From NCBI RefSeq assembly GCF_001854805.1, contig NZ_MBLO01000223.1:54607-110756 (forward strand): 56,150 nucleotides of DNA, read 5' to 3'. The position numbers and the translations under genes are program-made. Below, one piece after another: positions 1 to 56,150 of this stretch. Numbering within the stretch: position 1 is the first letter of the stretch; every line of letters begins with the position of its first letter. The notes below the pieces were generated by a model, which saw only the letters and a list, made by a program, of their open reading frames with translations, ran no database searches and was not told where the DNA came from. Source of the stretch: Pseudofrankia coriaricola. GTDB taxonomy: Bacteria; Actinomycetota; Actinomycetes; Frankiales; Frankiaceae.

Positions 1-2
1 CC

Positions 3-692
3 ATCGGCCGGCGGCTCGCGGCCGACGGAGCCCTGGTGGCGCTCCTCGACCGCGACGGTGCGGCCGCCAAGGCGTTGGCCGCCTCGATCCAGGCCGCGGG
101 TGGCAAGGCCATCGGGGTGGCCGTCGACGTGGCGGACCGCGCGACGATCGACGCGGGGGCCGAGGAGGTACGGTCGCGGCTGGGCCGGTCGACCATCCTG
201 ATCAACAGCGCCGGGATCTCTCCGCACGGCCCGTTCCTCGAGACCACCGCCGACCTGTGGAACCTGACCCTCGCCGTCAACCTCACCGGCACCTTCCACT
301 GCTGTCAGGCGGTCCTCCCCGACATGATCGAGGAGGGCTGGGGCCGCATCGTCAACATCTCCTCGTCGAGCGTCCACAGCGGCGCGCCCCAGATGGCCTC
401 GTACGTCGCCGCCAAGTCAGGCGTCGTCGGCCTCACCAAGGTTCTCGCTCGCGAGTTCGGCCGCATGGGCATCACCGTCAACACCATTCCGCCCGGCTTC
501 ATCGACAGTCCCATGCTGCGCCAGACCGAGAAGGACGGCCTCATGAACGTCGAGCAGCAGACCAGCGCCACCCCGGTCGGCCGCATCGGACGACCCGAGG
601 ACATCGCCGCCGCGTGTGCGTTCCTGGTGAGCGAGGAAGCCAGCTACATCACCGGCCAGACCATCGGCGTCAACGGCGGTCGCAACACCTGA
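3..692 (+). CDS. Short-chain dehydrogenase/reductase (SDR), 5'-truncated by window edge
   Basis: Classical SDR oxidoreductase acting with NAD(P)H on an alcohol or ketone; the substrate cannot be read from sequence. The frame is open from base 3 and begins inside the cofactor motif (GIGRRLAADG, the end of TGxxxGIG), so the true start is upstream of the window. Seen: NSAGIS (NAG-like motif), ISSSS followed by YVAAK (catalytic Ser, Tyr and Lys), PGFIDSPM, and the C-terminal ITGQTIGVNGG typical of the family. A GTG at 36 is only an internal codon. A 13-bp hairpin follows 24 bases after the stop. Confidence 0.9.
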   Translation: MGRRLAADGALVALLDRDGAAAKALAASIQAAGGKAIGVAVDVADRATIDAGAEEVRSRLGRSTILINSAGISPHGPFLETTADLWNLTLAVNLTGTFHCCQAVLPDMIEEGWGRIVNISSSSVHSGAPQMASYVAAKSGVVGLTKVLAREFGRMGITVNTIPPGFIDSPMLRQTEKDGLMNVEQQTSATPVGRIGRPEDIAAACAFLVSEEASYITGQTIGVNGGRNT

Positions 693-715
693 CGACGCCG
701 GGCTGAATTTCATGT

Positions 716-770
716 CCTCAGCGAGCCGCCGCAGAAGGCTGCGCGGGCCCAGCTCGCCGGCTCGCTGAGG
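716..770. terminator. Nested hairpin downstream of the SDR gene
   Basis: Perfect 13-bp inverted repeat CCTCAGCGAGCCG (716-728) / CGGCTCGCTGAGG (758-770). Its loop holds a second perfect hairpin, CGCAG-AAGG-CTGCG (730-743). It lies 24 bases after the SDR stop and has no T-run, as is usual for high-GC actinobacterial terminators. A cruciform recombination site is the alternative reading. Confidence 0.55.
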
Positions 771-883
771 CCTGCCAGCAGGTCGGGCCACGAGTCCGCG
801 TTCTCGGCTTCAGATCAGCGGAGCCGACTCCGTGTCCGCCCCGCGCGTGACGGATTGACACAACACTACAGAGGGTGGGGACG

Positions 884-1480
884 ATGGCTCGGATTTCACC
901 TCAGCCAAGTTCGGACTGGTCCCAGGAACTGAAGACCTTCGTCGAGGAGTTTCGCGCTTCCACCGCCGCCAAGCGCACCACTCCGACCGCCAGAGGGGGC
1001 ATCCGCCCTGCCGGAGCCAACGTGATCGGCACGTTCGCGCGCCACCCGGATCTGGCGAAGGCGTTTCTCGTCCTCAACGGCCACGTCCTCTATGGGTCCA
1101 CACTATCGAGCCGGCAGCGAGAGCTGCTCATCCTCCGCGTCGCCGCGCTGCGGAAATGTGACTACGAATGGGCCCAGCACGTGGTCCTTGCCGAGGACGC
1201 CGGCATGACCGCCGACGAGATCTCCCGGATCATCGAAGGTCCAGGAGCGCCCGGATGGGCGCCGGCCGACCAGATCCTGCTCGAAGCGGTCGACGAGCTG
1301 ATCGACACGGCCGAGGTGAGCGCTGACACCTGGAAGGTGCTGGCCCAGGACCTCGACGAGCGCCAACTCATGGACCTCGTGTTCACCGTCGGCACGTACG
1401 AGCTCGTCGCCATGGCCTTTCGGTCGTTCGGCCTGGGCCCCGAGCCCGAACTCGTTCCGTACCTGCCCACCGGCTGGTAG
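884..1480 (+). CDS. Carboxymuconolactone decarboxylase (CMD/AhpD-like) family protein
   Basis: 198-residue all-alpha CMD-fold protein. Seen: LAKAFLVLNGHVLYGSTLSSRQRELLILRVAALRKCDYEWAQH, the CMD core in which a Cys and a downstream His sit on the active-site helices. Only one Cys is present here (KCDYEW), not the CxxC of AhpD peroxidases, so a decarboxylase or unknown role is more likely than peroxidase. The start is the ATG at 884, with GAGGG at 871-875 eight bases upstream; the in-frame GTG at 875 overlaps that RBS. It is followed at once by an aldo/keto reductase fragment, so the original downstream partner has been lost. Confidence 0.82.
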   Translation: MARISPQPSSDWSQELKTFVEEFRASTAAKRTTPTARGGIRPAGANVIGTFARHPDLAKAFLVLNGHVLYGSTLSSRQRELLILRVAALRKCDYEWAQHVVLAEDAGMTADEISRIIEGPGAPGWAPADQILLEAVDELIDTAEVSADTWKVLAQDLDERQLMDLVFTVGTYELVAMAFRSFGLGPEPELVPYLPTGW

Positions 1481-1482
1481 CC

Positions 1483-1587
1483 GGCCACCCCATCCAACAC
1501 GACGGGCGGGTGCGGGCGATCGGCGTGTCCAACTTCAGCGCCGAGCACCTCGACAACCTCATCGGACGCACCGATGTGGTCCCCTGA
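1483..1587 (+). pseudogene. Aldo/keto reductase fragment
   Basis: In frame 1483-1587 the translation ends GRVRAIGVSNFSAEHLDNLI, the well-known internal AKR motif (strand beta-7 region, IRAIGVSNF). It has no start, no catalytic Tyr/Lys part and stops after 34 codons. It abuts the CMD stop at 1480, so a deletion probably joined the two. Remnant, not a functional gene. Confidence 0.72.
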
Positions 1588-2057
1588 CCTCACCCCACAG
1601 CGCGGGCAATGACCACAGACCCTGAGATCATGGCCGCGATCCCGGCGTCACCGATCGGCGCGAAACAACCCTGTGACGCAGGCTCTACGACGGCGGGGCC
1701 GGACCAGGCCATCGAGCGCGACGTGTATCTCGTTGCGGAGCTGGACGGCCAGCCCGCGGGCCGTGGCAGCGGCCACGTGGAGCCGATTCCGTAGCGTCTC
1801 CGCGGAGATCGGGCGCTGCTGGTATTGCGGCCAGTGCAGCACGTCCTCCGCGCGCGCCCGGTGAAGCAGGCCCTGCCTGCGGGCCTCGCCACCGGCTTCG
1901 CGCAATGACGGGCTAACCACCCGCATTTCGCCGCACGTCGTTCGGTCCTCGGTCGCGGATTCCAACGGCTGATCTTCCAAAGCCTGCGCGGCAGAAAAGT
2001 CGGCCGTCCGCGTATTGGAACAGTGCGCGGCGGCCTTCGTAATCTGCACGGCGTGCA
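1588..2057 (-). other. Geneless stretch with a possible minus-strand helix-turn-helix remnant
   Basis: No intact gene with a convincing start. On the minus strand around 1990-1620 a frame reads ...VLHWPQYQQRPISAETLRNRLHVAAATARGLAVQLRNEIH..., which looks like the C-terminal helix-turn-helix of actinobacterial plasmid-transfer/replication type proteins. The frame has no recognisable N-terminus and runs into the ISL3 remnant, so it is at best a decayed gene end. Confidence 0.25.
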
Positions 2058-2450
2058 GGAGGCCGGCGCCCATGGTCTTCGAGAACGTCGCGGCCGACGG
2101 TGAGCTGGTTCGGCTGCGAGCCCGGACGCGGGACGCGCCGGTGGCCTGGCCGGTCTGCGGGGCCGTGTCATCGCGGGTACACGACCATGCCGACTGGACA
2201 TTGGGTGACATACCGGGCGTCGGGCGGTCGTGGTCGTGCGGGTCCGACGCCTCGTGTCGCACGCGGGGTTGCCGCTAGACGTTCCGGGAGGAGGTCTCGG
2301 GCGTGCTGGAGCGTTACCAGCGGCGTACCAGGCGTCTGGCCGGGCAGGTCGGGGCGGTGGTCCGGGAGTTGGCCGGCCGGCCGAGCGGCCAGGTCCTGTC
2401 CGCGGTGGCTGTCCGCCTGTCCTGGCATTCCGCGGCGAGGGCGACGGGTG
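2058..2450 (+). pseudogene. ISL3-family transposase, N-terminal remnant with frameshifts
   Basis: Fragments in different frames of the plus strand match the N-terminus of ISL3 transposases: the zinc-finger region PVCGAVSSRVHDHADWTLGDIPGVGR (about 2150-2225), then VVVRVRRL, then FREEVSGVLERYQRRTRRLAGQVGAVVRELAGRPSGQVLSAVAVRLS (about 2280-2430). Only about 130 of the usual 400-plus residues remain, the DDE catalytic part is absent and at least two frameshifts separate the pieces. Its presence marks the CMD/hydrolase boundary as an old insertion site. Confidence 0.75.
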
Positions 2451-2461
2451 GCGGAGGTGGC

Positions 2462-3271
2462 TCATGGATGGGCGGCGGTGGTGAATCGGTGCGCGACGTC
2501 GAGGAGTTCGTGGCCGGGGGCGTTGCCGAGTAGTTCGGTCATCAGGTGGACGTCTTTGACCAGCGGGGGGCCGGCGGGTGAGGCGGCGACATTGGCGGTG
2601 GAGCCGGCGCGTAGCCGCAGTCCGGAGGCGATGCAGGCTGAGCTGCTGGTCATGAGGACCGCGGCGAGGCCGGCGGGGTCGACGCCGAGGGACGTGCCGG
2701 CTTGCAGGGCGTCGTCCGTGAGTGTGATCTGGGCGGCGAACAGGGTGTTGTTGATGAGCTTGGCGTGGGAGCCCGCACCGATCGCGCCGAGGTGGATGAC
2801 GTGGTTGGACAGGGCTGACAGGAGGTCGTTGACGTCGGTGAGGGCGGCGGCGTCTCCGCCAATCATGATGGTCAGCTCGCCGGTCTGGGCTCGTGGGGCG
2901 CCGCCGCTGACGGGCGCGTCGAGGACGCGTACGTGGTGTGTCGCGGCGCGTTCGGCGATGGCGCGGATCTGGGTGGGCGACACGGTGCTGTGCACGAGCA
3001 CGACGGCGCCTGGGCGCAGTGTCTCGGCCAGGCCGGCCGGCCCGAACATGACCTCCTCGACTCCCGCGGCGTCGAAGACGCACATGCCGACGGCGTCGAC
3101 CGCTGCGCCCATGGCGGCCGGGGTCGCCGCGATGGTGGCGCTCGTGCCTCGGAACGGTTCGATCGAGGCAGCGCGGCGGGCGTAGACCGTGAGGTCGTGC
3201 CCCGCGGCCTGGAGCCGTTGCGCCATGGGCAGTCCCATGCTGCCGAGACCGATGAACCCGACCTTCACCAT
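2462..3271 (-). CDS. 3-hydroxyisobutyrate-dehydrogenase-like NAD(P)-dependent oxidoreductase
   Basis: 269-residue beta-hydroxyacid dehydrogenase family enzyme, expected to oxidise a beta-hydroxyacid with NAD(P)+. Seen: N-terminal Rossmann motif GFIGLGSMGLPMAQRL, substrate-binding DAPVSGGAPRAQTGELTIMIGGD, and the catalytic-lysine segment GSHAKLINN. The start is the ATG at 3271, with AGGAGG just upstream on the minus strand; an in-frame start at 3316 would add residues without family similarity. It is last in the minus-strand gene set and lies 200 bases after the SDR stop, so it may have its own promoter. The 3' end abuts the ISL3 remnant. Confidence 0.88.
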   Translation of the reverse strand: MVKVGFIGLGSMGLPMAQRLQAAGHDLTVYARRAASIEPFRGTSATIAATPAAMGAAVDAVGMCVFDAAGVEEVMFGPAGLAETLRPGAVVLVHSTVSPTQIRAIAERAATHHVRVLDAPVSGGAPRAQTGELTIMIGGDAAALTDVNDLLSALSNHVIHLGAIGAGSHAKLINNTLFAAQITLTDDALQAGTSLGVDPAGLAAVLMTSSSACIASGLRLRAGSTANVAASPAGPPLVKDVHLMTELLGNAPGHELLDVAHRFTTAAHP

Positions 3272-3471
3272 GTCCTCCTGGTCTGGGTAGCCGCTGGCCG
3301 TTCGCCGTGTTCCCACGGGGTCTGTGGCTTGTTCGGGCCGGCTGGGTCTTCAGGTGTGGCTGGTCTGGAGCCCTGCCACCCATGATGACCGGTCGCGGCT
3401 GGCGGTGGCGGATGGCTACGTTGGTCCCCCGTGGGCATCGTGGCCGGGGGCCGTGGTGCCTCACACCTCAG

Positions 3472-4296
3472 TTAGCCGAGCTGTCCTGTCTGGATGGCGG
3501 CGACGGTGCCGCCGTCGACGAGCAGGTCGGTGCCGGAGAGGAAGCTGGCGGCGGGGCTGAGGAGGAACTCGGTGGCTGCGGCGATGTCGGCGGGTGTTCC
3601 GAGCCGCTTCGCGCTGGAGATGTTGATCATCATCTGCATGTGGCCGCCGTGGTCGGTCGCGAGTTCCGCGGTGCTCATCGGGGTGGCGATGACGCCGGGG
3701 CTGATGGAGTTGATCCGGGCGCCGTGGGCGCCCCAGGTGGTGCTGGCGGCCTGTACGCGGATCTGGTTCGCGCGCTTGGCGAAGGTGTATGCCTGGCCGC
3801 TGTCGGGAAACTGGTCCGGGCTCGCCGCCGGGAGTGCCAGCAGCTCGCTGGCCGGGGCCGTGGCGAGGGCGCGAGCCACGTCCGGCGCGAGGGGTGGGGC
3901 GAGGTGGCCGGCCATGCTGGCGATCACGACGCCCGCCGCGCCTGGGGCGACGACGTGGGCGAACTCCTCCAGGACCAGGGCGACGCCGAGCAGGTCGACG
4001 GCCAGGACCGCTCGTACCGGAGCCTGGGCGGGGGACAGCCCGGCGGTGTGGACCACGGACCGGACCGGGCCCAGGGAGGCCGCGTGCTTGGCGAGGGCCA
4101 CCACCGACTCACGGGAGGTGACATCGACGACGGCGGTGGCCGCCGCGTAGCCCTCGGCCTCCAACTGCCCGGCGACCGTGTGCAGGATCGCCTCGTTGAC
4201 GTCGGCGATCAGAACCTGGGTGCCGGGACCGATACGTCGGGCGATCGCCTGTCCCATCGCCCCGATACCGATCACCACCGTGACGTCACGTTCCAT
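3472..4296 (-). CDS. SDR family oxidoreductase with atypical nucleotide-binding motif
   Basis: 274-residue SDR. The C-terminal two thirds are classical (HTAGLSP for NAG; YTFAKRAN for the Tyr/Lys pair; SPGVIATPMS; SGTDLLVDGG). The cofactor loop reads VVIGIGAMGQAIARRI instead of TGxxxGIG, so the first glycine is replaced and the loop resembles GxGxxG dehydrogenases. The start codon at 4296 overlaps the end of the upstream hydrolase (stop 4286-4288), indicating translational coupling. It probably acts on the product of the hydrolase or of the neighbouring SDR, but the substrate is unknown. Confidence 0.85.
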   Translation of the reverse strand: MERDVTVVIGIGAMGQAIARRIGPGTQVLIADVNEAILHTVAGQLEAEGYAAATAVVDVTSRESVVALAKHAASLGPVRSVVHTAGLSPAQAPVRAVLAVDLLGVALVLEEFAHVVAPGAAGVVIASMAGHLAPPLAPDVARALATAPASELLALPAASPDQFPDSGQAYTFAKRANQIRVQAASTTWGAHGARINSISPGVIATPMSTAELATDHGGHMQMMINISSAKRLGTPADIAAATEFLLSPAASFLSGTDLLVDGGTVAAIQTGQLG

Positions 4297-5311
4297 TGTC
4301 TGTGTCCCTGAAGGACGTCCGGCCGCGGCCGGCGGTAGCGACTGGCAGCGTTCGGACCCACCGTGCGAGGCGGTTCCAGAGGTCGTGGCGGGTGCCGGCG
4401 GTGTTGTGGCAGTGCGCGGACCTCGGGAGCCGGAACAGGGTGATGTCGTCGGAGGAGCTGTAGGCGCGGGCTTCGTCGTGGTGGTCCGGGGTCGAGTCCC
4501 GTTCTCCGAGGCCGATGAAGACCGGGCAGCGGATTCGGCCGGCGTGGTCGGAGGCGATGTACGGGACGATCGACAGCGGCCCGGTCACGCCGGGAAGGTG
4601 GGTGCTGGTGAGGTCGTCGGCGGCGATGACGTCCGCGGGGACGTCGTCCCAGTAGAAGTGGCGGCGGATCGCGGGATCGGTGCGGTCGGACAGGAACGGT
4701 TCGTCGAAGGCACCGGCCCGGGCCGGGACCATGATGGCCTCCAGGCTGGGGATCCTGGTGCGGTCGTTTCCGACGAGATGGGCGGCGAAGGGGCCCACCG
4801 TGCCGTAGCCGAGCGGAGCGATCGCATCGAAGCTGCCATGCAGTGACTGTTGGAAGATGGCGAGCATGCCGCCCATGGAGTGACCGACCGCGACGACCGG
4901 GCCGATGTCGATCGGACCGAGGCCGGGCAGGAGCGTGCCTTTCGCCGCGCGTTCGACCAGGTCGGTCAGCGCCGCGTTGTTCGCCGCGGCAACGACGTCG
5001 GGGGTGAGCTCGGCGGCTCGCGGGTGGCGGGAGCTCTCGCCGGTGGCGAGGTGGTCGACGGCGATGACGAGCATGCCCTGGGCAGCGAGGTGCTCGCCGA
5101 AGCTGTAGCCGGTGCGGCCGGGGACGTCGAGATGCCAGTAGGCCTTCGTGTAGCCACCGCCGGGAAGGCAGAACAGCAGCGGCACCGGGCCATCCGTCGA
5201 CGCCCGCGGTGGGAAGATCCACGTCGCGATGTAGTGGTCGCCGTCGATCGGCACGCGGCCGGTCACGTCGACGACGACGGTCGGCGGGGCGGACGCGGCC
5301 GGCGCGCTCAT
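4286..5311 (-). CDS. Alpha/beta hydrolase
   Basis: 341-residue alpha/beta-hydrolase fold protein, probably an esterase or lipase-like enzyme. Seen: oxyanion-region LPGGGYTKAYWH (about 49-60), nucleophile elbow GHSMGG with Ser145, acid-bearing GLGERDSTPDHHD and the C-terminal His in RSAHCHNTAG. No signal peptide. The start is the ATG at 5311: it forms an ATGA overlap with the stop of the small upstream gene, while longer versions start in low-quality sequence. The 3' end overlaps the following SDR by 11 bases. The tight coupling with SDRs suggests a common ester or lactone catabolic route (inference). Confidence 0.85.
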   Translation of the reverse strand: MSAPAASAPPTVVVDVTGRVPIDGDHYIATWIFPPRASTDGPVPLLFCLPGGGYTKAYWHLDVPGRTGYSFGEHLAAQGMLVIAVDHLATGESSRHPRAAELTPDVVAAANNAALTDLVERAAKGTLLPGLGPIDIGPVVAVGHSMGGMLAIFQQSLHGSFDAIAPLGYGTVGPFAAHLVGNDRTRIPSLEAIMVPARAGAFDEPFLSDRTDPAIRRHFYWDDVPADVIAADDLTSTHLPGVTGPLSIVPYIASDHAGRIRCPVFIGLGERDSTPDHHDEARAYSSSDDITLFRLPRSAHCHNTAGTRHDLWNRLARWVRTLPVATAGRGRTSFRDTDNGT

Positions 5312-5487
5312 CGGGCGCCCCCTCGCGTCAGCGGCTCCATGCCCCCGGCCCGGCCCCGCACCGCCGTAGACGGCGCAGTGGCCTGCGGGCGGTGCGCCCA
5401 GGCGGTGAGCTCGTAGTCGTCCCCGACGGTCCGCGGTAATAGCCCGTCGCGCCGCATTTCGACTCCCACGTATTCGTTTCCTGCCAT
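5308..5487 (-). CDS. Small 59-residue protein coupled to the hydrolase, unknown function
   Basis: Begins MAGNEYVGVEMRRDGLLPRT and continues VGDDYELTAWAHRP before a low-complexity tail. The ATG at 5487 is preceded by a strong RBS (GAGGAGG, about 6 bases upstream), and its stop overlaps the hydrolase ATG as ATGA, so it is very likely translated and drives hydrolase translation. I do not recognise the family; the first 34 residues look like the conserved part. No cysteine, no transmembrane segment. It could be a small subunit or regulatory peptide of the hydrolase/SDR pathway, or simply a leader that couples translation. Confidence 0.68.
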   Translation of the reverse strand: MAGNEYVGVEMRRDGLLPRTVGDDYELTAWAHRPQATAPSTAVRGRAGGMEPLTRGGAR

Positions 5488-5623
5488 CGGACAACCTCCT
5501 CGGATGCTGCTGTTGCTGCGTGCGTGCAGTGGTCGTGAAAAGGCACCGCAGCTGACACCGTTCACGGTCACGCCGGGAACAGATCGACAGACGCCCGGTC
5601 CGGGTATTGGAGCAGGGCCGGCG

Positions 5624-6409
5624 TTAGGCGTGTTCCGCGATGATCTTGTCCAGGTAGGCGTCGATGTCGGCGGCATGTTCGCGTAGCTCGTGTGCGGCCT
5701 CGGGGGCGGTGAGGACCAGGAACCGGTTCGTCGCGACGGCGTCGGCGACCAGTTCACCGACCATGTCGGCGTCGACGACGGGGAAGCTCGGGCCGCGGGG
5801 TGGCGTGGGGGTGCCGAAGAAGCTGACCTGTTCGATGATGTTGGTGGCGACCCCCGCGGGGCACAGGCAGGTCACTCCGATGCCCCGAGGCCGCAGACTG
5901 ATGGCCAGTCCCTCGGAAAGGCCGACGATGGCGTGTTTGGTCGCCGTGTAGGGGAGGCGGTCGTAGCCGTAGGGCAGCAGCCCGGCGGTGGACGCGGTGT
6001 TGACGATGTGTCCGGATCCCTGCGCGAGCAGCACCGGCAGGAACACCAGGTTGCTGCGTACGACGCTGAGAAGGTTGACGTCCACGACGCGTTGCCACGC
6101 CTCGAAGGGAATCTCCTCGACGGCGCCGACCGCGAGGATGCCCACGTTGTTCATTACGACGTCGACCCGACCGAACCGGTCGACGGCAAGATCACGGACG
6201 GCTTCCAGGTCGCCGAGGCTGGTGACGTCGCACCGGGCGGCGGCGGCCTGGGCGCCGATCTCGGCGGCCACGGAGTCCGCGCGGTCAGCGTCGATGTCGG
6301 TGACCACCACGCGGGCGCCGCGGCGGGCGAGGGCGCGTGCCGCGGCACGTCCGATGCCGCTACCACCGCCGGTGATCACGGCCACGGCACTGCTCAGATC
6401 AACACTCAC
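5624..6409 (-). CDS. SDR family NAD(P)-dependent oxidoreductase
   Basis: 261-residue classical SDR. Seen: AVITGGGSGIGRAAARAL cofactor motif, DID after beta-2 (NAD-type acidic residue), NNVGIL, NTASTAG with the catalytic Ser, YTATKHA Tyr/Lys pair, and CPAGVATNI. The C-terminal helix (AAHELREHAADIDAYLDKI) extends beyond the core, as in actinobacterial SDRs of lipid or steroid-type catabolism. The start is GTG at 6409, 33 bases after the TetR gene ends, so the two are probably co-transcribed. The next gene (small protein) starts 137 bases downstream. Confidence 0.88.
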   Translation of the reverse strand: MSVDLSSAVAVITGGGSGIGRAAARALARRGARVVVTDIDADRADSVAAEIGAQAAAARCDVTSLGDLEAVRDLAVDRFGRVDVVMNNVGILAVGAVEEIPFEAWQRVVDVNLLSVVRSNLVFLPVLLAQGSGHIVNTASTAGLLPYGYDRLPYTATKHAIVGLSEGLAISLRPRGIGVTCLCPAGVATNIIEQVSFFGTPTPPRGPSFPVVDADMVGELVADAVATNRFLVLTAPEAAHELREHAADIDAYLDKIIAEHA

Positions 6410-6441
6410 GAGTCACTCATCGCGCAGGGTCACCTGTCTCG

Positions 6442-7113
6442 TCAGAGGAACGGCGGCCAGATCAGGCTGGCCGGGTCGGTGTCGTCGAGGGCGGCGAGGG
6501 TCGCTGGGGACACCGGCGCCGAGAGGAAACCGACCAGGCCGTCGAGCAGGTCGGTGACCGCGACGGCAAAAGGGACCACCGGCCGGTCCGCGGCGCGCGC
6601 CAGCTCCCGGTCCGCGGCGGCCTGGACCATGAACGTCATCGCCCAGGAGATGCGATGGGGCCGCAGCGGCTCCGCGATGTGCGGAAGAATCCCCGACAGG
6701 CGCTCCTGGAAGCGCACCGCCGACTGGCGGATCTCGTCCGGCAGCTGCTCGAACACGTCCCGGCGACCGTACTGGCGGAGCATCCCGACAAAACTCAGGT
6801 AGTGGCTGCCCGGCCGTTCGCTCTGTTCCATCACCACGCGTAGCTGGCACTCCAGCCATGAGCGCAGATCGTCCGGACGGCGTTCCGCGATCAGCAGCAT
6901 CCGTCGTTCATGCAGCCACGCCAGCCGGTACTCGAAGATCGCCCGGATCAGCTCGTCCTTCGAGCCGAAGTGGTACTGCACCGCCGAGTTGTTGCCACTC
7001 CCGGCCGCCGCCCCGATCTGGCGCAGCGAAACCCCCTCGATCCCGTGCAGAGCAAACAACTGCTCGGCCACGCGGACGATCTGCTCTTTCGTCGACGGAG
7101 CTACCACCGGCAT
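6442..7113 (-). CDS. TetR-family transcriptional regulator
   Basis: About 223 residues. The N-terminal HTH is clear: TKEQIVRVAEQLFALHGIEGVSLRQIGAAAGSGNNSAVQYHFGSKDELI. The ligand-binding C-terminal half is divergent. ATG codons at 7113 (MPVVAPSTKEQ) and 7137 are both in frame; 7113 gives the usual short arm before the HTH, and neither has a good RBS. It is first in the minus-strand gene set and divergent from the tandem-CMD gene. Two palindromes between them (7163-7174 and 7177-7188) are likely operators, so it probably represses itself, the downstream enzymes and the CMD gene. Confidence 0.88.
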   Translation of the reverse strand: MPVVAPSTKEQIVRVAEQLFALHGIEGVSLRQIGAAAGSGNNSAVQYHFGSKDELIRAIFEYRLAWLHERRMLLIAERRPDDLRSWLECQLRVVMEQSERPGSHYLSFVGMLRQYGRRDVFEQLPDEIRQSAVRFQERLSGILPHIAEPLRPHRISWAMTFMVQAAADRELARAADRPVVPFAVAVTDLLDGLVGFLSAPVSPATLAALDDTDPASLIWPPFL

Positions 7114-7162
7114 GGCGCCATCGAAGCATCTGGACATCTGACAGTCAAGCGCCTTAGAGTCC

Positions 7163-7188
7163 AGACGTCCGTCTTAATCAGCGCTGAT
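7163..7188. promoter_or_regulatory. Two adjacent palindromes between tetR and the tandem-CMD gene (candidate operators)
   Basis: AGACG-TC-CGTCT at 7163-7174 and the perfect 12-bp palindrome ATCAGCGCTGAT at 7177-7188, both in the 89-base divergent spacer. A weaker TGAC-A-GTCA lies at 7139-7147 and overlaps TTGACT on the minus strand, a possible -35 of tetR. Placement fits a TetR autoregulatory site. Confidence 0.55.
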
Positions 7189-7202
7189 GTGGAGGCTCGT
7201 CC

Positions 7203-7967
7203 ATGAGCGACTCAGTCACCGACCAGACCTACCGGGAGGTCATGACCGTCGACCCACCGGCGGCGAGCACACCCTTCGAGCAGGCGACCCGTGAGTTCGT
7301 CTTCGGCCAGGTGTGGTCGCGCCCTGCGCTTAGCCGCCGCGACCGGCGCTTAGTCACGCTGACCTGCGTCGCGGCGGCGGACGCCCCCCAGCCGATCGAC
7401 GACCACGTCTACGCCGCGCTCGGCAGCGGTGATCTCACGCTGCCCGAGCTCCTGGAGTTCGTCCTGCACTTCGCCGTGTACTGCGGATGGCCCAAGGCGT
7501 CCCACGTCGAAGGGGTGATCCGCCGGCAGTGGGCCCGCCTCCAGACCGAACGCGGCGAGCCGGTGACGCCCTGGCCCGCGCTGGACAACGCCACCCTCGG
7601 CCCGAACGACTGGGATGCCCGGCTCGAACGCGGCGTCAAGGAGTTCATCGACGTCAACCTGCTCCCAGCCCCTCCGCCCGACACGCCCTACACCCACGCC
7701 GGCATCCTCAGCTACGTCTTCGGCCACCTCTGGCAGCGCCCGGGGCTGACCCGCCGCGACCGCCGGATCATCACCGTCGCCTGCGTCGCCATCGACGACT
7801 CCCCCATGCCCCTGCAGACACACGTCGGGTCGGCGCTCGGATCAGGCGACATCACCAAGCCGGAGATGAACGAGATCGCCCTGCACTTCTCCGTCTACTA
7901 CGGTTTCGCCAAGGGCGAGGCCCTCCAGGCCAGCGCCGATGCCGGCTGGGCCCGGCTACAAAGCTGA
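7203..7967 (+). CDS. Tandem CMD-domain (carboxymuconolactone decarboxylase-like) protein
   Basis: 254 residues made of two CMD repeats: about 20-115 (FEQATREFVFGQVWSRPALSRRDRRLVTLTCVAAAD...LHFAVYCGWPKA) and about 142-250 (GILSYVFGHLWQRPGLTRRDRRIITVACVAIDDS...LHFSVYYGFAKGEA). The repeats match in the LSRRDRR / LTRRDRR helix and the LHFxVYxGxxK ending. The CxxC redox pair of AhpD is absent from both repeats, so peroxidase chemistry is unlikely. ATG at 7203, with GGAGG at 7191-7195. It is divergent from tetR and shares its operator region, so probably controlled by it. Expected role: a ring-opened acid decarboxylase/isomerase or unknown. Confidence 0.85.
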   Translation: MSDSVTDQTYREVMTVDPPAASTPFEQATREFVFGQVWSRPALSRRDRRLVTLTCVAAADAPQPIDDHVYAALGSGDLTLPELLEFVLHFAVYCGWPKASHVEGVIRRQWARLQTERGEPVTPWPALDNATLGPNDWDARLERGVKEFIDVNLLPAPPPDTPYTHAGILSYVFGHLWQRPGLTRRDRRIITVACVAIDDSPMPLQTHVGSALGSGDITKPEMNEIALHFSVYYGFAKGEALQASADAGWARLQS

Positions 7968-8184
7968 ACCGACCCGGCACACGTCCACCGCGGCCACCGC
8001 GGCCACCGCAAAGCAGAAGCCGCTGATTGCCTGGCGGCAGAGCAGCCGCGTCGCCCTGGCGACCGGCGTCGCCCTGATGGTTGGTCCCGTGCCGACGCCG
8101 TCGGGCACTGTCTCGTCGCACGCTGCAAGAAATCGGAGGCGGGTTCGGTGAACGTCGGTGCCGCGGTGGTGGACCGGGTGGAAG

Positions 8185-8485
8185 AGCAGGCGAGCCGGGC
8201 GCGGGACACACCACCGGGCACGCCATGATGCGCCTGGCGTCCGAGGGCGTACGCGCCTACTTCACCGGCGACGCCTTCCACCACCCGGTCCAGTTCACCC
8301 AGCCAGAATTGCACCTTCCGGGCTGCGACGACCTGGCCACGGCGATCGAAACCCGCAGATCCCTGGTGCGACGCCTCCAAGAAGAGGCAGCGTTCGTCCT
8401 GCCAGCCCACTTCCCGTCACCACACTACGGCCGGCTAGGTCTCGACGGCAGCGAGGTCTGCTTCCTACCCGGCGGCGCGACGTGA
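8185..8485 (+). pseudogene. Metallo-beta-lactamase-fold hydrolase, C-terminal fragment
   Basis: The frame ending at 8485 reads GAGHTTGHAMMRLASEGVRAYFTGDAFHHPVQF...LPAHFPSPHYGRLGLDG. This is the C-terminal half of an MBL-fold hydrolase: the GHTxGH metal ligand, GDxxHHPxQ and the final HF histidine. The N-terminal HxHxDH part is missing, and the sequence before 8185 in this frame has no similarity, so it is a truncated remnant. Confidence 0.7.
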
Positions 8486-8851
8486 ACCATCGCCAGTGGC
8501 CGTAACCTTGCCACCCCGTTCCGAAATCGCCCCGAATCTTCCCGCGCCAGCCTGCGACGGTCTTCTTCGCGACCCTCAAAAGGGAATCGACCGGCGCCGG
8601 GAAAACTCGCAGGAACGCGACTGCGAGCCACCTGTCGATTTCCTCGCAGACGCTCCGTGACCACAGGGCTCACCCAGCGGCCCAGGCGATCGGGAACAAA
8701 CCTGCGCAGGTCCTCCGCTGCCGACCTGTGCGCGAACCGCCGCGGGTGGACAGGCATCCAGGGATGCAACACCCCAAAGAGTCGCCAGCCAACTCGGGCC
8801 AACACCACGGCCACCTCCGCAAGCACTGGCCGTCCGACGAAAGGTGACGAG
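8486..8851. other. 366-base stretch without a recognised gene
   Basis: No coding frame with a plausible start and family similarity on either strand. It must hold the promoter of the substrate-binding protein gene; no convincing -35/-10 pair could be picked out. Confidence 0.4.
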
Positions 8852-10201
8852 ATGTCGCACACCCGCCAAACGACCAGCCGACGGGCGGGAGCCCATCCGC
8901 CCTCAGCCTTCGCACGCGTACGACCATCCACCCGCACGGCCCGGTTACGGCTCGCCGGCGTCGCCGTGCTGGCCGCCAGCCTGGCCTTCGTCTCGGCCTG
9001 CGGCAGCGGCTCCGACGACAACGGCCCCACCCCCACGGCCAGCGGCTCAGCGGGCGCCACGGGCCCCGCGGACGTTCTTGGCCCGATCGACAAGGCGACC
9101 GGCGCCCCGGTCAAGATCGGTGTGATCACGGAGGGCGCCAGCCCGACCGCCGACCACACCAACGACAAACGGGTAATCCCGGCCGTCGTCGAGTACCTCA
9201 ACGAGCACAAGGGCGGGATCGGCGGCCGGCCCATCGAGGTGACGGTCTGCGAGACCCTCAGCGACCTGTCCAAGGCCACCGACTGCGGCAACCAGCTGGT
9301 CGACGACGGCGTCTCCGCGGTCCTCATCGGCACGTCCGCCGTCGTCGAGGCCGCGTGGAAGCCGCTGAACGACGCCAAGATCCCCGTCATGCTCTACAGC
9401 TCGGGCGAACCAGCCCTGCTGGCCAGCCCGACGACCTTCGTCCTGGGCAACCCGACCTTCGGCTTCGTCGACCTGGCGATCCAGGTCGCCAAGGACGCGG
9501 GCAACAAGAAGGTCTCCGCGATCGTCGTCGACGTCCCAGCGGCCCTGCACTCCGCGCAGGAGGTCGCCCCGCCCCTGTTCCAGAAGGCCGGCATCGGCTA
9601 CGAGCTCGTCCGCGTCGCCCCCGGCACCGCCGACATGACGCCCCAGATGCAGCAGATCGTCGCGAACGGCTCGGACCAGGTGTTCATCATCGGCAACGAC
9701 GCGTTCTGCATCAGCGCCATGAACGGCCTCAAGGCCGTCGGCTTCACCGGCACCATCAGCGGCATCTCCCAGTGCATCACCGACGCCACCCGCAAGTCGG
9801 TCGACGGCGGCACCCTCAAGGGCATGGTCATCAGCGCCAGCGCGCCAGTCGGCCCCGACAGCCCCTCGATGCGGCTCTTCACCACGGTCGCCGAGACCTA
9901 CGGCAAGGACATCGACCTCAGCAACCAGGACGGCATGATCATGTTCATGCTCCTCGCCGGCCTCCAGACAGCGACACAGGGCATCACCGGCGACATCACC
10001 CCGGAGACCATCACCTCGGCCATCAAGGCCATGAAGGAGACCGAGCTGCCCGGCGGAGGCGGTATCAGGTTCCGCTGCAACGGCAAGGCCGTCACCGATT
10101 CCCAGGCCGTCTGCGTCCGCGGCGGACTGTCGACCACCCTCGACGACAAGGGCCAGCCCGCCGCATACAAGGTCCTCGGCAGCACCCCCATCCCCGACTG
10201 A
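8852..10201 (+). CDS. ABC-transporter substrate-binding lipoprotein (branched-chain amino acid/LIV type)
   Basis: 449-residue periplasmic-binding-protein-like lipoprotein, exported and lipid-anchored outside the membrane. Seen: basic n-region, hydrophobic LRLAGVAVLAASLAFVSAC with lipobox Cys50, a Ser/Thr/Gly linker, then a type 1 PBP fold (VKIGVITEGAS, GGIGGRPIEVTVCETLSD, GVSAVLIGTSAVVEAAWKPL, VAPGTADMTPQMQQIVANGSDQVFIIGN). The start is the ATG at 8852 with AAGGTG upstream; the longer in-frame start at 8657 adds 65 residues before the signal. No permease or ATPase gene is adjacent, so it is an orphan receptor. A hairpin follows the stop. Confidence 0.9.
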   Translation: MSHTRQTTSRRAGAHPPSAFARVRPSTRTARLRLAGVAVLAASLAFVSACGSGSDDNGPTPTASGSAGATGPADVLGPIDKATGAPVKIGVITEGASPTADHTNDKRVIPAVVEYLNEHKGGIGGRPIEVTVCETLSDLSKATDCGNQLVDDGVSAVLIGTSAVVEAAWKPLNDAKIPVMLYSSGEPALLASPTTFVLGNPTFGFVDLAIQVAKDAGNKKVSAIVVDVPAALHSAQEVAPPLFQKAGIGYELVRVAPGTADMTPQMQQIVANGSDQVFIIGNDAFCISAMNGLKAVGFTGTISGISQCITDATRKSVDGGTLKGMVISASAPVGPDSPSMRLFTTVAETYGKDIDLSNQDGMIMFMLLAGLQTATQGITGDITPETITSAIKAMKETELPGGGGIRFRCNGKAVTDSQAVCVRGGLSTTLDDKGQPAAYKVLGSTPIPD

Positions 10202-10215
10202 CATCCCACGCGGGC

Positions 10216-10250
10216 CGGAGGGCGGGCACCACTCGACCAGCCGCCCTCCG
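10216..10250. terminator. Terminator hairpin after the substrate-binding protein gene
   Basis: Perfect 10-bp inverted repeat CGGAGGGCGG (10216-10225) / CCGCCCTCCG (10241-10250), 15-base loop, starting 15 bases after the stop. Confidence 0.65.
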
Positions 10251-10384
10251 CCCGCCGTGACCCACCATCCCCGACCGCATCACCCGCGACATTCCGGCAG
10301 CGAGACCTCAGGCTGCCCCCTTGCCAGCTCGCTCTGGCGCGAGGTGTCGAACGTGGCCTTGGTGTCGCTGCGCAACTGCATTCC

Positions 10385-10537
10385 TTCATCGCGTCGACGA
10401 TCTGGTCAGGAAACTCGTCCTTGCGCTCGAGATCCGTCGCGTAGGGAAGGATCTCCTTGTCCACGAAACTGCGCACGCCGGGCCAGGATGTCGGCCTGAA
10501 CGTCGGTCAGGCCCTCGGTCCGCGCGATCCTGCCCAT
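10385..10537 (-). pseudogene. Acyl-CoA dehydrogenase, N-terminal fragment with frameshift
   Basis: On the minus strand an ATG at 10537 opens MGRIARTEGLTDVQADILAR. After a +1 frameshift the frame continues VRSFVDKEILPYATDLERKDEFPDQIVDAMKE, the typical first helices of acyl-CoA dehydrogenases (FVDKEILP, hydrophobic helix, FPxxIVDxMKE). Family similarity ends there; about 45 of the usual 380 residues remain. No FAD-binding part is present. Confidence 0.68.
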
Positions 10538-10823
10538 GGGATCTCCGTGCCCCTCTCACCCGTGTGTCCGAACGGCGGGCGACGACGCAACGCGGCGCCC
10601 CGCGCAACCCCGCCGATCGAGAGCGCGCGCCGAACCACGGACCGTCACACCCGGCCGGCAGCCCGACCCGGCACCGGCAGCGCCGGCACCAGCCCGCGGA
10701 CGGTTCAGGTGGTCAGCCGGTCGATCGAAGTTCTTGATCACGAAAAGATTTGCGACCAAGATTTCTTGGCCTCGCTCGATACAACAGTGCCGCTACGACC
10801 GAATCACCTGGATCTTCATCCAC

Positions 10824-11384
10824 TTAGAGGCTGATCCCGTAGTGGAGGTGTACGACACCGCTCTTGAAACGGCGCTCGTTGAGCAGTCGGAGCGACACCC
10901 GCACGTTGTCTGGTAGCGCCCGCTTGCCGCCACCCACCAGGATCGGGCCGAGGAAGAGGTGGCACTCATTGACCAGGCCAGCCGCAATCGCCCTGCCAGC
11001 GAGCCCGGCACCACCGACGGAAATGTCGTGTCGTGAGTTCTCCTTGAGCCACTGGATAGCCTCAGGGTCGAACTCGCGCTCGATCCGGGTGCTCGCGCTC
11101 GAGACGGTCTCAAGAGTGCGAGAGTACACGATCTTATCGGCAGCCCGCCAGATCGTCGCGAAGTCCCTGACCGCAGCCGGCTGATCGACACCGGTATCCA
11201 CGGTCTCCCAGAAGACCATCGTCTCGTACATCCGGCGTCCGTACAGATAGGTCCCGATCGGCCGTTCAAGATCATTGACGAACGCGTGCACCTCGGGATC
11301 CGGAGCCGCCCAGTCGAAACTGCCCTGTTCGTCCTCGACATAGCCGTCGAGCGAGGCGATCGCCGAATAGATCAGGCTGGCCAT
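10824..11384 (-). CDS. Dihydrofolate reductase / RibD C-terminal family protein
   Basis: 186-residue DHFR-like reductase (RibD_C fold), expected to use NADPH; true DHFR activity is not implied. Seen: LIYSAIASLDGYVEDEQGSFDWAAPDPEVHAFVNDLERPIGTYLYGRRMYETM, the standard start of this family, then KIVYSRTLETVSS, DISVGGAGLAGRAIAAGLVNECHLFLGPILVGGGKRALPD, and the C-terminal VVHLHYGI. ATG at 11384, with AGGAGG 6 bases upstream. A stand-alone gene facing the ACAD remnant. Confidence 0.88.
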   Translation of the reverse strand: MASLIYSAIASLDGYVEDEQGSFDWAAPDPEVHAFVNDLERPIGTYLYGRRMYETMVFWETVDTGVDQPAAVRDFATIWRAADKIVYSRTLETVSSASTRIEREFDPEAIQWLKENSRHDISVGGAGLAGRAIAAGLVNECHLFLGPILVGGGKRALPDNVRVSLRLLNERRFKSGVVHLHYGISL

Positions 11385-11623
11385 GTGCGCCTCCTGTCAC
11401 CGTTGCGCAAGGGAGTCCTCCTGATCGGTGGTCATGGGTGGTGGCGGCCCTGGCCGCACACTCCTGAGACCGCGACACAGAGCGAAACTCATCGGTCGTG
11501 GCTCTGACCGCCCGATCACCGGATCTTGCCCGCCAGCCCCCCGCCATGGCGCCACGCCACGTGCGCGACCCGCCGCAGGGCACACCGCCCACAACCACAA
11601 TCACCTCCTCGCCGAGGCAGGCC

Positions 11624-11656
11624 CACGGTAGAAACGACACCGTTTCGTTTACCGTG
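11624..11656. promoter_or_regulatory. Nested inverted repeat, candidate TetR-type operator without an adjacent intact regulator
   Basis: Inner perfect arms GAAACG (11631-11636) and CGTTTC (11641-11646) separated by ACAC; outer arms CACGGTA (11624-11630) and TACCGTG (11650-11656). The nested geometry is typical of TetR-family sites. It lies 240 bases upstream of the DHFR-like gene, and a TetR C-terminal fragment occurs 1 kb away at 12645. The rest of 11385-11834 shows no gene. Confidence 0.5.
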
Positions 11657-11834
11657 GGGCTGATCGGCGCTAGCGTTGGTCCACCAGACCGGCGCCCGCC
11701 GCGCAGCCTCCAACGTGTGCGGTCCACCCGGACATCTCACGTCCATGACCTCGCCTGCCGCGTCATCTACCGCCATCGCGGAGGTCGCATGGCCCGCCTT
11801 TGTCACTGCAGGTCACGGGCCTGGCCGTGGACCG

Positions 11835-12203
11835 TTAAACGATCTCCATCCGGGCGAACAGGTTCTCGCGGACGGTATAGAGGTGATGGACCTCGCGGCT
11901 GTCGAGAACGTTGCCGTCGAGGTCACGCACAGTCTGGCCGACGGTGACATCGACGCGCCCATCCGGCGAGACGCCGACCGTGCGCGGTTCGACGCGTGGG
12001 TCGACCACGGCCCACTGCCTGGCCCAGTAGTCGCGGACCGCGGCGTGCCCGACGACCTCCCCGCCTTCCCACCCGTTCGCCCACCGCACATCGTCGGTAA
12101 GCGCGGCGAGCACGCTGTCGACGTCACGAGCGTTGAATGCCGCATACAGATCACCGATCCGGGCGGCCAGCTCCGGCGTGCCTGTCGGGCCGGGCTCAGC
12201 CAC
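11835..12203 (-). CDS. SnoaL/NTF2-like domain protein
   Basis: 122-residue cone-shaped NTF2-like fold, often an isomerase, hydrolase or ligand-binding protein of unknown substrate. Seen: PELAARIGDLYAAFNARDVDSVLAALTDDVRWANGWEGGEVVGHAAVRDYWARQWAVVDPRVEPRTV, the family opening, then a C-terminal beta-rich part (VDVTVGQTVRDLDGNVLDSREVHHLYTV). I prefer the GTG at 12203, with GAGGAG 7 bases upstream; an in-frame ATG at 12326 would add 41 residues unlike the family. Confidence 0.8.
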   Translation of the reverse strand: MAEPGPTGTPELAARIGDLYAAFNARDVDSVLAALTDDVRWANGWEGGEVVGHAAVRDYWARQWAVVDPRVEPRTVGVSPDGRVDVTVGQTVRDLDGNVLDSREVHHLYTVRENLFARMEIV

Positions 12204-12644
12204 GTCACGTCTCCTCACGTGTTCGTCCGCGACGCGCTCGACCCGGTCCAGCGCGACGTTCGCCAGATGCGGAAGCCAGACCCCAAGGTCATGGAGGTCA
12301 CACACCAGGCTCGTCAATGTTCCCATTCGTCCCCCATCTCCGAGTCGGACGGCGCGCCGGGAGCGGAGCGCGGGTCCGCGTCGTCGGTCGCGCGACAGTC
12401 ACCGGATCCTGCGGTGATTTGTCAGGGGAGCCTGATCAAGGATGGGTAGGACGTCGGCCAAGGCGGTCGTGGCAGTGGTCGTCCTGTACGTGAGAAGCGA
12501 GCACGCGTGGCGGTCCGGACGACGCTCTCCGCTGTCATGAGCGGTCGCGAGTGCCGCCGGCACGGTCGCAGATGCGCGCCGCCGGTGGCGTCGGGGGCCG
12601 CCAGCTCGGCGGGGAGCGGGAAGGCCCGATCGTCGGCCAGCACC
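12204..12644. other. Geneless stretch upstream of the SnoaL-like gene
   Basis: The minus-strand frame 12326-12204 (MGTLTSLVCDLHDLGVWLPHLANVALDRVERVADEHVRR) is open into the SnoaL-like gene. It may be a coding leftover but has no recognisable domain. Nothing else convincing is visible. Confidence 0.3.
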
Positions 12645-12790
12645 GACACGCTTGCCCGCTACACCGGCGCGGTGCTGCAGGGCATGTCACAGCAGGCGCG
12701 CGACGGCGCCAGCGCCGAGGACCTGCTCGCGGTGGCCGAGGCCGCGATGGCGGCATGGCCCTCCGAACGGCTGCGCCCGCCTGACCTGGC
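12645..12790 (+). pseudogene. TetR-family regulator, C-terminal fragment
   Basis: Plus-strand frame: DTLARYTGAVLQGMSQQARDGASAEDLLAVAEAAMAAWPSERL. This is the characteristic last helices of a common TetR subgroup (LARY-xxx-QGxSxQARDGAxxxxLLxVAExAMxAWP). No N-terminal HTH in this or neighbouring frames. 12791-12984 contains nothing recognisable. Confidence 0.65.
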
Positions 12791-12984
12791 CGTCTCCCGG
12801 CCGGTCAACCGGCGGTCCTCGGCGCGATCAAGTGAGGTCCGCACGCGGGCGTCCAGGCCCTGCGCGACGCCGCCCTCGGCCGTCCGGGCCACCCGACCTC
12901 CCACGATCACGGACGGGAAGGCCAGCGCACTGGCGACAATCATGGCCCGCCCGCCGGTCTCCTCGTCGTCCGGTGGCGCTCGAT

Positions 12985-14337
12985 CTACCGTATTGGGCGT
13001 ATGGCCGTCCCGAGGGAGATCGGTAGGGTCTCGTAGCCGCGTAGTACGCGGGTCGGGCGACGGCGGGGCGTTCCGGCCAGCGTCAGGTTGGGATACCGCT
13101 CGAACAGGGAACGCAGGCCGATCTCGCCTTCGAGGCGGGCGAGGGCGGCGCCGAGGCAGTAGTGGATGCCACTGGAGAAGGCAAGGTGGTCTCGAGCGTT
13201 TGGCCGTTCGATGTCGAACACGTGTGGGTCGGTGAAAAGGGCGGGGTCCCGGTTGGCGCCCGCGAGCAGGGAGACGACGAGTCTGCCGGCGGGAACCGCC
13301 GTGTCGAGGATGTAAGTGTCGGTACGGGCGACTCGGGCGGTCAGCTGCACGGGTGTCTCGTAGCGCAGGACCTCTTCGACCGCGTTCGGCCATCGGCCTG
13401 GGTCGTCCCGCAGCAGATTCAGCTGCTCGGGATGCTCGAGGAGCAGCTTTGTGCCGTTGCCGAGCAGGTTGACGGTCGTCTCGAAACCGGCCGCGAGCAG
13501 CAGCTGGGCGGTGGCGGTCAGCTCCGTCTCGGTCAGTTGGTCGCCGTCGTCGACGAGTCCGACGAGTCGGCTGAAAATGTCCTCGCCCGGATTGCGCCGC
13601 AACCGTTCGAAATGCCCGCCGAGCCACGCGTTGATGGCCCCCTGCGCGCTCTCGACCTGTCGGAAGGTGCCGTAGGGCAGTCCGACGTCGAGCGTGGCCG
13701 CGGCCGCGGTGCCCCAGGCGAGGAACTGGGCGCGCATGTCCGCGGGAACGCCGAGAACGGCGGCGATGACGGTCACCGGCAGCTGGGCCGCGTAGCAGTC
13801 GACGAGGTCGACGGTGTTCTCACCAGCCATCGCGTCGAGCAGCTCGTCGGCGGTGCGTTCCACTTGGCCGCGGAGCCCTTCGATCGCGCGGGCGGTGAAC
13901 ACCCTCGACACGAGCCGGCGCAGGCGCGTGTGATCTGGAGGGTCGACCGCGAGAAGCGACGGCGGGTCGATCGGTCCGTTCGCCGTGGAGTCCTGGGACA
14001 GCCGGGTCATCAGCCGCAGCGGCAGCGGCAGCCTCGACACGTCGACGGATGCGCCGAAGGCGTCGCTGCGTAGCACGGCCGCCGCGGCCGGGTGACTCGC
14101 GGTCACCAACGCCAAGCGGCCCGAGACGAATGATCCACGGGAGCGGATGTCGTCATAGGCCGGGTAGGGATCCGTCGCCATCGTCGGATGCGCCATCGCC
14201 AGCGTCGCCGTATCGCCACGTCGCTCGGCCCGCCCCAGTACCCAACGTACCGCGCCATGCCGCGCCGCCCAGCGCATTCTGCTTCGGACAGACACCGCCA
14301 CCACCACCGTTGTCGTCACCTCCACGATCACGCCCAT
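12985..14337 (-). CDS. Cytochrome P450
   Basis: 450-residue soluble bacterial P450 that activates O2 with electrons from a ferredoxin; the partner genes are not adjacent. Seen: PSLLAVDPPDHTRLRRLVSRVF (C-helix region), I-helix LLLAAGFETTVNLLGNG with the AGxxTT oxygen-activation motif, ExxR in VEEVLRYETP, and the heme-ligand loop FSSGIHYCLGAALARLEG (Cys394). The start is the ATG at 14337; a 14415 start is possible but adds unrelated residues. The first ~40 residues (MGVIVEVTTTVVVAVSVRSRMRW) are slightly hydrophobic but not a clear anchor. It is divergent from the sulfatase. Confidence 0.9.
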   Translation of the reverse strand: MGVIVEVTTTVVVAVSVRSRMRWAARHGAVRWVLGRAERRGDTATLAMAHPTMATDPYPAYDDIRSRGSFVSGRLALVTASHPAAAAVLRSDAFGASVDVSRLPLPLRLMTRLSQDSTANGPIDPPSLLAVDPPDHTRLRRLVSRVFTARAIEGLRGQVERTADELLDAMAGENTVDLVDCYAAQLPVTVIAAVLGVPADMRAQFLAWGTAAAATLDVGLPYGTFRQVESAQGAINAWLGGHFERLRRNPGEDIFSRLVGLVDDGDQLTETELTATAQLLLAAGFETTVNLLGNGTKLLLEHPEQLNLLRDDPGRWPNAVEEVLRYETPVQLTARVARTDTYILDTAVPAGRLVVSLLAGANRDPALFTDPHVFDIERPNARDHLAFSSGIHYCLGAALARLEGEIGLRSLFERYPNLTLAGTPRRRPTRVLRGYETLPISLGTAIRPIR

Positions 14338-14620
14338 GCGACCAGACCAGCATGTGAGGCTCGTGAGAACCGCGGTGGCGGCCCCGCCCTCGACAGGCAC
14401 CGCCGGCCGGCCCACGCCAGCAAACCCCGCCGGCAGTCCAGGGACTCCGGGCTCCCCGGCCGGCTATCTCGCTTCGCAGATTTCACGCATCCGGATCGCA
14501 CCTCACTCACATGATCATTCGGTGTGGTTGCCGTATGTGGAAGCAGACACCGAACAGTGGTCCAAACAGTGGTCCAACCACAGCGCGTCCCATGTCCAGC
14601 GACCGGGCGGGAGATCGGTG

Positions 14621-16204
14621 ATGGCACGGCACCGCCGTCTAAGCCCGCGGGTTCGTTTCGGTGCCGCGGGGATGGTGGGCTGCCTCGCGCTGGCCGCGAT
14701 GACCGCCGCGGCGTTGACCGGCCAGGCCGAGGAGCCTACGGCGGGCCGGTCGGCCGCGGCCAACGCGGCGGGCACGGCCGAGCAACCGAACTTCGTGCTC
14801 ATCCTCGCCGACGACCTCGACCAGACGACATCTCCCTACTGGGAGGCCATGCCGCAGACCGCCGCCCTGATCAAGGACTCCGGGCTGACCTTCACCGACG
14901 GGTTCGCCCCGACCCCGATCTGCTGCCCGGCCCGCGGCACGATCCTGACCGGGAAGTACGGCCACAACACCGGCGTGCTCACCAACGCCGGCGACGTCGG
15001 CGGCTGGGCGACGTTCGCCCGCAACGGCAACGAGGACCACACGTTCGCCAAGTACCTGCACGACGCCGGATACCGGACCGGCCTGGCCGGCAAGTACATG
15101 AACGGCATCGAGGACGAGCCGACACACATCCCGCCGGGCTGGTCGGAGTGGTACGGCAGCGTCGACAACAACTTCTACACCGGCTACAACTACACGCTGA
15201 ACGAGAACGGCGCACTCGTCCAGTACGGGGGAACGGAAGATCCGGCCAACTACTCCACCGACGTGGTCGCCGCGAAGTCCACCGACTTCATCCGCCACGC
15301 GGCGGCGGATGACGCCCCCTTCTTCTGGTACGCGGCCTCAACAGCGCCCCACCTGCCACTCCCCCCGGCACCGCGACACGCGAACAACCCCTTCACCAAC
15401 GCGACCGCGCCGCGCACACCCAACTACAACGAGACCGACGTCTCCGACAAGCCATGGTGGCTCCAGCAAAGCGCCCAGGAACGCTCCGCCCGAGTCGCGG
15501 CGATCAACGACCCGGACTACCAGGACAGAATGGGCTCGCTGTACGCGCTCGACGAGATGGTGTCAGGCATCGTGCAGACCCTGCAGGACACCGGCGAACT
15601 GGACAACACCTACCTCGTCTTCACCTCTGACAACGGTTACAACCTCGGCTCCCACCGGCTGACCCAGAAGATGGCCCCCTACGAGGAATCCATGCGGATC
15701 CCGCTGGTGGTCGCGGGACCGGGCATCGCCAAGGGCACGGACGACCACATGGTCGCACTCATCGACCTCGCACCGACCTTCCTGGACCTCGCCGGCGTAC
15801 CGATCCCGGCAGACGTCGACGGCCAGTCGCTGGCGCCCCTGCTGCGCGGCGAGACCCCGACGTCCTGGCGCACCGACCTGCTGGGGCAGTACGCCGGGCC
15901 GGGAATCGACGGACAGGACGGGGTCGTCCAGGAACAGGTAGAAAACGTCACTGGCGTATTCCTGGACCTGCCGCCGTGGAGCGCCCTGCGAACCGCAGAC
16001 TATCTCTACGTCCGCTGGTACGACGTCGACCGCTCTCCCCGCATCCACGAAAGGGAGCTCTACAACCTGGCCACCGACCCCTACCAGCTCACCAACCTAC
16101 TGGCGACGCCCCAGGGCAAGGCCGAGAACGCCACACTCGTCACCGAGCTCGACGCGCGCCTCGACACCCTGGCCACCTGCTCCGGAGCATCCTGCCGAAC
16201 CTGA
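14621..16204 (+). CDS. Secreted sulfatase (type I, formylglycine-dependent)
   Basis: 527-residue exported arylsulfatase-fold enzyme that hydrolyses sulfate esters. Seen: N-terminal signal (MARHRRLSPRVRF then a hydrophobic stretch to about residue 34), metal-binding NFVLILADDLDQ, activation motif CCPARGTILTGKYGHNTGV with Cys101-x-Pro-x-Arg105 (Cys101 is the formylglycine site), GLAGKYMNG, STAPHLPLPPA, and FTSDNGYNLGSHRL. The start is the ATG at 14621, preceded in frame by GTG; the open frame extends to 14336 but lacks a signal there. No formylglycine-generating enzyme gene is in the window. It resembles N-acetylglucosamine-6-sulfatase-type sulfatases; the substrate is uncertain. Confidence 0.92.
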   Translation: MARHRRLSPRVRFGAAGMVGCLALAAMTAAALTGQAEEPTAGRSAAANAAGTAEQPNFVLILADDLDQTTSPYWEAMPQTAALIKDSGLTFTDGFAPTPICCPARGTILTGKYGHNTGVLTNAGDVGGWATFARNGNEDHTFAKYLHDAGYRTGLAGKYMNGIEDEPTHIPPGWSEWYGSVDNNFYTGYNYTLNENGALVQYGGTEDPANYSTDVVAAKSTDFIRHAAADDAPFFWYAASTAPHLPLPPAPRHANNPFTNATAPRTPNYNETDVSDKPWWLQQSAQERSARVAAINDPDYQDRMGSLYALDEMVSGIVQTLQDTGELDNTYLVFTSDNGYNLGSHRLTQKMAPYEESMRIPLVVAGPGIAKGTDDHMVALIDLAPTFLDLAGVPIPADVDGQSLAPLLRGETPTSWRTDLLGQYAGPGIDGQDGVVQEQVENVTGVFLDLPPWSALRTADYLYVRWYDVDRSPRIHERELYNLATDPYQLTNLLATPQGKAENATLVTELDARLDTLATCSGASCRT

Positions 16205-16337
16205 CGTCCAGTCCACCAGCCCGGCGGCCAGCCCCTCCAGAGGCCAGCGATGTGGACGCCGTCGAAGGTGGCGCCGCGGAACGATGAACGGACGCTCGCA
16301 GCTCCGGGAGACGAACAGTGTCGGAGATGCGGGCGCG

Positions 16338-16391
16338 GTGGTCCCCCCCGCCTGGTGTGGCGGTGCTGCCTACGCCAGGCGGGGGAACCAC
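16338..16391. terminator. Long imperfect hairpin between convergent genes
   Basis: Arms of about 17-18 bp (16338-16355 and 16374-16391, cores CCGCCTGG / CCAGGCGG with a C-run opposite a G-run) around an 18-base loop. It sits between the 3' end of the sulfatase and the 3' end of the minus-strand small gene, as expected for a bidirectional terminator. Confidence 0.6.
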
Positions 16392-16425
16392 GGGATCTGC
16401 GCGAGTGCTCGCGGCGGGTCTCGGG

Positions 16426-16674
16426 TCAGCTGGCCTCGTCCCGTCGAGGCCGGTTGGAACGGGGGACGAGGCGGGCGACGTTTTCGGCGATCTCGCGGGC
16501 GAGTTCGGGCAGGACGTCGGCTCGGAGCGGGTATTGCTCCTGACCGGTGATGCGGCGGGTGATCTGAGCAAGTGTGATGACGGTCCCATCATGGCCCATC
16601 ACCGCTGCCTCCATCGCTAGTGGCAGGTCAGCGCCGACTACTCTCGGCGGAGGACCAAGACTCGGTGTGGCCAC
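16426..16674 (-). CDS. Small hypothetical protein, convergent with the sulfatase
   Basis: Up to 82 residues from a GTG at 16674, or 62 from the ATG at 16614 (MEAAVMGHDGTVITLAQITRRITGQEQYPLRADVLPELAREIAENVARLVPR). The central part reads like a compact helical protein and is free of the Arg/Pro/Ala noise typical of mirror frames here. I do not recognise it. No good RBS supports either start. The hairpin at its 3' side supports a real transcript end. It is divergent from dabA. Confidence 0.4.
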   Translation of the reverse strand: MATPSLGPPPRVVGADLPLAMEAAVMGHDGTVITLAQITRRITGQEQYPLRADVLPELAREIAENVARLVPRSNRPRRDEAS

Positions 16675-16756
16675 CGTTGCGGACGATTCGTCGGCGTCCG
16701 GCTAGCGATCCGCGGTCGGGCGGACCCGTCGTGCCCGAAGGCAGGCCGCGGCAGGA

Positions 16757-19700
16757 ATGGAGACGACGACGGAGACGACAGCGACGCCGGCGACCGCAGC
16801 GGGTCCGGCGGTACCGGTCCCCGCCCAGCCGGAGAGCGAATCGCGGACCGATCCGGAGTCCCTGGTCGCCAGCATCCTGGACGACGTCGCGCACCTTCTG
16901 CCCGAGCAGGCACCACTGAGCTTCTTCGTGCATCACAACACGCTGCATGCATTCGAGGATCTCCCCTTCCAGGACGCCGTCGTCCACGCCTCCGAGTTGC
17001 TGGGCACGCAGCCTTTCCAGACCGAGCGGGCGTTCGCCGAGCACCTGCGCAGCGGCCGGATCCGTGAGGACGACGTACGCGCCGTACTTGCCCCCCACGA
17101 CGAGGTTGACGGCGACGTCGAGGTGGTGCCCGGCGGGCCGACCCTGGCCGAGTTCCGGCTTCGGCGTCTCACCACCCTGTTTGAGATCCCGCAGGGCGCC
17201 GGGCTGCGCTGGCTGCTGGAGGACGACGACGCCCGTCGTCGCTGCCACCCCTGGGTGGACGACGCCCGCCGGGCCGCGCTTCGGCGCCAGGCCGGACGGA
17301 TCTTTGAGCCGCACGGCGGCGGCGGCCAGGACACCCCCGGATTCCCCGACACCTCTGACTCCCCTGCGTCCGGCCGTCCGGATAGTCAGGCCGAGGTCCG
17401 CCGCCCCGCGACGGGTAGTCGCGGGGCGCGCCACAACAGCCCCGGCCGCCATGAAGCAGCGCTGAGCGCGTCCCGGCGAGGTGCTGCCCGGACCCCCGGG
17501 CGCGGGGGACGCCCGGGTTGGACAGGAAACGGTCGGGCCCTGTCCGGTCAGCGGACACCCAAGGCTCGGCTCCTGGCCGAGGTCTGGGAGACCCTGGAAC
17601 GCCAACGCCCACCGGCACCCGCCATCGCGGTCCCGGCCCGGCGCCGCGACCAGATTCTGCGCCTGCTGGGTGTGGACACGGATGAGTTCGCGCATCCGGT
17701 GCTGATTCGGTTGTGCTCCGCTTTTCTCGATCAAGGTATCGCGTACTGGCAGATGCCGGAACGCGAGGACGGCCTGCTGGGCGTTTTCCGGCGACTGTTC
17801 GGCCTGCCCGGCGGTCGGCCCGACCCGGTCTGGCGTGGGCTCGATGTAGTTCTTCGCGAGCAGGCGGCGCAGGGATGGACGGCGACGCGGACCGTGGTGT
17901 GGGCGCTTCGTGCGTTGCAGCTACCCGAGTCGGTCTGGCCGGCGACGATCCGGGCGAACCTGCTGTCCCTGCGCGGCTGGGCGGGCATGGTACGCCAGTT
18001 CGAGATTCGCCCCGACCGGGTTCCGGTGCAGCCGTCCCCCGCACGGCTCGTCGACTTCCTCGCCGTGCAACTCCTGCTCAAGGTGTTCGCCACCCGGTAC
18101 GTGCTGACCGAACGCATCGGCCCCGGGGCGGAACCGGCCGATCTCGGTCCCCTTGGCTCGGTCTCGTCGCCCGCAACGTTCGACTCGCCCACGCTGTCGG
18201 ATGTGACCGGCACGCCGGCCACATACGACTCCCCCGCCGCAGTGAGCACTCCCACCGCGCCGAACGCCGCAACGGTGGCAAGCGCCTCGGCCGCTTTCGG
18301 TGCCCAACCCGGGTTCGGAGGATCCAGTAGCGAGCCGCTCGCCATCCAGCCGCGTGCTGTCCACGCCGTCGACGAGGCGAGCATCGACACGGCGTTGGTG
18401 TACGAGGCGTTCGTGCTGGCCCAGCTGGTGGACGTCGATCTTGGTCTGCTCACCGAGGACCGGTGGGCCAGCGCCTGGCTGCGGGCGGTCGCCGATTTCG
18501 ACGAGCAGCGCCGACGCTGGCTCCTGCACCAGGCGTACGAGCGCCGGTATCGGATGATCATCCTGGATGCGCTGTGCGCGCACGGCCGGAACTCCACTCC
18601 GGCCGCCGAGGTCGATGCCCCGCCCACGGACTTCCTCGCGGTCTTCTGTATGGACGAGCGGGAGGAATCGCTGCGTCGGCATCTCGAGGAGCACTGCCCG
18701 GCGGTGCGCACCTACGGTGCCGCCGGCTTCTTCGGTGTGACCATGGCCTACCAGGGCCTGGACGACATCCGGCCGCGAGCGCTGTGCCCGGTCACGACGA
18801 CCCCGCGACATCTCGTCATGGAGCGGGCTGTGGACGAGACCGAACATGCGGCCTACCGCCGGGCGATGCGCCGCTATGGACACGTCGGACACGCCGTGTC
18901 GAGGGCCCGCGGAACCCTCGGCCGCGGTGCGGCCCTGACCGCGCTCGCCGGCCTGGCATCGACCGTGCCGCTCGTCAGCCGGTGTCTGTTCCCGCGGACG
19001 GCCGAACACTGGGCGCGTCACGTCCACCACCGGGTGGCGCCGCGCCCGCGCACCAGACTCGTCCTCGAATGCCCCGACGACGTCGAGCATCTCGAGGACA
19101 CCCCGGCCTCGGCGACGATGTCCGCAACACCGGGCACGGCATCCGGTGCGCTGGTGCCCGGGGTCGGGTCGGCGCCGCTGCGGTTGGGTTACACGGTCGC
19201 GGAGATGACCGACATCGTCGACGCGATGCTGACCAACATCGGCCTGACCGGCACCGCCGCGACAGCCGTCACAGCCGCTCCAGACGCCGTGACGTCACGG
19301 TCGACGACCGAAAGCGCCACGATGCCTGGAGCGACGACCGCTGGGCGGGCGGGTTCACGCGCCGAGCGGCTCGTTCTGATCGTCGGTCACGGATCGTCCA
19401 GCCTGAACAATCCACACGAAGCGGCCCACGACTGCGGTGCCACCGGTGGCGGCCAGGGTGGACCGAACGCCCGGGTGTTCGCCGCGATGGCGAACCACCC
19501 CCGAGTTCGCGACAGTCTCGCCCAGCGGGGCATCCGCCTGGATCCGAGCATCTGGTTCATCGGCGCCTATCACAACACGTGCGACGAGTCGATCGACTAC
19601 TTCGACACCGATCTCGTGCCAGACCGCTTCCGCCCCGCGTTGGACCGGGTCCGGGCGGCCATGGACGCGGCCTGCCGGCTGGACGCGCATGAACGGTGCC

Positions 19701-20554
19701 GGCGGTTCGAGTCCGCGCCCACCGACCTCGACGCGGAACAGGCGTTGGCGCATGTCCAGGAGCACGCCCGGGACATCGGCCAGCCACGGCCGGAGTACGG
19801 GCACGCCACGAACGCCGTCTGTGTGATCGGACGGCGCTCCCGCACCCGCGGGTTGTATCTGGACCGCCGCGCCTTCCTCGTCTCCTACGATCCGACGACG
19901 GACCCGGACGGCGAGGTGCTCACCCGGTTGCTGCTGTCGGCCGGCCCGGTCGGCGCGGGGATCAACCTGGAGTACTACTTCAGCTTCATCGATCCGGTGG
20001 GTTACGGCAGCGGCACGAAGCTGCCCCACAACATCACCGCGCTGGTCGGCGTCATGGACGGGCATGCCTCCGACCTGCGCACCGGGTTGCCCTGGCAGAT
20101 GGTAGAGATCCACGAGCCAATGCGCCTGCTCGTGATCGCCGAGGCCGAGCCGGAACTCCTCTCCCGCCTGCTGCGCGACAATCCGGGACTCGATCGGCTC
20201 GCCTCGGGCGGGTGGATTCAGCTCGCCGCCTGGGATCCGCAGGGACCCGACATCCACCTGTATGTCGACGGCACGTTCCGCCAGCACCACCCGAACGATC
20301 TCACGCTGCCGGTGGTGACCCGTTCGGTGGAGTTCTACGCCGGCCGTCGCGACCATCTCGGATGCGCCGAGGTACTCGGCACACCGCCGCCGGCCGCCGC
20401 GGACGAGACCGCCGCGGCCCGACGGCCGGGCCCAGGCCCGGACCGTGCCCGGTGGCCCACCGCCAGCCCGCCCGGAGCCGGCCTTGCGGTCGACGACCAC
20501 GCGGTCAACGACCACGCTGGCGGTCAGCCGGTCAACCCGCGGCCAGCGGGATGA
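16757..20554 (+). CDS. dabA: DabA: DUF2309 (UPF0753) subunit of a DAB inorganic-carbon accumulation complex
   Basis: 1265 residues, clearly longer than usual DabA proteins (about 800-1000). DabA is a cytoplasmic, zinc-binding, carbonic-anhydrase-like subunit that converts CO2 to bicarbonate when coupled to a membrane DabB. Seen: SFFVHHNTLHAFEDLPFQDAV near residue 55; zinc-ligand pair FCMDERE (Cys631, Asp633); second pair in IVGHGSSSLNNPHEAAHDCGATGGGQGGPNARVFAAMAN (His878, Cys893). The spacings (2 and 15) match the Cys/Asp/His/Cys set of characterised DabA. Three low-complexity insertions of Pro/Ser/Thr/Gly at about 190-265, 455-535 and 775-870 explain the length. ATG at 16757; its stop overlaps the next start (ATGA). 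Confidence 0.93.
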   Translation: METTTETTATPATAAGPAVPVPAQPESESRTDPESLVASILDDVAHLLPEQAPLSFFVHHNTLHAFEDLPFQDAVVHASELLGTQPFQTERAFAEHLRSGRIREDDVRAVLAPHDEVDGDVEVVPGGPTLAEFRLRRLTTLFEIPQGAGLRWLLEDDDARRRCHPWVDDARRAALRRQAGRIFEPHGGGGQDTPGFPDTSDSPASGRPDSQAEVRRPATGSRGARHNSPGRHEAALSASRRGAARTPGRGGRPGWTGNGRALSGQRTPKARLLAEVWETLERQRPPAPAIAVPARRRDQILRLLGVDTDEFAHPVLIRLCSAFLDQGIAYWQMPEREDGLLGVFRRLFGLPGGRPDPVWRGLDVVLREQAAQGWTATRTVVWALRALQLPESVWPATIRANLLSLRGWAGMVRQFEIRPDRVPVQPSPARLVDFLAVQLLLKVFATRYVLTERIGPGAEPADLGPLGSVSSPATFDSPTLSDVTGTPATYDSPAAVSTPTAPNAATVASASAAFGAQPGFGGSSSEPLAIQPRAVHAVDEASIDTALVYEAFVLAQLVDVDLGLLTEDRWASAWLRAVADFDEQRRRWLLHQAYERRYRMIILDALCAHGRNSTPAAEVDAPPTDFLAVFCMDEREESLRRHLEEHCPAVRTYGAAGFFGVTMAYQGLDDIRPRALCPVTTTPRHLVMERAVDETEHAAYRRAMRRYGHVGHAVSRARGTLGRGAALTALAGLASTVPLVSRCLFPRTAEHWARHVHHRVAPRPRTRLVLECPDDVEHLEDTPASATMSATPGTASGALVPGVGSAPLRLGYTVAEMTDIVDAMLTNIGLTGTAATAVTAAPDAVTSRSTTESATMPGATTAGRAGSRAERLVLIVGHGSSSLNNPHEAAHDCGATGGGQGGPNARVFAAMANHPRVRDSLAQRGIRLDPSIWFIGAYHNTCDESIDYFDTDLVPDRFRPALDRVRAAMDAACRLDAHERCRRFESAPTDLDAEQALAHVQEHARDIGQPRPEYGHATNAVCVIGRRSRTRGLYLDRRAFLVSYDPTTDPDGEVLTRLLLSAGPVGAGINLEYYFSFIDPVGYGSGTKLPHNITALVGVMDGHASDLRTGLPWQMVEIHEPMRLLVIAEAEPELLSRLLRDNPGLDRLASGGWIQLAAWDPQGPDIHLYVDGTFRQHHPNDLTLPVVTRSVEFYAGRRDHLGCAEVLGTPPPAAADETAAARRPGPGPDRARWPTASPPGAGLAVDDHAVNDHAGGQPVNPRPAG

Positions 20555-22137
20555 GGCACGCCCTCACGACCAACCTGTCCGGGAGTGCGTATGGCGGGGT
20601 GATGACCGTGTTGCTGCTGGCCCCGGTCGTGCTGCCGGCCGCCGGGGTCGCCGTGCAGGCTGTCGCCTTGTGGTTTGGTCACCACTGGTCGGAACGGGCC
20701 GCGGTCACGATCGTGGCCATCGTGTTCGGCACCGTCGTCCTCGCGACGGCCGCTCTCGGTGTCGCTCTCCTGGTGACCAGGCGCGACATGATCGACGTTC
20801 AGGTCGGTACCTGGTTCGCCACACCCGACCATGCCTGGCGCTGGCACCTGGTGGCCGATCGGCTGTCCATCCCGTTTGCGCTGTCCGCGGCGACGCTGAT
20901 CGGGCTGATCGGCGCGCTGTCGAGCCGGTACCTGCACCGGGAGCCGGGGTTCTTCCGCTTCTACCTGCTGCTCACGCTGTTCGGCACCGGGGTCGAACTG
21001 GTCGTGCTCGCCGGCAGCCTGGCTGTCGTGTTCGTCGGCTGGGAGCTGGTTGGGATGTCCTCAGCCCTGCTGATCGCCTTCTTCCACGAACGGCCTGGAC
21101 CGGTGCGGCACGGGCTGCGCGCGTTCCTGACCTACCGTGCCTGCGATGTCGGGCTGCTGGCCGGGACCGCTCTGCTGGCCGGCACGGCCGGATCGGTGGA
21201 CCTCGTCAGCCCGCCCGCGCCGACGACCGGCTGGCCGGGCCAGGTGGGCTGGATGGACTGGGCGGACTGGGCGCAGGTCCCCGTGCCGGCCTCCGCGGTG
21301 AGCGCGACGATCGTGGCGCTGCTCCTGGTCCTGGCCGTGGTCGGCAAGTCCGCGCTGGTGCCGGCGAGTGGCTGGCTGCCACGGGCGATGGAGGGTCCCA
21401 CCCCGTCCAGCGCGATCTTCTACGGCGCGATCTCGGTGCACCTCGGACCGTACCTACTGCTACGCACCCACGCCCTGTTCGACGCGACACCCGCCGCCCG
21501 GGTGGTCGTCGTCCTGATCGGTCTCGCGACCGCCCTGCACGCCACCGTGGTCGGCCGCGTGCAGTCAGACATCAAAAGCGCCCTGGCCTACGCTTCCATG
21601 ACGCAGGTCGGCCTGATCGTCGCCGAGATCGGTCTGGGCCTGTACCTGCTGGCCATCCCGCACATCCTGGGACATGCGGCGGTGCGCAGCGCGCAGATCC
21701 TGCGCTCACCGAGCCTGCTGCACGACCGGCACCATCTCGAACAGGCGATGGGGCGGACGCTGCCGCACGCCGGCCGGCATCTCGAACGGCTCGTCCCGGC
21801 CCGCTGGCAGCCACGGCTGTATCGGTATGCGCTCGAACGCGGCCATCTGGACGTCTGGCTGCGAGACCTGTGCGCCCCGATCGCGCGGCTGCTGCGGGCC
21901 ATCGACCACGGGCAGCGCCGCGCGGCCGACCGCATCGGCGGCGCGCGCAGCGGCACGACCCCCGACGTGGCCGCCCTCGCCCTGACCCTCGGCAACCCCA
22001 CCATCAGCATCCCCGCCGTCCGCCGCGCGGCGGCGCGCGGCACGGCGGCCGGCAGCCCGGCCAGCGGGAGTGCGCCTGCCCGCGAAGGGGCCGGCCGGAA
22101 TGCGCCAGCGCACGACATCGCTCCCAGGGGGCGATGA
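20551..22137 (+). CDS. dabB: DabB-type proton-conducting membrane subunit (NuoL/MrpA-like)
   Basis: 528-residue polytopic membrane protein of the complex I antiporter-like family, expected to use the cation gradient to drive DabA. Seen: at least ten hydrophobic segments; TM5-type motif FVGWELVGMSS with Glu165; TM7-type VVGKSALVPASGWLPRAMEGPTPSSAIFYGAISVHLGPYLLLR with Lys266; and VQSDIKSALAYASMTQVGLIVAEI with the later conserved Lys. SSAIFYGAISVH is DabB-like rather than NuoL-like. The start is the ATG at 20551, overlapping the dabA stop; longer upstream frames lie inside dabA. A soluble C-terminal region of about 140 residues follows the membrane part. It overlaps the next start by ATGA. Confidence 0.9.
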   Translation: MRHALTTNLSGSAYGGVMTVLLLAPVVLPAAGVAVQAVALWFGHHWSERAAVTIVAIVFGTVVLATAALGVALLVTRRDMIDVQVGTWFATPDHAWRWHLVADRLSIPFALSAATLIGLIGALSSRYLHREPGFFRFYLLLTLFGTGVELVVLAGSLAVVFVGWELVGMSSALLIAFFHERPGPVRHGLRAFLTYRACDVGLLAGTALLAGTAGSVDLVSPPAPTTGWPGQVGWMDWADWAQVPVPASAVSATIVALLLVLAVVGKSALVPASGWLPRAMEGPTPSSAIFYGAISVHLGPYLLLRTHALFDATPAARVVVVLIGLATALHATVVGRVQSDIKSALAYASMTQVGLIVAEIGLGLYLLAIPHILGHAAVRSAQILRSPSLLHDRHHLEQAMGRTLPHAGRHLERLVPARWQPRLYRYALERGHLDVWLRDLCAPIARLLRAIDHGQRRAADRIGGARSGTTPDVAALALTLGNPTISIPAVRRAAARGTAAGSPASGSAPAREGAGRNAPAHDIAPRGR

Positions 22138-23528
22138 TGACGGTGTCGCTAGGCCCGCTGCTGGCCGCCTGCCTCCTGCTGCTCGGCGCGGGCGATCTAG
22201 CCCGCCGACGGCTCGATGCCCGGCGAGCACGGGCGGCGGCAACGGCCTGGACAGGCACAGCGCTCGCGATGATCGTCATCTGTGTCCCGCTGGCCGGACT
22301 CGTCGACGACGCGCTGGCCGGCGTCGGCGGCGAGACGGTGACCACCCTGACGACGGGATGGGCCCGTTGGACGCCGGTGGCCACGGGGCTGGCCGGCCTG
22401 GTCGCGGTCGCGCTGGCGCCGGTGCGCACGCACACCCCGCGCACGTTCATCCACGTCCTAGTGGTGCTCGCCACCGGGCTGGCGGCCACCGCGACCGGCG
22501 AACCGGCCGTGATCGTGGCACTGTGGGCGTTGGCATCCGCCGCGATGTGGCATGACCTGCGCCATCGCCTCGGTTCGCGAGGACCGGCCCGGCTTTTCGC
22601 CCTACACCAAGCGTTCGGTGTCACGCTGGCCGCCCTCGGTGTGATGGTCCTGGCCATCGGCGATGCGTCGGGATGGGCGGGCACGATCGGCGCCGCGGCG
22701 ATCATCGCCGCCGCCACGGCCCGGCTAGGCCTGCTGCCCCTGCACCTGTGGGTCTCCGGGCTGGTGGAATCAGCGCCGATGGGTCTGGTCGTTGTGTTCC
22801 TCACGGGTCCGACCGCGCCGATGCTGCTCCTCGCCGACGGCATACCGGCGCCCGGGACCGGACTGCTCGTGGTCGCAGCGGTGTCCGCCCTGCTCGGCGG
22901 CCTGCTCGGGCTCGTCCAGCCCGACGCCCGGCGCGGGCTGAGCGCCGTCACGGTCAGCGTGTCCGGGATCGTCGCGTGCGGCATCGCGGAGGCGTCACCG
23001 ACCACCGTGGCCGGGGCGATACTGGCCTGGCAGGCCTACGCCATTGGGATGGCCGGCGCCCTGATGGTCCTGTCGACCACCGAGGCACGCCGGGGGCCCA
23101 TCACCCTCACCGGAGCCGGTGGCAGTTTCGCCCGCACCCCGAAACTCGCCGTCGCGTTCCTGCTGCTCGGGCTGGCCGTCGTCGGATTCCCGGCCACCCT
23201 GGGATTCGTCGGCGAGGATCTCCTGATCGAGGGAACCCGGGAATCGTCATCGCTGCTGATGGTGGCGCTCGCCGTCGCGACAGCGGCCAACGGGGCGACG
23301 GTCGTACGCTGGTTCTTCACCGGATTCACCGGACGGCGCGATCACGCCGGCGAGCCCGACCTCACCACACGCGAACAGTGGGCGGTCACCGCCGCCCTCG
23401 CGGTGCTGCTGGTCGGCGGCCTGACGCCGGGCCGGCTGGTACCGGACGGCCCGAACCCGGCCTTCGGGCCGCGATCAGCCGGCAGCTCGGCCCACACAGA
23501 CGCGACCGCCGCTGGACACGCCCAATAG
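22134..23528 (+). CDS. Second NuoM/NuoN-like membrane subunit of the dab operon, degenerate in charged residues
   Basis: 464 residues with about 12 hydrophobic segments; homologous by pattern to antiporter-like subunits (ARLGLLPLHLWVSGLVESAPMGLVVVFLTGP, PATLGFVGEDLLIEGT). The charged residues used for proton transfer in NuoL/M/N are not where expected: the TM5-type WEL is WALAS (Ala132), the TM7-type Lys is Arg197, and the later DxK is DARRG (Arg266/267). ATG at 22134 (a second ATG follows at 22137) with AGGGGG upstream and ATGA overlap with dabB, so it is part of the same operon. Probably a structural or coupling partner of DabB (inference). Confidence 0.82.
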   Translation: MMTVSLGPLLAACLLLLGAGDLARRRLDARRARAAATAWTGTALAMIVICVPLAGLVDDALAGVGGETVTTLTTGWARWTPVATGLAGLVAVALAPVRTHTPRTFIHVLVVLATGLAATATGEPAVIVALWALASAAMWHDLRHRLGSRGPARLFALHQAFGVTLAALGVMVLAIGDASGWAGTIGAAAIIAAATARLGLLPLHLWVSGLVESAPMGLVVVFLTGPTAPMLLLADGIPAPGTGLLVVAAVSALLGGLLGLVQPDARRGLSAVTVSVSGIVACGIAEASPTTVAGAILAWQAYAIGMAGALMVLSTTEARRGPITLTGAGGSFARTPKLAVAFLLLGLAVVGFPATLGFVGEDLLIEGTRESSSLLMVALAVATAANGATVVRWFFTGFTGRRDHAGEPDLTTREQWAVTAALAVLLVGGLTPGRLVPDGPNPAFGPRSAGSSAHTDATAAGHAQ

Positions 23529-23954
23529 ACGCGCCGACTCCACGTGCGCAGCGGGTGCAATCGGCCGGACTCACCGGTCGACATGACCAGTCGACGCGGT
23601 CAGTCAACCCGGCCAGTCGGCCACGCTGGCTCGTCCTGCCCGCGCTCGACCACGTCCCGATGCTGCCACCGGCAAGGTCGACACCCCTGCCCTGGCGCGG
23701 CTGCTCGCCCTGCAAGGCCAGCCGGTGGCCGGCTCGAAGGGCGCGGGTCAGGCCGACGGCGGCGCCAGGACCTGACGGCGGCCGGGAGGCCGCCGCGGGC
23801 GCTCGGGCCTGGGGCACCCCAGGGCTTGAGGCGCCGACCGCCGATAACGTACCTTCCGCACATCCACGAAAGAAGACATCTACATCTTTAAGAGGGCACG
23901 TCCTCGGAGGCTCCACGTAAGCCCGCCTCCGCCGGCGCGAGGTTGGGGAGAAGC
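23529..23954. other. Intergenic stretch after the dab operon, with a hairpin
   Basis: No recognised gene. A perfect 7-bp hairpin GGCGGCC-GGGA-GGCCGCC at 23777-23794 could end dab transcription. A short open frame ending near 23775 (PALARLLALQGQPVAGSKGAGQ) has no start or recognisable family. The AT-richer stretch 23845-23895 probably holds the promoter of the following P450. Confidence 0.4.
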
Positions 23955-25190
23955 ATGACAGCGGCGAGCACCGCCACCGCCCCGAAGATCGACCTGCTGG
24001 ACGCGGCGTCGTTCGCGAACGGCCAGCCCCACGACCAGTTCACCTGGCTGCGCGAGCACGACCCGGTGCACCGCCACGACGAGCCCGACGGCCCCGGGTT
24101 CTGGGCGGTCACCCGCTACGAGGACGTCCGACACGTCGGGCGCGACCCGGGCACGTTCTCCAACTCGCCGTCCGTGCAGATCGTCGACGTCCACGGCGAC
24201 GGCGCCTCCATGGGCGACCACCAGATGATGCTGATGATGGACCCCCCGCGGCACAGCAAGTACCGCAAGCTCGTCAGCCCCGACTTCGTCCCCAGGTCGG
24301 TACGGCCACTCATCCACCGGGTCGACGCCCTCGCCCGCCAGATCGTCGACGCGGTCATCGAACGCGGCGAATGCGACCTGGTCGACGACCTCGCCGGCGA
24401 GATGCCCTCGCTCGTCATCGCCGACCTGCTCGGCATGCCACTGGAAGACGGCCGCGAACTCTACAAACTGACCGAGCAGATGCACGCGGTCCCCGACACC
24501 GTGCCGGAGGGCACCCAGCTCAACGCGGCGCTCAAGATGTTCACCTACGCGAGCGAGCTGCAGGCGGCCAAGCGCAGGAACCCGGGCGACGACCTGTCGA
24601 GCCGGCTGCTGGCCGCCGAGGTCGAGGGCCACCGCCTCGACGAGATGGACTTCAACCTCTTCTTCATGCTCCTCATCGACGCCGGCGGCGACACCACCCG
24701 CCAACTCGTCGGCGGCGGCCTGCACGCACTGTTCGAGCGCCCGGACCAGCGGGCCGCGCTGATGGCTGACCTCGACGGCCGGCTCGACACGGCGATCGAG
24801 GAGATGCTGCGCTGGGTCAGCCCGGTCGTCTACATGCGCCGGACCGTCACGACGGACACCGAGCTGCGCGGCCGGCAGATCGGCGCCGGCGACAAGGTCG
24901 TCATGTACTACGGCTCGGCCAACCGCGACGAGCGGGTGTTCGCGAACCCACAGACGTTCGATATCACCCGCTCCCCGAACGACCACATCGCCTTCGGCAG
25001 TGGCGGCCCGCACTTCTGCCTCGGCTCACACCTCGCCCGCGTCGAGATCACCGCGCTGCTGCGCGAGATCCTCACCCGGATGCCCGACATCGAGCCCGCA
25101 GGCCCCACCACCTGGCTGCAGTCGAACTTCATCTCCGGCCCCCGCCACCTACCAGTCCGTTTCACCCCCGGCCCGAAGCTCGGCTCCTGA
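23955..25190 (+). CDS. Cytochrome P450 (steroid/terpene-type subgroup likely)
   Basis: 411-residue soluble P450. Seen: GFWAVTRYEDVRHVGRDPGTFSN, MMLMMDPPRHSKYRKLVSPDFVPR, I-helix LLIDAGGDTTRQLVGGG (AGxxTT type), EEMLRWVSPVVYMRRT (ExxR), and heme loop FGSGGPHFCLGSHLAR with Cys355. The MDPPxHxxxRxLVxxxF and RRT patterns resemble actinobacterial CYP125/CYP142-like enzymes, so a sterol or terpenoid substrate is possible but not shown. ATG at 23955 with GGGGAG four bases upstream (23945-23950). It ends at a strong bidirectional hairpin. Reductase and ferredoxin genes are not adjacent. Confidence 0.91.
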   Translation: MTAASTATAPKIDLLDAASFANGQPHDQFTWLREHDPVHRHDEPDGPGFWAVTRYEDVRHVGRDPGTFSNSPSVQIVDVHGDGASMGDHQMMLMMDPPRHSKYRKLVSPDFVPRSVRPLIHRVDALARQIVDAVIERGECDLVDDLAGEMPSLVIADLLGMPLEDGRELYKLTEQMHAVPDTVPEGTQLNAALKMFTYASELQAAKRRNPGDDLSSRLLAAEVEGHRLDEMDFNLFFMLLIDAGGDTTRQLVGGGLHALFERPDQRAALMADLDGRLDTAIEEMLRWVSPVVYMRRTVTTDTELRGRQIGAGDKVVMYYGSANRDERVFANPQTFDITRSPNDHIAFGSGGPHFCLGSHLARVEITALLREILTRMPDIEPAGPTTWLQSNFISGPRHLPVRFTPGPKLGS

Positions 25191-25205
25191 CCTTCGACAC
25201 CTCGT

Positions 25206-25260
25206 CAGGTGGCCAGGCGCGTGGACCGCCCACGGGACGGTCCACGCGCCTGGCCACCTG
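25206..25260. terminator. Perfect 23-bp inverted repeat between convergent genes
   Basis: Arms 25206-25228 and 25238-25260 are exact reverse complements, with a 9-base loop. It begins 15 bases after the P450 stop and precedes the 3' end of the minus-strand phosphotransferase, so it can end both transcripts. No T-run on either strand. Confidence 0.75.
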
Positions 25261-25348
25261 TGGCTACCGGCGGGGTCGACCCGCAGACCTGAAATAGCGA
25301 CGCTCTGTTGTGGACAGTGGGTCGTCGATGCCGCGGTCGCGGTCGTCG

Positions 25349-26443
25349 TCACCACTCCTGGTCGTTCTCGACGGCGGCGAGGGCGTCGTGGTCGGTGACC
25401 GCGGTTCCGATGCGCGTCAGGAGCAGGCTGGTGATGGCCGGATCGACCTTCAGCGTGATGCCCCACATGAAGAAGCCGTGGACCATGCCGCGGCGCACGC
25501 CGAGCCAGGCGTCGTCCCAGGAGGGGACGTCCACGCCGCCGGCGCGCAGCTGGTCGAGGTAATGGCGGACCAGGTCTCGCTCGGCGCGCCGCCGGTCGTC
25601 GACGGACAGCGCGGACGCGATGTGGTACCCGACGTCGAGGTACCACGGCCCGCGCTGCGCCGTCTGCCAGTCGACGAACGACGGCCGGCCGGCACCGTCG
25701 AGGTAGACGTTGCCGACGTGCGCGTCGCCGTGGACCACCGTCCACCGCGACACCGACTTGGCCCGGGCGGCCAGCACCTGGTAGGCGGCGGCGAGCCGTT
25801 CGGCGTCACGTACCTCGACCGGCACCCCCGCGCCGATCGGCCCTGCGAAGTTGTCCCGGATCTCCCGGACGCCACGCACCCGCAGGTAGCCGTCCATCCG
25901 GCCGGCGAGCCAGCGGGCGTCCGCGAGTGCCGGGTCACCCCAGGTCGCCGCGTGCAGGCGGGCGAGCTCGGTGAGGCTCTCGGCCGCCTGATCCGGGGTG
26001 TAGTCGCTGCGGGCGTCGAGGAAGGTCGCCCCCTCGGCGACGACGTCCTCGGTGATGACGACCCCGTGGTGGGTCAGCGGGTCGACGTCGGCGTAGACGG
26101 CACGCAGGGTACGCATGCCGGTCGACGCGGCCACGTCCCGATAGAACCAGGCCTCGTGCTCCCCCGTCGCCCGAGCCGCGTGGCCGACCTCGGTGAAGTA
26201 GCCCTTGACGCAGAGGTTCGCCGATAGTCCCGGCGGAACGCCGCCCACGCACTCGATCCGGAACCTGGCGTTCGTCGCCACCCGGCTGATGACCGGGCCG
26301 GGCGTCACGGTGCTGACCTCCAGGCCGGGGAACCGGCGACCGAGCGCCGCGGTGAGCCACGCGGACGACAGCACGTCCTCCAGGGTGTCCGGCACTCGAA
26401 GCGAGCCGGCGTCGGCCGCATCGCGGTGTGGAGCGGAAGTCAT
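25349..26443 (-). CDS. Aminoglycoside phosphotransferase / ecdysteroid-kinase-like family protein
   Basis: 364-residue kinase-fold protein, ATP-dependent phosphotransferase on a small hydroxyl compound or CoA-like substrate; antibiotic resistance is not implied. Seen: N-lobe VISRVATNARFRIECVGG...SANLCVKGYF with the ATP-anchoring Lys, TEDVVAEG, catalytic loop WTVVHGDAHVGNVYLD (HGDxHxxN), and metal-binding FVDWQTAQRG. ATG at 26443. Homologues with this pattern are common beside P450, SDR and acyl-CoA genes in actinobacteria, so a catabolic role is likely (inference). Confidence 0.87.
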   Translation of the reverse strand: MTSAPHRDAADAGSLRVPDTLEDVLSSAWLTAALGRRFPGLEVSTVTPGPVISRVATNARFRIECVGGVPPGLSANLCVKGYFTEVGHAARATGEHEAWFYRDVAASTGMRTLRAVYADVDPLTHHGVVITEDVVAEGATFLDARSDYTPDQAAESLTELARLHAATWGDPALADARWLAGRMDGYLRVRGVREIRDNFAGPIGAGVPVEVRDAERLAAAYQVLAARAKSVSRWTVVHGDAHVGNVYLDGAGRPSFVDWQTAQRGPWYLDVGYHIASALSVDDRRRAERDLVRHYLDQLRAGGVDVPSWDDAWLGVRRGMVHGFFMWGITLKVDPAITSLLLTRIGTAVTDHDALAAVENDQEW

Positions 26444-26616
26444 AGCCCGGTCCCGAGGTTCCCAGGCGTGGACACGGCGGCGTCGGGCTCCGGCGCGGCG
26501 CAGGTTTGCGGTCCGCTCTCACACAGCCGCGGTGCGATCTTCGGCCGAGGTCGTAACTGCAAGGTTCTGTCCTCCGTCTCGGACTGCTGACCCAACGAGC
26601 ACCCGGCCCAGCGCGG

Positions 26617-27429
26617 TCAAGGAGTGAAGAGGTGTCCGGCGTTCACGTCGAGCACAGCCCCGGTGATCCCCGACGCCAGGTCCGACGCGAGGAACAGGAC
26701 CGCGTTCGCGACCTCGTCCTCGGTCACGGGGCGGCGCAGCGCCATCTCACTCGCATACCCGGCGAGCACGACCTCGTATTCGACCCCGCGCTGCATCGCC
26801 AGCGACCGGTAGTACCCCTCGAGCCGGGCACTCCAGATGTGGCCCGGCGCGACACAGTTCACCCGCACACCGTGCGGGCCGAGCTCCGCGGCGAGCGACT
26901 GCGCGATCTTGTGGGCCTGGGCCTTGCCGGCGCTGTACTCGCTGCGGCCGGCCAGGCCGATCCGGCTCGACATCGACGTCACGTTGACGATGGAGCCGGC
27001 ACCACGCTCGACCATGTGCGGCGCCACGTACCGGCAGGTGAGCAGCGTCCCGAACCCGCCGATCTCCACCGCCCGCCGCCACTCCTCGAGCTCCGGGGCG
27101 TCCATGTCCACGACGGCGCGCTTGGCGGTGTTCGGGAAGGCCGCGTTCACGAGCACGTCGATGCGGCCGAAGCGGTCCATCACCGCCATGGCCATCCGCT
27201 CGGCGTCGGGTGGCGAGGCGATGTCCGCAGCCACGGTGAGCACCTCACCGCCAGCCGCCCGCGCCGCCTCGCCCGAGGCGTCGAGCGACGCCGTCGATCG
27301 GGCGACCAGGGCGACTGACGCACCCGCGGACGAGAAACGGCGGGCGAGCGTCGCCCCCAGCCCGGCACCCGCGCCGACCACGACGGCGACCCGACCGTGG
27401 AAGGAGAGGAGATTTTGACCTTCGCTCAT
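26617..27429 (-). CDS. SDR family oxidoreductase
   Basis: 270-residue classical SDR. Seen: VAVVVGAGAGLGATLARRF (cofactor loop, GAGxGLG form), NAAFPN in place of NNAG, NVTSMSSR with the catalytic Ser, YSAGKAQAH (Tyr/Lys), APGHIWSARLEGYY, and C-terminal ITGAVLDVNAGH. The start is the ATG at 27429 with GGAAGG about 5 bases upstream. The frame stays open 63 codons further upstream into an acyl-CoA-dehydrogenase N-terminus, giving a possible fusion product; the local RBS supports the short form. Confidence 0.87.
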   Translation of the reverse strand: MSEGQNLLSFHGRVAVVVGAGAGLGATLARRFSSAGASVALVARSTASLDASGEAARAAGGEVLTVAADIASPPDAERMAMAVMDRFGRIDVLVNAAFPNTAKRAVVDMDAPELEEWRRAVEIGGFGTLLTCRYVAPHMVERGAGSIVNVTSMSSRIGLAGRSEYSAGKAQAHKIAQSLAAELGPHGVRVNCVAPGHIWSARLEGYYRSLAMQRGVEYEVVLAGYASEMALRRPVTEDEVANAVLFLASDLASGITGAVLDVNAGHLFTP

Positions 27430-27618
27430 GAAGCCTTCCGAGTACAGGCCGGTATCGCGCGCCGCGGCCGTCTCGAAGTAGGCCGCGCCCGGTCGGTCAC
27501 CGACCTCGGCGAGCTCACGGACCGTCGACAGCGGGCATGTCTCGGCGATGAACCGCGCACTCGTGTCGAGGAGCATCTCCTGCTCGGGCGTCGCGGCCGC
27601 CACCAACCGGACGCTCAT
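27430..27618 (-). pseudogene. Acyl-CoA dehydrogenase N-terminal fragment, in frame with the SDR
   Basis: From the ATG at 27618 the minus strand encodes MSVRLVAAATPEQEMLLDTSARFIAETCPLSTVRELAEVG...AYFETAAAR, the start of an acyl-CoA dehydrogenase (TPEQEMLLDTSARFIAExCPLxxVRELAE). It has a GAGGAAGG sequence upstream and runs without a stop into the SDR frame. The catalytic and FAD-binding parts are gone. Most likely a deletion joined an ACAD promoter and N-terminus to the SDR, which may now be expressed from it. Confidence 0.68.
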
Positions 27619-27725
27619 GCGCCTGGGGCCTTCCTCGTACGCCGGTGGGCGAACGCGGCGCGGTGATCGCCGGCCCGCCGCGCGGGTGCAGAGACCATCA
27701 GGGTTTCCTCCCGGATACAGTCGCC

Positions 27726-27746
27726 ACAATATATATAGATATTTGT
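27726..27746. promoter_or_regulatory. AT-rich imperfect palindrome in the ACAD-fragment/LLM divergent spacer
   Basis: A 21-base AT-rich near-palindrome (arms ACAAATATC-like and GATATTTGT) in an otherwise very GC-rich region. It sits about 110 bases before the ACAD/SDR start on the minus strand and 140 bases before the LLM gene. It may hold a -10 element or an operator for one or both divergent units. Confidence 0.4.
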
Positions 27747-27763
27747 GTACCGTCGAGAAGTGA

Positions 27764-27792
27764 CGCCCTTCGCGGAGCATGCGCGCGAAGGG
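27764..27792. repeat. Perfect 11-bp hairpin in the divergent spacer
   Basis: CGCCCTTCGCG (27764-27774) / CGCGAAGGGCG (27782-27792) with a 7-base loop. It lies in the leader region of the LLM gene, 94 bases before its ATG. Attenuator, operator or an old terminator are all possible. Confidence 0.5.
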
Positions 27793-27885
27793 CGAGGTGG
27801 CTGCCCACACGCTGGTCGACGATCCACGCGGCGACCGGGCACAAGCGGAAAACTGACCCAAAAGATTAGACAGTTAGGATCTGAC

Positions 27886-28899
27886 ATGCCGCCAAGGCCT
27901 TCGCTCGGACTGAGTCTCGCCGGATTCGGCGGGGACCCGCGGTCGCTCGCGGACGTCGCGCTGCGGGCTGAGCGGGCCGGATACGACTCCGTGTGGTCGG
28001 CCGAGGCGTGGGGCAGCGACGCGTTCACCCCGCTCGCGTACCTCGCCGCACGGACCAGCCGTCTGCGGCTGGGCACCGCCATCGCCCAGATGGCGGCGCG
28101 CACGCCGGCGGCGACCGCCATGACGGTCCTGACGCTGCAGCAGTTGTCCGAAGGACGCCTCGTCCTCGGGCTGGGCGCGTCGGGGCCGCAGGTTGTCGAG
28201 GGCTGGCACGGCGTGCCGTACCACGCTCCGGTGCGGATGACCCGCGAGTACCTGGCCGTGCTGCGCACGGCGCTCGCCGGCACCGAGAAGCTGGAGTTCT
28301 CCGGCTCCGTCTACCAGATCCCGAACACCGGCGCCGGCACCACCGGGCAGGGGCGCCCGCTGCGCACGACCATGCCGCCGGCGCCGGGCACTCCCATCCT
28401 GGTCGCCGCGATGGGCCCGAAGAACGTGGCCATGGCTGTCGAGAACGCCGACGGCCTGCTCCCCTACCTGTGGAGCCCGACCCGGTGGCGCGAGACCTGG
28501 GGCGAGGCCCTCGCGAAGGCGCCCGAAGGGTTCCAGGTCGCGCCCACGGTGCTCGTCTGCGTCGGCGACGACCTCGCCGCCTGCCGCGACCGGGTACGCC
28601 CCCGCATCGCGCTGCACATCGGCGGCATGGGCTCACGGACGAAGAACTTCTACGCCTCGCTGGTCTCCCGCTACGGCTACGCCGACGAGGTCGCCCGCAT
28701 CCAGGACCTCTATCTGGGCGGCCAGCGCGCCGCCGCCTGCGCAGCCGTCCCCGACGAGCTCGTCGACGACCTGGCCCTCGTCGGCCCCGTCCCCCGGATC
28801 TCCGAGCAGCTCGCGGTCTGGCGCGACGGCCCGGTCACCACGATGATCCTCGAACCGACGCACCCCGACATGCTCGAGGACATCGCGAAGATCTGGTGA
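27886..28899 (+). CDS. LLM-class F420-dependent oxidoreductase
   Basis: 337-residue luciferase-like (TIM-barrel) enzyme, expected to use F420 or FMN. Seen: LGLSLAGFGGDPRSLADVALRAERAGYDSVWSAEAWGSDAFTPLAYLAARTSRLRLGTAIAQMAARTPAATAMTVLTLQQLSEGRLVLGLGASGPQVVEGWHG, the canonical opening of F420-type LLM proteins, and PILVAAMGPKNVAMAVENADGLLPYLWSP. ATG at 27886 with AGGAT upstream; in-frame starts further up cross the hairpin. Neighbouring P450, SDR and kinase genes suggest a shared catabolic set. A strong hairpin follows. Confidence 0.9.
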   Translation: MPPRPSLGLSLAGFGGDPRSLADVALRAERAGYDSVWSAEAWGSDAFTPLAYLAARTSRLRLGTAIAQMAARTPAATAMTVLTLQQLSEGRLVLGLGASGPQVVEGWHGVPYHAPVRMTREYLAVLRTALAGTEKLEFSGSVYQIPNTGAGTTGQGRPLRTTMPPAPGTPILVAAMGPKNVAMAVENADGLLPYLWSPTRWRETWGEALAKAPEGFQVAPTVLVCVGDDLAACRDRVRPRIALHIGGMGSRTKNFYASLVSRYGYADEVARIQDLYLGGQRAAACAAVPDELVDDLALVGPVPRISEQLAVWRDGPVTTMILEPTHPDMLEDIAKIW

Positions 28900-28915
28900 G
28901 GCCCGACGGGGACGG

Positions 28916-28948
28916 CCCGCGGCCGCCGGATACGACGGCGGCCGCGGG
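28916..28948. terminator. Terminator hairpin after the LLM gene
   Basis: Perfect 12-bp inverted repeat CCCGCGGCCGCC (28916-28927) / GGCGGCCGCGGG (28937-28948), 9-base loop, starting 17 bases after the LLM stop. Confidence 0.7.
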
Positions 28949-29176
28949 ACCGATGACCACGAGCCGCATGTCAGACATCCTCACCCGCCGGACCGATCGG
29001 CGACCGGAGGTGGCAGACGCCGTTGACCGGGCTGTCTGCTTGCCTGGTCTCCAGGGTCGCACGCACCTGCGACCAGGCCCGTTCGGCGAGCGCGCGGCCC
29101 GACCGGTCGGTGACCAAGGAATCTGAGGCTTGTATTCCTGCCCCGCGGCTGCGGCCTCTCCCAGCCAACCATCTCT

Positions 29177-29190
29177 AACATCTAGATGTT
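29177..29190. promoter_or_regulatory. 14-bp perfect palindrome upstream of the first molybdoenzyme
   Basis: AACATCTAGATGTT, perfect dyad, about 55 bases before the ATG at 29245 and AT-rich relative to its surroundings. The position suits an operator or activator site. The remainder of 28949-29244 shows no gene. Confidence 0.55.
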
Positions 29191-29244
29191 TTGCGTCGTC
29201 CGTATTACGGTTCCGCCAGACTCGACGATGGGAGGGCAAGGTCC

Positions 29245-31338
29245 ATGGCCGACTCCATCCGCACCTTCTGCCGCCTCTGCGAGGCCGGCTGCGGCCTCAC
29301 GGCCACGGTGGAACACGGGCGGCTCACCCGGCTTCGGGCCGACCGGGACCACCCCGTCACCAAGGGGTTCGCCTGTGGCAAGGGCCTGCGCGCGGTGGAG
29401 GTGCATGACGATCCGGACCGGGTCCGGCGGCCGCAGCGACGGGTCGGCGACACGTTCGTCTCCGTCACCTGGGACGAGGCGTTCGCCGACATCGCCGAGC
29501 GCCTCGAGGCCGTAATCGCCAGGCACGGTCCCCGGTCCGTCGGCCTCTACCTCGGGAACCCGAACGCCTTCAACGCCCTCGGCGGCGCGATGGGGGTCTC
29601 CTTCACCGCCGCTCTCGGCTCCGACCGGCTGTTCTCGGCGACGACGCAGGACTGCGCGAACAAGTACACCGTGGCCGAGCTGCTCTACGGCACGATGAAG
29701 GCCCATCCCATCCCGGATCTCGAGCGCACCGACTTCCTGTTGTGGATCGGGTCGAACGTGCGGGTGAGCAAGTCGTCGTTCCTGAGCGTCGCCAATCCGC
29801 TCCAGGCCCTGCGTCGTGTCCGGCAGCGAGGTGGCCGGGTCGTGTTCGTCGACCCGCTGCAGATCGAGCCGGACGTCGGGGAGACGCTGCAGCTGCGTCC
29901 GGACTCCGACCCCTACCTGCTCGCCGCGATGCTCCACGAGATTCATCGGACCGTCGGGTTCCGTCCCGGCGTGTTCGAGGGCCGGATCGACGGGCTGGAC
30001 GAGGTCGCGGCGTTCGTGACCCCCTACTCACCTGAGGCGGTGGCCGACGTCGTCGGACTGCCGGCGGGCACCATCGCCGCGCTGGCGCGGGACTTCGCCG
30101 CCGCCGAGCGGGCCTCGATCCACGCCTCGACCGGCCTGAACATGGGCCGTCAGGGGGCGCTCGCGTACTGGCTCGTCCAGATGCTGCTCCTCGCGACGGG
30201 CAACCTCGACCAGCCGGGCGGCAACTACTTCGCCACCGGCGGACTGGCGAAGCCCAGGGCGTCGGCGGACCGCACCGCGGCGTCGTTCGAGCAGTCCACC
30301 TGGGGACCGTTCCGCCGGACCGTCGGGATGTTGCCGGGCGCGCTCCTGTCCGACCTTGTCGAGGACTCCGCCGAGCCGTTGCGCGCGCTCGTCGTCCTGG
30401 CGGGCAACCCGGTGCTGTCCATGGGCGGCGGCGAGCAGCTCGCGGACGCTATGAGGTCACTGGATCTCCTCGTCAGCATCGACCTGTACCGGAACGCGAC
30501 CGGCGAGCTGGCGCACTACGTGCTCCCAGCGACGGACCAGTTCGAACGGGAGGACCTCAATACCTTCGTGCAGGGCGTGCAGGGCGTGCCGTTCGTGCAG
30601 TGGACGCCGCGAGTGGTCGAGCCCGACGCCGAGCAGCGCCAGGAATGGCAGATCTTCGGCGGTCTGCTCGAGGCGATGGGCCGCCGGCCGCCGCTCCCTC
30701 TCGACACCGCCGACCCGATGGCGTTGCTCGATGGCGCGCTCGCCCCGAGCGGCGTGAGCATCGCCGCCTTGCGCCAGGCCGGCGGCATCCTGCCGCTGGC
30801 GGAGCCGGGGCCAGGCGGGTCACTCGAACGACTCGGCGTGGAAGGCGTCCTGAACCTGGTCCCCGATGCCCTGCGCCCGGCGCTGGAGCGTGGCCATGCC
30901 CTGTTCCGTGAGCTGGACGGGGAACCGGCGGACGGGTTCAAGCTCATCACCCGCCGGACGAAGAACACGATCAACTCCTGGTTGCAGAACCTGCCGTCGG
31001 CGGTGGCGGACGATGGTGAGCCGAATCCGCTGTGGATGAACCCACGGGACGGCGACCGGCTTGGGGTGGCACCAGGCGACCGCGTGCGGATCAGCAACGA
31101 CTACGGCGCCATCGAGGCCGGCATCCGTTTCGATCCTCGGCTGCGGGTCGGCGTCGTCGCCATGACGCACGGATTCGGGAACGCCTCGACGTCTGGGATG
31201 ACGCGGGCGCGGGACCGACCCGGAGTGAACGTGAACGCCCTGGCCCCCCACGGACCGGGGACCTTCGACCCGGTCGGCGGCATGTCCCATGTGACCGGGA
31301 TCCCGGTCGATGTCCGCCCACTGGCCAGGGCGACGTGA
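29245..31338 (+). CDS. Molybdopterin oxidoreductase with N-terminal [4Fe-4S] cluster (bis-MGD family)
   Basis: 697-residue cytoplasmic Mo/W-bis-MGD enzyme. Seen: cluster-binding TFCRLCEAGCGLTATV...GFACGKG (Cys9, Cys12, Cys16, Cys44); likely metal ligand in TTQDCANKYT (Cys137); FLLWIGSNVRVSKSS, VVFVDPLQIEPD, LALVVLAGNPVLS-type MGD-binding segments, THVLPATDQFERED-like HYVLPATDQFEREDL; and a C-terminal domain LWMNPRDGDRLGVAPGDRVRISNDYGAIEA. No Tat signal. ATG at 29245 with GGAGGG eight bases upstream. No electron-transfer or chaperone subunit is adjacent; substrate unknown, formate dehydrogenase/assimilatory-reductase-like overall. Confidence 0.88.
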   Translation: MADSIRTFCRLCEAGCGLTATVEHGRLTRLRADRDHPVTKGFACGKGLRAVEVHDDPDRVRRPQRRVGDTFVSVTWDEAFADIAERLEAVIARHGPRSVGLYLGNPNAFNALGGAMGVSFTAALGSDRLFSATTQDCANKYTVAELLYGTMKAHPIPDLERTDFLLWIGSNVRVSKSSFLSVANPLQALRRVRQRGGRVVFVDPLQIEPDVGETLQLRPDSDPYLLAAMLHEIHRTVGFRPGVFEGRIDGLDEVAAFVTPYSPEAVADVVGLPAGTIAALARDFAAAERASIHASTGLNMGRQGALAYWLVQMLLLATGNLDQPGGNYFATGGLAKPRASADRTAASFEQSTWGPFRRTVGMLPGALLSDLVEDSAEPLRALVVLAGNPVLSMGGGEQLADAMRSLDLLVSIDLYRNATGELAHYVLPATDQFEREDLNTFVQGVQGVPFVQWTPRVVEPDAEQRQEWQIFGGLLEAMGRRPPLPLDTADPMALLDGALAPSGVSIAALRQAGGILPLAEPGPGGSLERLGVEGVLNLVPDALRPALERGHALFRELDGEPADGFKLITRRTKNTINSWLQNLPSAVADDGEPNPLWMNPRDGDRLGVAPGDRVRISNDYGAIEAGIRFDPRLRVGVVAMTHGFGNASTSGMTRARDRPGVNVNALAPHGPGTFDPVGGMSHVTGIPVDVRPLARAT

Positions 31339-31521
31339 CGGACCCTGCCGGCGCGGCCCGACGACCGTCCAGGGCCTGTCGCCGACGACCCGGCCGGCGC
31401 CGGCGCTGTCGGGTCGCGGCACCCGGCCGGCAGCGCCGGTCGTCGCCGCACCGTCAGCAGAGGAGCATTGGGCCGAATGCCGCGCCGCCCTCAGTCGCGT
31501 TGATCCGAGGAGACTGGGCGC

Positions 31522-34230
31522 ATGTTGCCCGATCTCACGGTCGCCGGGGCGGACCTGCCCGTCCGGGCCGCCCTGCCAGCGCTCGTCGCCGCGCTGACCG
31601 CCCGCGACCAGCACGGTTCGGGCCGCGCCGGCGGGGCAGCGGTGCTGGTGGCCCCGCCCGGCACGGGCAAGACAACGCTCGTCCCGCTCGCGCTCGCCGA
31701 CCACGTCCCCGGCCGGGTGCTGGTCGTCGAGCCGCGGCGGATCGCCGTCCGCGCCGCGGCACGGCGGATGGCCAGCCTCGCCGGCGGTGGCGTGGCGGGC
31801 GGTGCCGGGGCTCGTGCGGATGCGGCGGGTCGCGGCGGTGTGGGCGGCGGCGGTGTGGGCGGCGGCGAGGTGGGCGGCGCAGTCGGCTACACGATCCGCG
31901 GCGAGCGCATGGTCGGGCCGTCCACCAGGGTCGAGGTGGTCACGACGGGAGTGCTCGTCCGGCGGCTGCAACGCGACCCCGAGCTGCCCGGTACCAACGC
32001 GGTCATCCTCGACGAGTGCCACGAGCGCCACCTCGACGCCGACCTGGCGCTCGCGTTCATGCTCGACGTCCGCGCCGCGCTGCGCCCCGACCTGCTCCTG
32101 CTCGCCGCCTCCGCGACAGCCGACACCCGGCGGCTGGCCGCGATGCTGGGCGCGCCCGGCCAGCCCGCGCCGGTCATCGGGACGGACGCCTCGATGTTCG
32201 ACGTCGAGGTGGTCTGGGCGCCCCCGCCCGGGGTGATCACCCCGGCGCACGGCCTGCGGGTCGACCCGAGGCTGCTCGACCACGTCGCCGCGACCGTCGG
32301 GCGCGCGCTGCGGGAGACGTCCGGGGATGTGCTCGTCTTCCTGCCCGGGGCCGGTGAGATCGCCGCCGTCGCCGGTCGGCTCGCCGGGCACCGGAACGCG
32401 GTCGACGTGCTCACCCTGCACGGCCGCCAGACCGGCGGGGCGCAGGACGCGGTGCTGCGCGCCGGCCCGCGTCGCCGGGTGGTGTTGGCGACCGCGGTCG
32501 CGGAGAGCAGCCTCACGGTGCCCGGTGTGCGGGTCGTCGTCGACGCCGGCCTGGCCCGCTCCCCGCGGATGGACCACGCCCGCGGGCTGGGCTCGCTGGT
32601 CACCGTACGGGTGTCGCGGTCGTCCGCCGGGCAGCGCGCGGGCCGGGCCGGCCGGGAGGCGCCGGGCCGGGTGTACCGCTGCTGGTCCGCTACCGAGCAC
32701 GACCGGCTGCCCGCCCAGCCGGAACCGGAGATCGCCGTCGCCGACCTCACCGCCTTCGCACTGGAGCTGGCGGTCTGGGGCCATCCCGGCGGCGTGGGCC
32801 TGCCGCTGCTCAGCGACCCTCCCGCCGGCGCGATGGAGGCCGCCGGGGTCTCGCTGCGGGCCCTCGGCGCCGTCGACGAGACCGGCCGGGTCACCCCACG
32901 AGGACGTTCGATCGCCCAGGTCGGGGCCCATCCGCGGCTCGCGCGGGCGCTACTCGACGGCACCCGGGCCGTCGGCGCCCGCCGCGCGGCGGATGTCGTG
33001 GCGATGCTCTCCGGGGACGGCCCCGCGGGCGGCCCCTCCGACGACCTCGTCGCCGCGTGGCGCCGCCTGCGGGGCGACACCGACCGGGCCTCGTCCGCCC
33101 GCTGGCGGGAGGAGGCCCGCCGGCTGCGCTCGGCCGCGGAAGCCGCACCCGCCCGGCCCGGTGAACCCACCGGGCCAGCCGGGCCTGCCGGGCCCGCCGG
33201 GCCCGCGGCGCGGGGAACGGGTGGGATGACCGACGATCTTGCGGCGGGGCTGGTGGTCGGCCTCGCCTTCCCCGAGCGGCTCGCGCGGGCCCGCGACCCC
33301 GGCAGCTCGAACTACCTGATGGCCGGCGGGACAGGTGCCGAGCTCACCGCGGGCTCGGCGTTGACCGGGGCGGAATGGCTCGCCATCGCGGTCGCCGACC
33401 GCGGGTCCGGCCGGACGTCCGCCCGTGTGCGCCTGGCCGTCGCCCTCGACGCGGCCACCGCGCGGGAGGCGGGCGCGGCACTGCTGCACACCGAGGACGA
33501 GGTCGCCTGGTCCGGTGGCGACATCGTCGCCCGCCGGCTCGAGCGCCTCGGCGCGATCATCCTCGCCGAACGCCCGGTGACCAGGCCCGACCCGTCCAAG
33601 CTGCGGGCCGCCGTGCTCGACGGGCTGCGCGACGCCGGACTCCCCGTGCTGCACTGGAACGCCGACGCGCTCGCCCTGCGGGACAGACTCGCGTTCTGCC
33701 ACCGGGTGCTCGGCGCCCCCTGGCCCGACGTCACCGACGCCGCCCTGCTGGCCCGCGCCCCCGACTGGCTCGGGCCGGACCTCGACGGTGTGCGGCGCCG
33801 CGCCGACCTCGAGCGCGTCGACGCCGGCCGCGCGCTGCGCCGGCTGCTGCCCTGGCCACAGGCCGCCCGGCTGGACGAGCTGGCGCCCGAGCGGGTGACG
33901 GTGCCGAGCGGCTCCCGGGTGCGCCTCGACTACAGCGGCACCAGCGGCGCGGCCGGCCCCGTCCTGGCCGTGAAGATCGCCGAGGTGTTCGGCTGGGAGC
34001 GGGTACCCGTCGTCGCCGACAGCCGCGCCCCGCTGGTGCTGCACCTGCTGTCACCGGCGGGTCGCCCGGTTGCGGTGACCAGCGACCTCGCGTCGTTCTG
34101 GCGGACGGGCTACCCGCAGGTCCGCTCGGAACTGCGCGGCCGTTACCCCCGCCACCCCTGGCCGGACGACCCGACCACAGCCCCGCCGACCCGCCGCGTC
34201 GCCCCCCGCACCCGCACCCGCGGCCGCTGA
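31522..34230 (+). CDS. hrpB: ATP-dependent helicase HrpB
   Basis: 902-residue DEAH-box-related SF2 helicase. Seen: Walker A APPGTGKTT (GTGKTT at 47-52), VVEPRRIAVRAAARRMA, TTGVLVRRLQRD, DExH box ILDECHERHLDADLAL, SATAD motif III, VLVFLPGAGEIAAVAGRL, LATAVAESSLTVPGVRVVVDAGLARSPRMD, and motif VI SSAGQRAGRAGREAPGRVYR, then the long HrpB-specific C-terminal region. ATG at 31522 with GAGGAG ten bases upstream. A Gly-rich insertion (AGGGVAGG...EVGGAVG, around 90-118) interrupts the N-terminal core and is unusual. Its role in bacteria is poorly defined (RNA metabolism inferred); a housekeeping-like gene inside an accessory stretch. Confidence 0.92.
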   Translation: MLPDLTVAGADLPVRAALPALVAALTARDQHGSGRAGGAAVLVAPPGTGKTTLVPLALADHVPGRVLVVEPRRIAVRAAARRMASLAGGGVAGGAGARADAAGRGGVGGGGVGGGEVGGAVGYTIRGERMVGPSTRVEVVTTGVLVRRLQRDPELPGTNAVILDECHERHLDADLALAFMLDVRAALRPDLLLLAASATADTRRLAAMLGAPGQPAPVIGTDASMFDVEVVWAPPPGVITPAHGLRVDPRLLDHVAATVGRALRETSGDVLVFLPGAGEIAAVAGRLAGHRNAVDVLTLHGRQTGGAQDAVLRAGPRRRVVLATAVAESSLTVPGVRVVVDAGLARSPRMDHARGLGSLVTVRVSRSSAGQRAGRAGREAPGRVYRCWSATEHDRLPAQPEPEIAVADLTAFALELAVWGHPGGVGLPLLSDPPAGAMEAAGVSLRALGAVDETGRVTPRGRSIAQVGAHPRLARALLDGTRAVGARRAADVVAMLSGDGPAGGPSDDLVAAWRRLRGDTDRASSARWREEARRLRSAAEAAPARPGEPTGPAGPAGPAGPAARGTGGMTDDLAAGLVVGLAFPERLARARDPGSSNYLMAGGTGAELTAGSALTGAEWLAIAVADRGSGRTSARVRLAVALDAATAREAGAALLHTEDEVAWSGGDIVARRLERLGAIILAERPVTRPDPSKLRAAVLDGLRDAGLPVLHWNADALALRDRLAFCHRVLGAPWPDVTDAALLARAPDWLGPDLDGVRRRADLERVDAGRALRRLLPWPQAARLDELAPERVTVPSGSRVRLDYSGTSGAAGPVLAVKIAEVFGWERVPVVADSRAPLVLHLLSPAGRPVAVTSDLASFWRTGYPQVRSELRGRYPRHPWPDDPTTAPPTRRVAPRTRTRGR

Positions 34231-34534
34231 CATGTCGGACGGCGCCCCCCACGGGCCGGTGTCATGGGCTGGCGGTTGTTGATGCTGGGCCACAGCTGGG
34301 AGCAGAGCACTTCACCAAACACGATCCCCGAACGCACCCCGCGCCGCATGACCAAAGAAGCCAACCGTCCCGGCCTGGCCGTCCGCTTCGAACCGATCAT
34401 GGCTGCCTGAACGCGTCGGTCACCCGACCGCCAGCGAGGCCGCCCGCCAAATACACACCGCGGCCGTGTCACAGGGCGGTTCGTCGCCGAGGGTGCGCGG
34501 ATGCGCGCTTCGGCACACGCGGTCAACGATCGCC
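34231..34534. other. Stretch without a recognised gene after hrpB
   Basis: No intact gene. A short plus-strand end (MTKEANRPGLAVRFEPIMAA, stop near 34410) and its mirror are open, but neither has a recognisable family. Confidence 0.3.
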
Positions 34535-34697
34535 CGGGCTCGTCGACGCCGGCGAGACCGCGCCCGACCGAACCGCGGATCCCGAGCTCAGCCCCGACGA
34601 CGTCGCCTGCATGATCCTGTTCGCGCTCCAGCAACCCGACACCGCCGACATCAGCGAGATCGTCGTCCTGCCGACCGGCCAACAGCCCTACCGCTAA
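34535..34697 (+). pseudogene. SDR, C-terminal fragment
   Basis: Frame ending at 34697: LVDAGETAPDRTADPELSPDDVACMILFALQQPDTADISEIVVLPTGQQPYR. This is the C-terminus of YdfG-like SDRs (LxPDDVAxxIxFALxQPxxxxIxEIVVxPTxQ). The cofactor and catalytic parts are absent. It ends 24 bases before the NmrA-like stop on the other strand. Confidence 0.65.
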
Positions 34698-34720
34698 GCG
34701 CGCCGCGCGGTTCAGTGCGG

Positions 34721-35620
34721 TTATGCCGGCAGCCCGTCCAGTTGTGCCAGGAGGCGCGCCTTGCCCGATCGGTCCAGCCAGGTACTGAAGTCCATGAGGC
34801 CGGCCTTGGCCTTCCGCAGGGGTATGAGGTCGGTGTCGTAGTAGGTCTCGTTCGCCCAGGCGAAGACCTTCGCGGTCTCGGGGGCATGGTCCCAGAGTGC
34901 CTTGAGTGGAATCTGGGTGTGTGGAACCTGGCGACCGGCCGCCGTGCTCAGCGCGTCGGCGATCTGCGGGGCGGTCAGCCTGTCGCCGGTGATCTCCATG
35001 GCCTTGCCCAGGTAGGCGTCCGGTTGCGCGAAGGCCAGTGCGGCGAACGCCCCGATGTCATCTATGGCGACCAGCTGCATGACTAGGTCGTCGTGCCAGG
35101 GCACGTTGAGCGAACCGTTCTGGAAGAACCGTGCCGGGCTGGTGAAATCCTCCATGAACCCGGCGGGGCGCAGGATCGTCGCGGGAACACCCAGGTCGTG
35201 GATGTGCCGCTCGATCTGCCACTTGTCAATGGATCCCCAGCCGTGTTCCAGGTAGAAGCGGTTCTGGCTCTCGACGCCGCCGACCGACGAGTACACGAGG
35301 TGCTGCACATTCGCGGCCTTGGCCGCGTCCGCGACGTTCTTGCCTTGGGCGATCTCGTTGTCGTTGGCGGACTGGACGCTGTAGATGCCGTACGCGCCGC
35401 GTGCCGCCGCGTCGAGGGAGGCGCGGTCGTCCAGGTCGCCGCGGACAAGCTCGGCGCCAGCGGCGGCGAGCCTGGCGGCCGCGGGTGCGGTGTCGTCTCG
35501 GACAAGGGCGCGGACCCGCCAGCCGTCGGCGAGCAGGTGGCGGGCGGTGGACCCGCCCTGGTTCCCGGTGGCGCCGATGACGAGGACGGCCTTGTCGTGT
35601 GTGTCGATGGTGGTGTTCAT
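34721..35620 (-). CDS. NmrA-like NAD(P)-binding protein (atypical SDR)
   Basis: 299-residue NmrA/HSCARG-type atypical SDR, usually an NADP(H) sensor or a quinone/isoflavone-type reductase. Seen: VLVIGATGNQGGSTARHLLADGWRVRALVRD (GATGxQGG cofactor motif), VRGDLDD, VYSSVGGVES, YLEHGWGSIDKWQIERHIHDLGVPATILRPAGFMEDF and QLVAIDDIGAFAALAF. It has no classical YxxxK, as expected for the group. It is divergent from the TetR gene at 35703, with candidate promoter and operator between them, so it is the likely target of that regulator. Confidence 0.88.
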   Translation of the reverse strand: MNTTIDTHDKAVLVIGATGNQGGSTARHLLADGWRVRALVRDDTAPAAARLAAAGAELVRGDLDDRASLDAAARGAYGIYSVQSANDNEIAQGKNVADAAKAANVQHLVYSSVGGVESQNRFYLEHGWGSIDKWQIERHIHDLGVPATILRPAGFMEDFTSPARFFQNGSLNVPWHDDLVMQLVAIDDIGAFAALAFAQPDAYLGKAMEITGDRLTAPQIADALSTAAGRQVPHTQIPLKALWDHAPETAKVFAWANETYYDTDLIPLRKAKAGLMDFSTWLDRSGKARLLAQLDGLPA

Positions 35621-35658
35621 GACTCGCTCCTGTCGCAGTGTCCGGCTTGCACGACATG

Positions 35659-35688
35659 ACTGTATGACGAATTTCGAAAGTTAGTCAA
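35659..35688 (-). promoter_or_regulatory. Probable promoter and operator of the NmrA-like gene
   Basis: On the minus strand TTGACT (35683-35688) and TACAGT (35659-35664) are spaced 18 bases. The same stretch contains the imperfect dyad TGACGAA (35665-35671) / TTAGTCA (35681-35687) with TTTCGAAA in between. TetR binding here would block the NmrA-like promoter. Confidence 0.5.
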
Positions 35689-35702
35689 CCTATGGTAGAG
35701 GG

Positions 35703-36452
35703 ATGGCCGAGTCTGATATTTGGTCATACGATGGCTACGTGAGCAGCAGCGCCGAACGACTCCGGGACCCTCGGCAGCGAGCCGAACGGGCGGCGCGGAT
35801 CCTCGATGTGGCGGCGGACCTGCTGCTGCGGCACGGCTACCGGCGGGTGACCATCGACGATGTGGCCGCCGGGGTGGGTATCGGCAAGGGCACCGTCTAT
35901 CTGCATTGGAAGACGCGCGAGCAGATGTTCGGCGCGGTCTTCGCGCGCGAGGTGCTCTACGCGATGGACGAGCTTCGGCAGGCACTGCGGAAGGAGCCAC
36001 AGGCATGCCTGCTGCACAACTTCGCGAGCGCCTACTTCCTGGCCGTCGTGAACCGCCCGCTCCTGCGCGGGTTCCTCCTGGACGACCCCCACCTGCTCGG
36101 CAAACTGACCAACTCCGCCGATACCGCCCGTGACGACCGGCACAGCGTCATGGCGCGCGACTACCTCGGACTACTTGCCGAGCACGGACTGCTCCGCGAC
36201 GACATGCGTGTCGATGAGATCGGCTACGCCTACCAGGCGACCTTCGAGGGCTTCCTGCGAGCCGAAGGCGCCGCCACCGCGGGCGGCCAGGAACAGCGGG
36301 CGGATCTGCTCGCACGAACCATCCAGCGCGCGTTCGAGAGCGAGCAGGCGATCCCCGAGACCGCGCTGCGCGACCTCGCCGCCACCACGGTCGCCTTGAT
36401 CGGCGGCCTGATCGACGCCGATCGCACCGTCTCCGGCATCCCCGAGGCCTGA
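35703..36452 (+). CDS. TetR-family transcriptional regulator
   Basis: 249 residues. HTH: RQRAERAARILDVAADLLLRHGYRRVTIDDVAAGVGIGKGTVYLHWKTREQMFGAV. The C-terminal ligand domain is divergent (LLRGFLLDDPHLLGKLTN). The ATG at 35703 has AGAGGG directly before it, which is closer than normal; GTG at 35739 (SSSAERLRD) is the alternative start. It is divergent from the NmrA-like gene and probably represses both. A 16-bp perfect palindrome (GACGACCGCGGTCGTC, 36451-36466) covers its stop codon and may act in termination. Confidence 0.88.
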   Translation: MAESDIWSYDGYVSSSAERLRDPRQRAERAARILDVAADLLLRHGYRRVTIDDVAAGVGIGKGTVYLHWKTREQMFGAVFAREVLYAMDELRQALRKEPQACLLHNFASAYFLAVVNRPLLRGFLLDDPHLLGKLTNSADTARDDRHSVMARDYLGLLAEHGLLRDDMRVDEIGYAYQATFEGFLRAEGAATAGGQEQRADLLARTIQRAFESEQAIPETALRDLAATTVALIGGLIDADRTVSGIPEA

Positions 36453-36466
36453 CGACCGCGGTCGTC

Positions 36467-37122
36467 GGCCAAGCCGATCGCCACGCGGCCGAGGAAGAAC
36501 AGCAACAGACCGGTCAGCAAGACTGTCGAGGCACCGACGTCACCCCAGAGCGGGCCTTGACGACGAGGGCCGGGCCAGCACTCTGCGAGCGTTCTGGCGA
36601 CACTCGTGGGTGGAGGACCCGCAAGGACGCCGCGGTGGTGCGCGAGGTCGCCGAGGCAGCAGGTGCGGACCTCGGGTCATCGGAACGGTGCTGGCCTCCG
36701 ACGCCGTCGAGACGAAGTGCTCCGCCAGACCGGTACGCCCGCCCGGAGACCATGACCGAACCGCAGGCGCAGGTTACGGGTGCGAAGGGCGGTTCGGATG
36801 GAACGAAGGTTCGCGGGTAGCCGACGCAAATGGTGACAGCGAGTGGACATCCGGGCTGTCGATCTTGCGGCTTCGGCCGAGTCGCTGCTTGTACCACTGT
36901 CTGCGGCGCCAGGCGGCATCCCGCCGTTGCTAGGCTGCTGGGCGCAGGTGGTTCGAGCTCACGTCTCCCCCCGCGTCCTCACCCACCGGAGTGACGAGCG
37001 GCGCCGGCCGTGCCGACCCTGGTCCACCGCCGTGGCATCCAACCGGGTCAGCGGCAGGGCGCCGCGGCGTCCCGCGGAAAATCTCTTGAACTTGATTGCC
37101 ATGCCGGGAGACGCTCGATGGT
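36467..37122. other. 656-base stretch without an intact gene
   Basis: On the minus strand at 36456-36545 a frame reads GASTVLLTGLLLFFLGRVAIGLADDRG, one transmembrane helix with a charged end, probably the C-terminus of a lost membrane protein. The rest has no recognisable coding signal. The promoter of the BisC-like gene should lie near the 3' end. Confidence 0.35.
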
Positions 37123-39426
37123 ATGACCGTGCACCTGACGCACTGGGGGACATTCGAGGCCGTCAGCGATGGTGAGCGGCTGACCGACGTACGTCCGTGG
37201 CGCGGGGACCCGGAGCCGACGCCACTGATCGGCAATGTCGCGTCCGCACAGCATCACCCCGCCCGCATCGCCCGGCCGCACGTGCGCAAGGGCTGGCTGG
37301 ACCATGGACCCGGCGCGCCGGGGCGCGGTGACGAGCCGTTCGTGCCCGTGTCGTGGGGCACCGCGCTTGACCTCCTGTCCGGGGAGTTGCGGCGGGTCTA
37401 CCGGGACCACGGGGCCGAAGCCGTGTACGGCGGCTCCTACGGCTGGGCCAGCGCCGGCCGGTTCCACCATGCGCAGAGCCAGGTGCACCGATTCCTCAAC
37501 TGCCTCGGCGGCTATGTGCGGCACGTCAACAGCTACAGTCTCGGCACCTCCACCGTGCTGCTGCCCTACGTGATCGCCGACATGAACACGCTGCAGACCT
37601 ACGCCACGGCGAAGTCCGTGATCGCGGAGCACAGTGAGCTGGTGGTGGCCTTCGGCGGGGTGTCACCGAAGAACGCGGCGGTGTCTCCGGGCGGGGTGTC
37701 CCGGCACCATGCCCGCGGCTGGATGAGCGCCGCCCGGGCCCGCGGCTGCCGGTTCGTCTCCGTGAGCCCGCTGCGCGACGACACGCCTCCCGAGGCGGAG
37801 GCCGAATGGATCGCGCCGCGGCCCGGCACGGACGCCGCGCTGATGCTCGCGCTCGCCCAGGTCCTCGACGCCGACGGGCTGGCCGACACCGGCTTCCTCG
37901 ACCGGTACACCGTCGGGTTCGCGCGGTTCGCCCGGTACCTGCGCGGCGAGGCGGACGGGGTCGTCAAGGATCCCGCGTGGGCTTCGGCGATCACTGGGGT
38001 GCCGGCGGCGCGCATCCGGGAACTCGCCCACGAGATGGCCGCGGCCCGGACCATGGTGAGCGTCAGCTGGTCGCTGCAGCGGGCCCGGCACGGGGAGCAG
38101 CCGCTGTGGCTCGGCGTCGTGCTCGCCGCGATGCTGGGCCAGATCGGGCTGCCGGGCGGCGGCTTCGGCCACGGGTACGGGTCCGCGGCCCTGGTCGGCG
38201 AGCCTGCGCCGCAGCTTCCGGTACCGGCGCTGCGGCAGGGGCGGAACGCGGTGTCCGCGTTCATCCCTGTAGCGCGGATCGCCGACATGCTGTTGAATCC
38301 CGGTGTTTCCTATGACTACAACGGGCAGCGGCTGACCTACCCCGACATCCGGCTCGTGTACTGGGCCGGCGGCAACCCGTTCCATCACCACCAGGACCTC
38401 GCCCGGCTGCGCGAGGCGTTCACCCGCCCGGAGACGGTCGTGGTGCACGACCCGTTCTGGACGGCGACCGCCCGCCACGCCGACATCGTGCTGCCGGCAA
38501 CGATGAGCATCGAGCGGGATGACTTCGGCTCGGGGCAGAATGACCGGATGTTCTTCCCGATGCCAGCCTTGACCCGGCCGCATCGCGAGGCCCGGGACGA
38601 CTACGCGATCTTCTCTGACCTGGCGGAGAGGCTGGGTGTGGGGAAGGACTTCACCGAGGGCCGCACCGCGATGGAGTGGCTGCGGTACCTGTATGACGAG
38701 TGGCGGGATTCGCTCGCTTCACGGGGTTCGCTCGCGGAGCGGGGGCGGGTTTCGGTTCCGGATTTTGACTCGTTCTGGGCGGGCGACGGCATCGAACTGC
38801 CGGTGGCCAGCGAGCCACAGGTGGCGTTCACCGAGTTCCGTCTTGACCCGGAGAAGCATCCGCTCAGCACGCCCACCGGGAAGATCGAGATCTTCTCCTC
38901 GACCATCGACGGTTACGGGTACCCGGACTGCCCGGGCCACCCGGTCTGGCTTGAGCCGGAGGAGTGGCTCGGCTCGGTCGCCGCTGGGCGCTTCGGCCTG
39001 CAGCTGGTCGCCAACCAGCCGAAGGCGCGGCTACACAGCCAGCTGGATGTGGGCGCGCACAGCCAGTCGGTCAAGATCGCCGGGCGTGAGCCGGTGCGGA
39101 TGCACCCTTCCGACGCGGACGCCCGCGGGCTTCGCGGCGGGGACCTCGTGCGGATCTTCAATGACCGAGGTGCCTGCCTGGCTGGGCTGGCGGTGGATGA
39201 TGCGGTGCGTCCCGGGGTCGCGCAGTTGTCCACCGGGGCCTGGTACGACCCCGACCCGGCCGATCCGGGCTTCTGCCGGCACGGCAATCCGAACGTGCTC
39301 ACCGCCGACCTTCCCTCGTCTCACCTCAGCCAGGGGTGCACGGGGCAGTTGGCGCTCGTGGAGGTTGAGGCGTACCGGGGTGTGCCGCCGGAGGTTGCGG
39401 TCACCCGGCCGCCTGTGACCGCCTGA
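37123..39426 (+). CDS. BisC/TorA-type molybdopterin reductase (DMSO reductase family, no Fe-S cluster)
   Basis: 767-residue bis-MGD enzyme of the biotin-sulfoxide/TMAO reductase branch, reducing an S- or N-oxide. Seen: short N-terminus HLTHWGTFEAVSDGERLTDVRPWRGDPEPTPLIGNV without the four Cys of Fe-S-bearing relatives; GGSYGWASAGRFHHAQSQVHRFLNCLGGYVRHVNSYSLGTS, with the Ser metal ligand expected in SYS; VYWAGGNPFHHHQDLARLREAF; ADIVLPATMSIERDDFG; LVANQPKARLHSQLDVG. No Tat signal, so cytoplasmic as in BisC. The start is the ATG at 37123 (GGGAG about 13 bases upstream); 37096 is also in frame. Likely role: methionine or biotin sulfoxide repair (inference). Confidence 0.9.
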   Translation: MTVHLTHWGTFEAVSDGERLTDVRPWRGDPEPTPLIGNVASAQHHPARIARPHVRKGWLDHGPGAPGRGDEPFVPVSWGTALDLLSGELRRVYRDHGAEAVYGGSYGWASAGRFHHAQSQVHRFLNCLGGYVRHVNSYSLGTSTVLLPYVIADMNTLQTYATAKSVIAEHSELVVAFGGVSPKNAAVSPGGVSRHHARGWMSAARARGCRFVSVSPLRDDTPPEAEAEWIAPRPGTDAALMLALAQVLDADGLADTGFLDRYTVGFARFARYLRGEADGVVKDPAWASAITGVPAARIRELAHEMAAARTMVSVSWSLQRARHGEQPLWLGVVLAAMLGQIGLPGGGFGHGYGSAALVGEPAPQLPVPALRQGRNAVSAFIPVARIADMLLNPGVSYDYNGQRLTYPDIRLVYWAGGNPFHHHQDLARLREAFTRPETVVVHDPFWTATARHADIVLPATMSIERDDFGSGQNDRMFFPMPALTRPHREARDDYAIFSDLAERLGVGKDFTEGRTAMEWLRYLYDEWRDSLASRGSLAERGRVSVPDFDSFWAGDGIELPVASEPQVAFTEFRLDPEKHPLSTPTGKIEIFSSTIDGYGYPDCPGHPVWLEPEEWLGSVAAGRFGLQLVANQPKARLHSQLDVGAHSQSVKIAGREPVRMHPSDADARGLRGGDLVRIFNDRGACLAGLAVDDAVRPGVAQLSTGAWYDPDPADPGFCRHGNPNVLTADLPSSHLSQGCTGQLALVEVEAYRGVPPEVAVTRPPVTA

Positions 39427-39896
39427 AGCGCGAGCTTCGAGCGAAGCCAGAGTGGCCCACTGCCGCCGGCGGCGCTTCGTTATCGGAGGCCAACGGGATA
39501 TCCGTTGAAAATTTCCTCAGTGCGACCGGAATCCCGAACTCCGCAAGGCGCTCCGGGACGCTTCCTCACACGATCTGGACAGAGATGAAGGGGACGGCCG
39601 CGTCCAGATGCCGTCCACCATTGTCGTGGCCTCGGCCGGGCACCGCCGTTCACGTGAGCCGGCAGGACCGTGAGCCGGCAGGACATGCATCGCCGACGAG
39701 ATCGAGCGTGTGCGGCGCCTGCTCGATAGCGTCCTGGGCATAGGCGGCCTGCTCGTACCGCGGTGCGTGGAGACCGCCACTGCATGAAGGCCACACAGGC
39801 TGGCCGAGCCCCCGAGCCGTTCCGTCAACCGCGGGCGTCCGTCGTGGCGTGTAGTGGACGACGGTGGTCTGCCCGAGCCTGACTATTCTTCGGCTG
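39427..39896. other. 470-base stretch without a recognised gene
   Basis: Contains a small hairpin GCTTC-GAGC-GAAGC at 39434-39447 just after the BisC-like stop, and the exact 16-bp tandem duplication described separately. No coding frame shows family similarity. Confidence 0.4.
39653..39684. repeat. Exact tandem duplication of a 16-bp unit
   Basis: CGTGAGCCGGCAGGAC is repeated twice without spacer (39653-39668 and 39669-39684) in non-coding DNA. Probably a replication-slippage product. Confidence 0.85.
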
Positions 39897-40496
39897 GTGT
39901 CGACCCTCATCTGGATCAACGGTCCGAACGCCGTCGGGAAGACCCAGGTCGCCCACAACCTGCACCGCAGACTGCCCGGAAGCTTCATCAGCGACCCCGA
40001 GCACCTCGGCTTCGCCATGCGCCGGATGCTCCCGAAGCCCCGCCGCATGGACTTTCGCGACATCCCCCTGTGGCGCGATGCGGTCAGCGAGATGCTCCAC
40101 CTTGCTCTCCAAGGGCCCGAGGACCCGGTGATCGCACCGATGACCATCCTCGATCCCGGCCTGCTCTCCGGCCTGACGGCCTCGGCCCGCGCCGCCGGAC
40201 ACCACGTCGATCACGTCACGCTCCTCGCCGACCGCACGACGATGATCCGCCGCGTCCACCGACGGTGTGAGACATCCCGCAGCTACAGCGCCCGCCACCT
40301 CGACCACGCCCTCGACGTCCTGCAAGCCCCCGAGTTCGCCCGCCATCTCCCCACCGACACCCTGTCGATCTCCGCCGTAGCGGACGACATCGCAAGCCAC
40401 GCCGGGTTCACGCCCGGTCCCGACACATCAGGGCGACTGGTGCAACATGGACGCCAACTCGCCGTCCAGCTACGCCACATCCGCCTCAACGCTTGA
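39897..40496 (+). CDS. P-loop ATPase / small-molecule kinase-like protein
   Basis: 199-residue P-loop protein. Seen: STLIWINGPNAVGKTQVAHNLHRRLP with Walker A GPNAVGKT, SDPEHLGFAMRRML, VIAPMTILDPGL (Walker B-like hydrophobic strand) and VDHVTLLADRTTMIRRVHRRCE. The fold is that of zeta-toxin/gluconate-kinase-like AAA_33 proteins that phosphorylate small molecules; the target is unknown. The start is set at GTG 39897, which places the first beta-strand at the N-terminus as in the family; an upstream in-frame start at 39864 adds 11 residues. Convergent with moaD. Confidence 0.75.
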   Translation: MSTLIWINGPNAVGKTQVAHNLHRRLPGSFISDPEHLGFAMRRMLPKPRRMDFRDIPLWRDAVSEMLHLALQGPEDPVIAPMTILDPGLLSGLTASARAAGHHVDHVTLLADRTTMIRRVHRRCETSRSYSARHLDHALDVLQAPEFARHLPTDTLSISAVADDIASHAGFTPGPDTSGRLVQHGRQLAVQLRHIRLNA

Positions 40497-40641
40497 AGAT
40501 CCTTGGACTTGTCGCTGGCCGTCGACGCCGAAAGCGCGCCAGATCCGCTGGCCGGCGGCCCGGCAGGTCCTGCTCCCGCGCGCCCGGACCGTCCCGACCA
40601 GATGAGACGACCCGTGCCGTGGACGACCAGAGTTGAGCTAA

Positions 40642-40887
40642 TCATCCGCCGCTGATCGGTGGTAGCACGGCGATTTCGTCGTCCGCGCGGCAGGGAGTGC
40701 GGCGAACGTCGCCGTGGAGTATCTCTCCGTTGATCCAGACCCGCGAGGTGGCCAGCACCCGCGCGAAATCGGCACCGAAGCGCAGGCGAGCCTCATCCAG
40801 CACCTCCCCGAGCGTGCTGCCGGGAATCACGTGCGCGGCTTGGCCCGCGGCCTCCCGCGCGGACGCGAACAGCAGGACGGTGGGCAT
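40642..40887 (-). CDS. moaD: Molybdopterin synthase small subunit MoaD
   Basis: 81-residue ubiquitin-like sulfur carrier. Seen: PTVLLFASAREAAGQ, beta-grasp pattern, and C-terminal DEIAVLPPISGG ending in the Gly-Gly that is thiocarboxylated. It pairs with MoaE to convert cPMP to molybdopterin. ATG at 40887 with GGAGGG 5 bases upstream, 19 bases after the moaA stop. Last gene of the moaE-moaA-moaD operon. Confidence 0.93.
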   Translation of the reverse strand: MPTVLLFASAREAAGQAAHVIPGSTLGEVLDEARLRFGADFARVLATSRVWINGEILHGDVRRTPCRADDEIAVLPPISGG

Positions 40888-40906
40888 GTCGCCCTCCTTC
40901 GTTTCG

Positions 40907-41920
40907 TCAGCCGCCGATGTAGGACATCTCCACACGCTCGCTGCCGGACGGGATGCGGCGCCCCCGCAATTCCGAGTAGCGATCCTCCCGGGTACTCCAC
41001 AGCTCTCGGATGGCCGACAGCAGGTCTTCGTCTCCCGCTCCGGTGCGCAGCAACGCCCGTAGGTCGGTGCCTCCGGACGAGAACAGGCATGTGTGGACCC
41101 TCCCGTCGGCTGACAGCCGGGCGCGGGTGCATCCCCCGCAGAACGGTCGAGTGACCGACGCGATGACGCCGATCTCGCCCGCGCCGTCCCGGAAGCGGTA
41201 CCGGGTGGCCACCTCCCCGTGGTGGTCGGGCGGGAGCGGTTCGAGCGGGTAGCGACTGTCGATCAAGCTCACGATCTCGGCGGCTGGTACGACCTCGTCC
41301 AGCTTCCACTCGTTCGTCGCGCCGACATCCATGTACTCGATGAACCGCGGGATGTGGCCAGTTCCCCGAAACAGGTCGACCATCGGTAGTACAGACAGGT
41401 CGTTGATCCCTCGTTTGATGACCATGTTCACCTTGATCGGCGACAGGCCAGCACACGACGCGGCGTCGATCCCGGCTAGCACCCGCCGCACCGGCATCTT
41501 GGTGTCGGCGAGCGCACCGAACACGTCGTCGTCGAGTGTGTCGAGGCTCACCGTCACCCGCCGCAGCCCGGCGGCGGCAAGGGGCGCCGCCTTGCTCGGC
41601 AAGAGCACACCGTTGGTCGTCATCGTGAGGTCGATCCCGGGAATCGCGGCGAGCAACCGGACGAGGTCTTCGACGCCGCGGCGCAGCAGCGGTTCACCGC
41701 CGGTGAGCCGCAGCTTGCGCACTCCCAGTGAGACGAACAACCTTCCCAGGCGGGCGATCTCGTCGAAAGTCAGCAGGTCGGCCGACTCGAGGTAGCGGTG
41801 CCCGGGGCCGAAGTGTTCCCGTGGCATGCAGTACCGGCACCGGAGGTTGCACCGGTCGGTGACGGAGATGCGGAGGTCACGCAGAGGACGGTCGCGACGG
41901 TCGATGGTCGGCGGGATCAT
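40907..41920 (-). CDS. moaA: GTP 3',8-cyclase MoaA
   Basis: 337-residue radical-SAM enzyme making 3',8-cyclo-GTP, the first step of molybdenum-cofactor synthesis together with MoaC. Seen: SAM-cluster motif DRCNLRCRYCMP (Cys24, Cys28, Cys31), LTGGEPLLR, second cluster motif RPFCGGCTRARLSADGRVHTCLF (CxxC-x13-C), and the C-terminal Gly-Gly (SYIGG) needed for activity. The start is the ATG at 41920, overlapping the moaE stop as ATGA. moaC is not in this window. Confidence 0.96.
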   Translation of the reverse strand: MIPPTIDRRDRPLRDLRISVTDRCNLRCRYCMPREHFGPGHRYLESADLLTFDEIARLGRLFVSLGVRKLRLTGGEPLLRRGVEDLVRLLAAIPGIDLTMTTNGVLLPSKAAPLAAAGLRRVTVSLDTLDDDVFGALADTKMPVRRVLAGIDAASCAGLSPIKVNMVIKRGINDLSVLPMVDLFRGTGHIPRFIEYMDVGATNEWKLDEVVPAAEIVSLIDSRYPLEPLPPDHHGEVATRYRFRDGAGEIGVIASVTRPFCGGCTRARLSADGRVHTCLFSSGGTDLRALLRTGAGDEDLLSAIRELWSTREDRYSELRGRRIPSGSERVEMSYIGG

Positions 41921-42450
41921 CGGGTCACCGCTTCCGGTTCGTCCGCGGGGCGCCAACGGCGTGCCGCGGTGGTGACGTCCTCGATCAGTTGCCCGGTCGG
42001 AACCCAGGCGCTCGTGCCATCGGCTCCACGTTCGCGCTTCCATACCGGCACGCATTCCTTGATGACGTCGATGCAGAACCGACCTGCGCTGAACGCTTCG
42101 CCGCGGTGGGGCGCGGAAACCACGACCAGCACGCTCGCCTCCCCCAGCGGCACCTGCCCGACCCGGTGCAACAGTGCCAAGCGTCCCAAACTGGGCCACC
42201 GCTCACGCGCGCTGATGGCAATCTGACGAAGGCGCGGCTCGACAAGGCGGTCGAATGCCTCGTAGTCGATGTCGACAATGCCGACGCGGTCGCCGTTGTG
42301 GTCCCGGACCGTACCCGTGAACATCACGACGGCGCCGCACGTTGGAACGGTGGCCCACTCGATCATCTCGGAGACCGGGACGCGGCCATGGGTCAGGCCA
42401 ACCCGGAAATCCTCGACCAGTTCTTCCGGACCGCAGATCTGACCATTCAT
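41917..42450 (-). CDS. moaE: Molybdopterin synthase catalytic subunit MoaE
   Basis: 177 residues, somewhat longer than usual (about 150). Seen: CGAVVMFTGTVRDHNGDRVGIVDIDYEAFDRLVEPRLRQI, LLHRVGQVPLGEASVLVVVSAPHRGEAF, CIDVIKECVPVWKRE with the active-site lysines. The start at ATG 42450 (MNGQICG) is preferred by position; ATG 42492 is in frame, and neither has a strong RBS. It is first in the operon moaE-moaA-moaD and overlaps moaA. Divergent from the AraC gene across about 300 bases. Confidence 0.93.
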   Translation of the reverse strand: MNGQICGPEELVEDFRVGLTHGRVPVSEMIEWATVPTCGAVVMFTGTVRDHNGDRVGIVDIDYEAFDRLVEPRLRQIAISARERWPSLGRLALLHRVGQVPLGEASVLVVVSAPHRGEAFSAGRFCIDVIKECVPVWKRERGADGTSAWVPTGQLIEDVTTAARRWRPADEPEAVTR

Positions 42451-42756
42451 GACGGAATCACTATCCGCTTCCCCGGCTCGGCGGGCCGGCATCGAACTTA
42501 GTCTTGGGGTGATTAAGCACCAGCATCTCGCTCCGCGCGACGAACTTTTTACAGATGGTGACGAAGGGGCATGCCCAAGCCTCCATTTACCGACGTTTTA
42601 CACGAGGAAAACCATCGGCGCACCTTGGCGGCTAAAATCTCGTCCAACCAGCGTTCGCCGCCCGGTTTCAGACGGTGGGCGCGCCGCCGCGGTACGCCAA
42701 GTTCGATGTCGCACCAGCGGGACGAGACGGCACAGACACGAGTGAGGTCGGTCACC
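42451..42756. other. Divergent spacer between moaE and the AraC gene
   Basis: 306 bases with AT-richer patches around 42540-42640, as expected for promoters. I looked for a molybdenum-cofactor riboswitch-like stem set upstream of moaE and could not support one. No clear gene. Confidence 0.4.
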
Positions 42757-43728
42757 ATGTCGGTGGACTCGGGCGAAGTGAGTACGAACCGGCACAACGT
42801 CTGGCGCGACCTGCTCCGGGATCACTTCGTCACCTTGGACGTTGCCACCGAACGGGACGACGCTTCGTTCGGCGGAGCGGTGCGCAGTGACCTCCTCGGC
42901 CACCTGAGGGTGTCCGACGTCAGCTCCGTTGATCAGGACATCATCCGGACCGGCGAGCTGCTGCGCCGCGACCGCGAACGGTATTTCCAGGTCGGCCTGG
43001 TCCGGCGCGGCGAAGCCCGGGTGGTGCAGGACGGCCGCGAATCGGTCCTGCGCCCCGGCGACTTCGTCGTCTACGAAACCGAACGCCCCTTTCAGTGGTG
43101 GCTCCGCTCGGACCAGCGATCGCCGCGATGGGACCTCGGCGTCTTCACCTGGCCGCGGGACACGATCCGGCTCAGCGACTGCGAATCCGCGGCGCTGACC
43201 TGCCACGCGTTGGACGGCGCCAAAGGCATCACCGGCATCCTGAGCCGGATGCTGACCGACCTGCTCTCCGCAAAACCGGTCGTCGGTGACACGAGCGCCA
43301 TCCGGCTTGCGGACGAAATTGGGGAGTTGGTTGCCACCGTGGCCGCGGAGGCCTGTGGCCTCGCCGGAGACAGCGATCAGCATTCGAGCCTCCTTCGGCA
43401 GATCGACGCCTACATCGATTCGCACCTCGATGACCCTGCACTGTCCTCCACGACGATCGCGCAGGCGCATTTCGTGTCGACGCGCCAGCTCCAGCGGATG
43501 TTCGCCCGCCGGGGACTGACGGTCTCCCAGGCGATCCGGCGCCGACGGCTGGATCGCTGCCGGCGCGATCTTATGACCGGCCGGGGAAGCCAACACACCC
43601 TCACCGAGATCTGCTTCCGCTGGGGGTTCACCGATCTGGCCACCTTCAGCCGGGCCTTCCGCGACGTCTACGGGATTTCCCCCTCCGCGTACCGGCAAGC
43701 CCGATCTCAGACGGCATCACTGGAGTGA
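42757..43728 (+). CDS. AraC-family transcriptional regulator
   Basis: 323 residues: N-terminal AraC-binding-like domain (FQVGLVRRGEARVVQDGRESVLRPGDFVVYETERPFQWWL) and C-terminal double HTH (IDAYIDSHLDDPALSSTTIAQAHFVSTRQLQRMFARRGLTVSQAIRRRRLDRCRRDL...LTEICFRWGFTDLATFSRAFRDVYGISPSAYR). ATG at 42757; longer in-frame starts add a non-family N-terminus. Divergent from moaE and convergent with the third Mo oxidoreductase, overlapping its stop by 22 bases. A candidate activator of the molybdoenzyme genes. Confidence 0.9.
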   Translation: MSVDSGEVSTNRHNVWRDLLRDHFVTLDVATERDDASFGGAVRSDLLGHLRVSDVSSVDQDIIRTGELLRRDRERYFQVGLVRRGEARVVQDGRESVLRPGDFVVYETERPFQWWLRSDQRSPRWDLGVFTWPRDTIRLSDCESAALTCHALDGAKGITGILSRMLTDLLSAKPVVGDTSAIRLADEIGELVATVAAEACGLAGDSDQHSSLLRQIDAYIDSHLDDPALSSTTIAQAHFVSTRQLQRMFARRGLTVSQAIRRRRLDRCRRDLMTGRGSQHTLTEICFRWGFTDLATFSRAFRDVYGISPSAYRQARSQTASLE

Positions 43729-45884
43729 TGCGGCGCCTTCTCGATCTGTACCAGGGTGTCGGAGAAGGTGGGCGCATTACCCAGGTCGGCGAAGACTGTC
43801 GGATTCACCGAGGCCACGGTGGACCACGACGTCGCGTGCTTGCGCCAGCCGCCATAGCTCGACACGGTGACGCCGGACAACACGGAGCCGTCAACCTTCG
43901 CCTGTACGACGAAAGAACCTCGATCGTTGAACACCCGCACATAATCACCCGTCACGATTCGGCGCTCGCTGGCGTCCTGCGGGCTTATGAGGATCGTCGG
44001 CTCTCCCTGCACCCGGCGTTGGAAGGGCATATTTCCACCGCTGGAGTTCAAGTAAGCGTGCGCCTTCGGCGTGAGCAGATTGAGCGGATACTTCGCAGCC
44101 AACCCACCGTTAGAACGTGTTGACTCGCGAGGCGGGATGTAGTGCGGCAGTGGATCGACGCGACCGCCTGGCTGGTAGTCGTTGGACCCCTGCCGGAACA
44201 GCGGCACCACGAAATTGCCGGCGGCCGCCGCGGAGGAGAGAAACTCGACCTTGCCCGACGCCGTGGGAAAATTGCCCTCCGCATGCGGGGCGTACTCGTC
44301 CGGGAGCGGCACATTGAGACGCTGCCAGCCCCTCTCCTTCAACGACTCGACCGTGATGCCCTGCATAGCGGGGGCCGACCAGTCGAAGGCTTCGGCGATC
44401 ATCTCCGCATCTGTGCGGCGGAACACTGGATCGGTGAAGCCCATCCGCGCAGCGAGGCGCCGGAACAGTTCCGTATTCGGTACCGCCTCACCCAGCGGCT
44501 CGATCGAACGCTGATTGTACGTGGCGTACAGGTGGCCCCAGGAGAACATGATGTCGTCCTGTTCCAGCTGGGTAGTGGCCGGCAGCACGATGTCGGCGAA
44601 CTCGGCCGTGTCCGTCATGAACTGCTCACTCACCACAGTGAACAGGTCCTCCCGCCGCAGGCCCTCGAGCAGCTTGCCCTGGTCCGGACACACCACCACC
44701 GGATTGGAGTTGTAGACCATCAACGCCTTAATGGGCGGATCCAGGTCGAGGCCGCCGGTGAGCGCCCGACCCAGGAGATACTGGTTGACAACCCGCTTTC
44801 CGGGCTCGAGCAACTCCGGATGCATCATGGCGCCCCAGTTCACCGGGAACGCCCACAGAGGCAGCTGGAGAATCCCACCGCCTGGCTTACGCCAAGCGCC
44901 GACCAGTGCGGGCAGGCAGGACAGCGCGCGTACGGCCTGACCGCCGCCGGCATGTCGTTCCACCGCCACGCCGATGCGGATCACCGACGGTTGCGAGCCG
45001 GCGTAAGCGCGCGCGAGCCGGCGAATGTCCTCGGCGGGTACGCCGGTCTCCTCAGCCGCCCATTCCGGCGTGTACTGCTGAACCCGCGCGACCAGCTCGT
45101 CGTAGCCGACGGTGTAACGAGCGATGTAGTCCTCGTCCGTGAGCCCCTCGCTGATGATCACATGCATCATCGCGAGCGCCAGCGCGCCGTCAGTACCTGG
45201 ACGGATCGGGATATGCCAGTCGGCCGCATTCGCGGTCCGGGTCTTCACCGGGTCCACCACCACGACCGTGGCGCCGCGCCTGCGTGCTTCAGCGATGAAC
45301 GGCCACAGATGCAGGTTCGTGCTCATCACATTGCAAGCCCAGATCAGAATGAACTTCGAGTGGACCAGGCTTTCCGGATCTACACCCGCGCTGTCACCGA
45401 TCGTCATCATGTAGGCCGTACACGAACCGGAGTCGCAGTAGGTCCGTTCCGCGATCGTCGCGCCGAGCTTGGCAAAGAACGGATCGCCGACATTGAGCCC
45501 GTTGAGGATTCCCTGAGTCCCCAGGTAGCTGCACGGCATGATCGACTCGGGACCGAACTCCGCCGAGATCGCCCGGAACCGCTCCGCGATCTCGTCCAGT
45601 GCCTCGTCCCAGCTGATCCGCTCGAACCTGCCACTGCCCTTCGGCCCCGTACGCCGCAGCGGATACAGCACCCGGTCAGGGCTGTACACCCGGTCAAGGT
45701 AGTTGTCGACCTTCACGCACAGGCCCCCACGAGTGAACGGGTGCTGGCGGTCACCGGCCACCTTCACAGCCTTGCCGTCGGTGACCGTGATCACCATCGC
45801 ACACGTGTCGGGGCAGTCATGCGGACACGCACCCCGCACCACGGCAGTACCACTCGCCACGTCGGTTGCCCCCGCAGCTCCCAT
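43707..45884 (-). CDS. Molybdopterin oxidoreductase with N-terminal [4Fe-4S] cluster, DMSO-reductase superfamily
   Basis: 725 residues. Seen: GACPHDCPDTCAMVITV...RGGLC (Cys20, Cys24, Cys28, Cys56); TYCDSGSCTAYMMT at the metal-ligand position; FILIWACNVMSTNLHLWPF; VVVVDPVKTRTANAADWHIPIRPGTDGALALAMMHVI; VYNSNPVVVCPD; DIVLPATTQLEQDDIM; LNLLTPKAHAYLNSSGGNM. No Tat signal. The start is the ATG at 45884, six bases after GAGGAG; the frame is open for 299 further codons through an MFS remnant, which is not part of it. It resembles the large family of actinobacterial assimilatory-type oxidoreductases; substrate unknown. Confidence 0.9.
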   Translation of the reverse strand: MGAAGATDVASGTAVVRGACPHDCPDTCAMVITVTDGKAVKVAGDRQHPFTRGGLCVKVDNYLDRVYSPDRVLYPLRRTGPKGSGRFERISWDEALDEIAERFRAISAEFGPESIMPCSYLGTQGILNGLNVGDPFFAKLGATIAERTYCDSGSCTAYMMTIGDSAGVDPESLVHSKFILIWACNVMSTNLHLWPFIAEARRRGATVVVVDPVKTRTANAADWHIPIRPGTDGALALAMMHVIISEGLTDEDYIARYTVGYDELVARVQQYTPEWAAEETGVPAEDIRRLARAYAGSQPSVIRIGVAVERHAGGGQAVRALSCLPALVGAWRKPGGGILQLPLWAFPVNWGAMMHPELLEPGKRVVNQYLLGRALTGGLDLDPPIKALMVYNSNPVVVCPDQGKLLEGLRREDLFTVVSEQFMTDTAEFADIVLPATTQLEQDDIMFSWGHLYATYNQRSIEPLGEAVPNTELFRRLAARMGFTDPVFRRTDAEMIAEAFDWSAPAMQGITVESLKERGWQRLNVPLPDEYAPHAEGNFPTASGKVEFLSSAAAAGNFVVPLFRQGSNDYQPGGRVDPLPHYIPPRESTRSNGGLAAKYPLNLLTPKAHAYLNSSGGNMPFQRRVQGEPTILISPQDASERRIVTGDYVRVFNDRGSFVVQAKVDGSVLSGVTVSSYGGWRKHATSWSTVASVNPTVFADLGNAPTFSDTLVQIEKAPHHSSDAV

Positions 45885-46039
45885 GAGCATCTCCTCGGAT
45901 CGTGCCTGCCTCGATCGTGGAAGACCCGGGCCGAATACCGTGAGGCACCAGACGACAAGTTCTTGACCTGGCGCGACGGGACCCACCTCGGACCACCGAC
46001 AACGTGCCCGAGCGCGCGCGCTGGCAGCATCGCCCTGCC

Positions 46040-46560
46040 CGGACACCCCAACCACACAGACGATCACTCCGACCGGCAGGTTCATGAAAAAGATCACCCG
46101 CCAACCCAGGCCGAGCACGTTCGCGTCCAGCAGCAGTCCGCCGAGTACCTGGCCGAGCAGGCCGCTAAGCGAGGCGGTCACGGAGAACCAGGCCAGTGCT
46201 CTCGTGCGTTCCTCGACCGGAAAGACATGCGTGATCAGGGCGAGGACCTGCGGAACCATCGCCGCGGCGGTCAGTCCTTGGACCAGCCGCGCGGCGACCA
46301 GCTCACCCGGCGTCCCCGCCATACCGCACGCCACCGACGCCACCGTGAAGCCGGCCACGCCGACGAGGAACATCGTCCGGTAGCCGAACAGGTCCCCGAG
46401 TCTTCCGCCGGTGACCAGACCCGTGGCGTAGGCGAAGGCGTACCCGCCGACGATCAGTTCCAGGCTCGCCGTCCCAGCGTTCAGGTCGTGCCGGACCGAC
46501 GGGATCGCCACGTTGACCACGTTGAAGTCGAAGCCGTACATGAGCCGGCTGGCCCAAGGC
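46040..46560 (-). pseudogene. MFS (DHA2-type) drug transporter, N-terminal half only
   Basis: Minus-strand frame MYGFDFNVVNVAIPSVRHDLNAG...GGYAFAYATGLVTGGRLGDLFGYRTMFLVGVAGFTVASVACGMAGTPGELVAARLVQGLTAAAMVPQVLALITHVFPVEERTRALAWFSVTASLSGLLGQVLGGLLLD...GWRVIFFMNLPVGV covers roughly TM1-TM6. The second half is missing, and the frame runs in register into the Mo oxidoreductase start. The TM1 N-terminus is also damaged. Remnant of a deletion. Confidence 0.78.
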
Positions 46561-46616
46561 CATGGAATGCCTGATGTTGGGCTGATGGTCGTTTCGTAGG
46601 CGCAGCGGATCTTCGG

Positions 46617-46800
46617 GTGCGGCTGGATGAGATCGGCCGAACGCCGCCGCGGCTGTCCGGCGCCGCGGCCGACGGCGACGCGCGCGAGGCACTTTCCTGG
46701 ATCGAGGACACGACGATCTGGAACCGGGTGGATCTCGAGGACCTGCCCCCGGGGGCACGCCGCCCTGTTCCTCGGCTGCACCGACGCCTAACGGTTCGTC
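46617..46800 (+). pseudogene. Possible decayed gene, N-terminal part
   Basis: Plus-strand frame LDEIGRTPPRLSGAAADGDAREALSWIEDTTIWNRVDLEDLPPG, followed after a frameshift by HAALFLGCTDA and a stop. RVDLxDLxxxxAALFLGC resembles the N-terminus of actinobacterial Rossmann-fold LOG-like proteins. Short and frameshifted, so reported as a remnant only. Confidence 0.3.
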
Positions 46801-46933
46801 GGGCCAGCGCGGGATTGGCGGGCGGGCCTGGTTGGCCGGTCGAATCCGGCGATGTCCTGCGTCCACGGATCGGGGGCGAGACGATGGACGTCAAGCATCC
46901 GAGGTTCACGGGCGTGGAGGGAGCTGGTCTGCG

Positions 46934-47401
46934 ATGGACGTCACGGGTTCCGCGGGAGGCGGTCGGCGCGCCGAGCGGATGGCGCAGGCCCGCCGGCTGG
47001 TCGGCCGGGCCCGACAGGACCGCACCGTGCCCTGGTACCTCGCGTTCGTCTGTACCGCGGTCGGGGCCGGCGCGTCGTTCGACGCGTTCGGCGGCGCCAT
47101 CGGTTTCCTCTACGCCCTCGGGCTGTCCGCCGCGTTCGCCGCGCTGTCCTGGGGGACGCTGCGGCTGGTCCCGGCCGTGCTGGCGGACCTGAGCCAGGAA
47201 GGGTACGGCGCGTCGAGGACGTGGCTGACGCTGCTCCGCGCTCCGGTCACCGCCCGGGGCTTCCTCGTCCTGGCCGCCACCATCCCGGTCGCGGTGGCGC
47301 TGCTGAAGACGGTCGGGTTCTTCTTTCTCGGCGGGGTGGCGCTGGTGCTGGTCGCCACGGGTCTGGCCCTGGCCGTCGCGTGGGCGCTCAACCGCCCCTG
47401 A
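46934..47401 (+). CDS. Small membrane protein, unknown function
   Basis: 155 residues from ATG 46934 (MDVTGSAGGGRRAERMAQARRL), with GGAGGGA about ten bases upstream. It has four hydrophobic segments in two pairs: WYLAFVCTAVGAGASFDAFGGAIGFLYALGLSAAFAALSW, then FLVLAATIPVAVALLKTVGFFFLGGVALVLVATGLALAVAWAL. A basic N-terminal arm suggests a cytoplasmic N-terminus. I do not recognise a family. A stand-alone gene between remnants. Confidence 0.6.
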   Translation: MDVTGSAGGGRRAERMAQARRLVGRARQDRTVPWYLAFVCTAVGAGASFDAFGGAIGFLYALGLSAAFAALSWGTLRLVPAVLADLSQEGYGASRTWLTLLRAPVTARGFLVLAATIPVAVALLKTVGFFFLGGVALVLVATGLALAVAWALNRP

Positions 47402-47520
47402 CGACGGCGCGCCGCTCGACCGGGAGCCTTTGTCTCTCCGGAGATCGATCAGGAGCGACCTGGTGGACGGGCGCCGCGGCCGGCCACGTGGCGTGGCACA
47501 CGCGCTCCGTCGCGACCCGG

Positions 47521-47703
47521 TTAGCCGTGCCAGGCCGGCAGGTCCATGTGGTGGAGGTACGAGTATGCGTTGTTGGGAGCCTTGATCGTGTAGCAGTGGG
47601 CGATGAAGTGCCAGCCGCCGGCATCCCGCTAACCCATGCAGAATGCCTGGTAGGGGATGGCGGCGCTGGTACAGACGAACACTTTCAAGATTGCGGGGCC
47701 CAC
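47521..47703 (-). pseudogene. Unrecognised gene end with an in-frame stop
   Basis: Minus-strand frame AILKVFVCTSAAIPYQAFCMG-stop-RDAGGWHFIAHCYTIKAPNNAYSYLHHMDLPAWHG-stop. Its composition (aromatic, Cys and His rich, low Arg/Pro) looks like real coding, unlike mirror frames nearby, but a TAG interrupts it and no start is visible. Family not recognised. Confidence 0.35.
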
Positions 47704-47754
47704 GTATGCTGGGCGGCGGGTATCGCAAACTGTCGCGGTCGCCCCTGATTCCGG

Positions 47755-48891
47755 TCAGTTTGTGTATGGATTCCTCAGGCTCATCGGGGTACGTGCGATG
47801 TCGAGTGCTGGCTGAGGGAAGCGGGGGCCCGCCGTGTAGTAGCGGGCCCGGGTTCGGCCGACCGGCACCAGGACTTGAGCGGTGGTGAGGTCACGGAGAT
47901 CGCGTTGCGCCTGCTGCAGGCTCAGACCCTCGGCGTGCTCGTACCGTGAGCGGCGGACGCGTCCAGCCATGGCCACGTCGTGCAGGGCGGTCACCACTCG
48001 CTCGTCCAGGTCGTTGCCGTCGGCGAACTCCGAGAGCGCGCCCCATACCCGTCCGGAGCGGTCGAGTCGGCCTTGCACGGTCTGGGCCTGCTGGTGATAG
48101 GCGGTCAGGTTGAAGCGGATCCAGCTCGAGACGTCCTGGTCGGGAGCGTATTTCGGGCCCCGGTCGGCAAGTTCGCGGTAGTAGTCCCAGGTGTTGCCGG
48201 GGCGGCCGAGCCATGCCTCGATGGACGAGAACTCCGGGGCGAGGACACCTTCGCGGGCGATCATGAGTGTCTGCAGCGAGCGGGACATCCGGCCGTTCCC
48301 GTCGGTCCAAGGGTGGATGGAGACAAGGTGCAGATGCGCCATAGCTGCCCGTACCAGCAGGTGGGTGTCGTTCTCGGTGTTGAGCCAGTCGACGAGTTCT
48401 TTCATCAGCGTGGGGACGGCATCGGCGTCTGGGGCGGTGTAGGCCGCGATGCTGGGGTCGCGGGCGTCCGTGACGTAGACGGGACCCCGGCGCCACTGTC
48501 CGGATGGCTTGCGCGCGGTGTGACGGTGGCCTTGCAATATCCAGTGCAGAGCGTTAAATAGGCCCTTGCTGTAGTTGAAGTCTTGGGCATCGTGGAGCGT
48601 CTGTATGTAGGTCATCATCCGCTGGTAGGCGAGGGTCTCCTCGCGGTTTTCGTCCGAGACCTCGACATCCCGCTCGCCATCTATTAGATCCTCGACATCG
48701 ATCGTGGATACCTTGAAACCCTCGATGGAGTTTGAGGCCGCGACCGCATCGGCGGTCAGGAAATTCCGGAGCCCAGCAGTCCATTTCGACGGCATGGTCT
48801 GGACTTGGTGCCGCAGCGCCTGCCGCATGGCGTCGATCTCGTCAAGCACCCGATCATCGGCAGGTGTGAGGAACGGCGTGGGGTAGAGCAT
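47755..48891 (-). CDS. Class II Fic-domain protein (putative AMP-transferase)
   Basis: 378 residues. Fic enzymes transfer AMP (or related groups) from ATP to target proteins. Seen: N-terminal inhibitory motif SNSIEG (Ser53-x3-Glu57-Gly58), GQWRRGPVYV, core HPWTDGNGRMSR (His193, Asp197, Arg201), then a long helical region and a C-terminal winged-helix (LSLQQAQRDLRDLTTAQVLVPVGRTRARYYTAGPRF). Because the inhibitory helix is in the same protein (class II), no antitoxin gene is needed and none is adjacent. The start codon ATG 48891 lies only 6 bases after a -10 element, so the transcript is probably leaderless. Confidence 0.9.
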   Translation of the reverse strand: MLYPTPFLTPADDRVLDEIDAMRQALRHQVQTMPSKWTAGLRNFLTADAVAASNSIEGFKVSTIDVEDLIDGERDVEVSDENREETLAYQRMMTYIQTLHDAQDFNYSKGLFNALHWILQGHRHTARKPSGQWRRGPVYVTDARDPSIAAYTAPDADAVPTLMKELVDWLNTENDTHLLVRAAMAHLHLVSIHPWTDGNGRMSRSLQTLMIAREGVLAPEFSSIEAWLGRPGNTWDYYRELADRGPKYAPDQDVSSWIRFNLTAYHQQAQTVQGRLDRSGRVWGALSEFADGNDLDERVVTALHDVAMAGRVRRSRYEHAEGLSLQQAQRDLRDLTTAQVLVPVGRTRARYYTAGPRFPQPALDIARTPMSLRNPYTN

Positions 48892-48926
48892 GCACAGATG
48901 ATACTATGACGCAGTCATCACGTCAA
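48892..48926 (-). promoter_or_regulatory. Promoter of the Fic gene with internal palindrome; leaderless start
   Basis: Minus strand: TTGACG (48921-48926), 17-base spacer, TATCAT (48898-48903), then CTGTGC and the ATG. ATGAC-GCA-GTCAT (48906-48918) is a perfect dyad inside the spacer, exactly where a repressor would block RNA polymerase. No RBS can fit upstream of the ATG. Confidence 0.6.
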
Positions 48927-49186
48927 TCAGGTTTCAGTTCGGCCCAGGTCACCCGGCGGATCTCAGGGTGTGTTCGCCGCGGTGCGAACCGCGCCCGGCG
49001 CGCCCCGGGGCTCCAACCTGCCGCACGGTCCCCACTGAGCCGCAGACGGACGCCTAGGAGGATTACCCTCCCTGCATGCGAGATCCACCACGCGGACCAC
49101 CTCGAACCGGCCGTCGAACGGCCGCGATACAGAAGAGTATTCGGTACCTCACAGTGCCGCGCGACGTGCATTGATGCAGCTCAGCA

Positions 49187-49355
49187 CACCGCTAAGCCGA
49201 ATAGTCCTCATAATCCTCCGGCCGTGGGTTCGAGCCCAATTCCGCTTAGTTAGGCCAAGACCAACCGGCATCACCGCGGGTCAGCGGTTAACGTGAAGAT
49301 CGCGAAGGATCCAACTAAGTGGCATTGGGTTCGATCCCCACCCGCCCCACAACCA
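49187..49355. other. Two tRNA 3'-end-like segments
   Basis: GTGGGTTCGAGCCC near 49226 and TTGGGTTCGATCCCCAC near 49327 both look like tRNA T-arms, and the first is preceded by CTCATAA, an anticodon-loop-like heptamer. The anticodon and acceptor stems do not pair, so neither is an intact tRNA gene. They may be decayed attachment-site copies left by integrative elements. The rest of 48927-49369 shows no gene. Confidence 0.3.
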
Positions 49356-49374
49356 GGTAGTTCGTCCACGCTGA

Positions 49375-49560
49375 GCCCTGAGCATGCTCGTACGCGGGCC
49401 GGTCCAGGCCGACTGCCTCCGCGATCGACCAGCAGTTGCCCGCAACGCCCGGCATCAGCAACCCGCGCAGGTACAACACGCCGCTAGCCCGCAGACCGCG
49501 GGTCTGGCGATCGCGTTCGTCGACCAGCTGGGCAACGAGGAGGTCAACCGTCCCCACGGG
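49375..49560 (-). pseudogene. IS701-like transposase, N-terminal fragment
   Basis: Minus-strand frame VDLLVAQLVDERDRQTRGLRASGVLYLRGLLMPGVAGNCWSIAEAVGLDRPAYEHAQG matches the N-terminus of IS701/IS4-type transposases (RAxxYLRGLLxPxxRKNxWxxAE). The DDE domain is absent. It overlaps the 3' end of the downstream-facing TetR gene by a few bases. Confidence 0.6.
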
Positions 49561-50173
49561 AGGGGGGGTGGGTCGCGAAGCCGTGTAGGAGGAGGTCGGC
49601 GACCTGGGCGCCGAGTTGGTCGGTGTCGGCATGCAGGCTGCGGGCGAAGCGGGTGACGATGTGGAGGGTGCCGGTGATCGCCTGGGGGAGGAGCTCGGCG
49701 GGCAGGTCTGATCGCAGTGCCCCGTCGCGCTGGCCGCGGGTGACCAGGCCGAAGACGGCCTGGTGCATGCGTCGTGAGGCCGGTGGCGGAGACGGCCGGC
49801 GGGTGTCGGTCGGTAGCGGTTGCCAGTCCGTGGACACCGCGAGTAGCGGGTAGCGCTGGATGATCTCGGCCATCGCGGTGATCAGGGCTCGCAGGGCGGA
49901 GACCGGATCGAGGTCGGTCGCGAGCGCGTCGTCGATGACCTGCTGGGCTTCGGCCGCCGCGGCGTCGAAGATCGCGCGGCGCAGCGCGTCCCGGTTGCGG
50001 TATCGGCGGTAGACAGTGACCCGGACGACGCCGGCCTCGTCGGCGATGCGCTGGACCGTGGCGCGAGAGTCCTCGGCCAGTACGCGGGCGGCGGTGCGCA
50101 GGATGTGCTCGTCGTTGCGCTGCGCGTCGCTGCGGGGCCCGCGCTGCCTGGACCCGACCGGAGCCGTACTCAC
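49544..50173 (-). CDS. TetR-family transcriptional regulator
   Basis: 209 residues. HTH: RNDEHILRTAARVLAEDSRATVQRIADEAGVVRVTVYRRYRNRDALRRAIFDAA. The C-terminal domain is of a common TetR subgroup (LLPQAITGTLHIVTRFARSLHADTDQLGAQVADLLLHGF). Start GTG at 50173. Divergent from the MFS gene at 50224, with an inverted repeat between them, the classic arrangement of a drug-efflux repressor. Confidence 0.88.
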   Translation of the reverse strand: MSTAPVGSRQRGPRSDAQRNDEHILRTAARVLAEDSRATVQRIADEAGVVRVTVYRRYRNRDALRRAIFDAAAAEAQQVIDDALATDLDPVSALRALITAMAEIIQRYPLLAVSTDWQPLPTDTRRPSPPPASRRMHQAVFGLVTRGQRDGALRSDLPAELLPQAITGTLHIVTRFARSLHADTDQLGAQVADLLLHGFATHPPSRGDG

Positions 50174-50176
50174 CGC

Positions 50177-50204
50177 CTAAGTGTTACACATCAGACCCAC
50201 TTAG
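50177..50204. promoter_or_regulatory. Operator-like inverted repeat between tetR and the MFS gene
   Basis: CTAAGTG (50177-50183) / CACTTAG (50198-50204), perfect 7-bp arms with a 14-base spacer, nearly filling the 50-base divergent spacer. Probable binding site of the adjacent TetR protein controlling both genes. Confidence 0.65.
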
Positions 50205-50223
50205 CGACCTACCGTCCGTCGGT

Positions 50224-51738
50224 ATGACCTCCTCGTCATCGCCGGACTCGCCCGCCGGCCCACCCGCCAGCAGTGATCGGCTCGACCCCGCGCTGGTCCG
50301 CCTCGGCCTGGTCCTCGTGCTGGGCATCATCATGAGCCAGCTGGACACCACGATCGTCAACGTCGCGCTGCAGACGCTCAGCCACCGGCTGTCCGCAGGG
50401 CTCTCCACCATCCAATGGGTCGTCACCGGCTACCTGCTGGCCCTGGCCGTTGTCATCCCGACCACCGGGTGGGCCGTCGACCGGATCGGGGCCAAGCGCC
50501 TGTTCGTCACCGGCACGGCCCTGTTCGCGGCCAGCTCGGCACTGTGCGCCGCGGCCTGGAACGTCGGCAGCCTCATCGGGTTCCGGGTGCTGCAAGGCGC
50601 CGCCGGAGCGCTGCTGCTCCCCGTCGCGCAGACCGTACTGGCCCGGGCCGCGGGCCCGAAGCGCATGGGCCGCGTGATGATGGTCGTCGGCGTCCCCGCG
50701 CTGCTCGCGCCGATCTGCGGACCTATTCTTGGCGGCCTGATCGTCGACCACCTCTCCTGGCGCTGGATCTTCCTCGTCAACGTTCCCGTCGGCGCCGTCT
50801 CAGTGCTGGTCAGCCTCTGGCAGCTGCCCGCCGACCAGCCCACCACCGGCGAACGACGACCATTTGACTTCCCGGGGCTTGCGCTACTCGGCCCAGGACT
50901 CGCCTTGGTGATCTACGGTCTGTCGCGGGCCGGCGCCGCCGGAAGCTTCGCCCGACCCCAGGCCTGGACCTTCCTGCTCGCCGGGGTCCTGCTGGTCGCC
51001 GGCTTCCTGGGCTACGCCGCCCGCCGCGGCGAGAAAGCGCTGATCCCACTGGCCTTCTTCCGAGACCGCGCCTTCGCCGCCTCCTGCGTCGTCACCCCGC
51101 TCATCGGCGTCAGCGTGTTCGGCGTGATGCTGCTGCTCCCGCTCTACTACCAGGAGGTCCGGCACGAGGACGCCCTGCACGCCGGGCTGCTGCTCGCCCC
51201 GCAGGGCCTCGGAGCGGCGCTGGCGATGCCGACAGCCGGGCGGCTCACCGACCGGATCGGCGCCCGCTGGGTCGTGGTCGCCGGCATGACGCTGATCACC
51301 GCCGGTACCGCGATCCTCACACAGGCCTCCACCCACACCTCGTACGCCCTGCTCGCGGTGGCCCTGGTCGTGCGGGGGCTGGGATTCGGCGCCACGATGA
51401 TGCCGACCATGGCCGCCGGCTTCCGGAACCTACCGACGTCCGCCGCCGGCCACGCCAGCTCGGTGCTACAGATCTTCTCCCGATTCGGCGGAACCTTCGG
51501 CGCCGCGCTCATGGCGGTCATCCTCGCCCAGCGCATCCTCACCGAGACCGCCCACGACGGCCACACACCCGACCAGCTCGCCAACGCCTTCGACACCACG
51601 TTCTGGTGGGCAACCGGCATCACCGCCATCGGCATCGCCGCCGCGGTCCTGCTACCCGGCCGACCCGTGAACGTCGAGGCCGACAGCGCCGATCCCCCAC
51701 TCGCCCACCCACAGCCAGCACCCGAATCGTCCATCTGA
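50224..51738 (+). CDS. MFS efflux transporter, DHA2 family
   Basis: 504-residue inner-membrane drug:H+ antiporter with about 14 predicted helices. Seen: LGIIMSQLDTTIVNVALQTLSHRLSAGLSTIQWVVTGYLLALAVVIPTTGWAVDRIGAKRLFVTGTALFAASSALCAAAWNVGSLIGFRVLQGAAGALLLPVAQTV, the DHA2 signature including LDTTIVNVAL and motif A; GPILGGLIVDHLSWRWIFLVNVPVGAVSV. ATG at 50224. Likely induced when the adjacent TetR releases the operator. A hairpin follows. Confidence 0.92.
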   Translation: MTSSSSPDSPAGPPASSDRLDPALVRLGLVLVLGIIMSQLDTTIVNVALQTLSHRLSAGLSTIQWVVTGYLLALAVVIPTTGWAVDRIGAKRLFVTGTALFAASSALCAAAWNVGSLIGFRVLQGAAGALLLPVAQTVLARAAGPKRMGRVMMVVGVPALLAPICGPILGGLIVDHLSWRWIFLVNVPVGAVSVLVSLWQLPADQPTTGERRPFDFPGLALLGPGLALVIYGLSRAGAAGSFARPQAWTFLLAGVLLVAGFLGYAARRGEKALIPLAFFRDRAFAASCVVTPLIGVSVFGVMLLLPLYYQEVRHEDALHAGLLLAPQGLGAALAMPTAGRLTDRIGARWVVVAGMTLITAGTAILTQASTHTSYALLAVALVVRGLGFGATMMPTMAAGFRNLPTSAAGHASSVLQIFSRFGGTFGAALMAVILAQRILTETAHDGHTPDQLANAFDTTFWWATGITAIGIAAAVLLPGRPVNVEADSADPPLAHPQPAPESSI

Positions 51739-51771
51739 CCCCCGCATCTCCCAGCCAGCAGACGCGACAGC

Positions 51772-51797
51772 GGCCAGGCGCAGCAATGCGCCTGGCC
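51772..51797. terminator. Terminator hairpin after the MFS gene
   Basis: Perfect 10-bp arms GGCCAGGCGC (51772-51781) / GCGCCTGGCC (51788-51797) with loop AGCAAT, 34 bases after the MFS stop. Confidence 0.7.
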
Positions 51798-51854
51798 TAC
51801 CGGACTGGCTGCTCGCGCCGCCGCCGCAGCAGTTCAACGCGACGCTGCGCGTGC

Positions 51855-51950
51855 CCCAGTCCGCCAAACAGCCGGGCCGATCTGATCTTCTTCGGAACGC
51901 CGAACAACATTTACCACATGGGTATCTACGCGGTGCGAGGACCAGCAGGC
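51855..51950 (+). pseudogene. NlpC/P60 peptidase fragment
   Basis: Frame reads RADLIFFGTPNNIYHMGIYAVRG, the conserved centre of NlpC/P60 cell-wall peptidases (PGDLxFFGxPxxIxHVGIYxG) including the catalytic His. About 25 residues survive; no catalytic Cys or start. Remnant of a secreted peptidoglycan hydrolase. Confidence 0.55.
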
Positions 51951-52047
51951 GGCGGCTTTCGCGGGCGTAGGCGAGCGGCTCGAGAGGCCGTCCGGTGAGC
52001 GCGTCCGCGGTGGTGAGCAGCGGTAGACCGGCGGCGGGCGGAGGCGT

Positions 52048-52611
52048 CTAGGAATGTCGCCGCAGCGCTCGGAGGGTGAGCTCGACGTGGTGCCCGATGT
52101 CCGCAATATCCGGTTGTGGGACGAGTTGGAGTATTCGCACCGTGCCGAGGAACTGGTAGGCGATGTCGGTGGCCGTGATGTCGTCGGCAAGCGTGTGGTC
52201 GGTGCGGGAGCGTTCGACGGCGTCGTGTCCGACGCCGGTCAGGTGGGTGAGGCACCGCTGGAGGTCGGCGCCTGCGGGTTCGGCGTTCGCGAGCAGGTCG
52301 ACCGCCGCCCGGTTACGGACCAGAGGGGTCAGCGCCGTGGTGAAGAACGCCCGGAGGGCCTCGATCGCGGGCTGATCCGGGGACAGACCGGACGTCGCCA
52401 GGCCGGCCAGATCGGTGCCGGTGACCTCGTGCACCAGGTCCTGGCGTGTCGGGAAGTGCCGGTAGAGCGTGCCGACGCCCACGCCCGCTTCCTTGGCGAT
52501 CGCGCGCATGTCGACGTTCAGGCCGCACTCCCGCAACATCGTGGTGGCCGCGGCGACGATACGGGCCCGGTTGGCGGCCACGTCGCGTCGCGGGCCCTGC
52601 GTGCGCTCCAC
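52048..52611 (-). CDS. TetR-family transcriptional regulator
   Basis: 187 residues from GTG 52611 (VERTQGPRRDVAANRARIVAAATTMLRECGLNVDMRAIAKEAGVGVGTLYRHFPTRQDLVHEV), with a C-terminal domain of the TetR_C (RHFPTRQDLV) subgroup. An ATG at 52653 is in frame but lies inside an operator copy, so the GTG start is preferred. Divergent from the SDR at 52721; two copies of a 14-bp operator lie between them. Predicted to repress itself and the SDR. Confidence 0.86.
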   Translation of the reverse strand: MERTQGPRRDVAANRARIVAAATTMLRECGLNVDMRAIAKEAGVGVGTLYRHFPTRQDLVHEVTGTDLAGLATSGLSPDQPAIEALRAFFTTALTPLVRNRAAVDLLANAEPAGADLQRCLTHLTGVGHDAVERSRTDHTLADDITATDIAYQFLGTVRILQLVPQPDIADIGHHVELTLRALRRHS

Positions 52612-52644
52612 GACGACAAGCCTAGCGGCCCGCCACGCCGCACC

Positions 52645-52694
52645 GGAACGCATGTTCCGATGTGCTATCTTCGCCAAAACGGAACATTCGTTCC
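52645..52694. promoter_or_regulatory. Two copies of the operator GGAAC-N4-GTTCC
   Basis: GGAACGCATGTTCC (52645-52658) and GGAACATTCGTTCC (52681-52694), each a perfect 5-bp dyad with a 4-base spacer and each followed by GATG. The centres are 36 bases apart and bracket an AT-richer segment (TGCTATCTT) that probably holds the overlapping promoters of the divergent tetR and SDR genes. Confidence 0.75.
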
Positions 52695-52720
52695 GATGCG
52701 GTGGGAGTGTGGGAGTGGCG

Positions 52721-53551
52721 ATGAAGACGATCGTGATCACTGGAGGAACCGACGGGATGGGAGCGGCACTCGCGCGTCACTACCTGCGGGAGGGCGACCG
52801 GGTCGTCGTGGTGGGCCGCAGCCGAGCCAAGTTCGAGGCGCTGCTCGCCTCGTCGACTGCCGACGGCGTCGCCGCGACCGGTCGCGCGTCGTTCATCGCG
52901 GCCGATCTGTCGCTCGTCGCCGAGAGCGAACGGGTGGTCGAGCAGATAAGGCCGTCACACGAGCGCATCGATGTACTCGTGCTGGCCGCGTCGTTCATCC
53001 GCCAGAAGCGCCACGAGACCGCGGAGGGTCATGAGGCATCGTGGGTGCTGTTCTTCGTCTCCAAGTACATCTTGGTCGCCGGGCTGGCGTCGCTGCTCGC
53101 GAACAGCGATCGCCCGATAGTCGTGAACACGTCGGTGCCGGGCGCGAAGGCCGGGGCGATCGATTTCGACGATCTCGAATCCGCGCAGCGCTTCAGCTTC
53201 GCCCGGTCCAATGCCCAGCAGCGGCGGGCCAACGAGCTGCTCGGAGTCCTCGTGACCAGTAACAACCCGGCGCTCACCTACCTCACGTGGGGACCCAGGC
53301 GGCTGGTCAGGACCAGCCTCGCCGGCGACGTCGGGCGAGGGATGAAGATCGCCTCCGTCGTTCTGGGGGCTGTCGCCGGGCAACGGCCGGACGATGCGAT
53401 AGCGCCGATCATCGCACTCGTCGCCGACCCGCCCGCTGGCCGCGCCGCCTACCGCGGCGCCACGCAGGTCGCGCTCGTCCAAGGCCCGGACGATACCGAC
53501 GATGCTCGCCGGCTCGAGGCGCAGACCGCCGCCCTCGTCACCGGCCGCTGA
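52721..53551 (+). CDS. SDR-fold protein without the classical catalytic Tyr/Lys
   Basis: 276 residues. Seen: MKTIVITGGTDGMGAALARHYLREGDRVVVVGRSRAKFEALL (good NADP-type cofactor site with Gly-rich loop and Arg after beta-2), AADLSLVAESERVVEQI, DVLVLAASFIR for the NAG region, NTSVPGAKAG for the Ser strand. Where YxxxK should follow, the sequence is RFSFARSNAQQRRANELL: no Tyr and no Lys. It resembles the protochlorophyllide-reductase-like branch of SDRs but appears catalytically altered. ATG at 52721 with GGGAG upstream. Controlled by the adjacent TetR through two operators. Confidence 0.85.
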   Translation: MKTIVITGGTDGMGAALARHYLREGDRVVVVGRSRAKFEALLASSTADGVAATGRASFIAADLSLVAESERVVEQIRPSHERIDVLVLAASFIRQKRHETAEGHEASWVLFFVSKYILVAGLASLLANSDRPIVVNTSVPGAKAGAIDFDDLESAQRFSFARSNAQQRRANELLGVLVTSNNPALTYLTWGPRRLVRTSLAGDVGRGMKIASVVLGAVAGQRPDDAIAPIIALVADPPAGRAAYRGATQVALVQGPDDTDDARRLEAQTAALVTGR

Positions 53552-53569
53552 GCAGTCTGCACGGAAACT

Positions 53570-53757
53570 GACAAACCTGGCCGAGCGGCGCGGATCGTCC
53601 GTTCGGCTTCAGCGGCGGGGCCCGCAGCGATGTAACGCTGGGTACGGCCGTGTCCGATCTCCTCGATCAATCTGGCGGCCTTGAGGCCCTGCAGGACTCG
53701 GATCGTCTGGTCGGGCATCAGACCCTCGTCGCGGGCGTAGGTCGCCCGGCGGGCGCC
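53570..53757 (-). pseudogene. Winged-helix fragment, possibly from a Fic-type or regulatory protein
   Basis: Minus-strand frame GARRATYARDEGLMPDQTIRVLQGLKAARLIEEIGHGRTQRYIAAGPAAEAERTIRAARPG: a winged-helix DNA-binding-like segment (ARDEGLxxxxTxRVLxxLxxAxLIEEIGHGRTQRY). No N-terminal part or start. The rest of 53552-54173 contains no recognisable gene. Confidence 0.4.
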
Positions 53758-54173
53758 TTCTGGGCGGTAGCGGCACAGAGCACGGCGACCGACCGCTCCC
53801 ACCCCGGCCGGACGCTCCTGCAGTTGGGCGAAGCGGCCCGAGCTAGGCTCGGGACAACCTCGACGACCTCCTGTGGGCCCGCCGGCGTACGACGACGTAC
53901 TTCTCCACGGTCACGAGACCATCGCCCTCGCCGTGGAGACAGCCGAGCGCGCCTGGCCTGACCTGCCGAGCCCGACCTGGCCGACGGGCTACCGACCGGG
54001 CCGCCGGGGCTGGTCGGGGAAGCCTCACCGTGGGCACACAGCGTTCCCCGCCTGTCACCCGGTCCAGGTTCCACTCATAGTGAGTAATCAGGCCCTCATC
54101 TGGTCCCGCGCCTGCGCAGATCGTCGCGATTCGCAGTCGAAGGACTGCGGTACGCTCCAGTGAGGGTGGAGAG

Positions 54174-55826
54174 ATGTCCGGAGTTCGCGGCGGTGCACTA
54201 GGCCCGCGGCGGCCGGCCGTTCGGGGTCGCGCGCCGCGGTCGTTTCAGTACGTGATCGTAGGATCCGCGGCCATCGTCGGTTGCGCCCTAGCTTGCGCGC
54301 TATTCCTAGACCGGCAGACGGCCGGGGCCGCCATCAACGCCATGTCTGCCGCCGCCCTGCTGGCCACGGCCGTCGCATGCTTCTGGACCGCCCGCCTGGC
54401 GCGCGGTACCGAGCGGCGCTGGCGGCTTCTCATCGGTCTCGCCGCGGCCGGCGCGGTTGGCCCCAGCATCGGAACGGCGCAGGCGATGATGGCCGGCGGC
54501 TCTACGATGGGTCGGTATTCTCCGGCGCAGGCGGGTTTTCTCGTCCTCTATGCGGTGGCGCTGGCGGGCCTGCTGTCGCTGCCCACGGACTCCAAAGAAA
54601 AAATGGCCGGAGGTGCCGGGTCGCCGCGGCGCGGCGGATATCGCTGGTACGCCGTAACCTTGCTGGACTGCGTGCTGATCGTCGGTTCGATCGTCCTGCT
54701 CGAATGGGTCACGATGCTCGGCGCGATTTTCCGCGCGGGGGCGCCCGACCTCACGCAGTTTCTGGTGGTTGCGGGTACCCCCATTGGGGGCCTGACGCTC
54801 ACCACGGCTGTCGCGCTCATCGCATTCTTCCGCCGGTCTCCCTCGCCGCTGACGCTAGCGTTTCTCGGCGCGGGCCTGCTGTTTATCGCAATCTTCGGCA
54901 GCATCTTCGCCTACCTTACCGCGAGCAAAATCTACAACCCCCCGGCGGCGGCCTACGTCGGATTCACGGTCGGCGATCTGCTGTTGTTTCTTTCGGCGCT
55001 AGTGCCAGCCCGGGCAGCCACGCCGGACGACGAACTAACGTCACTGTCCGGCCCGCGATCGATGTGGGCGCATGCCGTACTACCATACGTCGCGCTCGTC
55101 GCCGCGGGCCTGGTGGTCGGTGTCAAAATGCTCGCTGACCGGTCGCTGGATTGGTTCGAGACCTACAGCATGGTGGGGCTGCTGCTGGTCGCGCTGGTCC
55201 GGCAGATGCTCACGCTCGCGGAGAACACCCAACTGCTCGCCGAGATCCGGAAAGGCGAAAAGCAGCTCCATTACCAGGCGTACCACGATCCGCTAACAGG
55301 ATTAGCGAACAGGGCCCTGTTCACTCGACGGCTGCAACGGGCACTCGACCACGGGGCCAACGGCTCCAAATCACCCACCACCGGATCCGTCATTTTCATG
55401 GATCTTGACAAGTTCAAGTACGTAAACGACACTTTCGGGCATGCCGCCGGGGATGAGCTACTCAAGATCAGCGCGGAACGGATCCGGGCGGGAACCCGCG
55501 CGGGAGACACGGTCGCACGACTCGGCGGCGACGAGTTCGCCGTCATCCTGAATGGCGGCGACCCGGACACTAGGAGTATGGGTGAGCGGCTCACGAAGGC
55601 CATGCAGGAGCCGTGCCTATTAGGCGGTCAGCCTTACGTCCCCCGAGTCAGCGTCGGCTTGGTCACCCTCGATTCCTCCGCTCAGCCAGCCACTCCCGAC
55701 CTTCTGCTCCACCAAGCCGACCAGGCGATGTACGCGGCCAAACGAGAGGGCACGGGCGGGCTGATCATCTACCATCCCGATTGCCCACTCTCCAAGGTCA
55801 GCGCGACCGCGGCGCACAGCGAGTGA
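54174..55826 (+). CDS. Membrane-anchored GGDEF diguanylate cyclase
   Basis: 550 residues: about nine to ten hydrophobic segments (residues ~20-345), a short coiled linker (LTLAENTQLLAEIRKGEKQLHYQAYHD) and a GGDEF domain from DPLTGLANRALFTRRL to the end. The active site RLGGDEF is intact (Gly451-Phe455), and RAGD (442-445) five residues earlier is a classical inhibitory I-site, so it should make and be feedback-inhibited by c-di-GMP. FMDLDKFKYVND carries the metal/substrate residues. The membrane part is not MHYT or MASE1 by eye; sensor type unknown. ATG at 54174 with GGTGGAGAG just upstream. No EAL domain follows. Confidence 0.92.
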   Translation: MSGVRGGALGPRRPAVRGRAPRSFQYVIVGSAAIVGCALACALFLDRQTAGAAINAMSAAALLATAVACFWTARLARGTERRWRLLIGLAAAGAVGPSIGTAQAMMAGGSTMGRYSPAQAGFLVLYAVALAGLLSLPTDSKEKMAGGAGSPRRGGYRWYAVTLLDCVLIVGSIVLLEWVTMLGAIFRAGAPDLTQFLVVAGTPIGGLTLTTAVALIAFFRRSPSPLTLAFLGAGLLFIAIFGSIFAYLTASKIYNPPAAAYVGFTVGDLLLFLSALVPARAATPDDELTSLSGPRSMWAHAVLPYVALVAAGLVVGVKMLADRSLDWFETYSMVGLLLVALVRQMLTLAENTQLLAEIRKGEKQLHYQAYHDPLTGLANRALFTRRLQRALDHGANGSKSPTTGSVIFMDLDKFKYVNDTFGHAAGDELLKISAERIRAGTRAGDTVARLGGDEFAVILNGGDPDTRSMGERLTKAMQEPCLLGGQPYVPRVSVGLVTLDSSAQPATPDLLLHQADQAMYAAKREGTGGLIIYHPDCPLSKVSATAAHSE

Positions 55827-56031
55827 TCAGCTGAGCGTCTCTACAGGTGTGTGAGCGCGATCTCAGCGGGGGGCAAGCGCCTGCAACGGCTGCTCGCCCG
55901 GGCTGTCTGGGTACGCCGACGAGGTCCGCGACGACCTGCGCGGCTATGTCGTCGAGCGGCTCGGCACCCTCTCGCTGGCCCGGCTCCTCCCCCGCCCGCG
56001 CTGGTCGACGTTTCTCGTCACGCCGGCAACT

Positions 56032-56150
56032 CCGGTCCAGGCTCCGTGCGCGAACGCCTACACCGAACGCTGGGTCCGCACCGTCCGCGCCGAGTGCCTC
56101 GACTGGGCCATGATGTACTTGGACCCTGCAGGTCCGATGCTTTCGCTGTC
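56032..56150 (+). pseudogene. IS3/IS481-type transposase catalytic-core fragment at window edge
   Basis: Frame reads PVQAPCANAYTERWVRTVRAECLDWAM, the end of the rve integrase core (RANAYxERWVRTVRxECLDW) including the catalytic Glu. The preceding 200 bases contain GYADEVRDDLRGYVVERLGTLSLARLL in another context, not clearly the same gene. The sequence after 56112 does not continue the family, so it is likely a fragment even beyond the window edge. Confidence 0.6.

Follow-up and report, generated by a model that had tools for sequence, protein, structure and literature searches.

Described DAB systems and related clusters

DabA–DabB systems occur in heterotrophs, as does the locus studied here, and include MpsAB of Staphylococcus aureus and YbcC/NdhF of Bacillus subtilis, whose gene make-up comprises DabA and DabB. 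We know of no NuoM-type second antiporter-like subunit in either of them. Protonmotive force drives CO2 uptake in the DAB2 type. MpsAB is argued to use sodium, in a statement cited by the recent structural study of DAB2 (PMC13144422). This 2026 structure of DabA2–DabB2 from Halothiobacillus neapolitanus (PDB 9rd0) placed the coupling on a glutamate of the DabA finger, the essential Glu444, and on a lone DabB of 15 transmembrane (TM) helices (PMC13144422). Leu658, strictly conserved across 150 homologs, occupies the position of the beta-carbonic anhydrase (beta-CA) Gln/His; in vitro, L658Q failed to confer carbonic anhydrase activity, and in vivo activity persisted with other substitutions at this site (PMC13144422). 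In DabB2, alanine changes of H260 and K347 lower activity, and Ile151 is found at the site of the TM5 Glu (PMC13144422).

Clusters in which dabA lies ahead of nuoL and is accompanied by additional NuoM genes were described in 2017, in the COGNAT paper, under the name of clade C; these ybcC–nuoL–nuoM operons carry an extra NuoM (COG1008) with a SulP gene (COG0659) nearby (PMC5700660). We collected 13 loci from other actinobacterial families which, judging from gene order and content, probably correspond to the clade C of that paper.

Organisation and distribution of the locus

The window, i.e., the whole stretch of DNA analysed (56,150 nucleotides), comes from Pseudofrankia coriaricola (GCF_001854805.1, contig NZ_MBLO01000223.1, positions 54,607 to 110,756 of the forward strand), a relative of nitrogen-fixing Frankia. 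It harbours three successive ORFs, dabA, dabB and a third gene, hereafter X (Table 1). The earlier note had described a dabA, a dabB and a second NuoM/N-like gene joined by ATGA overlaps, and both junctions are seen in the sequence.

Table 1. Features of the three-gene locus (positions in the window)
Feature	Position	Strand	Remarks
Upstream leader	16599..16756	+	Common to the nearest relative; the conserved block begins here (blastn against L033)
dabA, 1265 aa, beta-carbonic-anhydrase-like subunit	16757..20554	+	PF10070, E 5.8e-224; site table
ATGA overlap dabA/dabB	20551..20554	+	Read from the sequence
dabB, 528 aa, NuoL-like TM1-11 plus C-terminal helix	20551..22137	+	TM12-15 absent
ATGA overlap dabB/X	22134..22137	+	Sequence; 4-base overlap possible in 7/7 intact relatives
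X, 463 aa, NuoM-like	22137..23528	+	Alternative start 22134

Eight intact loci are present in the host family Frankiaceae, window included, and in all seven others the gene order is the same and a start codon of X overlaps the stop codon of dabB by 4 bases. When the window is compared by blastn with the L033 locus, similarity is confined, with gaps, to positions 16599-23530 and ends 2 bases past the stop codon of X. The dN/dS ratios against the nearest relative are 0.29 for dabA, 0.43 for dabB and 0.31 for X (the last against G031), and those of X range from 0.24 to 0.39 among six other loci. The conserved 4-base overlap, these ratios and the DNA similarity ending at X establish that the three-gene arrangement is not a matter of chance, and the proposal of a single operon with a conserved third gene is borne out.

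The system is patchy in the family. DabA and X are found in an identical set of 9 out of 35 Frankiaceae genomes, which upholds the proposed co-occurrence of the third gene with dabAB. At E <= 1e-25, X was detected in 9 out of 393 genomes of the class, every one from the host family. A scan of genome contigs with two short peptide patterns, which distant relatives can escape and from which the window's own records may have been excluded, returned six X relatives, four of them in Parafrankia/Frankia records; two weak ones (L045 and L046) have E values of 1e-5 and 1e-4. A decayed copy of the entire locus is present in genome G002 (L034).

The locus had also been viewed as a variant CO2-concentrating system, a proposal that is not supported. 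RuBisCO (PF00016) was found in 0/35 Frankiaceae genomes, by a search whose control was positive in 5/14 known genomes, including Synechococcus, and a search restricted to beta-class carbonic anhydrases (PF00484) found one in 34/35 genomes, that of the host included.

DabA retains the zinc site and departs from DAB2 in the finger and at position 658

The PF10070 domain scores 746 bits (cut-off 25), and among solved structures DabA2 of 9rd0 (E 1.2e-57) is the sole relative with E <= 0.001. The zinc ligands C351, H524 and C539 and the Asp-Arg dyad D353-R355 of DabA2, all five tested in DAB2, are kept in the eight family DabAs (window plus seven relatives). With PF10070, this zinc site and dyad, and an adjoining NuoL-like DabB, the locus can be assigned to the DAB family, and it shares with DAB2 the beta-CA-like zinc site next to a NuoL-like subunit. 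Unlike in DAB2, dabA comes first in the gene order and a second membrane subunit is present.

Other sites differ as well, among them DabA2 Ser356, which is Glu in the window. The site of Glu444 is occupied by Ala in 8/8 family sequences and by His, Gln or Asp in 11/11 clade C sequences, as against Glu in 22 and Asp in one of 23 canonical DabAs. At the site of Leu658, family (8/8) and clade C (11/11) sequences carry His, and canonical ones Leu (23/23). These counts omit the duplicate open-end rows L091 and L098 and ORFs no longer than 600 aa (L143, L144 and L145). In the DabA tree, family and clade C are grouped together (19/19 members, support 1.0).

DabB is shortened and X keeps the TM12 acid

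The window DabB (PF00361, E 6.3e-37; top NCBIfam models are NuoL) keeps Glu165, Arg196, Asp199 and Lys266, and seven of the nine tabulated path and ion-pair residues. The presence of Glu165 and Lys266, put forward in the earlier note, is thus confirmed in the alignment, but Glu165 is not a general hallmark of DabB, since 0/21 canonical DabBs carry the TM5 Glu and DAB2 is likewise without it. On the other hand, the trio of the complex I interface (TM5 Glu, TM6 Arg and TM7 Lys) is present in 21/21 DabBs accompanied by extra NuoM-like genes (8 of the family and 13 of clade C). Tyr291 and Arg379 are found in all eight family DabBs, where the 34 other DAB rows have His and Lys; by way of the complex I correspondence, these sites would be those of H260 and K347 in DabB2. 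The site table omits L091, whose DabB is truncated by the contig end, L096 and L144, where DabB was not seen, and the remnant L034.

Alignment and hydropathy point to the loss of TM12-15 from the family DabBs. Past TM11, no 19-residue segment with a mean hydropathy of 1.3 or above is found in 7/8 of them, and in the eighth (L038) the hydrophobic stretch of the tail is a Val-Ala-Glu repeat. The AlphaFold model, although weak, shows 11 long TM helices and then no clear hydrophobic segment; mean pLDDT is 53.7 for DabB, with values below 50 beyond residue 386, and 56.5 for X. The TM12-15 segments are present in the clade C DabBs checked (3/3). The DabB tree places the family with clade C (support 0.918), and clade C DabBs form a group of their own (0.994).

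X matches PF00361 solely from profile position 76 onward (E 1.2e-16), and its closest matches include both NuoM and NuoN; its best model is NDH_I_M, with an E value of 9.9e-17, far under the cut-off of that model. The tree puts X among NuoM-type subunits with a support of only 0.785, and its branch is very long. All seven rows aligned with NuoM lack the Glu of TM5 and the Lys of TM7 and of TM8 and retain the TM12 Glu (Glu360 in the window), invariant in the eight-row alignment. The invariant residues of X concentrate around TM12 (55/99 versus 15/54 in TM7-8), whereas in M1 and M2, the full-length subunits of clade C (eight sequences each), conservation is highest in TM7-8. The idea that X is a detached DabB TM12-15 is unsupported, as X, itself a protein of about 13-14 helices, aligns to NuoM from TM7 through TM13 and further.

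With regard to clade C, the likeness extends to a dabA upstream of a nuoL homolog, an additional NuoM-like gene, the DabA and DabB signature residues and the grouping in both trees. However, clade C DabBs reach about 750 aa or more within clusters that have as many as five antiporter-like genes including DabB, while the window combines a DabB devoid of TM12-15 with a single degenerate NuoM-like subunit. An apparent DabB–NuoM fusion of 1153 aa (L134) is an artefact of an N-filled scaffold gap. The extra membrane subunit that the earlier note saw as a variant is real, but not new as such, given the NuoM genes beside dabA–nuoL described in the COGNAT paper. What does appear to be new, from the alignments, is that clade C and Frankiaceae loci differ at fixed DabA and DabB sites from DAB2, the type with a solved structure, and that in Frankiaceae a DabB lacking TM12-15 is encoded beside an X lacking the TM5, TM7 and TM8 charges but keeping the TM12 Glu.

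A possible composite ion path

The locus shares with the NuoL–NuoM pair of respiratory complex I the fold, a NuoL-like interface ion pair and a NuoM-like TM12 Glu, but DabA stands in the place of the redox arm, and both membrane subunits have lost part of the path. We propose, with a probability of roughly 0.45, a three-subunit DAB-like complex in which DabB and X form a composite ion path under a beta-CA-like DabA; in this proposal we infer complex formation, geometry, the ion and its direction, ion coupling and physiological use. The operon would represent a cut-down version of the clade C clusters with their several antiporters. DabA, on the cytoplasmic face, would interconvert CO2 and bicarbonate at its zinc site, DabB would contribute the cytoplasmic half of the ion path (TM4-11), and X would dock on DabB like NuoM on NuoL, its Glu360 being the terminal acid beside the DabB ion pair Glu165-Arg196/Asp199-Lys266. 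X would thereby assume the roles held in DAB2 by TM12-15 and the finger glutamate; ion flow along the shared path may drive or gate CO2 hydration, and the bicarbonate could feed carboxylases of this heterotroph. The proposal is supported by the conserved order and co-occurrence, the kept zinc site, the kept DabB ion pair, the TM12 Glu of X, the shortened DabB and the trees joining the family to clade C. The altered ion coupling suggested in the earlier note likewise fits the residue changes in DabA, DabB and X.

Several points count against the composite path. The weak AlphaFold models and the modest support and long branch of X are among them, and the replacement of the path His and Lys by Tyr291 and Arg379 means that DabB may conduct protons poorly. 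NuoM-like genes also adjoin the clade C DabBs, of which the three checked keep TM12-15, so X is not necessarily a replacement. Since L658Q gave no free carbonic anhydrase and other changes were tolerated in DAB2, the His at 658 need not matter. Two of the eight DabAs (L035 and L036) have a finger Glu at another position, only a few residues downstream of the 444 site, and the beta-carbonic anhydrase of the host calls the need for this pump into question.

The same three subunits could be arranged otherwise, with X at the C-terminal face of DabB, replacing TM12-15 and cradling the hydrophobic finger, and Glu360 standing in for Glu444. This geometry, which we consider unlikely, agrees with the absence from DabB of the helices by which DAB2 holds the finger (PMC13144422) and with a finger that is still hydrophobic in 8/8 family sequences, yet has no Glu at 444; it leaves unexplained the retained TM5-Glu/Arg ion pair on the opposite face, as well as clade C, where Glu444 is missing but TM12-15 are present in the three DabBs checked.

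Rather improbable, in our opinion, is a loss of ion coupling that would leave DabA as a membrane-anchored beta-CA-like enzyme, with DabB and X as a scaffold. Charged path residues are gone from both membrane proteins, and His is found in 8/8 DabAs at the beta-CA Gln/His position (PMC13144422), but the seven path and ion-pair residues of DabB, the TM12 Glu of X, dN/dS values below 0.45 for all three genes and the failure of L658Q alone to turn DAB2 into a free carbonic anhydrase argue against it. Finally, X could be left over from a larger membrane arm of the clade C kind and have no role today, as its degenerate motifs and long branch, the decayed locus in G002 and the patchy distribution might suggest; we regard this as very improbable, given an X that is intact in 8/8 loci retaining dabAB, with the dN/dS values given above and a strongly conserved TM12 region.

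Beyond the composite path itself, clade C and the reduced Frankiaceae form might be energy-coupled carbonic anhydrases of a second class, with a beta-CA-type His and a complex-I-like antiporter array instead of the finger glutamate, two complementary half-antiporters making up one path in Frankiaceae; we put this forward as a tentative and somewhat doubtful idea. With its shared zinc site, its lack of that glutamate and its complex-I-type neighbours, the whole clade provides a natural experiment on the coupling of ion flow to CO2 hydration. The Frankiaceae form, with its two half-degenerate subunits, is small enough for expression and dissection, and could show whether separate proteins can carry the half-channels of a complex I antiporter.

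Flanking regions and junctions

No sigma-70-like promoter was found by the scan of the upstream leader, and scanning for promoters and terminators yielded no excess of matches over shuffled sequence. A DabB–X frameshift fusion was considered, as a -1 shift at a G run of the window would join the two frames; Parafrankia-type junctions are without a comparable run, and plain 4-base coupling is therefore the simpler reading. The five flanking genes scanned, within which SulP was sought, are a P450, a sulfatase, a second P450, an APH-like gene and an SDR.

Organisation and Distribution of the Operon

The dabA, dabB and X genes, X being the third gene and its NuoM-like product, follow one another without gaps and, as stated in the earlier note, are joined by ATGA overlaps at both the dabA/dabB and dabB/X junctions. 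NuoM and NuoN are among the best relatives of X. The 11.2-Mb genome carrying the window has a single DabA.

Genes of the operon and of its flanks in the window
Feature	Position	Strand	Description
Cytochrome P450	12985-14415	-	
Sulfatase	14336-16204		
dabA	16757-20554	+	1265 aa; PF10070, E 5.8e-224
dabB	20551-22137	+	528 aa; PF00361, NuoL-like
X	22134 or 22137 to 23528	+	463 aa; PF00361, antiporter-like
Cytochrome P450	23943-25190	+	
APH-like			
SDR			

The survey of the order sample, 35 genomes of one family throughout (Frankiaceae), revealed X orthologs in nine genomes and DabA in the same nine, and the gene order is kept intact in seven loci besides the window, which bears out the expected co-occurrence of the third gene with dabA-dabB. 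The remaining 26 genomes gave no match to X, or matches at the level of Nuo subunits only (about 25–30% identity). A start codon of X overlapping the dabB stop by four bases is available in all seven further loci, and the dN/dS of X is 0.31 against the nearest relative (G031) and 0.24–0.39 among six other loci. The six Parafrankia-type loci encode DabBs of 757–888 aa in total, with a long, variable, low-complexity tail. Loci of Parafrankia soli (L041), Parafrankia sp. EUN1f (L042), Frankia sp. EI5c (L043) and Parafrankia colletiae (L044) belong to the same family as the window. In the ninth genome, G002, dabA and X are present as pieces only (L034). This decayed remnant (3100-5250 of L034), from another genus of the family, has dabA pieces beside the C-terminal half of X, and dabB is missing.

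Similarity between the window and G031 is gapped and confined to 16599-23530, with none beyond, the G031 stretch compared (L033) reaching about 6 kb further upstream and 5.4 kb further downstream. No flanks common with the window were found in any other locus compared. Cytochrome P450 genes border the operon on both sides, and these, like the sulfatase, APH-like and SDR genes, are not common to the relatives' loci. The operon occurs in two of the eight genomes of the genus, and the surroundings of the 16599-23530 block differ between the window and its nearest relative; we read this block as a mobile or often-lost cassette.

DAB Loci in Other Actinobacterial Families

DabA was detected in 25 of 345 genomes of a class sample and in 23 of 396 of a phylum sample. 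The regions compared, 17 from the former (all DabA genomes outside the family) and 20 from the latter (G595, at a contig end, being omitted), are of two kinds. In 24 of these 37, hereafter canonical, no second antiporter gene was detected within the stretch compared, and in the 21 with a scorable DabB, dabB either precedes dabA or shares a reading frame with it. A single open frame of about 1,100–1,500 aa, without N, covers DabB and DabA in 11 loci (L084, L088, L090–L095, L097, L098 and L126; L091 and L098 are cut by contig ends). These are probably natural DabB-DabA fusions which, if so, would imply a 1:1 association.

The other 13 loci (L089, L127–L131, L133, L134, L138–L140, L143 and L145) are, by gene order and content, presumably of the clade C type, with dabA first, followed by a long DabB, the NuoM-like M1 and M2 and an N-type gene, and mostly with one further NuoM-like gene upstream. 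All five antiporter-like genes, DabB included, are visible in six (the first of L139 running to the contig end), the other seven being cut by a contig end, the end of the compared stretch or a gap. These six tightly packed clusters with one DabA (L128, L129, L130, L133, L138 and L139) resemble a membrane arm of complex I, without redox subunits within the stretch compared. In the DabBs checked (L128, L130 and L089) the C-terminal tail is long and closes with a hydrophobic segment, reminiscent of the NuoL lateral helix. The dabA-nuoL order with extra NuoM genes is already described in PMC5700660; no paper on the Frankiaceae form was found in the literature searched, most subscription journals lying outside its coverage.

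Signature Residues of DabA, DabB and X

With DabA sites numbered according to the 2026 DAB2 structure (PMC13144422), none of the 42 homolog rows, of which 8 are from the family, 11 from clade C and 23 canonical, has lost a zinc ligand or the Asp-Arg dyad. Position 444 is Ala in 8/8 family rows, Gln (7), His (3) or Asp (1) in clade C, and Glu (22) or Asp (1) in canonical rows; in L035 and L036, both of the family, a Glu is present a few residues downstream. All family and clade C rows have His at 658 and Glu at 356, versus Leu and Ser in all 23 canonical ones. According to PMC13144422, beta-carbonic anhydrases carry either Gln or His at this site, and changes of Leu658 neither made nor broke activity. 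It also describes Leu658 as strictly conserved across 150 DabA2 homologs, a set from which clade C seems to be missing.

All 21 DabBs of the family and clade C, the groups whose loci encode extra subunits, have Glu165, Arg196 and Lys266, whereas the Glu is found in none of 21 canonical DabBs, and the Arg and Lys in one (L126). NuoL residues H254, K305, H334, H338 and K342 are named in PMC13144422. The His254 and Lys342 positions are occupied by Tyr291 and Arg379 in 8/8 family DabBs, while each of the 34 remaining DAB rows has His and Lys there.

The membrane part of the family DabB is predicted to stop after TM11: the model of the window protein (mean pLDDT 53.7) has 11 long helices, then a lone helix with pLDDT <50, and aligns with E. 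coli NuoL at an rmsd of 3.0 over 375 columns. A C-terminal motif past the gap is kept. By contrast, four further hydrophobic segments follow TM11 in the three clade C DabBs examined, with another at the extreme C-terminus.

In 7/7 rows, X lacks the Glu of TM5 and the Lys residues of TM7 (Arg196 in X) and TM8 and keeps the TM12 Glu360, a pattern complementary to that of DabB. Invariant positions number 55/99 from the TM11 loop to TM13 versus 15/54 in TM7-8. In M1 and M2, TM7-8 is the most conserved block (32/54 and 25/54 invariant, respectively), with 41/99 and 28/99 from the TM11 loop to TM13. The weak model of X (mean pLDDT 56.5) displays an antiporter-like fold, no more.

Proposed Complex and Physiological Role

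The simplest account would be a DabA-DabB-X complex in which X stands to DabB as NuoM to NuoL. Canonical DabBs have no such neighbour and have lost the ion pair, whereas in the family and clade C a candidate neighbour exists and the pair is retained. X has lost the residues for pumping alone; the family DabB lacks the TM12 half, and the two proteins jointly hold most of one residue set. A real rival to such a shared path is the loss of ion coupling, because DabB carries Tyr291 and Arg379. Within the DabA-DabB-X account, X could sit on the N-terminal face of DabB or, alternatively, in place of TM12-15.

The earlier note had envisaged a variant CO2-concentrating system. As to RuBisCO this is not supported: no RuBisCO match was obtained in the 35 family genomes and 34 of them encode a beta-carbonic anhydrase, so a CO2-concentrating role for RuBisCO fixation is not likely. 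By analogy with MpsAB, the operon would likely serve the supply of bicarbonate to carboxylases.
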